From NCBI GenBank assembly GCA_905160935.1, contig CAJHZI010000447.1, positions 996,001 through 1,060,000 of the forward strand: a stretch of DNA of 64,000 bases, given 5' to 3'. Positions 1 through 64,000 of the stretch are shown one piece after another. Each line of letters starts with the position of its first letter. The first letter of the stretch is position 1. The stretch comes from Enchytraeus crypticus (taxonomy: Eukaryota > Annelida > Clitellata > Enchytraeida > Enchytraeidae). The notes below the pieces were generated by a model. That model was not told the origin of the DNA and ran no database searches. It saw only the letters and a program-made list of their open reading frames with translations. The position numbers and the translations under genes are program-made.

Positions 1-830
1 CACCCAGTATACCTTGGTGTAACTTTAGATAGGACTCCGAGTTTCAAACAGCATGTAGGAAAGACAAAGGCACAAGTCAGTACAAGAAATTTAAATATTA
101 GGAAAACTGGCGAACACTCATTGGGGTGCAAAGGCCAACACAATACACTCCACAGCATTGGCCCTCTGCTAATCTAGCGCTGAGTAGGCCTGCGCTGTTT
201 GGGTCGCTCCACACATACCCATAAAATTGACAGTGCTCTTAATGCTGCGTGTCGTCATATAACAGGTTGCCTGAAACCAAAAGTAAGGACAGTCTGTACT
301 TGCTCTATGGCATAGCACCACCAGCCATCAGACGTAATGTGGCTAGACAAGCCGAGTAGACAAGAACTGGATCAACGACATCCATTACATGGTGAAAATC
401 CTCGGAGATCGCGACTCAAATCAGGGCACAGCTTGTTAAATTCAGTGTCGCCACTAACTCAGTCAGTGGAGCAAGCTCGCCTCCAGATGTGGAGAAAACA
501 TCTCCAATCAGTTCCAGAGGATAAAATATGTGTAGAAGCATCAGAAAGTCTTCCGTGTGGCTGCGATGAGGATCGATGAACGTGGTTATGCTTAAAGCTT
601 AAAGACAGGTGTCGGTCGGACGAAGATTGCGATGAGCCGATGGGGTTATTATAATGGTTCTACAGTATGTGAATGCGACAGGAAGAGGAGGACAGTGACC
701 ATTTGATGAATTGCAACTTGACCGGTGATGGAGTCACGTGTGAGGATCTCAGAGAGTTGCAATGATCGGGCGAGAGATTGTGTCAGACGCTGGATTAATG
801 CTGTATGAGGACACAATAAGAAGAAGAGCT
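1..830 (+). pseudogene. Jockey-superfamily LINE, 3' end (family G)
   Basis: This is the C-terminal tail of a non-LTR reverse transcriptase, cut by the window edge. Frame 1 opens with HPVYLGVTLDR, the conserved block after the RT palm in jockey-like elements. Further conserved pieces follow: an ITGCLKP block near 265-285 and RHPLHGENPRRSRLKS in the short frame at 337-579. Stops and frame changes separate these pieces, so the copy is dead. The end near 819-831 is a short AAG-rich tail, as expected for a LINE 3' end. Family assignment rests on remembered motif patterns, not a search. Confidence 0.7.
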
Positions 831-839
831 GTGTTTTTT

Positions 840-2969
840 ATAACTGATACCTTACATTATCCTTGTATTTAAACACCTTTTTGTCTTACAATGTTTTGCC
901 TTTACTTTAATTGGTTGATTTATTTCTGCTTCACCCACAGAAAGAAATCATTTCCCGTTTTTCATTCTACAGACGCGCTTTCCTTGCTCTTTCTTAACAT
1001 TTATCTTGTCTTAGCCCTCACTACTCCACACATAATCAACCATTTCACAGGCAATTCCATTGACCATATTTCTTCCTCATGTATACTCACCTACCAACCT
1101 ATACCGCATGCCTCCGTTTGTCAATGCCTTGATCCTTTACCTTTGCCATACTTTTTCAAATCCTATCTTAATTTTTTTCACTTGACCTCACCTATAAACG
1201 ACATTTAAACTTCATTTTTCCTTTCTCTTAATTCTAGCTGGCGATGTTGAATTAAATCCCGGCCCTGATTCATTTTTTTTCTAACCTGTCCACTTACTGC
1301 CTCAATGTTCGGTATGCCACAACTATTACAAAAAATCTATACAAACCTGAGCTCATTCAACAGTTTCTTCTCGACGACTCCATTGATATTCTGTTTTGAC
1401 AGAATCATGGCTTTCTCCTGATACTCCACCTACTGTCCTTAACTCTCTCACTCCCCGTGACTATTCTATTCAACACATCGGTCGTTGTTCTGGTCATGGT
1501 GGTGGCATAGCTTCCATTTTTAGGTCAACTTTTTCTTTTTCTGTTTTTAATGGTTCTCCATTGTTATCCTTTGAATATATGTCGTTTCGTCTTGTATGCA
1601 AACTCGAATCCTATTTCTTTTTGATTGTCATGAGACCACCTTCTTTATTCAAAGCCAATTTCATTTCTGCTTTTTCTTTGCTTCTTGAAGACATTGCCTC
1701 ATCACCCACTGATTTAATAATTATGGGTGATTTCAGCATCCATCTAGACTCTGATGACTATTATTCTGCTTCCTTTTTATGCACACTTCATGCTTTAGAT
1801 TTCGCACAACATATATCTTCCCCTACTCTCTCCTTTGGTCACATTCTTGATCTGCTGATCACTCGAAGCAACATGACATTTCTTGATCAGGGAATCTCCG
1901 ATCCTTCATTATCAGATCACAGTGCAATTTTCTGTAAATTGCCTGTGACTGTTAATGTACACCCTTCCAGAACACTTAAAACTTGCAGAAAACCCACTTC
2001 TATTAACATTGATGCCTTCTCTGCTGATATTGTGTCCTTTTCTTTGTATTCTAATCCGTCTTCAACTGTTGCCGATTATTCAGCTCAATTTAGCTCCGTA
2101 CTTTCTTCTGTAGTAGACACACATGCCCCTCTCACGACCGTTCATCGTCGCTCAAACCCAAGGAAACCATTTATTCCTGAAGAAATCCTTAAACAAAACT
2201 CTGAACGTTCCAAACTAGAAACTAAGTTCAGGAAGGATCTGAAAAATCCACCTAAACTGCGAAATCCAGTCCAAGTACCTCAAACAAAGAAAACTATTAA
2301 AATTATTGAATAAAATGATTAGCGCTGCTAAAAGCTTGCATTAACAAAATCTAATATCGCAGAAACAGAATTACCCCAAGAAATTATGGGGGAGCACTTC
2401 ATTCTCTGCTTGATCGCACCATTCCCAAGTCACTGCCCTTTACCACCTCATCATCATCTCTTGCTACCTCTTTTCTCAACTTTTTCGATGACAAAATTGC
2501 CAAACTCTGCAGCTCTATACCCTCCAACTCCATTGACACTGACAACACCATTTCTGTAAATATGCCTGAGCCACCACTACTTTCTAGTTTTGAACCAGCT
2601 AAACCGGAAAAAGTACGCATTGAAAAAATACACACGCTTTGCTCTACTGACTCGACTTGCTGCCTCGATGCTATTCCCACAAGATTACTGAAATCCAGTA
2701 TTTATGTTTTAGTTGATCCTATTACATACTTAGTCAACCTTTCACTCTCAAAAGGTATCTTCCCGACCTCCTTCAAACAAGCAGTTGTATCTCCTTAAAA
2801 AAAAACATTTTCTACCAAAAAGGATCTTTCCAGTTAATGTCCTAGTTCCAATCGTAACTTCATCTCTAAACTTATTGAAAAGGTAATATATACTCGTTTA
2901 TGCGCTCTTCTTGATTCTTTCCTTCTCCCTCATTATAAATCTGCCTATAGAAAACTCCATTCTACTGAA
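840..2969 (+). pseudogene. L2-like LINE with 2A-like motif, 5' segment (family A, copy 1)
   Basis: This is the front part of an L2/CR1-group LINE. An N-terminal segment (891-1208) precedes a 2A-like motif reading LAGDVELNPGP at 1234-1266. The apurinic-type endonuclease follows at 1396-2313, with IIMGDFSIHLD, GHILDLLITR and LSDHSAIFCKLP blocks. RT begins near 2562 (CCLDAIPTRLLKSS) and stops at SAYRKLHSTE at 2941-2969, where another LINE is inserted. RT resumes at 5749 with TALPLIHNDL, so the two halves are one element. Stops after the 2A motif and in the RT show it is inactive. Confidence 0.8.
1228..1266 (+). other. 2A-like ribosome-skipping motif in LINE polyprotein
   Basis: Frame 1 encodes LILAGDVELNPGP, matching the D(V/I)ExNPGP consensus of 2A-like peptides that make ribosomes skip a peptide bond between the last G and P. 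Such motifs are established in non-LTR retrotransposons of several invertebrates, placed just ahead of the endonuclease as here. This copy keeps the final Pro but has a stop codon a few residues later. Confidence 0.85.
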
Positions 2970-3034
2970 GGAATTCATACCTTGAATACATCAATATACG
3001 GTTATCGGAAATCTGTTCAGCAACTCAACGTGTG

Positions 3035-3118
3035 GTCATGGGCAGTGCCGTAGCTAGGGTCTGAGGCCCCCCCCCGAAGCAAGCGAAGGGGACCTAAGAA
3101 AAAAAATTATATATACAG

Positions 3119-3202
<84 letters not shown>

Positions 3203-4497
3203 ATATTATATATTTATAGGTCTATATACATAGTATTACATACTCTGTGGCGGATTCAGGAATCTTCTAGGGAGGGGGGCGAAAATATTTTGGACAGTGT
3301 CAACATTTTTTCGCTTACGCTCACGCCTTCTTCGGAATAGCGGAAAACCCAAAAAATACTAAGGCCCCCCCTATTTCACTGCTGAAATTCGATTTTTTAA
3401 ATTTAATAAATTTAAATCTAACAATTTTACATTAACTTAATATGACAAGTGTTATATATGTGTTATATTATACCTTATGAGTCAAGCCAATAGTTGACAT
3501 TACATTTACCATTTTCTGCCATGGCTTCAAAGATTTCAGGCTTCTAGCTTTGTAAGTTGCTCCAGTGGAAAAATCCTACAGTCCTAGCTTGGCCTATATT
3601 TCTAATAACGAGAAGGTATTTCCACCCTTACAAAAACTCAGCAGATGTGGACGAAATGCAAAATGACCTAATTTTGGCTGAAGGGGGCTCAAGCTTCTCC
3701 CAGCCAAGGCTGGTTGCGTCACTGCTCCGAAGCACAGTTCAAATTTCTTTACTTACACGTTTTTTACTCTAACACAGTGGTTAAAGTAAGAATGTGGTAA
3801 GTGCTATAGGCCTAGTGGAAAGTAAAATTTTGTCGCTCCCCCTTCAGTAATACAGGGCCCCTAAAGTATATCAATTATCAAAAATGGGCCCCTAACGGGT
3901 AAGCACACTTCATAAATTTGAGAGCCAGTGGAACTGAGTTCCCCCTATTATCCCCCCCTCCACTGTAACCATAGCTCTTATATACATACAAATAGCCATG
4001 AGCATAATGAAAATATAGTTTAGTTTTTTCCGTCCGGTCTAAGGGGGGCCGGACCACCTGGGGCCCCCGCTCTGGATTATCGCCTGTATATGCAATATAA
4101 TCCTAACATTAGGCTTTAATCCTGAAACTAGACTATGCATACAGACTACACACAACGCTATACAAAAAGTCACTGGATTATACTAAGGCCGCTCACTTGT
4201 ATATTACACTTTTGAATGATGCGCCAATGAGACAGCCTACAGCCTGCTGCTGCAGCTGTATCACGGCAGCCTGAGTGGACGGTTATAAAAGTCTAGTTCA
4301 AGGCCTTACATAGGAGGCCAAGGGGCCCCAGGCCATCATAGAAATTGGACCCCGCCATACAGGCTAAATTTTTTTGCGAGATATTTAGTTTCTTACGCAA
4401 TAAAAGTTTCTATGTTTGATCATCCGGGGCCCCCCTTTGCTCCCGGGCCCCTCGGCCGGGGGGCGCGGGGGGTGCTAGCTACGGCACTGGTCATGGG
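3035..4497. mobile_element. Non-autonomous hAT-type DNA transposon with 8-bp TSD
   Basis: Terminal inverted repeats CAGTGCCGTAGCTAG start at 3043 and end, inverted, at 4489, matching over 15 bp. They are flanked by identical 8-bp target duplications GTCATGGG at 3035-3042 and 4490-4497. An 8-bp TSD and a CAGTG terminus are classic for the hAT superfamily. The 1,447-bp element holds G/C runs next to its ends, a (TA)n tract (about 3107-3200) and no transposase frame, so it is non-autonomous. It interrupts the RT of the surrounding family B LINE. A second hAT-like pair of ends may be nested inside (GGCGGATTCAGG near 3248; inverted GGATTATCGCC near 4075). Confidence 0.9.
3107..3200. repeat. (TA)n microsatellite inside hAT element
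   Basis: Alternating TA with a few ACATG interruptions, lying within the hAT element. Confidence 0.95.
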
Positions 4498-5748
4498 CGA
4501 CCCCAAGGCCCTGTCCTTGGCCCTCTGCTCTTCTTAATCTATATTAATGACATTCAGAATGCCAGCGGTACTGCCGTTCCAAAATTATTTGCTGATGATT
4601 CAAATATTTTCGTGGAAGCCTGCAAGTTGACACAATTATATGACTGCAAATAATGTTTGTAATCTAATTAGTCAAGGGTGCAAATGTAATAAGCTAACTA
4701 TTAACAGCTCTAAATCAGTCTATATTTAATTTTTCCTAGCAAGAAGGATGAACTTGTTGATGTTAATTATTTAAATTTTTTACTAGGCAATTGTCTTCTC
4801 TCTAGAGCACCGAGAACTAAATTTCTCGGGGTGTTGATTGATGACAAGCTAACTTTCAGAGAGCATATTAAACATGTGACCCGTAAAATTAATGGTGTTA
4901 ATAGTATGCTATATTGGCGCCGTGATTTTATTTCTAAAAGCTGCCGCAAAGATATTTTCTTTTCGCTAGTGTAATGTAAAGCTCTATATGTTATTGAAAT
5001 TTATGGGAGTGCTTCGTCTAGTGCGATACACCCTCTTCATATGTCTATTAACAGATCGTTACGCACTCTGCAGTACTTGAGCAGATTCTGTACTACTAAA
5101 ATTCTTTATACTAATTTCAATGTCTAGCCAATTCAGCTTCAGTAAATTCAGTATATTAATTTACCAATTGAAAGTATAAACTTTCAATTGGTAAATTAAT
5201 ATACACATGCTTATATTACGAAGGAGCTTTGTCAAATTCACTTAGAGAAATGTTCAAGCTCAATGTCTCTCAGCACTCATACTCCACCAAGCAATCCATA
5301 ACTAATTTTCTATCAATTGAGGCCAACGCTACTATGTTTAATACAGTTGTATGCACTTGCTGTTGTATCTGGAACAATATTCCACTTAATATTCACAATG
5401 CTTCCACCATAAATTATGTTAATAAATTATATAAATATTATTTAATGAATGGTTGGTGATCACTAGTTAATAATTTTCACTTTCATTTACACATGTTGCA
5501 CTTCTACAAAAATCTTATGAGTACGTAGTGGTGTTCAGCTAGATTAAACACGGTGTATCTTCCAGATGGCTACTCGTACTCGTAATATTTACCTTTACTT
5601 TTTCTATTGTTAGGCATGCTTGTCAATGTTTGCTTTCGTTTGATTGTTGTATGATATCGTTTTTTAGTATTTAATATTATTTACATGTATGTTGTTTGTC
5701 AGTGATTTGTTTGTTGATGCTGAAATAAAACACTTCTCTCTCTCTCTC

Positions 5749-7159
5749 TGAAACCGCTCTTCCACTTATACATAATGATCTTAGATTGGCCATAAGTAAT
5801 AAAAAGGTGTCTGCCTTGGTTCTTCTAGATCTATCTGCTGCCTTCGCTACAATTGACCATGGCATTCTAATAAATAGGCTTAATCTTGTTTTGCCATTTC
5901 TTATTCTGCTTTTTCCCTTCTCACATCATATCTCTCTTGTCGCACACAATCAGTCGTTATTAGTCAAAATCGCTCTTTTGAACTACTTCTCCCACGTGGT
6001 GTTCCTCGAGGTCCATTGCTCTTCTCTTTATATATCATTCCTCTTAGCTACCTGCTTGCTCAGTCCTCCATAAATTTTCACTTCTATGAAGACGACACAC
6101 ACCTATATATTTAGTTTTCTAATCATGATTCCGATCAGAAACTAACTCATCCCTCGTCCATTCTAGACCAGGTTTATTCCTAGTTTTGTGCCAGTCGTCT
6201 GTTAATCCCTCCAAAACCGAACACATTTTAATTGGCACTCCTTTGCAAAGAAGTAAAATTACTAATAGCTCTGTTAATTTTCAGAATCTTGCTCTTTCAC
6301 CTTCTCGGTTCGCCGCCAAAAACCTTGGAGTCATATTTGATGAAAACCTTGACTCTAAATCCCATACCTCTTCTGTTTGTCGCGCTTCTTTCTTTCAGAT
6401 TCGTCAGATTGCGCAAATACGTTCATCCCTTACTAGAAATTCAGCCAGTATCCTTGCTAATTCTATAGTTCATTCAAAGCTCCACTACTGTAATTCATTA
6501 TTACATTATTAGTATGGGTTGCCTACTTCTTCTCTCAATCGTTTGCAGCAAGTCCAAGATTCTCTTGAACGTATTGTTTGCAAGTCTTCTCGCCTTCAAT
6601 TTCGCTCTCTTTCTCTACTTCGCAGTCTTCACTGGCTCCCTGTTAAACGAGGCATAAAATTTAAAATAGCTCTAATAACTTTCAAAACTCGGCGATTTGG
6701 CAAGCCTTCTTACTTATCTGAAATTGTTCTTCCCTATCGTCCATCACATGCACTTCGTTCCACCGATGCCAATCCTCTCTCTGTTCCAAATATTCTCACA
6801 TAATTGGGAAGACGTTCATTTTCTTACGTAGCACCCACAATCTGGAACTCTTTACCTGTTAATCTTCGCTCTTGTTTTTCTACTTCAACTTTCTCTAGAA
6901 AGCTTAAGACTTACCTTTTCCCACCAAGGACATAATCAATCTACCCTGACCATGTTTGATCACCAGATCAAAAATGGCTTTCTTTGATTTTTGATCACCG
7001 AATTACTGGCTTTCGTTTAGGACCTTACTTCTCCTCAGCACATTTCTTTTGCAGATTGGTCTGAGTGAATTGATCTGTAGCGATGTGTGCTGTTTGGGAC
7101 GTCCCTAACATCATCCTTGGATGAGGAAACGGACGTTAAACCTTTATTATTATTATTAT
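5749..7159 (+). pseudogene. L2-like LINE, 3' segment with (TTA)n tail (family A, copy 1)
   Basis: This is the continuation of the element begun at 840. It carries RT palm motif A as ALVLLDLSAAFATIDHGILI (5800-5870). A damaged palm C follows near 6090, where FYEDDTH stands in place of FYADDT. The thumb/connection region is in 6186-6803 (LHWLPVKRGIKFKIALITFK, then GKPSYLSEIV). The non-coding 3' end has a conserved fold-like motif (GGACGTCCCTAACATCATCC ... GGACGTTAAACC) and closes with (TTA)n at about 7141-7159. Several frameshifts make it inactive. Confidence 0.8.
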
Positions 7160-8143
7160 CAAAATGTAAACTTTAAAACATATTAGCGTCGGATAGCATC
7201 ACACATAAAACATCTTAGATCTGCAAAAATGTACTATGTAGTAGAAGAGCCAATAACATACTTGGGAAATAGTTTAGGCATTCCGTAAGAATGAAACACA
7301 TCATTCCAATCGATCTCATCCAAAATAGATTTCTGCGCAGTAAAATACAAGTCGTGAAGGTGACAAGACTGTGAAAAGAATATGAACCTTACTTTAAGTT
7401 TTATTTAAAATGTGAGAAAATTAGTTCTTTGCTCGAGTTAAAAGGCAAAAAGCCAAGTTTAATGCCAGCTTTCTGCTCGATAGCATATCAGTGAAGATAG
7501 CACTGAATATGAACCCTGCATCCGCTTTTGATTCTCTGTCGAATAACATGCTAACAATTAAAGCAGCTCTGCACTCGTTGATCTGCATTGTAAACATGAA
7601 TCCCATGAGGAATCATTCATAGACTTCAAGCAATAAATGAATTAAATGAAACAAGCTAAGGTAGAACTACTTCTTGTATACTGGCGACCAAGACACACCA
7701 TTCACAGCCCAAAGAAGTTGCTTTAGAACTTTTCTGCCTGCTTTTTATCCATCCAGACTGCAACTACATCCAGCGTAAGGTACATGCAGTTCAGCTCATG
7801 AAGCTGGCCTACATTTCTTAGAGTACCGCACGACTGAGCTATGCTGCTATAGCGCCATGAACCAGTATGACGGACAGTGCGAGCAAAAAACTGTTGGAGA
7901 AATGAGCATAAAGAGTTGAACTGTTGCGAAACCTTACCTGATGAACCGCTGCAACCGGTATATACATGTAGATGTTGAAGTGTTGAGGATCAAGTTGTGG
8001 CCTTAAAAGTCTCCAAGTCTAAATACAAGTAAACTTTGCAGTCGCTATTACTTATCTGATGATGATATACCTTGAAAATTAAGACTTATTTGCTTATAAG
8101 TGAAAGCTGCTCATCCAAATGTGCAACAAATCATTGAGTGCAT
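7160..8143. other. Non-coding stretch, no feature recognised
   Basis: AT-rich sequence with only short frames on either strand. I recognise no exon, repeat family or RNA here. Confidence 0.5.
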
Positions 8144-8350
8144 AGCTGCTTATAGTTCTTATTATTATTATTTATAGTTGTTATTGTTATTATGTTCTGC
8201 AGCTGTCAAGTTGTTATAATAATAATATACCTCTAAAATCCAATGGATATATTTATATCCGTTGCATTCGCCTTTTTAGAAAGTGACGGAAACATTTTAG
8301 AGGTGTACTATTATTATAACAACTTGACAGCTGCAGAACTATAAGCAGCT
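8144..8350. repeat. Long imperfect palindrome (fold-back element)
   Basis: The right arm (about 8294-8350) is the reverse complement of the left arm (about 8144-8240), except that the left arm carries roughly 38 extra bases of TAT-rich sequence at 8160-8197. Both arms contain GCAGCTGTCAAGTTGTTA and a conserved ACCTCTAAAAT at the loop side. The loop is about 50 bp. This could be a MITE-like fold-back transposon or a hairpin from aberrant repair; no target duplication is obvious. Confidence 0.75.
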
Positions 8351-9411
8351 AAATGTCTAAATGTCTTAGGGCTCATCGCATCCCACTCGCAGTGACTTTT
8401 GTTACAACATTAACACAAAGGTCCCATATGTGAGACGTTTTAAAAAACATGCTTAAAATGTTACTTTCGACATGTTTTCAAATAACATATATAGGCTGCG
8501 CATTAAAAAATATTTCGCCAGCAAATTTGCAATAGCTTAGTCAATTCCTGATAATTGGAGAGGAAAAATCTTGCCGTTAGCTCACAAAATTTTGTGGAAA
8601 TATTTTGAAAAGAACCGAAGTTATCCATGTTTTACGAAAGAAGCTGATTTTTTTCATTTTAAAACAGCAGCACATGAAGTAGCCTAAATTGTATCAGTTG
8701 GTTTTTGAAAATTAGTTGACCCTATCCCGATCTCTGTTAAACTAGGGATTTAAGGGAAGGTGATGTTGCTGATGAGTTGACATTGAATATCTCTGAAATG
8801 AGCGCGTTGAGCTTTGATTCAGGTCAAAATTTAATCGTGGCTGATAGAATTACGCTGTCGATGGACAGCTGGCTGAAAACCTGACTCGCCGTTGGAGAAG
8901 ACACTGAGGACTGACAAAGAGATTTTCTAATCGCACACCAAATTCGACTGTTCTAGCTGTTAACTAGTTGGCCGAAGTAATGTAGCTCTTCGTCAGTTAA
9001 AACACCTTCATTAACTTTCAGTCACACGGCGTATTAACATTTTGAAACGCGTCGAAAAGAAGAAAGTGCAAGATTAAGTATTGCTATACTACGAAAGGAC
9101 GTAGAGCTGATACCCATCTCAAAGGCGACCAGGCGCGTGCTTCTGCTCGGCCAGGTTGATATTCCTGAGAGCAAATCATTTCGTTTATGACGGCAATATT
9201 GGTTTCCAATCGCACTTGGCTGCTAGCTGCTCGTCTTTCTCCTCATCATCGAACTTTCCTTATTGATTCGTCGACAAATTGTTTGCAATGTAGGCTACAA
9301 AGATTCCATTCCTTATGCGGAAAGGTTGTTTGTATCGCTTTCATTCCTAAGCCCTGCTCGCGTACCGTTTCAATTCTTATTCGGTCTTTAAGTGAAAGAG
9401 TTTTTATACTG
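8351..9411. other. Non-coding stretch with a short family E tail
   Basis: Mostly unrecognised AT-rich sequence. At about 8705-8785 it contains the 3' end of family E (CTATCCCGATCTCTGTTAA, then GGATTTAAGGGAAGGTGATG), seen more fully at 25620-25960. Confidence 0.55.
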
Positions 9412-9533
9412 GCTGGAGCCAGTGGCGAAGTCGGTAAGATATTCGACCGCGGATCATTATATGCGGGCTCAAATCCTGGGCTCGCCTGTCGCTGACATCG
9501 CTTTCGAGACTGACGTTAACCGTAGCTTTACCA
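9412..9533 (+). mobile_element. tRNA-derived SINE, copy 1
   Basis: The head resembles a tRNA promoter: an A-box-like TGGCGAAGTCGG near 9422 and a B-box-like GGCTCAAATCC near 9467. A body containing GACATCGCTTTCGAG and an end reading GCTTTACCAGC follow. The same unit recurs at 37560-37692 (-), 37266-37342 (-, partial), 44385-44490 (+, partial) and 24137-24170 (-, fragment). The distinct body argues for a SINE rather than a true tRNA gene. Confidence 0.8.
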
Positions 9534-10213
9534 GCTTTTACTTGAAAATTTTTATTCCTGGTTGCTAATGTGAATTAGCGATTGACAATCTTGCACAAAA
9601 GTCTTCATTAGATATCGTAGCACTTTATTAAAATGTCTTGAGTCATTAGTTTGACATACTATAGGCCTAACTAGCAAATTAGCCTGACGTCATTTAGGGC
9701 TATGTGTTGACTTTGTCGCACGGTAGCTAATTTGGAAGTGAAAAATGCCTAGTTTCAATTATCATTTCATGTCAATTTGAAATATCTAGTTTTTCGTTAA
9801 ACACAGATAACGTCGGTTCCTTCAAATTAATTTTACAAAATTTAGTGACCTAATTAAAAAATTTTTCCTTTACAATTATTAATGTTATCATAATTATTCA
9901 TGTTTCTCGAGTGTCGATTTGTTATTTAATCTGCTATGCTCTTGCTCACTTAATTTCTAGTCTGGATTAATATTATAGCCTAATTATGCTATACTTCTAA
10001 AGTCTAATAACTTATGTAAATTGAGGTGTTTATATGTTGTATCGGTGGCCAGCAAGATAGGGATATGCCCTCACTGGTGGCCGATATGCTGGTAGCTATT
10101 TGATTGCTATGCCTTGAGCACATCTGCACATCTGAACTAAATTACTTTGATAATTTTTATGAACTCATTAGTTGGATAAAATAATATTTACCGGATGGTG
10201 CCTTCAATTGAAT
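9534..10213. other. Non-coding stretch, possible LINE 3' UTR
   Basis: No coding feature. The piece at about 10020-10100 (GGCCAGCAAGATAGGGATAT) loosely resembles the 3' UTR of family B at 48670-48720. Confidence 0.35.
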
Positions 10214-10214
10214 G

Positions 10215-10255
<41 letters not shown>

Positions 10256-10284
10256 ATATATATATACATGTATATATATATACA
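10214..10284. repeat. (TA)n microsatellite
   Basis: TA dinucleotides interrupted by repeated ACATGTATA units. Confidence 0.95.
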
Positions 10285-10560
10285 TTGTTATATACATCAA
10301 TGTCAAGGCCTGTAATGTTCCTTAAATTATTATAATCTTAAAAACATTGGCCCCGGCCTCGAATAGCTCTCTGAAAGGTTTCACTCACGAAAAAGTGTTT
10401 AACAATGAAATGAAATTTATTAACTAAAACACGAATTAAATAGTACTTACAGACAAGGTATAATGAAACGAAAATATCCGATAGTCATAACGCGCAAAAT
10501 ATAGTAACTCGTGATATAATCCAAAGTTAAATAATCCGATCGCAAACTTAACATATATGA

Positions 10561-10598
<38 letters not shown>

Positions 10599-10860
10599 GT
10601 GCACTGCCTACTGGCAGGCCCATGGTATATAACGCCTTCACTCATCTATATCTACAGTCTCTCTCTTCGTGTCCACATATGAGTAGATCTTTAAATTATT
10701 TATAACATTCCTTGCGATATACCATTATTCTTGGGGGATTCTGCTTATGACGAGGTGGGCCCCCTATGCCTTCCTCAGCTTCGACTAACATTTACTGGGC
10801 AGGGGCGTTAATTCCCTGAGAAAAACAATCCTGTTTACCCATCATATATGACTATACGCA
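10561..10860 (-). mobile_element. Family D 3' end abutting (CT)n, composite repeat
   Basis: A (CT)n tract (10561-10597) directly abuts CTTAGTGCACTGCCTACTGG, the reverse complement of the family D LINE 3' terminus. The ATGGTATATAACGCC coding tail follows. A second block (ATACCATTATTCTTGGGGG to TTCCTCAGCTTCGACT, 10717-10790) recurs beside the same unit at 23355 and 63555, so a composite non-autonomous repeat is likely. Confidence 0.7.
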
Positions 10861-11252
10861 CAAATTCATATGTTAGAAATCCGACGTTAAAACATTAGAA
10901 TAGTGGCCACAAAACTACCCTAGAAATTCTACTATAAGAACCTTTGTATTCTAGATTACTTAGCATCTGCGTTAGCACCTTTTACAACGTTATCTCTGTT
11001 CTCTCAAGTCTTCCTTTGACCACACTTAAGGTCTCCTCAAAAGTCTTATCTGCTCACAGATAAGCCACCATCGTCTATATCGTCTATATCTTCTAGACGT
11101 GAAATATCGCTATCTTTCCTAATCTCTTTCCAAACACGTGTTATCTTTTCAAAACGATTTAAGTTAAATGACTGATATATTTACAATGATTGATGTCAGA
11201 ATGTTGAGTCTGAATGTGATTTATTTTCCTTATTTTGTTGATTCTAATAAAC

Positions 11253-11254
<2 letters not shown>
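10861..11254. other. Non-coding stretch, no feature recognised
   Basis: No coding or repeat feature recognised. Confidence 0.45.
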
Positions 11255-11306
<52 letters not shown>

Positions 11307-11310
11307 TATA

Positions 11311-11362
<52 letters not shown>

Positions 11363-11373
11363 ACATATATATA

Positions 11374-11415
<42 letters not shown>

Positions 11416-11422
11416 GTATATA
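11255..11422. repeat. (TA)n microsatellite, long
   Basis: About 165 bp of near-pure TA with ACATA interruptions. Open frames of alternating Tyr-Ile across it are artefacts. Confidence 0.95.
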
Positions 11423-11599
11423 GGGCACTGTGTGCCCGCTTTGATAGTCGCAGGATAAAATTGCTTATTTGATTTTTATTTAAGTGATCGATGTTTATTA
11501 AATGACGGATGCATTTGTATTCTTTTATTTGTCTGTATGATGTGTATTTCTCTCTCACCGATAGGAAACACCAAAACATATACCAGTACATGGTCTTAT

Positions 11600-11630
11600 G
11601 AATAAACATGGCTCTCTCTCTCTCTCTCTT
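11600..11630 (+). repeat. AATAAA plus (CT)n, likely family B 3' terminus
   Basis: AATAAACATGG is followed by (CT)n, the same ending as the family B LINE at 48745-48770. Only the terminal part is recognisable. Confidence 0.5.
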
Positions 11631-12244
11631 AACTTCAATGCAAGCGCAGGTAATGATATAATTTCGTAATCACATTGAATTTCGGAGTTAGGATCAAGTG
11701 CGCTGGTGAAAGTCCCAGCGTTAAGTTTTGGGGCCCACGGTTAGCATAATAATTATACGTGTATTACATATACTGTACATAGTGCGTACAGTCTAGCTGT
11801 TCAACAGCAAATGTTTTAACAGCATATAGCTGTTTTGCTATTATGCTGCTATGCATAGAGCTGTTTGCTAACAGCATATATACTTGTACATGTACATTGT
11901 CAATTTGAAAAACATAGCTCATTGTACAAGTAGTACTAATTATCATTTTACTACCAAGAAGGGCACTACTTTTACTGCGTAACTGTCCTTTCAACAGAAT
12001 CAGATTTGCAATTTTCTAACATTTAAGAAATGTGACGCAATTAGGTCAACGTTTAATATTGCTTTAATTGGGTACAAATTAACTGTAGAGTTAAAGTAGC
12101 TAGATATCTAAATAGTTTTTCATGTAGTGCTTACAGTTAAAAAGGAGTATAGCAGAACCAGCAGCATAGTAATTAACTTCATAACGACTCTTGAGCTAAA
12201 TTTGAACTACAAAACAACCTATGAAAATTGTATGTATATTAATT
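11631..12244. other. Non-coding stretch, no feature recognised
   Basis: Contains local repeats of AGCTGTT / AACAGCATATA around 11795-11880. No gene seen. Confidence 0.45.
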
Positions 12245-12520
12245 CTTCTTCTTCTTCTGGCGCGCTGCCTAACGGCAGGTGTATGGTATATAACTCTTCC
12301 AACCAATTCTATTCTCAGCATTTCTTTTCAGCTCAATATAAGAATTTTTTGTCAAATAATTGCAATCCAACATCCTATGTCTTGGTGTGCTTATAAACTC
12401 TTTTCTCCTGCAATCTCCTTCTACTACACGGCCTTCAGCAAACCAGTCTCCCTTATACTATGTCCTATCCAGTTTTTCTTTCTATTTCTATTAACTGTCT
12501 ATACATCTATTAACTAGTAG
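12245..12520 (-). mobile_element. Family D LINE 3' fragment
   Basis: Reverse-strand relic of the family D terminus (GCGCTGCCTAACGGCAGG, then GGTATATAACTC). The region matching the TATGTCCTATCC...TTAACTG segment of the copy at 27769-28880 follows at 12458-12515. It is more diverged than the other copies. Confidence 0.6.
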
Positions 12521-12789
12521 AAACTATGTTCAATTAACGTCAAAGCATGAAATACAAACGTGCACATACAAACGAGTCATAAATGTGGATAAATAAATCC
12601 TATCTAGTTGACAGCCCACAATCGTAAGCAAAACATACGCAGACACAGCCCACAATCATAAGCAATCATACGCAGACAACAGCTCACAATAATACGCCAA
12701 TTAATGCAGAATACAATTCAGCAGATTCTGAAATAGTTGCTAAAGTACAGAAAAATAGACAAACATGATCAAAAAAGAAGTAAGTGGTA

Positions 12790-13570
12790 AAAAATAATAA
12801 GAAAAGCCAGAGGTGAGGTTAATTAGAAAGTCGTGTATAAAGAGTCTTTATAGCGCTTTATAAAAAGATTAAAAGATTGCAATTTGACTTTACGAATGGT
12901 TAAAGGTATATAATTCCATTCCGAAAAGCATTAACATCTGAAGGACTTATAAAAAATGTTTTGTTAATAGTAAATAGATAATTAGTATTAGCTAATCTGG
13001 TTTATAAAAACGAGTAGCAAGTGGAGAATTAAAAATATCACGCACAGCGGAGGACATTACTCCATGGAAATAGATACCTTCATACACAAATTTTACCAAT
13101 AATGAGTTTATGAAGTTGAAAAATTTACAAAGAATTATACTTTAGATAAAGCTGTTTAACATTATAAGATATAGGTTGACATTGAAACGTTCGTAAAACT
13201 CGATTACATGAATAATGCAGCTGTTGTAGAGACCTTAACGTAGTATGACCATAAATTTCTAATCCATATTGCATATGAGAATAAACGACAGCAAAGTAAA
13301 GATCTTTGTGGCAGTTTTTGGGAATATATTCTCTATGTTAATAAGACATACCATTAAGACTACTTATTTTACATACTAGAAAATTTATATGATGGCTAAA
13401 GGATAGCTTTTCAGTAAGTACACCAAGGAATCTTCAATCTGATAACTTAAACTCTGTCAATTATACCATAATTCATCTTGATGTACAAATCATTATAATT
13501 ATCAATCGATGATTGTTCCTCATCCCCGTTTGGGAAAAATAAGATAACTGTCTCTCTGTACCGACTCTTT
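12790..13570 (-). pseudogene. CR1/Rex1-like LINE RT C-terminal fragment (family B, copy 2)
   Basis: Reverse-strand translation gives the C-terminal half of family B RT in broken frames: an ILFFPNGDEEQ block near 13550, YIPKNCHKDLYFAVVYSH near 13290, and LHYSCNRVLRTFQ near 13180. These align with ILFFPKDDDS, YIPQECHKTLYFSLVCSR and LHYSCNRILPILQ of the copy at 44850-48765. No endonuclease is present, so it is 5'-truncated as LINEs usually are. Confidence 0.75.
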
Positions 13571-13599
13571 CAAAAACTTCTTCATTTGTTTAGTGCTGA

Positions 13600-13690
13600 C
13601 TGGCATTTAGTCATGGAGAAATTTAATGGTGAGGTGTGTCCCCTTGGACTTCATCAAATCCTGCCTTAGTCGCCTCTTAAGACCGAAAAA
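13600..13690 (+). repeat. Dispersed repeat module (GTCGCC...)
   Basis: Short module containing GCCTTAGTCGCCTCTTAAGA. Related copies occur at about 18295-18435 and 22365-22485 on the plus strand and about 26835-26950 on the minus strand, sometimes ending in an ACACGGGG-like string. It is probably the 3' part of a SINE. Confidence 0.5.
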
Positions 13691-14559
13691 ATTGATATTT
13701 ATCTTAATTTAATGCTGACATACTGTAAATCAATTTTATGTACCAACTATAAATTAAATATATTAGTACGCCTATTGCTTAGTATTGACTGAATAGCTTT
13801 ACAATGGCTTTACACTGAAAGAAAAATATTCACTAGTTCTGACCTTATCATTAAAGTACTTGTAGAGAAACTTCTTCCAGTCCTCAGTGTCGATAGACTT
13901 AAATCGAAATTCTTTAACGTACGCCTTCAGAAACGGTTCAAATATGGCTGCACCAAATCATCATAATACATATACAAGTAAAACTAATTTAAGTAGGCAT
14001 TTACGTACATGTAAATCTGAAAATGATTTTCTTTGTACAGAACATGCATATGTAATGCAAAAAAAATTAAACAATAGGAAGTTGTTCAAATTAAATTATC
14101 TTTAGTTACAATTATTGCTATTAAGGGAGTTATTAGATAATTTACAATTTTTGCTATTAAGAGTTATTAACCCATTTAAGCCTAACATTGCGAAAACGCT
14201 AAAGAAAGAAAAACAAAACTTCGCCTGAACTTATTTTGTATTCTTGATTATTACTGGTATTATTATTTTTTAATTATTCAATTCAACAGCTGCAGACAAT
14301 AACATGCATACAATAGTTAAAGTAGGGATATACTAAAGAATAATATAGTGAGAGTAAATATTTCTCAGGTAATTTATACTTGAGTTTGCATAAAACATTT
14401 ATGAAATAATTGGAACTTTCGAGAGATGGTGACCAAGCCGAACACGCACCGAACCCTGTTCAGATAGAAAACGAACCGAACACACAAATTGTTAAATTCT
14501 ATCTGAACCTAAACAAAATTTTTAGGACCGAACCGAACTCTGAGAATTAAGAAAATTCT
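13691..14559. other. Non-coding stretch, no feature recognised
   Basis: AT-rich. A 72-codon frame at 13887-14105 has no recognisable similarity and is not called. Confidence 0.45.
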
Positions 14560-14660
14560 CATCCTAGTATCTAATATGGGCCCATATCAGGGGAATGCAT
14601 ATAACAAAAATGAGAGCGAGTGGAACTGAATTTCCCCCCCCCCCCCACATTAACCACTTA
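14560..14660. mobile_element. Fragment related to the hAT interior
   Basis: The segment GGGCCCATATCAGGGG ... GAGTGGAACTGAATTTCCCC resembles the interior of the hAT element near 3885-3950 (GGGCCCCTAACGGG ... AGTGGAACTGAGTTCCCCC). A poly-C run follows. No termini are visible. Confidence 0.45.
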
Positions 14661-15368
14661 TTTATAAGAAAGCTTCTCATTACCAAATTGACTGCATATA
14701 GCCTTACAAGTAAAACGAGGCAAATTAATTCTATCTCTTGGAATATCATAATATAAACACTCGAAACTCCTCAATAGCCTAAATAACTCTTCATTAAAGT
14801 TTAGCGACATTTACCTGCTCTTTAAATGACAGCTTATTATAATTGTTATTTCTATTATGCTATTTACTTTTTCCAGTCAGTGAACCATTAAGTATAGGCT
14901 AAATGATAATATAATAGACACGGGCTACCACTTGACTCCTCCATCTTCGACGACTTTCATTCCCCTAATTAAACATTATAAACAATGAATAATCATTACC
15001 ACTCATGCTGTTGTGTCAGGGACACGTAGGACAAAACAGGAAGGCAATGAAAAGCCACCTCAGAAGCATATTTCCTCATGATTAAGGCTACATTATACTT
15101 CGGTAAAGGCTTAGCCTTTGCTAGGGCATCAACTAGTTTGTCAGTGAAGTGCTCTTGCTGAGCGTGAAAGTAAACTGTCAATAGGAATAAGTACCTTAGA
15201 TCTACTACTTGCACATAAACCGTGAACACAAGATATTTAAATTAACGGCCATGTAAACCCGATCAATAGCTTACATATCGTACTTAGTCGTCGCATTTCT
15301 GCTTACAAATTTAAGTAATTTGATATATCGGTGAGCAAGTGAGCAAACACAGTATAAGATGAAAGCAC
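14661..15368. other. Probable LTA4H intron sequence
   Basis: No exon with convincing homology. It lies just downstream of the last traceable LTA4H exon on the minus strand. Confidence 0.5.
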
Positions 15369-15507
15369 CTGGACCACCAAGTTTCTGTTCTAGATACATG
15401 AGCAGAGCTGAACCCTTCTCGTATGGTACGATAGAAAAAGCGTCGTCGGGGTCTACACCACTAAGGTCTGGTACTAGACGCGTGTAGGGTTGATGCATGT
15501 GCGGCAC
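15369..15507 (-). CDS. LTA4H: LTA4H exon: DPDDAF / PYEKG region
   Basis: This minus-strand exon of 139 nt starts after a TTTTGCAG acceptor and ends CCAG before a GTGCTT donor. It encodes [20 protein letters not shown], then SIVPYEKG, then [11 protein letters not shown], the part of LTA4H just after the zinc site. By alignment with human numbering, the second Asp (375) and Tyr383 in PYEKG are kept. The residue matching Tyr378 is Phe. It begins in phase 0 and ends one base into a Gly codon. The next exon, which should encode the FLKAYV-like segment, was not found to its left. Confidence 0.92.
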
Positions 15508-15849
15508 CTGCAAAACATTTTACAAGATTACACATCTCTGTAAGAACTCTACTAAATGCCGGACATGGACCTTAAATCCAGCTCCAGCCTCGATAAACTC
15601 GACTCATTGTACTACAGAAAGAATTAGTATTACAAAATTCACTAAAATTAAAATAGTTAAACAATTAATACAATGACGTCACTTTCTGACGTCGTAGAAC
15701 GGGCATACATGATATCGAAGAACAAGAGATGCGACACTGAACGCGATAATAATATAATTATTATTATTTTTAACATTTATTTATATAATAATAATAATAA
15801 TAATAATATTAATACAACAGAACAATAACACATACTGTACATCCTGATT
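15508..15849. other. LTA4H intron with (AAT)n tract
   Basis: Intron sequence with an ATA/AAT trinucleotide run at about 15784-15808. No other feature. Confidence 0.5.
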
Positions 15850-16090
15850 TGTTTGTAATGATACTTTCCTTGGCAAGCTAAAAACCCATCTCCTTCCGCT
15901 TTAGGTCTTAATTTTTACCCGCTTGCCTTAGATATCGGATTTGCACCGTTTTGATCTCACTTTCTCTTTCGGTCTTTGTGTACTCAAACGTCATCGTGTG
16001 GCGTTTCAGCACCTGTTTGTGCAGAGTCTGCAAGAGACGTCCCTGACATTGCCTTATGGCGAGGAACCGGACGTTAAATTCTTATTGATT
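15850..16090 (+). mobile_element. L2-like 3' end with (ATTG)n tail
   Basis: A terminal coding relic (LKTHL near 15875) runs into a 3' UTR with GAGACGTCCCTGACATTGCC and GAGGAACCGGACGTTAAA, followed by ATTGATTGATTG at 16073-16085. The tail is like family A, but with ATTG instead of TTA repeats. The same tail is inserted on the opposite strand at 36418-36530. Confidence 0.65.
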
Positions 16091-16209
16091 GATTGTGCAT
16101 CGAGTATGGCATAATAGCTAAAGACACATTTATTACATAAAAGTCAAAGTAAAACTGTCAGGATGTTATGCTGAGATATTTTGAATAGTAGTGTTTAGTA
16201 TATTATTTT

Positions 16210-17022
16210 ATATCTTCTTCTTCTCAAAGTACCGTGCCTGTTCCAAGCCTAGGCGGTCATGGTCATGGTCATATTCCTCCATATGTCTCTGTTCATTGCT
16301 GCTCTGATCATCTCTGTTTCAGTTAACTGCTTCCATTTGCTAAGACTCTTAATAAACGTCATCCGCTGTCGAACCTTGCATCTTTTGCCATCTATTATTC
16401 ACTGTCACTGCGGCATTTTCAACTATTTTGTTCGGCATAATGTGTCCGAAAAACTTCATCTATTGTCGTCGTATTCGGTTCAAAAGGTCACAACAAGTTG
16501 ACATTCTTTGTAAAACATCTTCATTTTTAACGTGGTCTTTATAAGATATACGTAGCATTCCTCTATAGAACCACATCTCTGTTGCCTCAATTTTCGATTC
16601 CATTACAGAAGAGATTGTCCAAACTTCACTTCCATATAACAATATTGGTTGAATATAGCATTGAATAAGTCTTTCTTGGTATCAATTGATAATTTATGGC
16701 TTCTGAAAATCTTTGACATTCTGTTATATGCCTCCTTAGCCATGTCTCTTCTTCTGTTTATTTCCTTGTCACATTTCCCATTTTGATAAGTGACCCTAAA
16801 TATATGACTGATTCTACGTGTTAGACATTTTGACCTCTTACTTTGATTAAGCATGGTTGTGGCATTTCTAGTTTTCTAACTGTCATACATTCTGTTTTCA
16901 TTATATTTATAGATTATCCACTAGCCTCGCCATGATATATTACAATGTCCAACATTTTTTAAAGTTTATCTGGCGAGTAGTCATTACGTACTATGTCATC
17001 AGCATAACGGATATTATTAAGA
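16210..17022 (-). pseudogene. RTE-like LINE, 5'-truncated (family C, copy 2)
   Basis: Reverse-strand relic of the element at 30402-33851. It starts at a (GAA)n tail (rc of TCTTCTTCTTCTC at 16214) and the AWNRHGT-equivalent end. It runs back through ATEMWFYRGMLRISYKDHVKNEDV and INRRRDMAKEAYNRMSKIF to the RT palm (IRYADDIV at about 16990-17020), where it is truncated. Multiple frame breaks make it non-functional. Confidence 0.85.
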
Positions 17023-17029
17023 TTCTTCT

Positions 17030-17320
17030 TCTTCTTCAGTGCACTGCCAAGTGGCAGGTTCAAGGTACACATTCATACTCAAAGTCTGCTTTCTCGCTCC
17101 ATAGAGCACTCCTTAGACCAAAAAGTTAATCCCTTCACAAAGTCTATGCCTTACCCACACCTTATGTAGCCGCCTACAGCTTGGGAAAAGTATGGCTTCT
17201 GAGGTGGTTTCCCGTTGCCTTCCTCAGTTAGGCGGATTAATTACCATTTCATCCTGGGGGAAAATATTTTATGATGAGGTGGGTCCCCTCTTGCCATCCT
17301 CAGCTCCTGCCTTTAGTCGG
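17030..17320 (-). mobile_element. Family D-associated composite repeat
   Basis: It starts TCTTCTTCTTCAGTGCACTGCC and continues with CAAAAAGTTAATCCCTTCAC, GCTTCTGAGGTGGTTTCCCG and GATGAGGTGGGTCCCCTC blocks. The same order is found at about 22195-22390 and, in part, at 10717-10800, 23355-23430 and 63555-63620. Confidence 0.6.
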
Positions 17321-17324
17321 GATG

Positions 17325-17770
17325 GACGTTTCTAGTAAGGGATGGACGTTTTGTCTAATCTGACGAATCTGAAAGAAAGCGTGACAAACAGCATAGCTAT
17401 GGGATTTAAAGTCAAGGTTTTCTTCAAATATGACTCGAAGGTTTTTGGCTGATCGAGAAGGTGAAAGAGCAAGATGTTAAAAATTAAGAGAGTTATTAGT
17501 AATTTTACTTCTTTGCAAAGGAGTGCCAATTAAAAGGTATTCAGTTTTGGAGGGATTAACACCAAGATATTTAGAACAAAACCAGGAATAAACCTGGTCT
17601 AGAATGGCTGAGAGATGAGTTAGTTTCTGATCGGAATCCTGATTAGAAAAGGAAATACAGTTATGTGTCGTCTGCATCGAAGTGAAAATTTATTGAGCAC
17701 TGAGCAAGCAGGTACATGTGTAGCTAAGAAGAGTGATATATAAAGAGAAGAGGACTGAATGATTCTAATC
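17325..17770 (-). pseudogene. L2-like LINE fragment (family A, copy 2)
   Basis: Minus-strand frames encode NPSKTEYLLIGTPLQRSKIT and a following SFRFVRL block. These match the family A RT C-terminus at 6186-6450 (NPSKTEHILIGTPLQRSKIT). Both ends are truncated. Confidence 0.8.
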
Positions 17771-17799
17771 ACAATACGTTTGGTATTTTTCATACATTG

Positions 17800-18140
17800 G
17801 CTGAAAGAATAATTTTATAGTTCTGTAGTAAGGCCAGTAATGAGGTATGGTTCGGAATGCAGAGCACTAAAAAGGGAACATTTACAGAGTGGCAGCAATG
17901 AGAATGTTACGTCTAATGTGTGGAAGAACTTGGAATGACAGAATGGAAAATGAATATGTGGGGATAAATTTGAATGTTGAGTGGATCGGGGATATGTTGG
18001 CTCAGTCGAGATTGAGATGGTATGGGCATATTGTGAGAAATGTAGATAAGGACGTAGTTAAGAGAGTTTGGAGGGAAAAGCTAGACGTTAGGCTAGAAGT
18101 AGGAGAGCCTAAGTTGAGCCCAGAGGATGATGCCTTTATT
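17800..18140 (+). pseudogene. RTE-like LINE C-terminus (family E, copy 1)
   Basis: The frame at 17889-18149 encodes MRMLRLMCGRTWNDRMENEY and AQSRLRWYGHIVRN, followed by VVKRVWREKLDVRL. This is the post-RT C-terminus common to RTE-like LINEs. The element lacks its RT and its usual 3' end here. Better 3' ends are at 21350-21515 and 25620-25960. Confidence 0.75.
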
Positions 18141-18479
18141 TACAAGTAAGTTAATTTTATTGCTTTAATTTAAGATCATCATCGTCATCATCTTCCCTTA
18201 AATCCCAATTTAACTAGAGTCGGGGTACGAATAGACCGTCTCCAATCCTAAATGGTTTTGAAAATTTTCCATTTGTTTAAATTTGTTAACAGTTTCTGAA
18301 GCCTACACGCTCACCAATCAAATACCCTTTTTGACGTTGGTTTGGATCTGGTCTTATAAGTCGCCTTCTACGACATGTTCATATTTACACGGTTGGTCTA
18401 TTCTTCAAGAAACCCGGACACAACACGGGGTATTGTTTTAATTTAACATTTAATCTTATTTTTTGTAACTGCTTCCACA
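18141..18479. repeat. Family E tail (-) plus dispersed GTCGCC module (+)
   Basis: The antisense family E terminus (CTTCCCTTAAATCCCAATTT) lies at 18190-18245. The module AAGTCGCCTTCTACGACATG, with ACACGGTTGGTCTATTCTTC and CAACACGGGG, follows at 18295-18435. Confidence 0.55.
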
Positions 18480-21345
18480 ATTTTTTTCTATTATATTACT
18501 TATAACTTTCTCTATTCCAATATATATTTATTTTTTCTTTCGATTTACAATATTAATTATTTTATATTTGTTTTAAAATTTTAACGCTTTCAACACGCTT
18601 TTCATCCTGTAACTTTAAAACCTATATCTCCTACAATGATTTTCCTTTATTTCAATTTGCTGATTTCCTTCTGCTTCACCCATAGAAAGAAAGAAGTTAT
18701 TTCCAGTTTTTCATGCTATTGTTAACTCTCACTGCTCCCCACCTGACTAACCATTTCACTAGCAATTCCACCGATCATAAGTCATCTTCATGCAATTTGA
18801 CCTATCAACCTATGCCTCATGCCTCTGTATGCCAGTGCCTTGAATCACTACCTTTACCCGATTTCTCAAAATCACTTCTTCATATTGTTTCACTTAATCT
18901 TACTTCTAGACGACATTTAAATTTAATTCTCCCTCTTCTTCTAATTCTTGCTGGCGATGTTGAATTGAACCCTGGCCTTGTTTCTTCTTCTAACTTGTCC
19001 ACTTACTGTCTCAATGTTCGGTCTGCCACTACAATTACAAAGAATGTAAACTAACTTAAATTAATTCAACAGTACATTCTTGTTGAGTCAATTGATCTCT
19101 TGTTTCTAACCGAATCGTAGTTACCTTCTGGCACTCCACCCCCAGTCCTTAACTCTCTTACTCCTCCTGGCTATTCTATTCTAAAAATTGGTCTCTTCCA
19201 TCTTTTGAGCACATGTTGCTCTGGCTTACTTTTGATTCTAAATCATATCTCTTTTTGACAGTGTACTAGCTTTGTCCAAGTCTTATTTCCTTTCTGACTT
19301 CTCCTCACTTCCTGAGGATATTGATTCTTTGCCATCCGATCAGATCATTATGGGTGATTTCAATATAAACATTGATTCATATAATGATCACTGTTCTTCA
19401 GCTCCTTCTACTACACTTTAGGCTTTTGGCTTCAAGCAGCATATTTCTTCTCCTAACCATACCTCTGGTCACATCCTTCTGATCTTTTAATTACCCGGTA
19501 CATGACTAATTTGATTGGTGGCTTCTGAGTCTCAGAGTTGTCATTGTCTGATCACAGTGAAATTTTCTGCAAATTGCCTGTGGTCATTAACTCCTTTGCT
19601 TAGAAGCAAAGGAGTTAATTAAACTAAATTAAAATAAAGAAACATTACAAATTATTGTAAACTCTCCTCCACTAATATTTCGTCATTTTCTGCTGATATT
19701 ATGGCTTCTTCATTATACTCCAATCCAACTTCAACTGTTGCTAATTTTACACAATAGTTTCACCCTGTGTTTTCGTCTTTATTAGACAAGCACGCTCCTC
19801 TCCTAACTATTTCTTGTCGCTCCAATCCGAGGAAACCCTTTACTTTAGTTGAAATTCTTGTGCAAAAATCTCTACGTTCCGAACTAGAATCTAAATAAAG
19901 GAGAGATAAGAAAATTTATCCTGAGATGGAATACCCCATGATCAAGGCTAACTATGTTAAACAACATATGTTAGTTGATCATATGATCTCCTCCGCCAAG
20001 AGTTCTTACTTTAAGAACTTGATCTTGCAAAATCAAAATTGCCCCCAAAAACGTTGTGGAACCCACAAGTGATTAACTGCTTGGTCGCACTATCCCTAAG
20101 TCACTTCCAAATGCCAATTCTCCTTCTACTCATGCTAGCAATTTTTTAATTTTTGGAGGACAAAATTTCCAGACTCAATTCTTCTATACCACCAGTTCTG
20201 AGACTACTGCACATTCATCTATGCCAAATCCACCTCTACTGTCATATTTCAAACCTACTTCTCGTGAAGAAATTGGTCATCTTATACTCTGCTCTACCGA
20301 CCCGGTCTTGCTCGCTAGATGCTATTCCAACCAAACTACTTTAATCTTGCATTGATGCCCTCCTTCCTCAAATTACCCATCTAGCTAATCTTTCACTTTC
20401 TGAAGGAATTTTTTCCTTTTACTTTTAGAACTGCTGTTGTTTCTCCTCTGCATACAAAGCAGTCACTTCCTAAAGACAATCTTTCAAGCTCTCATCCCAC
20501 ATCCATTTAAATTTCATTTAAAAAATCTTGGAAAAAATAATCTACACTCGCTTATGCAGCCATCTTGAATCTTTTCCTATCTTGTTTTCTCTATCTTGTT
20601 TTGAAATCTGCATACAGAAAGCTTCACTCCACTGCAACTGCCTTACTCAGCATTCATAATGACCTTTGCCTAGCCTTAAACTCTCAAAAGGTATCCACCC
20701 TTGTACTACTTGATCTTTCGGCTGCCTTCAACACCATTGATCACAACATTCTCATCAGTAAACTTAAAACGTGCTTTGGTATCTCTGACTCTGCTATCTC
20801 TCTGATCTCCTCCTATCTTTCTGGCCGCACTCAATCTGTTACTATAGATAATGAACGTTCCCCTGAACTACCTCTTCTTCGTGATGTGTCCCAAGGATCT
20901 GTACTTGGACCTTTACTTTTTTCTTTACTCTCTACACTACCCCACTCAGTTATATTTTGACAATGCTTCAATAAAATTTCACTTCTATGCTGATGATACT
21001 AGCTGTACATCTCATTCTCTAGCTCAGATTCTGATCTGAAATTGCAACTTTCATCTGTTCTTGACAAAGTTTATTCAGGGTTTTCCTGCAATCGGCTCTG
21101 TCATTCCTTTTACTACTTACACTCTCCGTTATAGGTTGAAACACATCTCTTCCCACCATAGACTTTTTCATCTTGCCTGACTGTTTTTTGATCACCAGAT
21201 CCGCACAGTTTAGGATCTTTTTCTTTCACTTTAGCACATATTTTTTCAGATCGTTGGGGTGAATCGATTTATAGTGACATGTGATGGGGGGACATCCCTG
21301 ACATCATCCTTGTATGAGGAAATGGACGTTAAACCTTTATTATTA
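18480..21345 (+). pseudogene. L2-like LINE with 2A-like motif (family A, copy 3)
   Basis: This copy includes the N-terminal segment, endonuclease, RT and 3' tail. An open frame at 18713-19054 ends its first part in LAGDVELNPGL. Endonuclease pieces lie at 19130-19580 (IIMGDFNINID near 19345). RT is at 20153-20960, with YRKLHSTATALLSIHNDLCL, then LVLLDLSAAFNTIDHNILI, then VSQGSVLGPLLF. A FYADDTS palm-C block sits at about 20985. Much of the RT C-terminus is deleted near 21100. It ends GACGTTAAACCTTTATTATT. A 15-bp perfect hairpin interrupts the endonuclease at 19586-19619. Confidence 0.82.
18935..18979 (+). other. 2A-like motif with Pro-to-Leu change
   Basis: The frame reads LAGDVELNPGL. The last residue of the NPGP core is Leu (CTT) instead of Pro (CCT), one base different from the copy at 1264-1266. 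In 2A biology the final Pro is required for skipping, so this copy should not separate its N-terminal segment from the endonuclease. Confidence 0.85.
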
Positions 21346-21349
21346 TTAG

Positions 21350-21515
21350 AGAGAAGTAGACAACAATTGACGTGGGATGTGGTAATTTAGAAGGACATGA
21401 AAATAGGGGATTGACTGATGATATGGTGTGGGACAGAGAGGACTGGAGAAAGTCTATTCGTATCCCGACCCTGGTTAAAACTGGGATTTAAGGGAAGATA
21501 ATGATGCTGGTGATG
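21350..21515 (+). mobile_element. Family E 3' end, copy 2
   Basis: The sequence encodes the WDREDW-RKSIRIPTLVK-like end and the terminal GGGATTTAAGGGAAGATAAT with a GATGATG-rich tail. It directly follows the (TTA)n tail of the family A element. Confidence 0.7.
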
Positions 21516-21814
21516 ATGATTTGAAGTTAGCGATTTAGCACAAGTTAGCTGCTGACGAGGGTTTGCACTTATCAGTTATCACGTGTTATCTGCTGATCTC
21601 TCACGGGCTTAACTGGGCTAGGTCTGAGGCTAGCAGCTCGACCAATCACACGCGAAAGCACTGATGAATATAAGGTGTGGCTGCTAATGAATATTAAGTG
21701 CATGGTGCTAATCAACTATAGCAAATGGAAAATCGCCACCCGCGACACAAGTACGGCTGCGAACCAGTACTTTAATGGAGGACACTCGGAAAGAAGAAGC
21801 GCTAGAAATGTGGC

Positions 21815-22137
21815 TATAAAGAATAGAGAAAAAATCAAATGGACTGACAAAATTACAAACAAATTAAGGCTAAATGACGCTGACACAAGTTAAATATGAT
21901 AAATATGACCCGAATACAAAGTTCTGTTGGAGAGGTCATGTTCTGAAAGGGGATGGTTTATTAGAAAAAAAACTGAAGAAAGAATGGATGAAAAATGGGT
22001 TAGGGGAAGACAGAGACTTGGGATGCCATATGATTGGATAATTTATTCGTTAAATGATATAAAAAGGAAAGCATAGAATAGAAATGTAGAGGAGTTATAA
22101 GCCATAGACCTACCAATAGGTAGAAAACTGAGAGTGG

Positions 22138-22168
<31 letters not shown>

Positions 22169-22170
22169 CG
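21815..22170 (+). pseudogene. Diverged family D LINE C-terminus with (GA)n tail
   Basis: Frames in this stretch give IKWTDKITN, a GHVLKGDGLL block, RGRQRLGMPYDW and a tail merging into (GA)n at 22133-22167. They parallel ISWTQKVTNEDVL, GHILRGEGLL and RGRPRLGMLDD of the copy at 27769-28880. Stops are frequent. The coding tail ending in an Arg-Glu repeat is the microsatellite being translated. Confidence 0.6.
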
Positions 22171-22189
22171 AGAGAATGTGTGTTTTCCA

Positions 22190-22485
22190 AGCACGCTGTT
22201 CCAATCAGTTCCATTGTATATATTCTTACAGTCTGCTGTCACGCTCCTAAAGAGAAATACATCACTCAAAAAGTTAATCTATTCCAAAAAGGCTATCTAT
22301 GACTTATCCACACCTATATAGGCCTATACGCCATTGCTTGAAAAAATAAGGCTTTTGATGAGGTCTCCGTTTGCATTCCTCAGTTCTTGCTTAGTCACCT
22401 CTTACGACGCATGCAGTTTACTGTTGGTTTAGTCATCAATAGACCGACCGGATTAACACGGGGAGGACACAACACAGCGTCGGTG
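22190..22485 (+). repeat. Composite repeat and GTCGCC-type module
   Basis: CAAAAAGTTAATCTATTCC and GATGAGGTCTCCGTTTGCAT match the unit at 17055-17220. GCTTAGTCACCTCTTACGAC, then AACACGGGGAGG, matches the dispersed module at 18295-18435. Confidence 0.55.
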
Positions 22486-22564
22486 TTGATATTTATATAT
22501 TTATTAATAGCTGCCAACATTAACACCTCAAGTAAAATAATAAAAATAGAATAATTATGTTAAC

Positions 22565-22676
22565 CTCTAACTTAAGATTGTTCCAGCCACCGTAAGCAAA
22601 CATATGCCGGACACTCTCATTTGTCATACGTCCAGCAATTTTTCTTTCCAGAAACACAGTATGGCCCTCATTTAAC
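22565..22676 (-). CDS. LTA4H: LTA4H exon: third zinc ligand, NEGHTVFLERK
   Basis: This 112-nt exon begins after ATTATAG and ends TTAGAG before a GTTAAC donor. Its first base completes the Trp codon split from the preceding exon. It then encodes LNEGHTVFLERKIAGRM and a segment ending YGGWNNLKLE. The Glu in NEG is the third zinc ligand, 18 residues after HEIAH. The exon ends in phase 0, matching the next exon at 15507. It sits alone between retroelement fragments. Confidence 0.95.
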
Positions 22677-22928
22677 CTATAATATTTAGTGAATATATAT
22701 ATATACATGTCAGGGTTGACAGAAATCATGTTATTTTAATAAAAAGAAAGCAAATCAGATATTTCAAATTTACATCAGATTTTTAAAATTAAATTAGGAT
22801 AATGATTTAAATTAATCGTTTTAAAAATAAATTACCAATCTAATTATAAAACATACTGAACTACTTTGCACAAAAATTGCGCGGTTAAAGAAATTACCAA
22901 TTAATGAGAGTTAATGACACACACACAC

Positions 22929-23483
22929 ATATATACAGCATATATATATATATATATATATATCTTAGTGCACTGCCTACTGGCATGTCCATGGTATATA
23001 ACGCCTCCACTTTTCTCTGTCTTCCGACTTCCTCTTCATTTCCACATATGAGTGGGTCTTTAAATCATCTAACATACCTAATCTTGGCCTGCCCCTGCCT
23101 CTTTTTCCTTCCATTCTACCTTCTATGACCTCTTTAAAATATTTTCACTTTATTCATTTCCCTCTTTACATTTTCTAACTTTCTGCTTTCACCCATAGTT
23201 CTCACATTTCATGTGCCCACACTTATCCTTTTGGGGCGCATGGAATGTCCTCTTGGTATATCTGTGGGGCACCCAAGGTGCCGACTGGCCGTGGGATTCT
23301 TACCACCCCCTCGCAATTTAAGGGGTGCACGGGACTGGGGGCGTTCATTTTTGTCGTGATATACCATTATTTTCTTGGGAATACGCTTTTTGACGAGGTG
23401 GGTCCCTTATGCCTTCCTCAGCTTTGACTGACATTAACAGGGCAGGGGTGTCATTCCCTGAGAAAACTATCCTGTTTACCCTT

Positions 23484-23516
<33 letters not shown>
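22929..23516 (-). mobile_element. Family D 3' end flanked by (TA)n on both sides
   Basis: (TA)n at 22929-22963 abuts CTTAGTGCACTGCCTACTGG (antisense family D terminus). C-terminal coding sequence follows to about 23160. A GGGGCGCATGG ... CTTCCTCAGC block comes next, then (TA)n at 23486-23516. Confidence 0.7.
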
Positions 23517-23519
<3 letters not shown>

Positions 23520-23754
23520 TTGATTGACTGTTGAGATACTTGACTTTAAGTCATTATTGCGAAACTACCTTGAACGTTCTCTAGAAATCATTTACTTAAA
23601 GATTAGTTATATTAAAGATTCATTTTTAGTTTATTGATTGAGTGTATGCTTGCGTCGAATTTTTTCAACACTATTTGTGTGTTTACTTGTATGATTGTAT
23701 TGTAGTTTGTTTCTAGTCTTGCTACCGGCATAAAATAATAATGGTATAACGGTA

Positions 23755-24136
<382 letters not shown>

Positions 24137-24139
<3 letters not shown>

Positions 24140-24221
24140 TGAGATTAACGTCAGTTTCCTCGCTCGAAAGCGATATATATATATATATATACTGTACATA
24201 TATATACATGTATATATATAT

Positions 24222-24253
<32 letters not shown>

Positions 24254-24254
24254 A
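24137..24254. repeat. SINE fragment between (TA)n tracts
   Basis: AACGTCAGTTTCCTCGCTCG then AAAGCGA (24147-24171) is the body of the tRNA-derived SINE in antisense. It is followed by (TA)n with ACATG units at 24172-24254. Confidence 0.65.
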
Positions 24255-25615
24255 GTCTATATTCTACACTCGCTTTTGAGGCCATCTTGAATCTTTTTCT
24301 TCTCTATCTTCTTTCAAATCTGAATATAGAAAGTTTCACTCCACTGAAACTGCCTTACTCAGCATTCATAATGACCTTTGCCTAGTCTTAAACTCTCAAA
24401 AGGTATCCACCCTTGTACTACTTGATCTTTCAGCTGGCTTCGACATCATTGATCACAACATTCTCACCAGTAGACTTAAAATATGCTTTGGTATCTCTGA
24501 CTCTGCTTTCTCTCTGATCTTCTATCTTTCTGGCCGTACTGAATCTGTTATTGTAGACAATGAACTACCTCTTCTTCGTTGTGTGCCCCAAGGACCTGTA
24601 CTTGGACCTTTACTTTTTACCCTTTACACTACCCCACTCAGTTTTGTTTTAGACAAGGCTTCAATAAAATTTCACTTCTATGCTGATGATACTTAGCTGT
24701 ACATAACATATAATTTTCTAGCTCAGATTCTGATTTGAAATTGCAATACCTTTCATCTGTTCTTCACAAAGTTTATTCATGGTTTTGCAGCAATTGTCGC
24801 TCTGTCAACCCTTCTAAAACCGAATATCTTTAAATCGGCACTCCCCAGCAAAAAGCCAAAGTAGCCAATTCTTCCATCTATTTTAAAAATCTTGCTCTTA
24901 CTCCTACTCCCAAGGCTAGAAATCGTGGTGTCATATTTGATGAAAATCTTGACTTCAAATATCATATCTCGTCTGTCTGTCGTACATCTTTCTTCCAGAT
25001 CAGTCAAATCAGAGAGATACGGTCATCTCTTGGTAAAAATTCATCCATAATTCTTGCGAACTCAATAGTTCATTCTAAACTTGACTATTGCAAGTCATTG
25101 CTATATGGTTTACTTTCTTCTTCTCTCATGCGTTTGCAACACGTTCAGAATTCTCTAACACGTGCTGTCTGTCGATCCTCAAGGCTTCAGGCCACCTTTA
25201 ATAATCTTGCTTAATAATCTTCATTGGCTTCCTGTGGTTCATAGAATTAATTGTAAAATTGCACTGTTAACTTTCAAAACACTTCTCTTTGGTAAACCTT
25301 CTTACCTTTCTGATCTCCTAATCCAATATCAACCTTCTCGTAAGCTTCGTTCTTCCAATGCCAAACTGCTCAAAATTCCAAATATTCTCACTTCCTTAGT
25401 TAGACGTTCATTTTCTTTCTCAGCTTCTACTGTTTGGAACTCTCTGCCTCCTGAACTTCGCTTATGTTCTATTACTTCCACTCTCCGTTATAGTTTCAAA
25501 AAAACACATCTATTTCCACCATAGACATTTTCATCTCTTTTCAACAGCACGTTTTTAAGATCGTTTGTGGTGAATCGATTTGTAGTAACATGCAATGGGT
25601 TTACAGGATTTTACG
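24255..25615 (+). pseudogene. L2-like LINE, 5'-truncated (family A, copy 4)
   Basis: RT starts directly at the (TA)n border. It shows a LVLNSQKVSTLVLLDLSA block (24390-24440), a damaged [13 protein letters not shown] block (24580-24620), FYADDT followed by a stop (about 24677), and a long intact C-terminal frame at 25162-25524. That frame contains LNNLHWLPVVHRINCKIALL and GKPSYLSDLL. The 3' UTR is cut by a family E fragment near 25615. Confidence 0.82.
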
Positions 25616-25619
25616 CCTG

Positions 25620-25960
25620 ATGTGTGATTAAAACTAGGAAGGACTGAATGGAAAATGAATATGGAGAGGATGAATTTGAGTGTTGAGGGGATTTGGAATA
25701 GGTTGGCTCAGTCGAGAGTGAGACGGTATGGGCATATTGTGAGAAAGGCAGATGAGGATGTAGTAAAGACAGTTTGGAGGGAAGAGCTGGATGTTAAGCT
25801 AGAGCGAGGTAGACCGCAGCTGAGGCGGGATGCGGTGATTAGGAAAGATATGAAAGATAGGGGATTGGCTGGTATGGTGTGGGACAGAGATTACTGGAGA
25901 GAGTCTATTCGTATCCCGACCTTAGTTAAACTAAGGATTTAAGGGAAGATGATGATGTCG
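25620..25960 (+). pseudogene. RTE-like LINE C-terminus with complete 3' end (family E, copy 3)
   Basis: The frame at 25655-25942 encodes AQSRVRRYGHIVRKADEDVV, KTVWREELDVKLERGRPQLR and WDRDYWRESIRIPTLVKLRI. The 3' end GGATTTAAGGGAAGATGATG is the diagnostic family E terminus. It is 5'-truncated before the RT palm. Confidence 0.8.
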
Positions 25961-26034
25961 AATATAATTACGTCAGGCCTTCTCTAGATACTTGACAAAA
26001 ATTAAAATTTAAAAATTAAAATTTAAAAAATTGT

Positions 26035-26400
26035 CATCCTCATCATGATTATATTCCCTAAGTCCCAGTTTAACTAGGGTCGAGATAGGGATAGACTTTC
26101 TCCAATCCTCTCTGTCCCACACTATATTATCAGTCAATCTCCTGTCTTTCGTATCATTCATCTTTTTTAACATCCATCTTTTCCCTTCAAACTCTTTCTA
26201 CTACATCCTCATCTGCCTTTCTCACAATATGCACATAGCATTTCAATCTCCACTGAGCAAACCTATCCCTAATCCTCTCAACACTCAACTTCATCCTCAC
26301 ATATTGATTTTCCATTCTGTCGTTCATAGTTTTACCACAACTTAGACGTAACATTCTCGTTTCCGCCACATGCAAACTCTGCAAATGTTCCCTTTGCAAA
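26035..26400 (-). pseudogene. RTE-like LINE C-terminus (family E, copy 4)
   Basis: The minus-strand frame at 26187-26399 encodes MLRLSCGKTMNDRMENQY, FAQWRLKCYVHIVRKADEDV and VERV. Its 3' terminus, rc of TTCCCTAAGTCCCAGTTTAA, lies at about 26057. It forms a tail-to-tail inverted pair with the copy at 25620-25960, separated by about 75 bp. Confidence 0.78.
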
Positions 26401-26975
26401 GTTTGGCTGAACTACAAAAATCTGCATTTCAATCTTTTTCCCTGCGTTTTGTCCGGGTTTATTTTATTTATTTATTTAATTATTCATCACATCATATACA
26501 ATTCTGAAAAACATATGAGCGTGCACACAGAAAGTTCAACCATATGTGTGATCGGTAATAAAGGCCGTGACGGCACTAACTTATACCGATTGTTCAATTA
26601 ATAAAAGCAAAGTGAAAAAGCAGCGACTAAAAATAAAGCATGAAGATAAGGATATCTCATGCAATATGAACGTTTAAAAACATAATTTGTTATAAAATAT
26701 ACCAGTTAGAGAAGAACATCTAGCATCGAAATAAATATTTGCTATAGATCTAAGATTTACTGTACATCCAGTTTATTGTCTAGATTTTAAAAAATTACAA
26801 AGTTCAGATTTGCATAAACCTTTCTTAAAAGTATTTAAGGGTTGCTTTAAGAATAGACCAACCGTGTAGAAATGCACGTGTCATAGAAGGCGACATAAAA
26901 CAAGATCCAGATCAACGTCAGAAAGGGAACTAAGGCAGGAAAAATTAAATTACAAAATAATTAACACTTAAATAC
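26401..26975. other. LTA4H intron with GTCGCC-type module (-)
   Basis: Contains TTTATTTATTTATTTAATTA (26461-26480) and, at about 26840-26945, the antisense dispersed module (GAATAGACCAACCGTG, then AGAAGGCGACATAAAACAAG). Otherwise nothing recognised. Confidence 0.5.
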
Positions 26976-27070
26976 CAGAAATGTTCCGGGTTTTTATTAG
27001 TTACCAGATTGCCAGTCCAGCTGTGAGCAATTTCGTGACCCACGAGCAAAGCCAGAGATCTATCACCTGC
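26976..27070 (-). CDS. LTA4H: LTA4H exon: HEIAH zinc-binding motif
   Basis: This 95-nt exon starts after ATCTTGTAG and ends TTCTG before a GTATTT donor. It encodes [20 protein letters not shown] and then [11 protein letters not shown] plus two bases of Trp. HEIAH supplies two zinc-binding His and the catalytic Glu of M1 metallopeptidases. The phase-2 end joins the G that opens the exon at 22676. An earlier GT just after AATCTG could mislead gene finders into a shorter exon. The longer reading keeps the HEXXH-x18-E spacing exact. Confidence 0.96.
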
Positions 27071-27722
27071 CTACAAGATATTTATATAAGATATTTGGTA
27101 TTATTATTACAAGATATTTGGTATGATGAAATCAAAAGTGTTTATAAATTCTACCTCTAAGTGGAGAAAAAAGTGTTATGCAATATGAGCGACCTTAAGT
27201 AAATAAAAGACTACAACCTATAAGAATTAGATTGTTAGATTGAAATTTTTTTAATTTGAGTAAATTTAACAAATATATTAATAAACAAGTAAGCTAATAT
27301 TAACGTCTTTTTCCGTAGTGCAAGGGGTATTCGAGAAGGACCGGCTGGGACTAGAATAATTGGCCTCCTGCTTCTCAAGCAAGCACGCTATCCAACTAAT
27401 GCTATTAACCGGTACTAAAAATTAGATAAATTTCACACATATAATTTAAATATTAAATAAATATTACAATCATCTAATTTGTAATCATCTCATATATTTA
27501 GTTCATTATAAAAAGTTTTAAGTAAATTTATTTAGTAAATTTTGATAAATGTAAACATAGTTAGGCATCAACGATCTTTCTACATGCTTCATGATTTAAA
27601 TGTTTTCAAGGTTTAAAATACTTAGTTCTTTAAATTATGTAGCCTATATGATTACGATATTCGGAATGCCTAGTAAAACAAATTGCAGGCCTTTACAGTA
27701 CTACCATTCTAGGTTTTTGAGA

Positions 27723-27725
<3 letters not shown>
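27071..27725. other. LTA4H intron, no feature recognised
   Basis: AT-rich intron sequence without a recognised exon or repeat family. Confidence 0.5.

Positions 27726-27766
<41 letters not shown>
27726..27766. repeat. (CT)n microsatellite at family D 3' end
   Basis: About 20 CT units abutting the antisense family D terminus (GTTTCTTAGTGCACTGCCC). Confidence 0.95.
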
Positions 27767-27767
<1 letters not shown>

Positions 27768-28880
27768 CTTAGTGCACTGCCCACTGGCAGGTCCATGGTA
27801 TATAATGCCTCCACTCTTCTCTGTCTTCCGCCTTCCTATTCATTTCTTCATTTCCACATATGGGTGGGTCTTTAAATCATCTAACATACCTAATCTCGGC
27901 CTGCCCCTGCCTCTTTCTCCTTTCAGTCTACCTTCTATGACCTCTATTAATAGACCTTCCCCCCTTAGAATGTGTCCTATCCAACTCTTCTTCCTATTTC
28001 TTAATACATTTATCAACTGTCTATCCGTGCCAACTCTCTCCAGAACATCCTCATTTGTAACCTTTTGAGTCCAGCTAATCTTTTCCATTCTTCTCCAAAT
28101 CCACAATTTCCAACGCCTCCACTTTCCTAATATCTTCCTTCCTTAAGGTCCATATTTCACATCCATACAATAGCGTGGTCCAAACCAAAGTTTCCACTAT
28201 CTTTATCTTTGTGTCTTTCTTTAGACTTTTTGTTAAAAGTTCTTTTCTACTACCAAAGGCGGCTTTTGCTTGTGCAATCCTACTGTATATTTCCGTTTCA
28301 CATTTCCCGTCATCGATTATAATCGACCCAAGTATGACCCAAGTATTTGAAACACCTTACCTGTTCCAATTTCGTACCATTTATTATGATATTAACTTCA
28401 CCTTTATTATTGGACACTCTCATCACCTAGGTCCTTCTGATATTAATCTTCATGCCATATCTCAATGCCGTATAATTCAGCCTATCCATTATCTTCTGCA
28501 GTCTAATCTCACTGCTCGCTATCATTCCTGGGCTATCTGCAAATCGTACATCTTGTAACAATTTTCCTCCTACTTTCATTCCTTGTTCCCCGTCTTCCAT
28601 GGCTTCCTCCATCATTGCCTCAGCGTAAATGTTAAACAGCAGCAGCGAAATGCTACAACCTTGTCTTACTCCAGGACACATTTCAGCTTCTTCCGAGTAT
28701 TCATGTTGGATTTTGATTACTGCTCTTTGATTCATGTACAAGTTTAAATTAGTCTTCTATCTCTCCAGTCAATTCCTATTCTTTTTAAGATATTCATCAT
28801 CGTTTTCCCATCAATCCTGTCAAAGGCCTTCTCAAAGTCAACAAAGCATACAAAAACGTCATTTCCATATTCTAAGCTTC
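27767..28880 (-). pseudogene. RTE-like LINE, RT palm to 3' end (family D, best copy)
   Basis: Read on the minus strand from 28880: FVDFEKAFDRI palm-A block, NILKRIGIDWRDRRLI, then PGVRQGCSISLLLFNIYAE. A VRFADSPGMIASS palm-C block follows, in which the usual YADD is FADS. The C-terminal region (27840-28106) has WIWRRMEKISWTQKVTNEDV, NRKKSWIGHILRGEGLL and GRGRPRLGMLDD. Coding continues into YIPWTC... and a stop right at the terminus, then (GA)n read on this strand. It is 5'-truncated in the RT. Confidence 0.82.
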
Positions 28881-29589
28881 TGAGACATCATCCCCGACAA
28901 TATTGCAATAAGTTAAGTGGGTTATGTTGGACTGTATTAGAGTTACCACGCATTGCTTTGATAATTTTGATCTCATGGGGTACTGTATTCCTAACGATAT
29001 AGCTAACTTTAGTGCAAGGTAAGAAATATGATGTCACTATATCAAAGAAAGTCTTTGATATTAGTTCATTAAGGCGAAAACCTAAGCGGCCCTGACTCCA
29101 TTTGTTATGAACTTTATGAGAATTAGAACAATTTAAAAACTTTGGCTGCTTCTCATGAATTTTATTTATAAGAACTGCTTTTCTGCCTAGTTCAAGTAAT
29201 TCACTGATGGACATTGTTGTTGTTGACATACCTGTAAAGATTTCTATGGCTCAGTACAATATACAATTTACATGTAGGCCTATAATACCAGAAAATACCG
29301 GATGTCACCAGTGCTGCCAGGCAACAATTATTAAGTAATACTAATAACCAGAGAGAACGAAGAAAATAACGAAAACAAAAAACAGCAACCAAAAAGGGAA
29401 GTTTGGCAAACACATGCGGGTATCATGTGTGTAACCGCATGTGTCTTAAACAAGCATCTGTGCTTCCTAACTCAGTGTGCCGTTATGTAACCATACGCAC
29501 AACAAATATAGAAGACTCATAAAAATACGCTACAATTTTAATCAGAAGATATATCTAACACATAGGGGTTCTAAAAGCTATTTATTAAT
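28881..29589. other. LTA4H intron, no recognised feature
   Basis: A 113-codon minus-strand frame at 28888-29229 (starting MSTTTMSISELLELGRKAVL) has no family I can name. It is not supported by flanking signals and is not called as a gene. Confidence 0.4.
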
Positions 29590-30401
29590 TTGTATGTTCT
29601 AACTGTAATTTTAAGTGATATTTTGTATACTTTATTGTACATTTCTCATGCTCTACTTTTTCTAATATTTCTTCACAATCAGGTAAAATTAATTTCGTTC
29701 TTATCTCTAGTCCTGATCAAGATTAATGTTCCCCCTAATATTGTTCTAACTCTTTATGAGTGTCAAATCGACCTTCATCTGCATTCATTCGATTCTGATA
29801 CGCATCTTCGTCCTCTATCATTTTCTACAAAAGATACAGACCTTTTCAGGTCCATCCTGTTCTCTTAACTATACCCCTTGTCTATAAACGTAATATCAAT
29901 TATCTTTGCAATGTTTTGTTGGATGGTAAATTTATCAACAGTTGTAAGATTGGCTATTATTCACCACATCAGGCAAACACTACAATTAAAGATTCTTACT
30001 CCAGCAAACCAAACACTATATCTGTTATTCATATTAACATTCGTAGTCTTAATTGCAATTTCCTTAAACTTGACTTTTTGACGGTATTTGATTATAAATA
30101 AGATATACTGTCTGAAATTTGGAACACCAATATCAATTATATATAACATTACAGTCAGGAAGCAATTATATGCTTGTTTGAGACTAATGTTTAAGATTAT
30201 TTTGATAACTTCATTTTACTGACTATAATTTCATTTATTAAACACCAAACTTTCAAAAAGCAGGGAGTATACTCATTAAGAATCACTTATCTTTTAACGT
30301 TGTTTATTCTACATAACTTTAACATAACTTGAAACGTTTTGCTGAATTCAACACTATCGATGCAAATTTGAATAATTGTTTTCATCGTCTATATCTATTC
30401 T
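29590..30401 (+). pseudogene. CR1/Rex1-like LINE endonuclease, 5' segment (family B, copy 3)
   Basis: Frames give a GKFINSCKIGYYSPHQAN block, ISVIHINIRSLNCNFLKLD, and a short ILSEIWNTNINY block near 30100. This is the N-terminal part of the family B endonuclease (compare FHINVRSLNANYLHLLNLL at 45720). At 30391-30401 it is split by an RTE element; the endonuclease resumes at 33863. Confidence 0.78.
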
Positions 30402-30446
30402 GTAAATTACGAATGAGTGAATGACGTCACGTTAAATGGCGAATGT

Positions 30447-30589
30447 TTACAAAAAAATAACGTTCACTTTGGATATACATTAACTTTTATATCCGTATTC
30501 ATATTATTTCGTGCCTCTAACTATTTTTAGTGACTGCGCCAAATATCGAGTTGTTCATCTTCGGAATTTTGCGATGGTTTATTATTATA
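30447..30589 (+). repeat. 5' module shared with family F element
   Basis: This stretch in the RTE 5' region (including GATATACATTAACT and GTGACTGCGCCAA) recurs almost unchanged at 37912-38056, just upstream of the first family F frame. Confidence 0.85.
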
Positions 30590-30936
30590 GATTTCCAAAC
30601 TAGACAATATGTTACCTAAACAATCTCCACTGCCTTGTGGATGACTCGGGAGAGTAAAAGGCTATGATGACCAGCCATCAGAAATTGGGCGGACGAACTT
30701 TTTTTACTAAAGTCAACGGCCAGCTGGATAGAGATGGTGTCTCGAAAAAAATACCTGGCGGAAGGATTAATAGCCCACCGCTGTATTTGATATAGTTTAT
30801 CATGGTCAAAGGAAATAAAAATAATACCAACGGCGTTAAGGGGGTACACACTGAATAGAGGTGGGACACCTCGCTCGGTACAGAATCTTGTGTAAGACAG
30901 GGGAAACTGGACCGTCATCCAACGGCTGTCTCGGAA

Positions 30937-32079
30937 TTGGATAAATCAAGTAACCAAGTAGGTAAATGTAATAAAATAGAAAGATACACACGCTTAGGTA
31001 CATGGAATGTACGAACGCTGTACCAGGCAGGAAAATTCAGTAACATAATTCAAGAAATGAAGAGACTCAAAGTGAACATCATGGGTATGTGTGAAACAAG
31101 ATGGATTGGATCAGGCAGGGTTAATCAGGATGGTTTTACGATGTATTATTCAGGTGGTGTTCAACATATTAATGGAGTGGCTATAATAACAGATAGCATC
31201 ACATCAAAATGTGTTGATGGCCATTGGGCTATTTCGGATCGAATGATGTTGTTGAAAATCAGAACACGCCATTTCGTAATGAATATTGTTCAGGTATATG
31301 CTCCCACAGCCCAATGTGAGGAAGAAGTAATCGAGCGATTTTATGACGATTTAGAAACAGCAAAATCACAATGCAAAAGCCAAGAAATCTTAATTATAAC
31401 GGGAGATATGAATGCCAAAGTTGGAGAAGAGCAGTATGGAAATATAGTTGGAAAATATGGCCTCGGCAAGAGGAATGAACGAGGAGAAGGATTCATTAAT
31501 TGGTGCCAAAGCCACAATCAAATAATAGCTAACACATGGTACAAACAGCACAAAAGGAGAAGATATACTTGGAAGAGTCCTGGAGATAAAATAAGAAATC
31601 AAATCGATTACATAACTATCAACGAAAGATTTCGTAATTCAATCAGAAATTGCAAAACTTATCCAGGTGCAGACTGTGACTCAGACCATATTCCAGTAAT
31701 TTGCAATATACTTATAAAATTAAAAAAGATTGAAAGAAAAGAGAGAACATTAGTACAAGATTTCTCCGCTCTAATAAAAGATCAAACTATTCAATATAGA
31801 TATAAAGTAGAAGTTAAAAATAGATTCCAAGTATTGGCAGAAAATGATGGTCTGAATAACATCAACAACAAATGGGATAATTTCAAAAATGCATTAGTAG
31901 TAACAGCAAATGAAATCATCCCAGAAAAGAATATGCAAAGGAAAACTAAGTGGATAAATCAGAACATTTTACAATTAATGAAAGAACGACAAAAGATTAA
32001 AGATAGAGAAAGTATGGAGTATAGAGTTTCAAACAATGCAATAAAGAAACTTTGCAAACATGAAAAGAAGAGTGGTTAA
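30937..32079 (+). CDS. RTE-like endonuclease domain (N-terminal part of LINE ORF)
   Basis: The 380-codon frame encodes an apurinic-type (EEP) endonuclease that nicks target DNA for reverse transcription. Visible motifs are LGTWNVRTLYQAGK (Asn), CETRWIG (Glu), VQVYAPT, IITGDMNAKVG (Asp/Asn), YTWKSPGDKIRNQIDYI and CDSDHIPVI (Asp/His), so all core residues are present. The frame is open back to about 30898 without an ATG, so the true start is uncertain and 30937 is a TTG. The first in-frame ATG gives MKRLKVNIMGMCETRW. The family is the one from which ruminant CFDP2-type (BovB/RTE) endonuclease sequences derive. A frameshift at about 32060-32066 separates it from the RT frame. Confidence 0.88.
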   Translation: MDKSSNQVGKCNKIERYTRLGTWNVRTLYQAGKFSNIIQEMKRLKVNIMGMCETRWIGSGRVNQDGFTMYYSGGVQHINGVAIITDSITSKCVDGHWAISDRMMLLKIRTRHFVMNIVQVYAPTAQCEEEVIERFYDDLETAKSQCKSQEILIITGDMNAKVGEEQYGNIVGKYGLGKRNERGEGFINWCQSHNQIIANTWYKQHKRRRYTWKSPGDKIRNQIDYITINERFRNSIRNCKTYPGADCDSDHIPVICNILIKLKKIERKERTLVQDFSALIKDQTIQYRYKVEVKNRFQVLAENDGLNNINNKWDNFKNALVVTANEIIPEKNMQRKTKWINQNILQLMKERQKIKDRESMEYRVSNNAIKKLCKHEKKSG

Positions 32080-33830
32080 ACAAAAGATGTGATGAGATTG
32101 AAAAGATGAAATTTACAGACACAAGGAAAATGTACAAAGAGATAAACGAAATAACTAATCGGAAATCTAATTGCTCACATAGTAAATGCATCAAGGCTAA
32201 GAATGAAGATATTCTCATGACAAAGAAAGATATACTTGATAGATGGTCAGAGTATATCGATGACCTTTTTAAAGATAATCGAATGGAGCTCCCAGAAATA
32301 ACTAAAGAAATAGCAGGTCCTAAAATCTTAGAAGACGAAGTTAGATATGCCATTAGGAAATTAAAAAGAAACAAAGCAAGCGGACCAGATAACATAACAG
32401 CAGAAATGATTCAAGCCACGGAAGAATTTAGCGTAAAAGAGATCACGTCAATAGCAAACGACATTTATGACAATGGCGAATTTCCTAAAGATCTATTGAG
32501 ATCGATATTTATTGCATTACCGAAGAAACCTGGTGCGGTAGAATGTGAACTGCACAGAACTATAAGTCTAATGAGTGTAGTCATTAAAATCTATTTAAGA
32601 ATTCTGCTAATGAGAATGAGAAATAAAATTAGACCTGAAATAAATCCCGTGCAATATGGTTTTATGGATGATTCCGGTACAAGGAATGCTATTTTCGTTC
32701 TAAGAATTCTGTGTGAAAGAGCCATAGAATTAAATAAGGATCTATTCCTTTGTTTCATTGATTATACCAAAGCTTTTGACAAAGTTAGACACAGCAAATT
32801 GATTGATCTTCTTCATGAATTGGATATAGATGGCAAAGACGTAAGAAGTGTTAGGAATTTATACTGGAATCAAGAAGCTGCAATGAGATTTGAGAACGAG
32901 TACAGTAGCTTTTGCAAAATTAAGAGAGGAGTAAGGCAAGGCTGTGTAATGTCACCAGATCTTTTTAACTTATATAGTGAAAATATAATGAGGAATATCA
33001 GTGAAATAAAAGGATTAGTAATTGGAGGATACAATCTTAATAATATTCGTTATGCTGATGACATAGTTCTTATTGCCGACTCGAGAGACAAACTTCAAGA
33101 AATGTTGGATATTGTAACATATCATAGTGAGGCTAGTGGATTATCTATAAATATGAAGAAAACAGAATGCATGACAGTCAGCAAACTAAAAATGCCACAG
33201 CCATGCTTAATCAATGTAAGAGGTCAAAATGTCAAACAAGTTGAATCAGTCATATATTTAGGGTCACTTATTCATCAAAATGGGAAATGTGACAAGGAAA
33301 TAAACAGAAGAATAGCCATGGCTAAGGAGGCATATAACAGAATGTCAAAGATTTTTAGAAGCCATGAATTATCAATTGATACCAAAAAAAGACTTCTTCA
33401 ATGCTACATTCAACCAATATTGTTATATGAAAGTGAAGTTTGGACAATCTCTTCTGTAATGGAATCGAAACTTGAGGCAACAGAGATGTGGTTCTATAGA
33501 AGAATGCTGCGTATATCTTATAAAGACCACATTAAAAATGAAGATGTTCTACAAAGAATGTCAACTTGTCGTGACCTTTTGAACCGAATACGACGACAAC
33601 AGATGAAATTTTTCGGACACATTATGCGGAACAAAATAGTTGAAAATACCGTAGTGACAGGAATAATAGAAGGAAAAAGATGCAAGGGTCGACAACGAAT
33701 GACGTTTATTAAGAGTCTTAGCAAATGGATGCAGTTAACTGAAACAGAGATGATCAGAGCAACAATGAATAGAGACATATGGAGGAATATGACCATGACC
33801 GCCCAGGCTTGGAACAGGCACGGCACTTAA
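32067..33830 (+). CDS. RTE-like reverse transcriptase (C-terminal part of LINE ORF)
   Basis: The frame begins EEWLNKRCDEIEKM at 32067, in a frame shifted from the endonuclease, and runs to a stop at 33830. RT motifs: RKLKRNKASGPDNITAEMI (fingers), palm A CFIDYTKAFDKV (Asp near 32760), VRQGCVMSPDLFNLY, and palm C IRYADDIVLIA (about 33048-33080). The C-terminal region, typical of RTE-like LINEs, has INRRIAMAKEAYNRMSKIF, ATEMWFYRRMLRISYK and FFGHIMRNK. Catalytic Asp residues are intact and no internal stop is present. It is likely one ORF with the endonuclease in active relatives. Confidence 0.9.
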   Translation, partial: EEWLNKRCDEIEKMKFTDTRKMYKEINEITNRKSNCSHSKCIKAKNEDILMTKKDILDRWSEYIDDLFKDNRMELPEITKEIAGPKILEDEVRYAIRKLKRNKASGPDNITAEMIQATEEFSVKEITSIANDIYDNGEFPKDLLRSIFIALPKKPGAVECELHRTISLMSVVIKIYLRILLMRMRNKIRPEINPVQYGFMDDSGTRNAIFVLRILCERAIELNKDLFLCFIDYTKAFDKVRHSKLIDLLHELDIDGKDVRSVRNLYWNQEAAMRFENEYSSFCKIKRGVRQGCVMSPDLFNLYSENIMRNISEIKGLVIGGYNLNNIRYADDIVLIADSRDKLQEMLDIVTYHSEASGLSINMKKTECMTVSKLKMPQPCLINVRGQNVKQVESVIYLGSLIHQNGKCDKEINRRIAMAKEAYNRMSKIFRSHELSIDTKKRLLQCYIQPILLYESEVWTISSVMESKLEATEMWFYRRMLRISYKDHIKNEDVLQRMSTCRDLLNRIRRQQMKFFGHIMRNKIVENTVVTGIIEGKRCKGRQRMTFIKSLSKWMQLTETEMIRATMNRDIWRNMTMTAQAWNRHGT

Positions 33831-33862
33831 AGAAGAAGAAGAAAGAAGAAGATATCTATTCT

Positions 33863-35049
33863 ATCGGCACCCTAATTCATGTTTGTAGGAATTTACAAAC
33901 TCTTTTTATTTGTTATTGGTGACCACTACTGAACATGCACATTCAAAATATTTAAACGACTTAGTGAATATGAATTTTATGCCATTCAGCATACTTCCAA
34001 CTCATCATAATTAAAACTCTGCTACTTTAATTAATCATATGTTAGCTAATTTTGGTCTTTCTGACAGTAATCAAATTTCAATAAAGCGTCTAACTATTTT
34101 CTGCGATATAAATGATCATTTTGCGAATGTTCCATTAATTATATAATTATTTTTAAGAGCAATAGAGTTCATTTTTCTAAACGACCTTACACAAGAATAC
34201 ATAGCTTCACAGATATTAGCAATTATAATAGAACTCTGGAAGAAACTGATTATTATATAGTACACAAATACAGCTTGATTGATGAAATGATAACTTTTTA
34301 ACCAATACGCACTAATAAACACTTCCGTATTGAACGCTATTCGCTTATGAATTACAAGGCTAAATGTAGGATCAATAAATATCTAAAAAAATGTATTAAT
34401 ATTAAAATCAAACTATTTTATAAATTTTAAAACTCCAAAAAGCTAAGCAGATAAAAATGCCTACAAATCCGATAAAAAATGTTAGATAAAGAGTTGGATG
34501 GCACAGAGCACTCTACTTTAAAAATGCTATAGATTCTAATTCTAATTCCATTACAAAAATCTAATAATCAATCAATAGTATCTGTTGCTATAAGAAAGAC
34601 AAGCACATTATTTCTAACATCACATTGACTCAGATCAAAGTCCAGTACATAATTGCACAGAGATTGCAAACCTATTCAATAACCACTTTTCCACTATAGG
34701 TAATACTCTGTCCTCAAAGATAAATTATTCATTAATGGGTATAAAGAGTTTCTTCCTCCACCCACAAAAATTCCAATTTTCTAACTCCAGCTTCCGAATA
34801 TGAAATTTATAACATTGTCATGTCACTAAAATCAATCAACTCTACGGGCACTGACTGTCTCCCATCAAAAATTATTAAACTGTCAGTTAATTATATTAGG
34901 CTATTACTCCTTTAACTTACATAAATAATAAATCCCTCGAACTTGGTGCTTTTTCTTCTTCCTTTAAATTAGCTAGAGTAATACCAATTCATAAGAAATG
35001 CAAGACTTCTAAAATTGATAACTATAACCTTATCTCATTGCATAACGAT
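33863..35049 (+). pseudogene. CR1/Rex1-like LINE, middle segment (family B, copy 3)
   Basis: This resumes the endonuclease: a TEHAHSKYLNDLVNMNFMPF block (about 33930-33985), then FSILPTHHN and a DHFANVP block (about 34115-34130). These parallel RYVNELFSINFVPFSVIPTH and DHYANIV at 46190-46380. A degraded RT amino-terminal region follows, with a recognisable ARVIPIHKKCKT block near 34975-35010 and SLHND at 35037-35049. A solo LTR is then inserted. Confidence 0.75.
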
Positions 35050-35941
35050 TGTGAGAACCTGATTCGATATATTTAGTATGTACTTGTATTTGTAATTGTA
35101 TTTCTAGTAAAGCATTTAACTTTACTTATCCAGCATACTGCTGGATAAGTAAAGTTAAGATTTAAAGTATTGAGTTTTATTAAAGTGTTAGCCTAGGCGG
35201 TAGCTAGGCGAGGGCAAGTGACCAATGAGGGCATGCCTAAACAGGAAGGAGGGGAGATCCAAGATGGAAGAGTGACAACACGGACGTAAAAAGTGTCAAG
35301 TTGAAAAGACATTTGAGGAATGTCAGTTGTAGACGATTTCAGAAGGAATTCGAAGGGTTCGGTTATTTGAACTCATTTGTAGTCCATCGAACAGTCGATG
35401 AGAAGAGAGTGATTTGAGAGGATCGAAGAGGTAAAAGAGTTCCATCGAAATAATCTAACCGAGGGATTATATTAGAAGGAATCCTAGTAGGTGAATAGTC
35501 GAGAGGAAACTAAAGTAAAGTGTAGGAATTTTAGCTAGAGAGCGTAGTAGTAATTTGTGTGTCAAAAGTAATTGTATGTTATGTGAAGTACCTAGTTTTG
35601 CGATAGTTAAAGTGAACTGTAATTCGATAGGAAAGCATAAATTTAAGTTATATAAAATTTGCTTACACATGCTATTAGAAATCGTTTTAATCTTCGTTCA
35701 ACTGTATATCCGTGTATTATTTTATTTCTTTTCGTTTTAAATTAATATTTAATTTAATACAGTCGTTGAAGTTATCAATCAATTATTAGGATATCTATAT
35801 TCAGTCGAAAATCGAGGGCAGGTAAAAATTCCAAAATAATTATGAGGCCTTTCATTAGGAGTTTGAATCCTGGACCATTTGATGTCAGGTCCTTATTTTA
35901 CTTTAGATTAAAAATTGTAGAATCAGGTTCCTGACAATGAT
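35045..35941. mobile_element. Candidate solo LTR with 5-bp TSD
   Basis: The segment 35050-35936 (887 bp) begins TGTGAGAACCTGATTC and ends GAATCAGGTTCCTGACA, giving TG...CA termini and a short terminal inverted repeat typical of LTRs. It is flanked by ACGAT (35045-35049) and ATGAT (35937-35941), a 5-bp duplication with one C/T difference. Removing it rejoins the family B frame SLHND-LSKKFEKVMHKRV. No gag-pol is present, so a solo LTR left by recombination fits. A perfect 20-bp hairpin lies inside at 35116-35158. Confidence 0.72.
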
Positions 35942-36417
35942 CTTAGTAAAAAATTTGAAAAAGTAATGCACAAGAGGGTTTATAGCTATATGTGCAACCA
36001 TAACTTACTTTCCACAAATCAATTTGGCTTCCATAAAGATCATTAGACCATTGATGCTATTATGAGTGCCATTAACATGATAAGTTCGGAAAATGGTTTC
36101 AACAATTAAATCAATGGTTTATTTTCATCTCAGTAAAGCTTTTGACACTGTCAATCACAACATACTACTAGATATGCTAAAAAGATACAGAATTAGGGAT
36201 CTGGCTCATAACTGGCTTACATCATATCTTACTAGTAGATTTCGATATACTGTATTCAATGATAATCTATCTAAAGTTTTACCTATTAGCACAGGGGTAC
36301 CGCAAGGTTCAATACTAGGACCTGTGTTATTTTTAATATAATTAACGATATTGAACACTCAACTACGAATGCTTAACTATCTCTAAATGCTGATGATACT
36401 AACGCATTTATTTCTAA

Positions 36418-36530
36418 TCAATCAATCAATCAATCAACAGTAACGTCCGGTAAATCGCCATAAGGCAATGTCAGGGACGTTTCTTGCAGACTCTACATAA
36501 ACAGGCGCCATAGCACCACCACATGAAAAA
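36418..36530 (-). mobile_element. L2-like 3' tail with (AATC)n, antisense
   Basis: ATCAATCAATCAATCAA followed by GTAACGTCCGGTAAATCGCC and GGCAATGTCAGGGACGT is the reverse complement of the terminus at 16020-16085. Inserted in the family B RT. Confidence 0.7.
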
Positions 36531-37118
36531 AATTAAAATTTAGTATCTGTATTCACTAAAGCAAATGATGCTTGTACTGAATTATGCCTTTGGTTTGGAA
36601 AGAATTTGAAAAGTACTAATTGCGATAAATCTGCCTATATTTAATTTTTGCCCAAAAGTGCTCAGACTGAAATAATATAATTAATACATCCAACCTGCAT
36701 ATTTTAATGATAATGTCATGATCAGAGTTAGTCATGTTAAATTTCTTAGTAATTAAATTGACGAAAGGATAATTTTAAAGTTCATTTAAATCATATTATA
36801 TCTAAACTCAAAAGTGTCCGATGGTTGCTCTATAACAGAAGAGACTTTCTGCCCACCACATGTAGGAAGAACATCTTCTATGCACTCGCATATCCATATA
36901 TATAATACGGGATTGAAATTTACAGCTTCACCTCTAATTATAAAATTGAACAGCTGATAATTGCTTGTAATCGTGTGCTCAGAACTTTACAATGTGAAAA
37001 ACCTGTATATTAATTCATTGCCTATTTTCCACTTACAAAATCTACGGATTTGCAAAATTATCTTCAAAACTTTAAACTCTCCTTGTGCTTTACCGTTAAT
37101 CTATTCTACTTAAAACAT

Positions 37119-37149
37119 TAGGGTAGTCATGCTTGTCATGACTACCCTA
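37119..37149. repeat. Perfect 13-bp hairpin
   Basis: TAGGGTAGTCATG and its exact reverse complement are separated by a 5-base loop, at 37119-37131 and 37137-37149. Confidence 0.9.
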
Positions 37150-37265
37150 CGGGTATCAGCCCCGCAAATAGTCTTTATAAAAAATATAATCACGCCTTCC
37201 TAAATTCATTTGTTAGCTTTTGTTGTACCATCTGAAATGACATTCCAAGTAATATCAGGAACTGC

Positions 37266-37342
37266 TCTTCTGAAAAGCTGGTAAAGCTAATGTTAACGTC
37301 AGTTTCCTCACTCGAAAGCGATGTCAGTGACGGGCGAGCCAA
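37266..37342 (-). mobile_element. tRNA-derived SINE, partial copy
   Basis: Antisense SINE body: AAAAGCTGGTAAAGCTAATG, then GAAAGCGATGTCAGTGACGG. It interrupts the family B C-terminal coding region. Confidence 0.75.
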
Positions 37343-37559
37343 GGATTTTGAAGTAGAGTTTACTAAACTATATAAGCAACATCTGAATATAAATTGCAAG
37401 AAATACAGTCCCTGAAAACCATAGCAAAGGTTTAACTATTTTACATCTCTATTTCTAAACTTGTATTAAGTTATGGTAACATCTTTATTTCTCTTCTCTT
37501 AAATTTTCACGTTTATTTTAAATCATACACTTAGATGCACGTTGCTATTATATAAAAAA

Positions 37560-37692
37560 GGCTGGTAAAGCAAAGGTTAACGTCAGTTTCCTCACTCGAA
37601 AGCGATGTCAGTGACGGGCGAGCCCAGGATTTGAACCCGCACTTACTGATCCGCGGTCGAGTAACTTACCGACTTCGCCACTGGTTCCAGCC
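37560..37692 (-). mobile_element. tRNA-derived SINE, most complete copy
   Basis: Antisense copy from GGCTGGTAAAGC through the body and the B-box (rc of GGATTTGAACCCGC) to the A-box region (rc of CCGACTTCGCCACTGG) and GTTCCAGCC. It matches the plus-strand copy at 9412-9533 end to end. Confidence 0.82.
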
Positions 37693-37911
37693 AATATAAT
37701 AGTATAATAGTATAAGGAAATTATCAGCCGGGTAGAGTGCATTTTGATCTTACTAATGAGTGATGACCGTTTATTTGTATCTTGATTAATCTACTTATAT
37801 TTGCGTGTTGATTCATGATACAAATAATAACCGCAGTTCTCTCTCTTAGCTTCCTATTATCCTCAACACCATTGATCACCTCATTATGCCATCATTTATG
37901 CCCTGTTTATA
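37693..37911. other. Short non-coding spacer
   Basis: Nothing recognised between the SINE and the family F 5' module. Confidence 0.45.
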
Positions 37912-38056
37912 TTTACAAAAATAATAACGTGTTCACTTTGGATATACATTAACTATTATATCCGTATTCATAACATTTCGTGCCTCTAACTATTTTTAGT
38001 GACTGCGCCAAGTATCGAGTTGTTCTACTTGGAAATTTTGCGATGGTTACTTATTA
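37912..38056 (+). repeat. 5' module of family F element shared with RTE
   Basis: About 145 bp nearly identical to 30447-30589 in the RTE 5' region. It lies roughly 75 bp upstream of the family F ORF start region at about 38132 and is probably its 5' UTR or promoter. Confidence 0.8.
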
Positions 38057-38129
38057 TATGCTGGATAATCACTGTGCTATAATCTACCACTTAAATTTAT
38101 AGGTAGAAATATTCGTAAGATTATTTCGC

Positions 38130-38790
38130 TATCATGCCTAATTTGTGCTGGTCGTCCATTTGAGCCATGTCCTCAAGCACGTAACGACAGTTCTGTAAAG
38201 TTCTCACTCTGTGACTTATATCGCTGTCCAGACTGCTTGGAGTATAGGTGGCCTACCTCCAGGAATAATGAGACGAATACAAGCAAGCCATCTCTCATAC
38301 AGGCTAATTCCAAGTCATATATCGAGCCTGTTTCTAACTTCAATTGTGTTTCACAAAGAACAGCTTCAGTCCGTCGCAACAATGTATCAAGCTATCAAGC
38401 CTGTAGTTCAGCTTCTACCGATTCATTACCTGCAGTCAAACACAGAACTTCTGGAGCTTGCAGTGTGTGCTTTTCTGTACATCAAATCTGCAAAAAGACG
38501 GGAGCAGTCCGCGTGCACGGTATAATGTCAAACCGTTGCCGGGGTCCCATTTTCCTCCGCGTCCAGAGTCTATTCTGTCGCTTCCCATTCAAGACGTTAA
38601 CAAAAATCCTCATTCTACCCACATTTCTGCTTCACCGCCTGAGCCCATCCTGGAACCTTCATCACCTCTGCATAAGGCTACAAGTTTGTTGCTGCACCCA
38701 TCTTTACCAAATAACACAATCAAACACATTCCTAAAGCTGCTAGACCCAGTTGTGCTAAATCTTCGGCTAATAGTCTTTAAAAAATTTCT
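38130..38790 (+). pseudogene. Family F N-terminal zinc-finger region, copy 1
   Basis: Across two or three frames this encodes CAGRPFEPCPQA, FSLCDLYRCPDCLEYRWP (a Cys/His cluster) and then SGACSVCFSVHQ, RVHG and NRC. The last set gives a second C-x2-C-x3-H type cluster. The minus-strand copy 2 shows the same order, starting MPKCAGRPFEPCAQARNDSS. Such N-terminal fingers in RT elements usually bind nucleic acid; that role is inferred. A one-base frameshift right after the ATG at about 38132 breaks copy 1. Confidence 0.7.
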
Positions 38791-38826
38791 AATTATCCAC
38801 GGAATATAAATGACTGGAGCCACTTA

Positions 38827-39840
38827 TTGAATTTTGGAAAGGAGGTTCTAATTGCACCTCCTCGTGCAGGGAAACGTATGAATCTGTCTAATGTAATAAA
38901 GAAAAGATCAGAACTCTTTGATTGTCGTAAAGAGACTGCTCTCCCCAAGCAGAAGTCTAATCGTTCTCCTGGCAATTCTGACAAGCTATATTCACTCATC
39001 AGGTCGAAAATAGAATACGGCAACATGAGGGCTGCGGTCAGACTGCTATGCTCGGATGATACTCTTGCCGCAGACAATCCGGACACTTTGCAGAACCTGA
39101 AAGATAAGCATCCATTACTTTCAGAGGTTCTTCTGCCCGCTCCTGATCCTTTCACTACTCAATCATTTCAAGCCTCAGAGAATGATATTTTGCATGCTGT
39201 TCGTAGTTTTCCAGCAGGTTCTTCTGCTAGTCCAGATGGTATTAGACCACAACATATTCTAGACTTAGTAAATGATCGGGTTTCCGGACCCATTCTTCTC
39301 CCAGCTCTTACCTCCTTCACCAACACTCTACTGAACGGTGAGTGCCCGGACCCTATTAGGAAACTTCTGTTTGGTGGACGCCTAATAGCCATAGGTAAGA
39401 AAGATGGTGGAGTTCGTCCTATTGCCATTGGATACACCTGGAGGCGTATCGCAGCTAAATGCGCAAATGCACATATTTCATCTAAAGTGACATCATTCCT
39501 TTCGCCTATTCAGGTGGGTGTTGGAGTAAGCGGGGGCTGCGAAGCAACTGTTCATGCAGTCAGACGTTTTCTCACTTCGTTGCCGGAAAAGTTCAGTGTA
39601 GTTAAATTAGACTTCAAGAATGCGTTCAATAATGTAAACAGATTTCAGATGCTTCAAGAAGTCTACAAATCTATCCCAGAGATATACAAATTTTACTCTC
39701 ATCATACTGTGCAACGTCACACCTCAAATACAACGAGCACATCATTGAGTCTATTATATGGTTGGTGTTCAGCAGGGAGATCCTATTGGACCACTTCTAT
39801 TCAGCCTCACTATTCATCCTCTGCTGAAATCTCTGAATAG
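38827..39840 (+). pseudogene. Family F reverse transcriptase, fingers and palm A, copy 1
   Basis: The frame begins NFGKEVLIAPPRAGKRMNLS. It continues with LHAVRSFPAGSSASPDGIRP, IAIGKKDGGVRPIAIGYTWR (finger/palm motif), SPIQVGVGVSGGCEATVHAV and palm A VVKLDFKNAFNNVNR (Asp at about 39610). After about 39700 a frameshift leads into junk, and the true frame resumes in the next entry. The pattern is that of RT elements with a C-terminal restriction-like endonuclease, not of APE-type LINEs. Confidence 0.85.
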
Positions 39841-40717
39841 CACTCTGAGAGTTACATACTTAGACGATGTGACTCTTGGAGGAAATGAGGATTCATTAAG
39901 CCATGATATGTGCAATATTATGGAGAATGAAAAAATTCTTGGCCTAGAGTTGAACCTGAATAAATGTGAAATAGTTTCTCCCTGCCCTCAAACAATACGC
40001 CATCCAATCCTACACTTATTCACAATGATACCCCAGGATGAGAGTGCACTTCTCGGAGCTCCTCTATCATTCGGAATTGCCATGGACAAATCCCTCTCGG
40101 CCAAAATTGCGGATCTTGAACTGGCCTCAAGTCGTTTGCCATTGATCTCGAAACATGATGCTTTGACAATACTTCGATATTCTCTTAGTATTTCTAAAAT
40201 GTTGTACACACTGAGATCATCTACTTGCTTCAATCACCCAGGATTAATAACATTTGATAATAAACTGAAAGAGTGCCTTTCCACGATATCTAACATTGTC
40301 CTGTCTGATACTCAGTGGTCACAGGCTACTCTACCAGTTAAGAAAGGTGGGTTAAGTATTAGACAAACATCGCATGTTTCGCCCTCAGCATTCATATCTT
40401 CATACATTTCTACCAGGTCACTTCAGGATTCCATTCTAGGTCAATTCTCATCCTATCATGATGTCAACTTTGATCTTGCTCTTTCACTATGGTCTGAACG
40501 GTATAACGCTGTAACTCCAACTGGAGATCAAGATAAAATACAAAAATTCGGGGATGCAGCAGCCATCGAAAAATGCTTTGAGCAGATTTTAAATTTTAAA
40601 TCTGACGCATCTGATAGAGCAAGGCTCCTGGCTGTTTCTAGTCTAGGAAGCAGTGACTGGTTACACGCCTTCCCTATCTTATCCTGCGGCCTTCATTTGG
40701 ATGACGAAGTGCGTTAA
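39758..40717 (+). pseudogene. Family F reverse transcriptase, palm C and thumb, copy 1
   Basis: This continues RT in a new frame: GVQQGDPIGPLLFSLTIHPL (motif B), then VTYLDDVTLG (palm C YLDD, about 39858) and LGLELNLNKCEIV. The thumb follows, with HDALTILRYSLSISKMLYTL and LPVKKGGLSIRQTSHVSPSA. It ends WLHAFPILSCGLHLDDEVR, where a second frameshift occurs. Copy 2 carries the same blocks (VVYLDDLTLG). Confidence 0.85.
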
Positions 40718-41069
40718 AGTGGCTATTGGCTTCAGACTTGGTGTTCGGCTATGTGAGCCACACACTTGTCCATGTGGTTCCATAGTAGACTCAAGAGGCA
40801 TCCACAGTCTATCGTGCAAGAGGAGTGCAGGTAGGGCTAGTCGACATCACAATCTTAACGACATCGTTTGGCGTGCTCTAACCAAAGCCAGCATTCCTTC
40901 TATCAAGGAGCCTCCGGGTCTCTTTCGGTCTGATGGAAAGCGTCCGGATGGCCTTACGCTCATACCGTGGCGAAAGGGTAAATGCTTAGTAGGGGATGGA
41001 ACAGTCTCTGATACCCTAGCCAATTCTAACCTTCACGTAACGTCATCTTCAGCTGGCGGAGCAGCCTAA
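40653..41069 (+). pseudogene. Family F Cys-His knuckle and restriction-like endonuclease, copy 1
   Basis: It encodes RLGVRLCEPHTCPCGS, GIHSLSCKRSAGRASRHHNL (a C-x-C...H-x3-C knuckle), WRALTKASIPSIKEPPGLFR, SDGKRPDGLTLIPWRKGK and CLVGDGTVSDTLANS. The order of zinc knuckle, R-P-D-G, then G-D-G-T-V fits a PD-(D/E)XK restriction-like endonuclease, the nicking domain of REL-type non-LTR elements. A stop after SSSAGGAA and a frameshift separate it from the next frame. The fold assignment is inference from motif order. Confidence 0.75.
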
Positions 41070-41104
41070 CTGGCTGCCAGAAGGAAACTTGAGAAATTAG
41101 GGAT

Positions 41105-43990
41105 TTGCCTTCAGTCTACAACTTCATGCCAATAGCAATTGAAACATATGGCCCAATGAATGAAGCTGCCTCAGAGTTTATCAGTATATTAGGTAGAAAA
41201 ATTTCAGATATTACCGATGATAATCGTGAAACATCTTTCTTGAGGCAAAGAATCTCAATGGCTCTTCAACGCTTTAATGCTGTCTGTTTTAGAGGATCGT
41301 TTTCTCATTCTGATGATCCAGCTTATGAGGATAATGGGAATCCTACTAACTCTCATGGTTTACCTGTCTCGATGTCTACAGCTGCTATGACCACAAATCT
41401 TGCTGATGCACCAGACAGAGCCATGCCTTCAGATTTTGATTCCATTTCAAGCTCCTGTTTGTTTAATCCTTTGACAGCGCCACTTGAAACTTCTGAACCT
41501 GTCAATGTAGCACATCCACTGCTTTCCTCGATCTCTCATGATGAGTCATCGTATGATTTAGAAGTGGTAGGTTTGAATGAGAAAGATAGAAACGATGTCG
41601 TAGCAGATAACATGGATATCTTTAACTCAGCTGCTACTGATACAAAAAGAAGCAGACGAGGATCTCGCAGATCTGTTCTTGACCTGACCATCGTTGAAGC
41701 TAAAGCAATGTGTGGAGATATGGATAATTCATCCAGTCGACAACTAAGGAAGCGTAAACCACATCCGGAATCTAAAGTTAACGAGGTTTACGAGACTCGT
41801 GAAAAGAGAAAACAGAAGCCTGAAAAGGCAATGAACTTTATAGTCACAGACCCCAAGAAAAATGAAGAGCCAGAAGGAAATATCCTAGAGAAATCATCGG
41901 TTGAAAAATCATCATTTTCAAGAATAAAATCGCCTGAATCAAGTAAGATCCTTATGTATGATCGCAGTTTTCTTCTAGAGTATCGTAACTCGGTGGCCAT
42001 CAGCCCCCTCACAAATCTACCCTACATCCCTGGGATCTCATATGTCAAGGAGCTGTCCGGGTTTACCGGCTCTACTCTCGATACACCCGGTAAACTATTG
42101 CATTATTCTGCTTCCCACAATCATCAGATTGCTAATAGAGTGAGTTGGGTGGCGGGGTTGAAGCAGAAGAAAGTAAAAGTATTTAAAGGTAGAGCTGTAT
42201 GTCCGTGTTCTGCTGAAATTTGTGTCTCGGTTGACAAGTCACAAACAAATTTCAAACGTCGCGTGTTGTCGCCTGAAGTCTCTAAATTATTTGAGCCCCT
42301 CAACATCGATGACATTGCATTACCTCGATGTTCTACATCATCAATAGGGAATATGTCGCTGCACAAATCTTCAGCTATCGCTTACGCAATCAGCTACGAC
42401 GTGGATTTGCTGATGCCGCTAACCTCGAGAGTTCTGTGCAGTGGTAGTGTTTCGCTAGTATTGAACCTTAGTTTTGCCCCAGTGCAGAACTTCCACCACA
42501 TCGCAGTGCCAATTATCAAGACCTATGGGACTCAGCAGGGATCGGCGCTGGTGGCTCTGAATAGTCATGGTTATGGATATTATGTATCTCATTTGCCCGA
42601 GTCTTATTCAAGATACTACGCGGAGAAGATTCCTAAACCAGACACTTACTACTGTCATCCATCGAGCGTTGTTCGTCTCACTCCTACTGCGAGCATTGCT
42701 GTGGGCCACACCCATAGAGATCTGGACAAAATAGAGCAAGAACTAAAGTCAAGCGCAACGCTGGCGCTCCTTACTACGCCGTTACCTTCCATTCGAGCCT
42801 ATGCGTCTAAGATTAAAGTCAAGCGAGAATGTAAGAGAGAAAAATTCCTAGACGCCAAACTAAGAAAAAAGAAGCTGGTCGTTAAGGGTGGTGATGAGGA
42901 TAAATCAGCAGAATATGATGAGACTGGGGAGGCGGCGGCTGGGGTGGCTGCTATCTCGGAGGCGGAGAAAAACTACCCAGAGAAGATCAACAAGGACAGT
43001 GCCTTGCTCTACAAGAATAAGCAAAAGCAGGGAGGGGATCAGGTGGAGGTTCCTGTAGTGGATGTTCTGAAGCTGTTGACAGCGGAAATGAAGAATCAGG
43101 AGGTTGAGGATGACGTCGTCCTGCTTGAGGTCTCGTCGGCCATGACTCATGATCTCTCCAGTGACGTCCTGGTGGAATGGAAACTGGTGCGAGACGAATT
43201 GCTCGAAGGGGATGTTCCACCTCATGAGCTGTCTGTAACAGCTGTTAACGAGGCAGAAAGTGACGTGCTGATGGAAGGAGTGATGGTTTCAGACGAACTG
43301 TTTGATGAAGACGTACTTGACAACGTCGAGCGCGTACAAGATCATCATGTTCATGATAACATCCAGCACGATGAGACGTCAGTGGAGGGAGAGATAGTAG
43401 ACGTTGAGATACTTGATAATGAAGCCCATGGAAGCGACCCCTATCAGCATGGTGCTAAAGTTCATCTTGAACAATATAGCGCCGACGTACATCATGAACA
43501 ACACTGTGCTGATCATGAACAGCACGGTGCTCAAGATCATCATGAACAGCTCGGTACTGAAGATCATCATGAACAGCTCGGTACTGAAAAACATCATGAA
43601 CTGCACGGTGCTAAAGATTATCATGAACAACACAGTGCTGAAGATCATTGTGAACAGCATGAGAAGCATGATCTAATCGATAATCACGGCCGTCAGACAC
43701 TTTATAAGAAACAGAAGAAGATGCAGTCGTGGAGGCCTCAGATTCAGCGGGTGCTTCATTTCAATCTCCTGAAGCCACAACAACAACATCGGAGCTTCGA
43801 TCGACAGCATATCGGGTTTACTGTGAGCTCACCAGGATCATCTGGCTCCCTGCCTCCACCGCACTCCTCGACCCATAAACCTCTGCGAGGGGCAGGGCCT
43901 CAGTTCTCGAGCCTGGCCACTGCGAGTGTTGACTCTACAGTGAGGCGCCCCACGTTCATGGGTCACCCGCCGCAGAACCCGATCGGATGA
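41105..43990 (+). CDS. Family F C-terminal frame with 4E-BP-like motif and His-rich repeats, copy 1
   Basis: This open frame of about 961 codons starts mid-protein. Residues 1-75 finish the endonuclease (VYNFMPIAIETYGPMNEAAS, then LRQRISMALQRFNAVCFRG). At about residues 197-222 is VLDLTIVEAKAMCGDMD followed by a basic run, also present in copy 2. At residues 282-318 KILMYDRSFLLEYRNS ... NLPYIPGIS matches the eIF4E-binding core of 4E-BPs (Y-x4-L-hydrophobic, then LP-x-IPG). Residues about 320-560 are unrecognised, Cys/Ser-rich. An acidic region follows from about 600, then roughly nine repeats of the HGAxDHHEQ type (43441-43668). The same frame continues past the TGA at 43988 to about 44384. 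I do not recognise the whole protein. Confidence 0.7.
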   Translation: MPSVYNFMPIAIETYGPMNEAASEFISILGRKISDITDDNRETSFLRQRISMALQRFNAVCFRGSFSHSDDPAYEDNGNPTNSHGLPVSMSTAAMTTNLADAPDRAMPSDFDSISSSCLFNPLTAPLETSEPVNVAHPLLSSISHDESSYDLEVVGLNEKDRNDVVADNMDIFNSAATDTKRSRRGSRRSVLDLTIVEAKAMCGDMDNSSSRQLRKRKPHPESKVNEVYETREKRKQKPEKAMNFIVTDPKKNEEPEGNILEKSSVEKSSFSRIKSPESSKILMYDRSFLLEYRNSVAISPLTNLPYIPGISYVKELSGFTGSTLDTPGKLLHYSASHNHQIANRVSWVAGLKQKKVKVFKGRAVCPCSAEICVSVDKSQTNFKRRVLSPEVSKLFEPLNIDDIALPRCSTSSIGNMSLHKSSAIAYAISYDVDLLMPLTSRVLCSGSVSLVLNLSFAPVQNFHHIAVPIIKTYGTQQGSALVALNSHGYGYYVSHLPESYSRYYAEKIPKPDTYYCHPSSVVRLTPTASIAVGHTHRDLDKIEQELKSSATLALLTTPLPSIRAYASKIKVKRECKREKFLDAKLRKKKLVVKGGDEDKSAEYDETGEAAAGVAAISEAEKNYPEKINKDSALLYKNKQKQGGDQVEVPVVDVLKLLTAEMKNQEVEDDVVLLEVSSAMTHDLSSDVLVEWKLVRDELLEGDVPPHELSVTAVNEAESDVLMEGVMVSDELFDEDVLDNVERVQDHHVHDNIQHDETSVEGEIVDVEILDNEAHGSDPYQHGAKVHLEQYSADVHHEQHCADHEQHGAQDHHEQLGTEDHHEQLGTEKHHELHGAKDYHEQHSAEDHCEQHEKHDLIDNHGRQTLYKKQKKMQSWRPQIQRVLHFNLLKPQQQHRSFDRQHIGFTVSSPGSSGSLPPPHSSTHKPLRGAGPQFSSLATASVDSTVRRPTFMGHPPQNPIG
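41948..42047 (+). other. 4E-BP-like eIF4E-binding motif (copy 1)
   Basis: Codons read ILMYDRSFLLEYRNSVAI and then TNLPYIPGIS. Human 4E-BP1 has YDRKFLMECRNS and DLPTIPGVT at equivalent spacing, one residue longer between the two parts. The canonical Y-x4-L-L motif and the IPG elbow are both present. Confidence 0.75.
43441..43668 (+). repeat. His/Glu/Gln-rich coding tandem repeats
   Basis: About nine imperfect 24-33-bp units encode variants of (H/L)GA-x-(D/V)HHEQ, one reading TEDHHEQLG. Reading frame is kept through all units. Confidence 0.85.
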
Positions 43991-44384
43991 CCGGCTGGGT
44001 TGATCCCTCGGGTTCTTCTGAGTCCTGACACCGCCACCTCTCAGCCGCCTCAAGATGGCTACGCTCAACCCACGACTGACCTGCTCTCACCTTTCGACGT
44101 CAACCGTTCGTCCAATCTGGAGATCAATGCTCTGAAACAGCCTCTCGGTAGAGCTCAGTCTGCTCCTACGAGATCTGATCAGCAGTTGTTTGGTCTACCA
44201 CAGCTACATCAACAGCAGCCTGGTGCTGCTGGAATGAGGCAGGAGCGCAGCAGTCAGCTATTTGGTGGGGAGCAATTTTCTATGATATTGGAGTTGGTGA
44301 AGAGCGAGATGGGAGTGGAATCTGAGAGCAGGTCTACCTCCCCGGGTGGTGAAGAATCGTACTTAAATCTACCATCACCAACAA
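43991..44384 (+). pseudogene. In-frame continuation after TGA at 43988, copy 1
   Basis: The frame used at 41105-43990 stays open from 43991 to about 44384. It encodes a Gln/Pro/Ser-rich tail (LLSPFDVNRSSNLEINALKQ; SDQQLFGLPQLHQQQPGAAG; GGEQFSMILELVKSEMG). A single TGA therefore separates it from the long frame. It ends where a SINE is joined. Function unknown. Confidence 0.65.
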
Positions 44385-44490
44385 CATATTCGATTGCAGC
44401 TCGGTGTGTGCAGGGTTCTAATCCTGGGCTCGCCCGTCACTGACATCGCTTTCGAGTGGGGAAGCTGACGCTGATATTGGCTTTGCCGGC
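44385..44490 (+). mobile_element. tRNA-derived SINE, partial copy
   Basis: B-box-like GGTTCTAATCCTGGGCTCGC, body GTCACTGACATCGCTTTCGA, and an end GCTTTGCCGGCATTT. The A-box half is missing at the junction with family F. Confidence 0.75.
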
Positions 44491-44849
44491 ATTTAATTAA
44501 TGCGTTATCTACATTAGTATTTTCTAAAATTTGCTTGTAAGTAAACTTAAATTCTAATAATATCTCGATTTTCTCACTTGAATTCGATTGAACTCCGTAC
44601 GGATTTAATAAATCTAATATTAAGACACTATATATCAAACCCAGACGTGGATATATAACATATTAGTGAAATATTATATTTATCTTTAAAAAGGATATCA
44701 AGAATCTGGACTTTGTACCCTCGTCTCACCTGTATCTACGATACTAAATTTACTTGATCACTCGTCATATTTTAAAGTGCAACGTGAACACCCATGCTCA
44801 TGCGTATAGAGATTCACCCCGAGACCTAGCTCTCTCTCTCTCTCACACT
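44491..44849. other. Non-coding spacer before family B copy 4
   Basis: AT-rich. No feature until a short (CT)n at 44831-44842 just before the LINE ORF1 start. Confidence 0.45.
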
Positions 44850-44858
44850 CCCAGCACA

Positions 44859-45573
44859 TCATGCCTCCAAAACAACGCTCAGTGGGTGAAGAGCTCTCAG
44901 AGGTGATAAGAAGTGGGGAAATATCCGAAGAATTGGGTAAAGTTATCAGCCCATTGTGGCACAATCAGTCAAATCAATGTTCGCAGAGCTTGTAAACCAC
45001 TTGCTAGAAGAAAACAAGAAACTACTCATAAGATTAACAGTAGCCGAAGAAACAATCAGGCAACTAAAAACAGCACAGCCCGCAGGAGTCAGCATCCCTC
45101 CTCCCCTCCATGTACCAGAAATCTCTACAAGGTCACCAGAGGGCAGAAGTTGGGCCGAGATAGCTGATCTACCCAATCAGTCGATTTCGGCTCAACCTAT
45201 ACAATCCAGGCAACCAGTATCAAACGTAGGCGGTGCTATCGGTTTTACCCGCCAGGTGAGGCCCCGGTCGATCACATACACAGGGAAGAAAACCGACAGC
45301 AAAATCAAAGCCGTGCCGAAGAAACTATCGATATATATGGGTAGACTACAAATCGACACCACCGAGGACGATATGAAGGATTCGCTGAAGGACAAAGGTA
45401 TTCCTGATTCCGTTTGCAAAAAGCTGACCGGAAAGACTAAGGACGGGCGGGAGTACAAATCCTCGGTACAAATCTTCCTGATCTCAGTCGATGTTGAATA
45501 CAAGGATCTTGTTTTTAACATGGACTTGTGGCCTGACAATATCACGATCAGAGAATGGTGGTCTTCCAAATAA
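44859..45573 (+). pseudogene. LINE ORF1 protein (family B)
   Basis: An ATG at 44859 opens MPPKQRSVGEELSEVIRSG. A frameshift before about 44990 moves to the frame MFAELVNHLLEENKKLLIRL (coiled-coil-like heptads), followed by a Pro/Ser linker. A C-terminal domain (IYMGRLQIDTTEDDMKDSLK, then DLWPDNITIREWW) resembles the RNA-binding ORF1 domains of CR1-group LINEs. It should coat element RNA. The end overlaps ORF2 by 19 bases, a usual arrangement. Confidence 0.7.
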
Positions 45574-47386
45574 TCGTCGACATTTCACTCCCTGCAATGG
45601 CTTGTAATTTTAATGGTTTAATTAACGATGATTTTATCAGTAACTCACATATAGGCCTTTATTCACCAGAGGACTCTAATAAACTATTGAACTCTTTCAA
45701 TCTTTGTAACTTTGCTATCTTTCATATCAACGTTAGAAGTCTCAATGCCAATTATTTACACTTGTTAAATTTGCTTGATATTTATGATTATAAATTTAAT
45801 ATTATTTTACTATCTGAAATATGGTCCACAAACCTAGCATATTTTGATAATATATTTCCTAACTATGTTTTTCTTTCCTTTCCGCCACTGAACCAGAGAG
45901 CCCGTGGAGTTGATGTTTTAATTCATAAATAGATAGTTTATAATAGTGTTGCTTCATCAAATGACTACAAGATACTAAATGATGCAGCGGAATATGTTAC
46001 ACTTGATGTAGCTACCTGTATAGGCAAACTTCATATATTTTTATTTTATAGACACCCAAGTAAAGCAATGCCGATTTTTATTGATTCCTTGTTTGGTTTG
46101 CTTAAGCTGTACAAGCCAAAGAAGAGAAATATATTATGTGATGATCTGAATATTGATTTACTTAAATATCGTTCTACGGCATGTACTGAGAGATACGTCA
46201 ATGAATTATTCTCTATTAACTTTGTTCCGTTCTCTGTCATTCCGACGCACTGTGTTAATAATTCAATGAGTATTATCGACCATGTATTCAGGAATTTTGG
46301 CATTGATTGTGCGCAAGGCTGTAGCATTAAGTCATTAACAGTGGCAAGTGATTTTAGTGACCACTATGCCAACATTGTTGCTATTACTGCAAACAAGACA
46401 AGGGTAAATTACTCTGATCGACCATTGACACGAATTTTCTCTACAAAAGCTATAAATTCTTTTAAAAATCAACTTTCTGTAACTGATTGGACATCCATTT
46501 ATAGTTCTCATCATATAGACACGTCGATCGCCTACCTAACTGATACATTAGCTAACGCCATTGATAATAATTTTCCGTTAGTGTTACTATCTCGAAAAAG
46601 TTTTAGGGACAAACCCTGGATATCAAAGGAATTGAAAAAACGTATCAAAATAAAAAATTCTCTCTAACTACATTTCAAAAAAACTTAAAGTATTGAAGAT
46701 GAAGCTAAATATCGTGCCTATCGCAAATCAGTGGAAAAGGAGTTAGAAAATTACAGGAGGAGATATTTCAGTGATAAATTAAATATAAAATTTAATTCCG
46801 CTAAAAATATATGGAAAAGCCTTAACGACATCACTAGTCACAAAAATAAAATAGCTAACAATTTAATTGACAGAATTGGCTCTAAAAATGGTTTATTTAG
46901 GATAAATATCAAATGGTTGATGAATTTAACAACTACTTCATCAATGTTGGTATTAACTTAGCCAATGAAATACCAAATAATTCTAATGATTACCAGTCTT
47001 ACCTTCCTCAAAATATCCCAAACTCAATATTCATATACCCAACCATCAATAATGAAATCTTCAATATTATTCAAAGCCTAAATAAAAGTAATGCCACAGG
47101 TAATCATGATGTATCTAACTATAGACCCATCTCTCTACTTAGTAACTTGAGTAAAATTTTTGAGAAAGTGATCTACAAACGATTGGCCGATTTCTTTAAT
47201 ATTAACAATACTTTATCTGAGACCCAATTTGGTTTTAGAGAAGGCCATTCCACAATTGATGCGCTTTTCAGCTGTATCAATTTACTAACAAATAAAAATG
47301 CCGAGAAATGTAAAACTATGGGCATCTTTTTAGATTTAAGTAAAGCTTTTGATACAGTCGATCATAGTATCTTGCTCTTTAAATGA
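45555..47386 (+). pseudogene. LINE ORF2: endonuclease and RT start (family B)
   Basis: Frame 3 encodes a NDDFISNSHIGLYSPED block, IFHINVRSLNANYLHLLN and IILLSEIW, then an in-frame TAG at 45930. It continues KLHIFLFYRHPSK, LNIDLLKYRS, FSVIPTHCVNNSM and a SDHYANIVA block (EEP endonuclease). A second stop lies near 46685. After a frameshift near 46910 come NATGNHDVSNYRPISLLSNL and FLDLSKAFDTVDHSILL (palm A, about 47330). Sequence expected between NATG and VSNYRP is missing, about 50 residues by comparison with the family. Confidence 0.8.
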
Positions 47387-48439
47387 GCTAATTATGGTAT
47401 TCGTGGTAAAGCTTATAATTGGTTAAAATCATATTTGTCTGACAGACAACAATTTACTTTAATAGGAGAAATACCATCTGATATAAAATATATCACAATG
47501 GGCGTGCCTCAAGGCTCAATACTAGGACCATTGTTATAATTTTAATTTACGTTAATGACTTACAATTTGCTTGCACCAATGCTACCTTAAAACTATTTGC
47601 TGATGATTCCAATCTTTTTGTGCATGGTAACAACCTTGAAGAACTGTACCAGGCAGCTAACCAGGCTTGCTCACAAGTTAATCGTTGATTTCTCTGAAAT
47701 CGTTTAACAATTAATTGTTCCAAGTCGGCTTATATATTATTTTTTCCTAAAGATGATGATAGCGTAAATACTACGTCAAATAATTTGTGTTAAAATAAAT
47801 AATTGTGCAATTGGTAAAGTTTCTATCACCTAATTTCTGGGCATTCCAATTGATGAGAACCTTGCTTTTAAAAATCATATCGATGCATTAGTCAGCAAGG
47901 TAAATAGCTTTAATGGTATGTTTTACAGACGAAGGGACTATATACCCCAGGAATGCCATAAAACTCTGTATTTTTCCCTTGTTTGTTCGCGTATTCAATA
48001 TGGTATAGAACTTTATGGAAAAACAACCTCTAAGTCCTTACAGCCTCTGCACTATTCTTGTAATAGAATATTACCAATTCTACAAAATAAATCCAGGTTC
48101 AGTAATGTCAAAGAATTATATGCCAACTTCAATACATTACCTCTATCGCAACTATATATACTTTCAATAGGTAAGTTAATTTATAAGTGTATTAATTTTG
48201 ACGGTATTACGTCTACGGCAATTCGTGACATCATTAATTCTCTCCATCAAAATCGTTATTATAATACTAGACTGTCAAGCACTAATTATATTTTTTCTAA
48301 TAGTAACAAGCTTTTCTTCAAATCTTATATTTTTAACTGTGCGATGATTTGGAATAATGTTCCCTTAGAAATTCGTAATATTAAATCTTTGAACTTATGT
48401 AATAAGAGATACAAAAGCTATCTACTTAGTATTTTGTAA
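47387..48439 (+). pseudogene. LINE ORF2: RT palm and C-terminus (family B)
   Basis: ITMGVPQGSILGPLL precedes a stop. [20 protein letters not shown] (palm C, about 47588) and NRLTINCSKSAYILFFPKDD follow in shifting frames. The last frame (47918-48439) is intact and holds YIPQECHKTLYFSLVCSR, LHYSCNRILPILQNK and FNCAMIWNNVPLEIRNIKSL, then the stop. Confidence 0.8.
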
Positions 48440-48765
48440 TGATAAATATTGGTTATTGTTGACAAGAATCATGCATGCTATTATTGCCTTTACTTAGGTT
48501 GCTTGCTTCATTCAATATATCTTAGTGTGTGGTTTCATTATTATACCGACAATTGTTGTACATTGTCTTTTCAACTTGAAAGCTGGTTAGTTACTACTGC
48601 TTTTTCTCTAGTATGTTTTGCCAATTTTCAATTGTACATGGACGTTTGGTTACTCCTGCGTGATTGATGGCTGTCAACTAGATAGGGCATATATACCCTC
48701 TTTGATGACCTTGTGCATGTATGTATACGTGTATGTGTACTTCAATAAACATAGTTCTCTCTCTC

Positions 48766-49083
48766 CTCTCTTCCTGCTTCCAACCAATCAACATTTAGCA
48801 AGCTGAACTTCTTGCTCACGCATGTCAGGAAATATTCTCCTCAACTTTCCTTCAATGCGAGACTTCATTTACGATTTTCAATTCCTGCACGATTCTTTTT
48901 AATAGTTCAAGGCTAATATAAATTCATCGCCAAACTCTCTGAAACACTGTCACGTCAGTTTTTCATCAAAAATTACTCCTAGAATATTTATATTTTAGAA
49001 ATAATAAAGTCGTTAATTTTTAATAGAAAAATATATGGAACTGGATATTGGTAAAGACTTGTAGGCTAACCAAAAGTATAAAA
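48766..49083. other. LTA4H intron, no feature recognised
   Basis: Nothing recognised beyond simple CT-rich sequence next to the LINE tail. Confidence 0.45.
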
Positions 49084-49700
49084 TTTGTCTTTTGAAAATC
49101 TAAGCCTTTAAGTTTTGAAGCAATCAGAAAGTGAATATAGTCAATATGGTATCTGCAAATTAATTAGACTGGCAAGACGCAAATTAATTAGACTGGTCAA
49201 TACAAATCTAATCAATTTGCTGGTAACAGAGCTGATAAGATATAAGATATTTGCATATAAGATATTAGACATAAGATATTTGCATAGCCTGCAAACAGAA
49301 TAAAGTTAAGATGTTGACTAATGGATGATATGTCTTTAATATAAACAATAACAAAGGTCCTCTTATAATTAGGGGTCCAGGTGAATCAATCTCTTTATTT
49401 TATTTCTAATTATTACCTCATCGCAATTTTTTTAATTTTTTTAAGTTTGTCTTTTGAAAATCTAAGCCTTTAAGTTTTGAAGCAACCAGAAAGTGAATAT
49501 AGTCAATATGGTATCTGCAAATTAATTAGACTGGCAAGAAGCAAATTAATTAGACTGGTCAATACGAATCTAATCAATTTGATGGTACCAGAGCTGAATA
49601 TAAGATATTTGCATAGCCTGCAAACAGAATAAAGTTAAAATGTTGACTAGTGGATGATATGTCTTTAATTTCAAAAATAACAACGATCCTCTTATAAATT
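49084..49700. repeat. Direct duplication of about 260-290 bp
   Basis: Two copies (about 49084-49370 and 49446-49700) start TTTGTCTTTTGAAAATCTAA and end in a TCCTCTTATAA-containing string. They differ by scattered substitutions and by an expansion of an AAGATATTTGCATA unit in copy 1. Inside each, TTAATTAGACTGGCAAGA-type repeats occur twice. Confidence 0.85.
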
Positions 49701-49788
49701 ATAAATAAAATAAAGAGATTGATTCGCCTGGACCAATCTCTTTATTTTTATTCGCCTAGATCAATCTCTTTATTTTATTTATAATTAT
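49696..49788. repeat. Inverted repeat built from CAATCTCTTTATTTTA
   Basis: TAAAATAAAGAGATTGA at about 49708-49723 is answered by TCAATCTCTTTATTTTA at about 49761-49777, with TATAAAT continuing both arms. A third CCAATCTCTTTATTTTT lies between. Confidence 0.8.
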
Positions 49789-49805
49789 TATCTCATTGCA
49801 ACTTT

Positions 49806-50439
49806 TTATCCCGACCCTAGTTAACGAAAATGGGTGTCAGGTAATATGGCTAATGATCCTTGCAGAGTTCTAGTTGCTACGCCGATTGTGGTATTATACC
49901 GCCAGGCTACCGTGGCATTTAACTTAGAGCGGCGCTAATACAAGGTCGTATATATAGTGAGTGTAACACAATGTCAGTTCGCTATCCAATATTCTGTACC
50001 CTATTGAAGCTTTGAAGAATAATAGCAAAAATTTATTAGTACGTCAATATTTAATTCTAAAGTTTACTGGAGGCTTTTACAAGAGAGAGAGAGAGAGAAC
50101 CATGATCATTTTACAACCTGTCAATTTTTTATTGAAACGACTAGCGAAAAGTTTACCTCAATTTCATTTACACCAAACAGATGATTCAAGCAAATTAAAC
50201 AAATATTTAAATTTAACAAAAAAATTACAGTAAGCCACATATAAAAAAAGTTTGGAGTGAGAAAAATAAAGAGTTTTACTGTTCAATTTGCCTTCCCTTC
50301 AGGATGCGGGCTTTAGGACTGCTCTAGCAAAAGAGCTGCAGAAGTGTGTGACGACTATAAATAGATTTAATTATTAGATACAAGAACAGATTAAGTTTTT
50401 AAGTTGTTAAGTGCTTTTCAATCTTAGTTATTTCCTTAT
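49806..50439. other. LTA4H intron, no recognised gene
   Basis: Includes a short (GA)n at 50085-50098. No exon or known repeat recognised. Confidence 0.45.
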
Positions 50440-50660
50440 GAAGATGTAGTAAAGAAAGTTTGAAGATTGAGAGCGGGTTGCTAAGCTAGAGAGAGGTAGA
50501 CCAAAACTGACAACTGATGCGGTAATTAAGAGGGACATAAAAAATAGGGGATTGACTGGTGCTATGGTGTGGCAGAGAGAATATTGGAGAAGGTACGAAT
50601 AGACCCGACCCTAGTTAAACTAGGATTTAAGGGAAGATGATGATGATGATATTTTCTTCT
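50440..50660 (+). mobile_element. Family E 3' end, copy 5
   Basis: It encodes the KLERGRPKL-like and ENIGEGTNR-type degraded tail. It ends AAACTAGGATTTAAGGGAAG followed by ATGATGATGATGAT. Confidence 0.72.
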
Positions 50661-51360
50661 CGTTACGTGCTTGGCAGATGCACGCGTTACAGATTTCTCC
50701 GCTTAGGCTGTCAGAATAAGTGTTCGTTTTATAAACAGAGCAATGCATTGTATATATTACAGTCAGCGTGGACTAAGAAAAGCGTAACAACCAGCTGAGG
50801 CTTTAAATTCAAACTAGTCAGCACTCGGTCTTCCATGGTGGTCTCCTATCCAAATACTAACCGAGCCCAACCTTGCTCAACTTCGTTTCATGACGCGCAC
50901 ACAAAACCCACACCAGTTTAGTGGCATTTAATTCCCATTTCCAGCTATAAGTCGAGAGTGAAGAAATGATGTAAATACAGTTTTAAGCGCTATAAAATTA
51001 TTTCAGCAATGTTAGAAACTAAAATACCAAAATTCTAAGCTTAGTTTAACGTCCTTCTCCGAGCAAAAGGTTTACCGTCCGAGATGGTCGACCTTTTTCA
51101 AACTCAACATCGCCAGACCTATGAAACTGAAAAACTGACTAGGATCCAGAGAAGTACAATATAATACCAGTGCTTAGTTATGAATATAGTTTCTGCTCTT
51201 CCAAAGCGATAAGGCGCAATCCAGCAAACTCCATTCGACTATATCAAATAAAAAAATTTGCTGCTCAAGTAATTTAGCTGACAGAATTTTCATTAGAAAA
51301 ACAAAATTACAGATAAATCATTAGAGCAATTACTATATACCGTATAACTAGAACTGTTAC
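50661..51360. other. LTA4H intron, no feature recognised
   Basis: No exon or repeat recognised. Confidence 0.45.
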
Positions 51361-51501
51361 CAATATCGTTGGAGTGACAAATGTTAAACAAGGATTTTCC
51401 ATTCCACCGTAGGGGAACGAGGGTGGAAGGATGAGCAAATCATAAACACCCCATTCGTACGGTCCAACAATATCCTCCGCTATAGACAACATCGTCTCGG
51501 T
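51361..51501 (-). CDS. LTA4H: LTA4H exon: GGMEN substrate-binding motif
   Basis: This 141-nt exon (47 codons, phase 0 at both ends) begins after GAGGCAG and ends ATATTG before GTAACA. It encodes [38 protein letters not shown] and [14 protein letters not shown] is the exopeptidase motif that binds the substrate N-terminus. [19 protein letters not shown] is nearly invariant in LTA4H. It joins EFEQ of the exon at 58066 and AGDRSL of the exon at 27070. Confidence 0.96.
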
Positions 51502-51714
51502 CTGCCTCATACAATAATACATTTAGGTATCAAATTTCGCAGATATTTTGAATTGTAGCTTAATCAATAAATCCGCCTATCATTAGAAGATTTTAAACAA
51601 AAAATACCTAGATAAACATAACAAGTATTAAGCTATTTTTACCTTTGATAAGTTATAAAAGTTTTATACACAGTTAGTTTATCGGAAAGGAATTAGATTC
51701 ATATTATCCCTTGC

Positions 51715-52570
51715 TACAGCACATAACTTCTATTTTCTTCACGTGATCCCTGCAAGCCATCAGTGCCTCTTTCAAATTCTGAGCAGCAGCCGGCAGACAT
51801 GTGGATCATCCACTCATCTGGCCAACGTACGTCGTCAGTCTCATTGTCTCGTCTCTCGCCAGATAGCGAGCTACACTCAGGGGGACTTCTTGTCCTGGCC
51901 CTGACATGACCTTGCTCTTTTGCTTAGCGCAATCTGCTGGAATTCCCCACAAATGGATTTTCACCTGAGGACTCGCTAGATGATTGGGCAGGCAGACATA
52001 CCGACCAGATATGAGCGAGACATGCAGGGTGGAGGGCTGAAAAGCGTAGATGTCTTTGACAAAAAGGGTTGAAGCGGTTGTAGAGGGTGTGCGTAGCGTC
52101 CCACATTACCTGGGGCTTCAGAATGTAGCCACACCTCCCGTTCGGCTCAAACATCGCTGTGTTTATGTGCAGTCATGAGTCTTCAGTTTTTTAGTTGAGC
52201 GCGGTGATGCGGAACTCACAGTGGTTGACGACTCCTATGGGCTGTTTTCTGCAGATGTGCTTAGCCTTGTTCTCATTGAGGGAAGAGAACTGATAGGCTG
52301 TGGGCTTGTCGCTGTCCTCCTGCCTGCCTCTCATCTGTAGACCAGGGGGCAGCACATACTTCTCCCCAGCCTCCAGAGAGTCGCGGTGCACTGTTAAGCT
52401 GTTGGCGTGAAGAAGACTTCTTTGTGTCACCATTTTCCTCCGTCGGGACATGGGCGGGGTTATTATCAGTCTTATGAACTTGACAGCTTGTGTGTAGATG
52501 ACGAAGTCAGAGAGAACCTGGGCGACGTCTGTTTTCTTCTTCTTCATGTTCTTTGGAGTTTGCTCCACCT
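51715..52570 (-). pseudogene. PLCE1: Processed phospholipase C-epsilon-like pseudogene (Y domain and C2)
   Basis: Minus-strand frames match PLC-epsilon in order: VLSDFVIYTQAVKF (start of the Y half of the catalytic domain), YQFSSLNENKAKHICRK, then NTAMFEPNGRCGYILKPQVM, WDATHTLYNRFNPF, and C2-domain pieces SLISGRYVC and IPADCAKQKSKV. Human PLCE1 has LSDLVIYCQAVKF, HISSLNENAAKRLCRR and [20 protein letters not shown]. There are no introns across at least 800 bp, several frameshifts and stops, and a loss of about 35 residues between the Y-domain blocks. It is a dead copy inserted in the LTA4H intron, probably by retrotransposition. The symbol names the nearest family member. Confidence 0.75.
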
Positions 52571-52682
52571 CTCTGTCACTGCTTGTCTGCCAGTCAGCCC
52601 CAGCACTGGCGTCGCTCTTAGGTCTAACTTTAACGTCGCCGCCAGAGGGTCATATATCGCTGAATCTTTCAGTGTTCGCTGT

Positions 52683-53130
52683 CTACAACCCTTGACCACC
52701 TTGACCTACAATCCCCTTGACCACACCTGACTCTGACTTTCTGATGTCCTGTCTGAGGAGCTGGAGATGCTCAAACTTGTCCTTACCAGCGATCACATTG
52801 TCCGCCTGAATGGTTGTAATAAAGTCAGAATAGTAGATGAAGGTTCGTGTTGTAAGGCTCTCCATATGTGGACGAAGGTCAAAATCCAGTATTTTAGCTA
52901 TCATCATTGCATTGGCAAGATTCCAATTAGAGATGTCCAACTGTGAAAAATACCCAATGGTTGCAAATTTTCCTCTGGAAGCTGGTAGTAGGAGACTCCA
53001 TAGTTTGCTGCATCTTCTGTTCTCTCGGACTGGCGAGGATTGGGCGAAGTGGATCCCTTCGAAGTTTTCCCGTTCATGCCAGGGCTAGAACCATTAGAAA
53101 AGAAAATTACCTTGACGTTTGTAACCCCAG
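52683..53130 (-). other. Unassigned minus-strand coding-like stretch
   Basis: Frames here read ISNWNLANAMMIAKILDFDL and MESLTTRTFIYYSDFITTI (52683-52940) and GVSYYQLPEENLQPLG (52990 region). They look like protein-coding sequence between the family F tail and the PLC-epsilon-like piece, but I cannot name a family. They could be part of either. Confidence 0.4.
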
Positions 53131-53590
53131 GGATTGTAGGTTTGTGAGGGGCCTCTGGGCTAGGAGCGAAATACAACGTTCTAATAGGAAACTGCGGGCA
53201 TATGTAATTATCCTACCTGAATCATTAGATATAGAATTCACCGCTGAATAGGACATTTCAGATGAGTCTACTGGTTTTCATCAGGCTCTGTCCTTTCTAA
53301 TGATATCCAACTTTTAAAAGCATTGCATTTGTAACCCCCTGTTCCCCCTCGACAAGGATCCTGTTAAACTGTGCACCTCTCCTCCTCTGCTGTCTTCCCG
53401 ATAAAGTGTCCATGTCTCCACTGAGTGCTTTAGCTTCAGCAAGAGTCAGCACGAAATTAGATCTGTGAGGGCACTTGTTTCGTCTCAATTTAGCGGGGGA
53501 TGCTAAATTGAAGTAGTTATTCATTTTAACTTCAGAATTGACACTTATTTCCTTCGCCTCTAAAATTACCACATGCAAATTAACCATTGC
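53130..53590 (-). pseudogene. Family F C-terminal region with 4E-BP-like motif, copy 2
   Basis: Minus-strand frame 53297-53587 has VLTLAEAKALSGDMD followed by GRQQRRR, matching VLDLTIVEAKAMCGDMD plus basic run in copy 1. Further downstream, in broken frames, come RIITYARSFLLE (about 53205-53170) and HKPTIPGVTNVKV (about 53150-53110). These are the two halves of a 4E-BP-like eIF4E-binding core, closer to 4E-BP in the second half (IPGVT). A frameshift separates them. Confidence 0.7.
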
Positions 53591-53839
53591 TTCATCGATG
53601 AAATCTCAGAATTTTGAAAGTGAGAATTGTCGACAGAATTTGAATTTATCTGCCATCTTTGGTCAGATATACTGGGATCTGCAGATAGGGAAACTAGCTG
53701 AGTGCAACACGCATCAGCTAGATTCCTACAGACTGCAGCCGAATCATTTAGAACATCGAAATGCTGCGAAACAGGCACATTCTGAGGAAGAAGTTCCTGT
53801 ACTGAACTCAACGGGCACCCAGCAGAACGATTTGATTCT

Positions 53840-54300
53840 GGACAAATTCAATATGACACATTCGGAACGTCGGCACATGTACCAATACAAGCGTCAATAA
53901 CAGATACGTCAGGAGTAGAAAACTGTAGGGAAACGTTTGAAACATTTGAGTCATCATATGCTGAATTGAACGTTGTACAAAATGATCCTCTGAAGCAAAC
54001 AGCTTTGAAACTTTGCAGAGCCATCGAGACCCATTGTCTTGGGAATGAGGTTTCACGCTTCTCGCCTGATAATGCAGAAATTCTGCTTCCTAATGCAGAA
54101 ACAAATTCTGAGGCTGCTTCATTCCAATGACCAAATGTTTCTATGGCTATAGGTAGAAAATCATATGCGGACGGCAAACTTCTACATTTATCTGATTTTC
54201 TTTTGGCGGCTAATTCCTCTGCACTGCCCACCAAAGTAGAACTATCATGTACATAAGATTTAGCTAGGATATCAGTAACCGCTACATCCCAGGCCAAGCA
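53840..54300 (-). pseudogene. Family F endonuclease C-terminal part, copy 2
   Basis: The minus-strand frame 53848-54297 reads WDVAVTDILAKSYVHDSS, SAYDFLPIAIETFGHWNEAA, then SALGSRISALSGEKRETSFP and SMALQSFKAVCFRGSF. This is the restriction-like endonuclease core and end, parallel to copy 1 at 40990-41310. WD-x-x-V-T matches the family-typical catalytic block better than copy 1 does. Confidence 0.8.
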
Positions 54301-57230
54301 TTAACCACTTTGTCATGGAATATGAGTTAGCCAGTCTGGACGATTACCATCTGAGCGGAAGAGACCAGGGGTTCCTTGATTGAAGGAATGCTAGCTTTAG
54401 CAAAAGCACGCTATATTATCCATTAACATTGCTGCCTGCGCTTCTCTTATAGGATAAGATGTGTACCCCCTTCGAGTCCACTATAGCTCCACAGGGACAG
54501 GAACGTGGCTCACAAATCCTAGCACCCAGTCTAAAGCCTACTACAACTCGGACAGATTCACCGTCTAAGTGTAGCCCACAGGCAGAAATGGGTAACGTAT
54601 CATTGAGCCAGTCACTACTTCCAGGAGCAGAGACCGCAAAGAGTCGGGCTCTATCTGTTGAGTCAGATTGACAAATAAGAATATGCTGAAAGTTCTTTTC
54701 TATGGCAGGTGCGTCCCAGTATTTCTGAAATTTTGTAAATTCGTAAGATGGGCCTGCAGTACTCTATAGCTCATTCCAAGGGGAGGGGGCATTGATAAAA
54801 TAATCATCTGCATGTGAATTAGAATGACTAAGGATTGAGTCTTATAATGCTTTAGTTAAAGGATGGCATAAATGCTGCTGGAGCCAAATGCGACACTTGC
54901 CTTATCCCCAAAGCTCCATGTTTAACCAGAAGAATGGCCCGAGCCCACTGGGAATCAGTCAAACTGATGCTAGTCAAACGGGAAAGGCATTCTCTCAGCT
55001 TTTCATCAAAGGTTAATACGGCACAATGATTGCAACTGCGCGATGAACGTAGTGTGTACATTAGCTTAGGAGCACTAGGACAGTATCTTAGCAACGTCAA
55101 TGCATCACGTCTGGAAATAAGCAACAGACGTTTAGAAGTGCGCTGAATGTCTGCAATCCTAGAATCTATCGATTGGTCCATGGCACTACCACAAATTAAT
55201 GGAGCCCCAAGAAGTGAACTTTCTCTCGGCTCTAACTTAGTGAAGGACTGAAGTAACAGGTGACAGAAAGACTCATTATTGAAGGATATTAATTCGCACA
55301 TATTCCGATTTAATTCCAGACCTATATGTACACCCATTTAGATTAACTTATTGACAGTTTGAATTATAACTTCCTCGGTGTCTCCTAAGGTTAAATCATC
55401 CAGATATACGACAGCTAGAGGAAAATTAAGAGATTTTAAGAGGGGAGGAATTGTTAGGCTAAACAAAAGAGGCCCTAGAGCATCTCCCTGCTGGACGCCT
55501 ACAGCTAATTCGATGGTGTGCTCACTGAATTTCAAGTATGAACTGCCCCAATATGACAAATGACAGAATTTGTAGATCTCCGGGATCAAACTGTGCACTT
55601 CCTGAAGCATTTTCAATCTGTTCACATTATTGAACGCATTTTTGAAGTCTAAATTCACGACGTAGTATGATTCTGGCATCGATAGGAGAAAGCGGCGAAC
55701 AGCATGAACGGTAGCTTCGCAACCACCATTTAGAACCACACCCACTTGAATCGGAGACAGGAGAGAGGCGACTCTTGCAGCCACGCGGGCATTAGCACAT
55801 TTGGCAGCGATACACCTCCACGTGTAGCCTATAGAATCGGGCGAACTCCTCCATCCTTCTTACCTATGGCAATTAGTCTACCACCAATAAGCAACTTCTT
55901 AATCGCGTCAGGGCAGATTCCATTCAGAAGAGTATCGGTAAAGTCTGTGAGCGAGGGTAGCAGGATAGGACCTGCGATTCTATCATTCAGCAGATCCAGA
56001 ATGTGTTGAGGTTTGACACCATCAGGACCACCAAAAGAGTGTACTGGAAAACTTAGAACTGCCTTGAGTACCTCATCCTCTGAGACCTGAAAAGCCTATG
56101 TATTCAAAGGATCAGGTGGTGTTGCTTGAATTTCTGTGAGAGAAGGGTGCTTGTCTTTACGAGCCTGACGGGTGTCTTGGTTGTCGGCAGCAAGAGAATC
56201 CTCAGAACATAAGAGTCTGACTGCCGCTCTCATGTTACCATCTTCTATTTTATATCTGACACTAGAGCATAATGTGTCGAGACTGCTACGACAGCGATTG
56301 TTCTTAATTTTCTGCTTAGAGTAAGCGATCTCATTGCAACTATCATACAATTCAGCCCTCTTCTTAACAACATTAGACAAATTCATTCTTTTACCAGCAC
56401 GAGGAGGTGCAACTAAAACATCTTTTCCATAGTTCAGTAGGTTGAAGGAATCCTCAATAATCTGTGGAAACCTGGACATTTTCATGAGTGCATTAGCCAA
56501 CACGGTAGCGCACTGAAGTCTGGGAGTCTTTGGAATATGTTTAATTGTATTATTTGGAAGGCTTGGGTGCAGCAATTTTATGGATTGACTCACCAGTGAC
56601 TGTTACAGACTCAATATCAATTGAGGAGACACGCAAGATTTAAAGGTTATTTGAGGACTATTTCCGTTTTCATGAAAGGTACGAGTCAGTGTAGACTCTA
56701 GACGTGGAGAAAGATGTGAACCTGGACAACGGTTTGAAACTTTCCCGTATACGCGAATTGTGCCTGTGTCTTGCTTTACTTGTGTATGGAAAGGCATACG
56801 CTACAATCACCAGTTGACTTGTATTTGACCGTAGATAATGGCTCGGAGGTACTGTTATGTGGAGCCTGACTAGAGTTTTCTAAGTTCTTGACTGAGTCTA
56901 GGCTTAAATCACATAGCGAGGCTTCTGATGTATCATCACTAGTATTACTGATTTCGTGCTCAATCACCGGACTACAGGTCTGCGAGAGTTGAAAGTTAAG
57001 GTGACGGGTAGATGTTATTCCTTGCAAAGCGTTTGCAGATTCAGAAACTGCCTCAACCATTTCTTGCCATAACTATCTACCTTGTGATAAATCACAATAG
57101 GTTGGCCACCTGTGCTCTAAGCATTCGACGTAGAGGTATAAATCACATAGAGAATATTTAACTGAACTATCATTGCGAGCTTGAGCGCATGGTTCAAATG
57201 GGCGACCAGCACATTTAGGCATGATAGCGA
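54300..57230 (-). pseudogene. Family F retroelement body, copy 2
   Basis: Read leftward from 57223: zinc-finger start MPKCAGRPFEPCAQARNDSS and YSLCDLYLYVECLEHRWPT, then DCSVCLSIHKQ and RVYG. Next are LLHPSLPNNTIKHIPKTPRL, YGKDVLVAPPRAGKRMNLSN, IAIGKKDGGVRPI, SPIQVGVVLNGGCEATVHAV and palm A YVVNLDFKNAFNNVNR (about 55650). GVQQGDALGPLLFSLTI, VVYLDDLTLG (about 55390), thumb blocks to 54852, then ICEPRSCPCGAIVDSKGVH (about 54500) complete the body. Frames 56096-56593, 55338-55784 and 54852-55337 are open between breaks. It starts cleanly at its ATG, whereas copy 1 has a frameshift there. Confidence 0.85.
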
Positions 57231-57345
57231 AATTAATCAGGTGGCATCAGGATACAAAGGTAATTAAATTCGAAAAAAATCGATTAATAAATTAATGATG
57301 GTATTTATATTTCAAAAAATAAACATCCGCCATTTTACGTAATGT
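57231..57345 (-). promoter_or_regulatory. Family F 5' region, copy 2, with YY1-like string
   Basis: Reading the minus strand, ACGTAAAATGGCGGATGTTT (about 57345-57326) precedes the ORF by about 100 bp. AAAATGGCGG resembles a YY1 binding site, which positions the start of transcription in some LINEs. The RTE element begins with the similar TTAAATGGCGAATGTTTAC at 30432-30450. Function is inference. Confidence 0.35.
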
Positions 57346-58065
57346 TTTGAGGACTTGAAAATATTGGAGAGGACAGAGTGTGGTAAGAAAGTTATATGCC
57401 ACGGAGCTGCATAACAAGTGCATTTAAATTAACTAAAAAATGAACATCAAATTAGATTAAATTTAGTTAAACAAACTAAACATAGAAAAGCTTAAATTAA
57501 CGTGAGATCGTTTTGAGCTCCAGTGCGTTGTTCTTTTCCATATAATATATAAATAATTATTTAACGGAGTCGCTGGCTAAATATGCCCAAGGTAGCTAGC
57601 TCTTCATAGCGATTGGAAATTCGAATCAACAAGGGATCAGATTAGAAATATATTATCGATTATACCCATTCATCTTCTGCATATATTGGATATAAAATCA
57701 GGATTTATAATTTAGCAATATGGAACACAGCTAAACTAGTCAGCTTAATCAATAACACTATGTAATTACATTTTTTTAAATCAACAAACATACAACAATA
57801 TAATAAAAAGTATATTAACAATATAATACTATATAAACCAACATACAACATTTCTTCAATTAGTCACTGTTGTACACAGCAACACATTACTGGCATATTT
57901 GAAACACAACAACAAATTTAATTATTTATTGTGTTTAAAAAATTTATAAACAAATTACATATTAATCAAATTGTAAATTTATTTAAATAAATGTTTACAA
58001 ACCGAAATAGTTTCTAAAACTAATAAAAATTGCTGAACATTATGAAGTACAAATAAATGTTGTAC
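57346..58065. other. LTA4H intron, no feature recognised
   Basis: AT-rich, with several ACAACA/ATATAATA runs near 57780-57830. No exon recognised. Confidence 0.45.
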
Positions 58066-58290
58066 CTGTTCAAATTCATAAGCACAGGCGTCAACCATTT
58101 CCCGTTCAGACCAGACTTTAGACCTTGGCCCAATTTCACGAAATTCAAGGGCTCCGACAGCGAGAGCTATAAGATAAGAGGGTATCGGCACAGCTTGCTC
58201 AAAGTGGTAACAGATTTTTCCATCGTCAGCCTCAATAGATCCCTTCCCTAGTGCACTCATCAGCGCTACTAGACAACTTGGAGTTCGAAT
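58066..58290 (-). CDS. LTA4H: LTA4H exon: VPIPSYLIALAVGALE region
   Basis: This 225-nt exon (75 codons, phase 0 both ends) starts after ATAACATAG and ends CAG before GTACAA. It encodes CLVALMSALGKG, CYHFEQAVPIPSYLIALAVG, ALEFREIGPRSKVWSE and CAYEFEQ. This is the N-terminal beta-rich domain leading to the catalytic domain; human LTA4H reads VPIPCYLIALVVGALE and IGPRTLVWSE here. It joins FAK of the exon at 62182 and TETML of the exon at 51501. Confidence 0.96.
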
Positions 58291-59841
58291 CTATGTTATA
58301 CAATAAAATTCCCATTATATAATTAAATTCTAATAGCTAGTACCGTTTATTAAATCAGGGTCTAGGCCTTACAGCATTTTAATGTAATCTTGCACCCACA
58401 CGTCTCAAATACGCCAGAGAAATGATACAAAACATGAACATGATACATACATGAGACACATCTAGGCGCAAACTGTCAAGGCCATCACCCTGCCACTTCT
58501 GCACCGGGGTCAAAAATTAAAGAGGCTGAGAACTTATGGAAACTAAGATCATGATCTACGCTGTAGAGGTAGCAGAGATAGGTGACCAGATTGAAAGTTA
58601 CTGCATCGCTGGCTGCGTCATAGAAATCCTGCACAGAGATGTCGAAATTAAGAGACAGAGGACAACTCTTACCGACTTGAAGGCAATCAATGAGACGGTT
58701 GCCAAGTCAGACTAATGACATTTCGATACTAACAGTCCAGTTATATAAGACTTTCAAGGCTTTTGGCAGCGCAGTGAAGCTACAGTCCACTCACATTGGA
58801 TAGGCTACACATAACGCATAGCATCAAAAGCAATATCAATAGTTACCTAATCAAAAAATAATGAATTTGAGGTTCATTAGCAGGATAGCACCTTTGATAT
58901 TATCTGTATAAATCAGACTAAGTTAAATAGCAAATCTTCCCCAAGTTCCCCGTTCTAATGCTACTGTTAATAAACTGTTTAAAGTAATTTCACGAAAAGA
59001 ATCCCAGTATATAAAAAATATACATATATGAACAGACTGGCGACATTCGCATTTTCTGGAAGACCTAGTCTTTGATAACTCAAAATTAATACAAACAACA
59101 TGAACAAATGAAGGACAGACATAGTTTTAAAAGCTGTAACATTCCACAAAACATAATATCGAATGAAAGCATCGAGCAAAAAAGTTCATAAAAATTATCT
59201 TAAAATTCATCGGCCGCGGGATTTATTGCACTTAGTATAGCGTTCACATCAATTAACAGTTAAGAAACGTCAGGCTTGGTTGCTGCTTGGACGAGTGATC
59301 CCCTTGGAAGAGAGAGTGCTGACAGATTTTAAAAATGAGAATAAAAATATAATTAGGCAGCCTATGATTTCAACATTATTTGACTCCAGATAGACTGCGA
59401 ATTTAGTGTAGTTTATGAAGACAAAACGAAAGTGAAGCAAAATAATGACTCAGTATCTCAATGAGTAACGTCACGAAGTTTTAAAAGGCGTCTTTGCGGT
59501 CGTGAGATTAATTCAGCGTCAGACTGTTCAGAGAGTAAAACATTTAAAATTATTATTCTATCGAATGGGCAAATTTCAAATTTGTGAAAAAAACACTTTT
59601 CCCAAAAAGTGATAGAGGCGCTCCGTTTCCGGTTCTACAGATATGAACGATTAGAATAACAAGGCAAAAAAGTATTATCTAAATATTAACATAGAAATGC
59701 AAATGTCATAATAGTATCTAGGAGTAATACAGAAATACATATCACAACAGCAGCAACAATGTTACAATGCTACCGTCGTCCACGAAACAACGAGCACATC
59801 AAATATTAAATGATTGAAATAGAAAAAGTAATAGGAGTGGA
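58291..59841. other. LTA4H intron, no gene recognised
   Basis: Unrecognised intron sequence. Short frames only. Confidence 0.45.
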
Positions 59842-60273
59842 GGAGTTATATACCATGGACCTGCCTACTGGCAGGTCCATGGCATATAACTCCTTCACTC
59901 TTCTCTGTCTTCCTCCTTCATCTTCATTTCCACATATGAGTGGGTCTTTAAATCATCTAACATACCTAATCTCGGCCTGCCCCTGCCTCTTTTTCCTTCC
60001 ATTCTACCTTCTATGACCTCTTTTAATAGACCTCTCCCCTTAGAATATGTCCTTTCCAACTCTTCTTCCTGTTTCTTAATACATTTATCAACTGTCTATC
60101 TGTGCCAACTCTCTCCAGAACTTCCTCATTTGTAAGCTTTTGAGTCCAGCTAATCCTCTCCATTCTTCTCCAAATCCACATTTCCAATGCCTCCAGGTTC
60201 CTAATATCTTCCTTCCTAAAGATACATGTTTCACATCCATACAATAGCATAGTCAAATCAAAGTTTTCAGTAA
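59842..60273 (-). pseudogene. Family D LINE C-terminus with inverted 3' tip
   Basis: The minus-strand frame 60023-60307 encodes LEMWIWRRMERISWTQKLTN, EEVLERVGTDRQLINVLRNR and KKSWKGHILRGE. The 3' tip, instead of running into a microsatellite, folds back: 59842-59865 is the reverse complement of 59870-59893 with one mismatch and a 4-base loop. Confidence 0.8.
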
Positions 60274-61860
60274 TAATAATAAAAAGGTTTAACATCCGTT
60301 TCCTCATACAAGGATGATGTCAGCGTCGTCCCCCATCACATATATCACTACAAATCGATTCACCCCAAACGAACTGAAAAAAATGTGCTGAAGAGCAAGA
60401 AAAAGATCCTAAATAGTATTGGTCTGGTAATCAAAAAAAACAGTAATGCAAGATAAAAAAATCTATGGTGGGAAGAGATGTGTTTCAACCTACAACAGAA
60501 GTGCAAGTAATAGAACATGAGCTAAGATCAGGAGGCAGAGAGTTCCAAACAGTAGGAGCAGAGAAAGAAAATGTACGTCTACCTAACGAAGTGAGAACAT
60601 TACGAATTTTGAGAAGTTTGGCATCGGGAGAACGAAGCTTACAAGAAGGTTGATATTGGATTAGGAGATCAGAAAGGTAAGAAGGTTTACCAAAAAGAAG
60701 TGTTTTGAAAGTTAACAGTGCAATTTTACAATTAATTCTATGAACCACAGGAAGCCAATGAAGATTATTAAGCAAGATTATTAAAGGTGGCCTGAAGCCT
60801 TGAGGATCGACAGACAACACGTGTTAGAGAATTCTGAATGTGTTGCAAACGCATGAGAGAAGAAGTAAACCATATAGCAATGACTTGCAGTAGTCAAGTT
60901 TAGAATGAACTATTGAGTTAGCAAGAATTATGGATGAATTTTTACCAAGAGATGACCGTATCTGTCTGATTTGACTGATCTGTAAGAAAGATGAACGACA
61001 GACAGACGAGATATGATATTTGAAGTCAAGATTTTCATCAAATATGACACCACGATTTTTAGCCTTGGTTTAGTCTTGGATCAAGTAGTTCAAGGGTGGA
61101 TACCTTTTGAGAGTTTAAGGCTAGGCAAAGGTCATTATTTATGATGAGTAAGGCAGTTTCAGTGGAGTGAAGCTTTCTAAATGCAGATTGGAAACAAGAT
61201 CGAGTAGGAAAATATTCGAAATGGCTGCATAAGCGAGTGTAGATAATTGTTTCCAAGATTTTGGAAATGAAATTTAAGTTTGAAATGGGACGATAGCTCG
61301 AAAGATCATCTTTAGGAAGTGATTACTTTTTAAGGAAAGGAGGAACAACAGCAGAATTAAAAGTAGATGGAAAAATTCCTTCATAAAGTGAAAAAGTAAC
61401 CAGAAGGGTAATTGGAGGAAGGAGGGCATCAATGCAAGATTTAAGTAGTTTGGTTGGAATTGCATCTAGCGAGCAAGATGAGTCGGTTGTGCAGATTTTA
61501 GATGATGGATTTCTTAAAGAGAAGCAGGTTTAAAATTTGACAGCAGAGAAGGATTTGGCATAGACGGATGAGCAGCAGTCTCAGAACAGGGTGGTATAGA
61601 AGAACTGAGTCTGGAAATTTGACATAAAAAAATTAGAAAAATTGCTAGCAAGAGTAGAAGGAGAATTGGCATTTGGAAGTGACTTAGGGATAGTGCAACC
61701 AAGCAGTGAATCAAGGGTCCCCCAAAGTTTTTTGGGGCAGTTTTGATTCTGCGAGCTTAAGTTCTTAAAGTAAGAACTCTTGGCGGAGGAGATCATAAGT
61801 TCAACTAATTTACGTTGTTTAACCTAGTTAGCCTTGATTGTGGGGTTTTGGATTTCTGGG
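60274..61860 (-). pseudogene. L2-like LINE, RT to 3' tail (family A, copy 5)
   Basis: Antisense element with tail (rc of AATAATAATAATAAAAAGGT) at 60274-60293. C-terminal frame 60485-60820 has LNNLHWLPVVHRINCKIALL and KPSYLSDLLIQYQPS. RT parts lie at 61059-61256 (SAFRKLHSTETALLIINNDL, then LALNSQKVSTLELLD), and a degraded linker before RT at 61514-61800 (MISSAKSSYFKNLSSQNQNC). Palm motifs between about 61059 and 61085 are deleted. It aligns with copies at 18480 and 24255. Confidence 0.82.
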
Positions 61861-62181
61861 GGATTTTTCTTATATCTCCTATATATAGATTTTAACACGC
61901 CCGTAATACTGTATTGGAAATTTCTGATCTGACTCCACTTCTATTCGCAAAAACTATAACTTTCACGTTATTAAAGATATTCAAACGAAATTTCTCTACG
62001 TTTGGTAGAATCGGCTGCTGGTCAAGTTTAGTAAATTTCAAGAATATCAGTCAACTCCTTACGACTGTATTTTAAAAACGGTGTGGTGTATCAGTTATAA
62101 AATACACAGTGTAGTTTGAATAGTTATATGCTATGGATCTCCCGTTTGGCAGCACACTGCAAGAGGCAATATTTACATTAC
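61861..62181. other. LTA4H intron, no feature recognised
   Basis: No recognised feature. Confidence 0.45.
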
Positions 62182-62250
62182 CTTCGCAAAGTAAGGGGCT
62201 TTAACTCCAGGTGTATCTTGACAGGGTACCATACTTCTAGCGTGTATCGC
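62182..62250 (-). CDS. LTA4H: LTA4H exon: CQDTP region (most upstream exon seen)
   Basis: This 69-nt exon (23 codons, phase 0 both ends) begins after CTTTGCAG and ends GCGAAG before GTAATG. It encodes AIHARSMVPCQDTPGVKAPY and FAK. Human LTA4H has AIHCRAILPCQDTPSVK here. PCQDTP-x-VK is a hallmark of the family's N-terminal domain. The exon before it (carrying the SQCQ-type sequence) was not found up to 64000. Confidence 0.94.
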
Positions 62251-62504
62251 CTGCAAAGTAAGCAGTAAAAAGGTAAAAAGCTGTATGGTAGTAAAAGCAA
62301 TAAACCGAAAATCATCAAAATGATCATAGCATGAGAAATAAACGAATTCACAAGGAATAATCATATAGAATAGTCCAAAACAAGTTTAAGTAGTATCAAT
62401 ATAACTAATAATTTACAAATTAAATATCTAATTTAGTTCTTATGACCATAAGAAAAAATATGAAAACTGACCTGTTGTTTTATAGTAAAGACTTAAAATC
62501 TGTT
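62251..62504. other. LTA4H intron, no feature recognised
   Basis: No recognised feature. Confidence 0.45.
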
Positions 62505-62680
62505 ACCTTCCTTAGCTTCACACCCTGACTTATTACTCTATCTCCGTTTATCATTTCACCCTTCCATCTACTCTCCAAATGCTCCGTTTTTTCATTATTT
62601 ACCCTAAGTCCTTTACTTTCCAATGTCTCTCTTGCGTTTTCCTAAATCTCGCTTACTTTCTGTCTGTCGCCTCGAATAAT
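62505..62680 (-). pseudogene. RT fragment of an RTE-like LINE
   Basis: The reverse strand reads ENARETLESKGLRVNNEKTE, HLESRWKGE and INGDRVISQGVKLRK. This is the stretch after the YADD box (GL-x-V-N-x-x-KTE) of RTE-like reverse transcriptases. Only about 55 residues remain, and the KGL-VN variant differs from families C to E. Confidence 0.65.
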
Positions 62681-63366
62681 AATTATAAACTAAGAGTGCA
62701 TGTATTATTATAAAATACATGTAGACTGTAGTTTAATAAAACTGTTGCATATAAAGCCGTTTCAGATGACAAGAGTTTAACTGTGAGCTAGAACCGTCGC
62801 TGATGGTGCCATAGAAAAGCGAAGTCGATGTAAACCTGCGTATGCAATTTTTTGCATATATATAATGGAGTGATAAAAATTTAAGGTTGACGACCTTGGA
62901 TTAGTTATACAGTCACATTAATATTAATATGCATGTAGTTGATTTTTTTGAGACTATTCTTTCATCGTATCTATTATCTAAGGTATATTGATTCTGCAAT
63001 CAGTTTACAACATTTTTATCAAGTAGGGTTACCAGATGTCTCAAAAACTTGCAGCCCAACGACTTAACAAAAATAGTCCAAATATAGCCCAACTGAGTGT
63101 GAAACCAACCGAAATGGTAACAGTGCCAACATCCCGACTAGCCTAGCTGTCACGTACCTTCAGGCTCACACTCACTCAATCACTGTAGTCAGTATCGTAA
63201 CTAGCTATGAGCAGTCCTGTTGGTGAGCAGGTGAGCAGCTCAAAAGAGTCGGCTCACTGCTGAGCTGCGCGAGTCGTTCATATGCTGTTCACACAAATGA
63301 GTCGTTAAGCAAATCAGTAATCCAGCCTCCCATGACTCGGTCTTCCTTTAACTCTTTTCTCTCTCT

Positions 63367-63369
<3 letters not shown>
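62681..63369. other. LTA4H upstream intron, no feature recognised
   Basis: No recognised exon. Two GAGCAG/GAGCAGGTGAGCAG short repeats near 63205-63270. Confidence 0.4.

Positions 63370-63434
<65 letters not shown>
63370..63434. repeat. (TA)n microsatellite at family D 3' end
   Basis: Near-pure TA abutting ATCTTAGTGAACTGCCTACT (antisense family D terminus). Confidence 0.95.
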
Positions 63435-63437
<3 letters not shown>

Positions 63438-63668
63438 TAGTGAACTGCCTACTCGCAGGTCCATGGTATATAAAGCCTCTACTCATCTCTATCTTCCATT
63501 CTTCTCTTCACGTCCATATACGAGTGGATCTTTAAATCATCCATAACATTCCTTTTGATATACCATTACTCTGGGGGATTCTGCTTTGACGCGATGGGCC
63601 CCCTGTGCCTTCCTCAGCTTTGCCTTACTGGGCAGGGGGTCATTCCCTGAAAAAACAATCCTGCTTAT
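63435..63668 (-). mobile_element. Family D 3' end with composite repeat
   Basis: Antisense terminus CTTAGTGAACTGCCTACTCG and GGTATATAAAGCC, then the ATACCATTACTCTGGGGG block and TTCCTCAGCTTTGCC, as at 10561-10860 and 22929-23516. Confidence 0.7.
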
Positions 63669-63716
<48 letters not shown>

Positions 63717-63746
63717 AATATATGAATAAGCAGGATTCCTTTTTCA

Positions 63747-63799
<53 letters not shown>
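63646..63799. repeat. Inverted repeat around and beside (TA)n
   Basis: CCTGAAAAAACAATCCTGCT then TATCC (63646-63670) is answered by GAATAAGCAGGATTCC then TTTTTCAGG (about 63724-63748). A (TA)n core lies between and another (TA)n follows (63750-63799). Confidence 0.85.
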
Positions 63800-63806
<7 letters not shown>

Positions 63807-63817
63807 ATACAGTATAT

Positions 63818-64000
63818 ACAGACTGCATAAAAAATTGACCCCCTACAGAAAATTTTCTATAGCTTTGTTATCTGATGTCTCTTTGTCATGTAAATTTTAG
63901 CAATAATACATGGTTCAATTTGACACATATGCTGAAAAAGTGATGGAAATATAGGCACCAAAATTCGAGTTACAAATCTTTTTGGGCCATGCTCCGGCAT
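63818..64000. mobile_element. Possible Tc1/mariner-type end
   Basis: CATAAAAAATTGACCCCCTA then ATAGCTTTGTTATC resembles the terminal repeats of mariner-like MITEs. The partner end would lie beyond the window, so this is only a suggestion. Confidence 0.25.

What the first reader, a model, noticed from the sequence alone, without database searches (positions are those of the whole stretch)
41105..43990. A retroelement carrying a 4E-BP-like eIF4E-binding module
Seen: downstream of the RT and restriction-like endonuclease, copy 1 encodes ILMYDRSFLLEYRNS ... LPYIPGIS. Known: the 4E-BP core is RIIYDRKFLMECRNS ... LPTIPGVT, which binds the dorsal face of eIF4E through Y-x4-L-hydrophobic and the IPG elbow. 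Inference: the element may engage host cap-dependent translation, for instance to favour its own RNA or repress others. I know of no retrotransposon described with such a module.
Basis: partly seen in the sequence, partly recalled or inferred. Interest (0 to 1): 0.88.

Follow-up and report, generated by a model that had tools for sequence, protein, structure and literature searches.

The report
Retrotransposon carrying captured host 4E-BP exon
A family of jumping genes in this animal genome has taken the eIF4E-binding exon of the host's own translation repressor 4E-BP, and in one branch pieces of at least two other host genes, into its long protein; two nearly identical, hence recent, copies still carry the 4E-BP exon.

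Summary
Copy 1 encodes a 4E-BP core (PF05456 positions 46-81; E 3.9e-4 for the ORF). It is not a one-copy curiosity: in the window's 524-Mb genome the module was read in 50 further places, in two diverged element subfamilies (26 A, 24 B), in window copy 2 (frame-broken), and in two young copies alike at 1259 of 1261 bases. It is homologous, not convergent: it matches exon 2 of a host 4E-BP gene (contig C591), starting near that exon's acceptor. Subfamily B continues with an inositol-3-phosphate synthase exon and, in some copies, PLC-epsilon exons joined without introns, so spliced host RNA was captured. The module shows moderate purifying selection (copy 1 vs copy 2 dN/dS 0.38; internal-branch ratio 0.43-0.53), weaker than the endonuclease tail (0.25). 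Caveat: the 50 places were found by 4E-BP score, which favours conserved ones. Young copies keep Tyr, Leu-Leu and Ile-Pro-Gly but changed Asp-Arg. Extra constraint on contact residues was not robust. eIF4E binding is plausible and untested. Best reading: a LINE that collects host exons, its shared one a 4E-BP exon that may still bind eIF4E.

The parts
37910..44501 (+). Copy 1, subfamily A element
   Evidence: L032 aligns 37910-44501 at 92% and L050 37911-44525 at 94%
38782..40717 (+). Reverse transcriptase, frame-broken in this copy
   Evidence: RVT_1 in two frames, 23.8 and 37.4 bits, cut-off 29.6; ORFs
40647..41069 (+). Restriction-like endonuclease with C.CG...H...C and KRPDG
   Evidence: translation; relatives; meaning of the motifs recalled
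41093..41332 (+). Endonuclease tail (..NAVCFRGSF); 8 of 11 relatives found end 4-15 aa after it
41661..41753 (+). Conserved box RRSVLDLTIVEAKAMCGDMD in the linker, function unknown
   Evidence: shared with copy 2; internal-branch N/S ratio 0.48
41942..42055 (+). 4E-BP module: YDRSFLL at 41957-41977, IPG at 42026-42034
42056..43990 (+). Open C-terminal tail of subfamily A, origin unknown; an in-frame TGA ends it in this copy
   Evidence: shared by A copies; fold of 42125-42889 without alignment pLDDT 28, uninformative
43512..43659 (+). 27-bp tandem repeat coding His/Glu-rich units
43991..44443 (+). Continuation of the open frame after the TGA
   Evidence: L031 and L032 stay open for 846 and 838 residues from the motif, i.e. 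past this point
44408..44494 (+). SINE-like piece at the element's 3' end
   Evidence: similar pieces at 37642-37557, 37347-37273, 9462-9508
51806..57238 (-). Copy 2, subfamily B element, frame-broken
53110..53224 (-). 4E-BP module of copy 2, split by a frameshift
52712..52938 (-). Inositol-3-phosphate synthase (MIPS) exon in copy 2
   Evidence: Pfam PF07994 7.9e-9, PDB 5.9e-9, host exon L069
52225..52649 (-). Three PLC-epsilon exons joined without introns
51809..52172 (-). Further PLC-epsilon sequence, in two frames

Best explanation
This is an R2-related (restriction-like endonuclease) LINE family whose ORF carries a long C-terminal extension built partly from host exons. Shown: both subfamilies, A and B, carry most or part of exon 2 of a host 4E-BP gene at the same place; B carries next an inositol-3-phosphate synthase exon and then, in some copies, PLC-epsilon exons, in others the A-type tail; the PLC-epsilon exons lack their introns. 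Inferred: one capture of the 4E-BP exon, then inheritance (or exchange between subfamilies, which the tails show to occur). Inferred: capture by read-through transcription and splicing of the element's RNA into downstream host exons, followed by retrotransposition. Inferred: the module still docks on eIF4E through the Y-x4-L-hydrophobic helix and the IPG elbow. Least certain: as LINE proteins act on their own mRNA (recalled), this would displace eIF4G from that RNA and move it from translation to reverse transcription.
For: Homology and source: host exon 2 on C591 matches most B copies from about -10 to +170 at 65-73% DNA identity and A copies from about +12 to +111-133; copy 1's module is 64% identical in protein to C591, 48% to C652. 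Constant place. In frame with the enzyme: L031 (1443 aa) and L032 (1293 aa) are each open from the endonuclease through the module into the tail. Recent: L070 and L071, on different contigs, match at 1259 of 1261 bases and both carry the module; they belong to a group of 18, among 150 scored endonuclease-tail matches, with an open frame of exactly 1685 aa (the other 16 were not read). Selection: copy 1 against copy 2 dN/dS 0.38 in the module, P 0.013, and 1.0 in the preceding linker; internal-branch N/S ratio 0.43, P 5e-4 and 0.53, P 0.013. Capture of spliced RNA; MIPS exon boundaries.
Against: No binding or translation data. The copies in the tree tests were found by 4E-BP score, which favours conserved copies; in line with that, terminal branches too show ratios under 1 (0.68, 0.61). 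The two young copies have Val-His for Asp-Arg. In B, 4 of 24 copies have Ile and 1 Pro at the canonical Leu. Contact residues are no more constrained than the rest of the module in one analysis (3.5 syn, 4.5 nonsyn), though they were in the other (6 syn, 1 nonsyn, my sum). Joints are not all clean: B's match begins up to 10 bases inside host intron 1 (chance not excluded), A's 11 bases inside the exon; from exon 2 start to the MIPS exon B has about 30 bases more than the 246-base exon (my arithmetic).
Confidence: 0.55

Rival explanations
1. Passenger exon: host exons are trapped at the 3' end and kept because they lie in the frame of an active element; the 4E-BP piece does nothing with eIF4E now, and its constraint reflects only keeping a stable or soluble tail.
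For: Other captured exons (MIPS, PLC-epsilon) have no obvious use to a retrotransposon. Module constraint is weaker than in the endonuclease tail, contact-site excess is not robust, and copies were picked by 4E-BP score. The two young copies changed Asp-Arg.
Against: The 4E-BP module is shared by A, B and the two young copies while what follows differs between A and B. Nonsynonymous change between copies 1 and 2 is lower than in the preceding linker (P 0.002). All six contact residues are the majority residues in A, in B and in the host exon (P 0.04, 0.05, 0.05, not independent).
Confidence: 0.37
2. Capture by template jumping of the R2-type reverse transcriptase between host RNA fragments and element RNA rather than by splicing.
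For: R2 reverse transcriptase makes continuous cDNA from separate templates (PMC8857657, outline and abstract read); spliced PLC-epsilon RNA would serve as template; the 4E-BP ends are not exact at exon borders.
Against: The MIPS piece begins at the first base of a host exon in 4 of 5 copies aligned, and the PLC-epsilon piece within 1-2 bases of a host acceptor, which random RNA ends would rarely give.
Confidence: 0.25
3. Convergent short linear motif unrelated to 4E-BP.
For: Y-x4-L-hydrophobic motifs are short and can arise by chance (recalled).
Against: DNA-level homology to a host 4E-BP exon over up to about 180 bases, continuing past the motif.
Confidence: 0.01
4. A host gene or host-element fusion at this one locus rather than a property of the element.
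For: Copy 1's reverse transcriptase is broken while 41093-43990 is open.
Against: 17 of the 20 long loci fetched (not the B copies L034, L043, L047) align to copy 1 across the module and into the tail at 89-95%.
Confidence: 0.03

Closest known systems
4E-BP / eIF_4EBP (PF05456)
   Same: Y-x4-L-hydrophobic helix and IPG elbow; DNA homology to host exon 2
   Different: Most element matches cover only profile positions about 46-82 (a few reach 89-114); none begins before 45, so no exon 1; embedded in a retrotransposon protein
R2-type restriction-like-endonuclease LINEs
   Same: Reverse transcriptase then endonuclease; relative P0007 matches R2 chains at E 6e-7
   Different: Extension of up to about 1060 aa after the endonuclease (L031); 8 of the 11 relatives found end 4-15 aa after it (stop or contig end not told apart)
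Retroelements that capture extra ORFs, e.g. bdelloid LTR retrotransposons (PMC5408684; listing and abstract start only)
   Same: Extra coding modules added to a retroelement
   Different: Non-LTR element; host exons in the frame of the enzyme; a translation-factor ligand
L1-mediated exon shuffling by 3' transduction (recalled)
   Same: Host exons carried 3' of a LINE
   Different: Here exons became a standing part of multi-copy families

Membership tests
4E-BP (PF05456) | Y-x4-L-hydrophobic eIF4E-binding helix | tested here: met
   25 of 26 A and 21 of 24 B copies, Leu or Ile allowed at the first position; copies picked by 4E-BP score; also in L070, L071
4E-BP (PF05456) | IPG elbow after the helix | tested here: met
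   24 of 26 A and 18 of 24 B copies; both motifs in 23 and 15
4E-BP (PF05456) | Whole-protein profile score over the cut-off | tested here: inconclusive
   Copy 1 ORF 20.7 bits, below 24; 13 non-host matches over it, one of them (L016) not confirmed; young copy L071 no hit
4E-BP (PF05456) | Full-length small protein with exon 1 (RAIP) and TOS motif | tested here: not met
   No element match begins before profile position 45; no RAIP by eye; TOS not scanned. So it is not a 4E-BP protein; it carries a 4E-BP exon
4E-BP (PF05456) | Binds eIF4E and competes with eIF4G | not testable with these tools
   needs experiment
RLE LINE (R2-related) | Reverse transcriptase domain | tested here: met
   RVT_1 37.4 bits, cut-off 29.6
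RLE LINE (R2-related) | C-terminal restriction-like endonuclease | tested here: met
   C.CG, H, C and KRPDG columns invariant in 11 relatives and present in copy 1; that these mark the endonuclease is recalled
RLE LINE (R2-related) | Place in a named clade by tree | not tested
   no reference set of LINE clades at hand

The most novel reading that the evidence does not exclude
A recently active LINE family encodes, inside its long protein, a working 4E-BP-type eIF4E ligand captured from its host, uses it to shut translation of its own RNA before reverse transcription, and evolves by trapping one host exon set after another at its 3' end.
Probability: 0.28. Interest if true: 0.95.

Novelty: new variant of a known kind. 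Interest (0 to 1): 0.86.

Why it matters
It links a genomic parasite to the cap-binding machinery through the host's own repressor exon, with the source gene in the same genome, diverged subfamilies and nearly identical young copies, so function and selection are directly testable. It also looks like a natural, multi-copy case of exon shuffling by a non-LTR element, with pieces of several host genes fused in series into one mobile element.

Tried and rejected
Convergence and single-locus fusion were rejected by the own-genome loci. The idea that each copy carries its own random host RNA after the module was held after and dropped: A copies share the tail and 20 distinct B copies share MIPS. 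A DNA-alignment version of the selection test gave 0.74 for the endonuclease tail, 0.54 for the module and 0.84-0.96 for the linkers; it was set aside as noisy for in-frame matches, where linkers and the stretch after the module were not usable. One search's tree was midpoint-rooted and did not return A as one clade; the later tree splits A and B, 38 of 38. Homology into host intron 1 is inconclusive. No convincing target-site duplication was found at the three elements looked at (only 6-7 base matches) nor earlier. Two protein searches found nothing; viral and prokaryote contigs gave nothing. The tail's fold was useless. The source of the A tail was not found: its genome search did not complete. 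The other extended family (L072) has no Pfam hit. No paper joining a retrotransposon with a 4E-BP module stood out in the listings of searches.

Full report
What is there. The ORF 41093-43990 follows a frame-broken reverse transcriptase and endonuclease. Its first 80 residues are the endonuclease tail. Residues 283-318 match Pfam eIF_4EBP positions 46-81, E 3.9e-4, and 4E-BP1 in the PDB, E 4.5e-4. Copy 2 on the minus strand is 51-65% identical in its reverse transcriptase pieces and has the same module at 53224-53110, broken by a frameshift; DNA similarity over the module scores 85 against at most 37 in 2000 shuffles.

The module in the genome. PF05456 gives 57 matches there. Four are exons of two host 4E-BP genes (C652, C591). 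One is copy 1. Of the other 52, 50 were confirmed with a profile seeded from copy 1; L016 and L059 were not. They fall into subfamily A (26, like copy 1) and B (24, like copy 2; copy 2 itself is not among the 57). Of the 26 loci L005-L030, copy 1 included, 20 have the endonuclease tail and 24 the tail or the linker. 17 of the 20 long loci align to copy 1 across the module and into the tail at 89-95%, so the tail belongs to the element too.

Source. The C591 gene's exon 2 (246 bases between an acceptor-like TTTCAG and a donor-like GGTATG; no transcript was seen) matches most B copies from about -10 to +170 and A copies from about +12 to +111-133. Copy 1's module is nearer to C591 (64% protein identity) than to C652 (48%). 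No element match begins before profile position 45, so exon 1 was not captured. The small match to the end of host intron 1 in B is inconclusive; if real, it would speak against a clean splice.

Other captured exons. In B the module is followed by an inositol-3-phosphate synthase piece: 22 loci, 20 distinct copies, of the 24 B copies; 53 genome matches in all, exons and pieces of one copy counted apart. Of five copies aligned to the host exon on C440 (L069), four begin at its first base and window copy 2 four bases later; the matches run to or a few bases past its donor. Window copy 2 and L014 continue with PLC-epsilon; a third intronless place is on C363. The host gene on C759 has these residues on three exons, introns of roughly 1.1 and 0.9 kb. 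In the element they follow each other directly, at 86-93% identity; the joints lie within 0-3 bases (copy 2) or up to 9 bases (L014), and the first piece starts within 1-2 bases of a host acceptor. Four other B copies (L011, L021, L034, L043) continue with the A-type tail instead; in L034 and L043 this tail is 87-89% identical to copy 1 although the endonuclease is 73% identical, so tails have been exchanged. A relative from another source, P0003, has an extension of about 850 aa with a Thyroglobulin type-1 piece just over its Pfam cut-off (20.8 against 20.6 bits; weak in PDB, E 0.02). None of the 11 relatives shows the 4E-BP motif pair.

Is it active and selected? L031 and L032 keep one open frame of 1443 and 1293 aa from the endonuclease through the module into the tail. 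Most copies do not: the frame is open from the tail to the module in 7 of 26 A and 1 of 24 B copies by a rough pattern test. A search with the endonuclease tail (150 scored of 6733 candidates, so a lower bound) lists 18 matches with an open frame of exactly 1685 aa. I read two of them (L070, L071, 1259 of 1261 bases alike): both carry the module, with Val-His for Asp-Arg after the Tyr and Ser for Pro before the elbow. Pfam does not recognise this version. Between copies 1 and 2 dN/dS is 0.38 in the module, 1.0 in the preceding linker, 0.63 in the linker before, 0.36 in the conserved box, and 0.09 in the endonuclease tail and in the one reverse transcriptase stretch that was not saturated. Internal-branch N/S ratio of the module is 0.43 in 50 copies (P 5e-4) and 0.53 in 34 copies (P 0.013), against 0.25 for the endonuclease tail (29 copies). 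Terminal branches give 0.68 and 0.61, less than the neutral 1; the copies were found by 4E-BP score, which lowers both. The six contact residues (chosen from general knowledge) are the same in the majority of A, of B and in the host exon (P 0.04, 0.05, 0.05). A test for extra constraint on them disagreed between analyses.

How it may work. Shown: origin, position, in-frame fusion in some copies, intronless exons, recent copies, moderate constraint. Inferred: exon trapping by splicing, from the MIPS and PLC-epsilon borders. Inferred: eIF4E docking as in 4E-BPs (dependence on Y-x4-L and IPGVT is stated in PMC12644199, passages read). Inferred: a switch of the element's RNA from translation to reverse transcription. 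The passenger reading is the main rival.

Other families. One copy of a second endonuclease LINE family in the same genome (L073) stops 7 aa after its ..CFNNSF. One copy of a third (L072) has a long open extension without the module and without a Pfam hit. So the 4E-BP exon is, so far, a mark of this family.

Noticed in passing
L072 (C737:500700-502080, minus strand): A different, multi-copy endonuclease LINE family with a 460-codon open stretch running well past the endonuclease tail, no Pfam hit; 26 places share its score. It may hold other captured exons.
   Followed up: partly
41661-41753: A conserved box (RRSVLDLTIVEAKAMCGDMD) between endonuclease and module, internal-branch ratio 0.48, no Pfam or PDB hit for its surroundings.
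   Followed up: partly
42056-44400: The A-type tail, with His/Glu tandem repeat and strong codon-position bias, is shared with some B copies at higher identity than the enzyme part; its source gene was not found.
   Followed up: partly
44408-44494: SINE-like sequence at the 3' end of A elements, similar pieces at 37642-37557, 37347-37273 and 9462-9508; a SINE may share this LINE's 3' end.
   Followed up: no
P0003 residues 1095-1124: Thyroglobulin type-1 repeat in the extension of a related element from another source, perhaps an independent exon capture.
   Followed up: partly
41661-42125 vs 38830-41330: Synonymous divergence between copies 1 and 2 is lower in the extension (0.50) than in the enzyme part (0.74), P 1e-4 (sums, test), a hint of recombination; alignment choice could bias it.
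   Followed up: no
30859-33830: Another LINE with two long open frames (406 and 588 aa) in the same window.
   Followed up: no
C652 and C591: Two host 4E-BP paralogs with the same exon boundary; the element module is nearer to the C591 type.
   Followed up: yes
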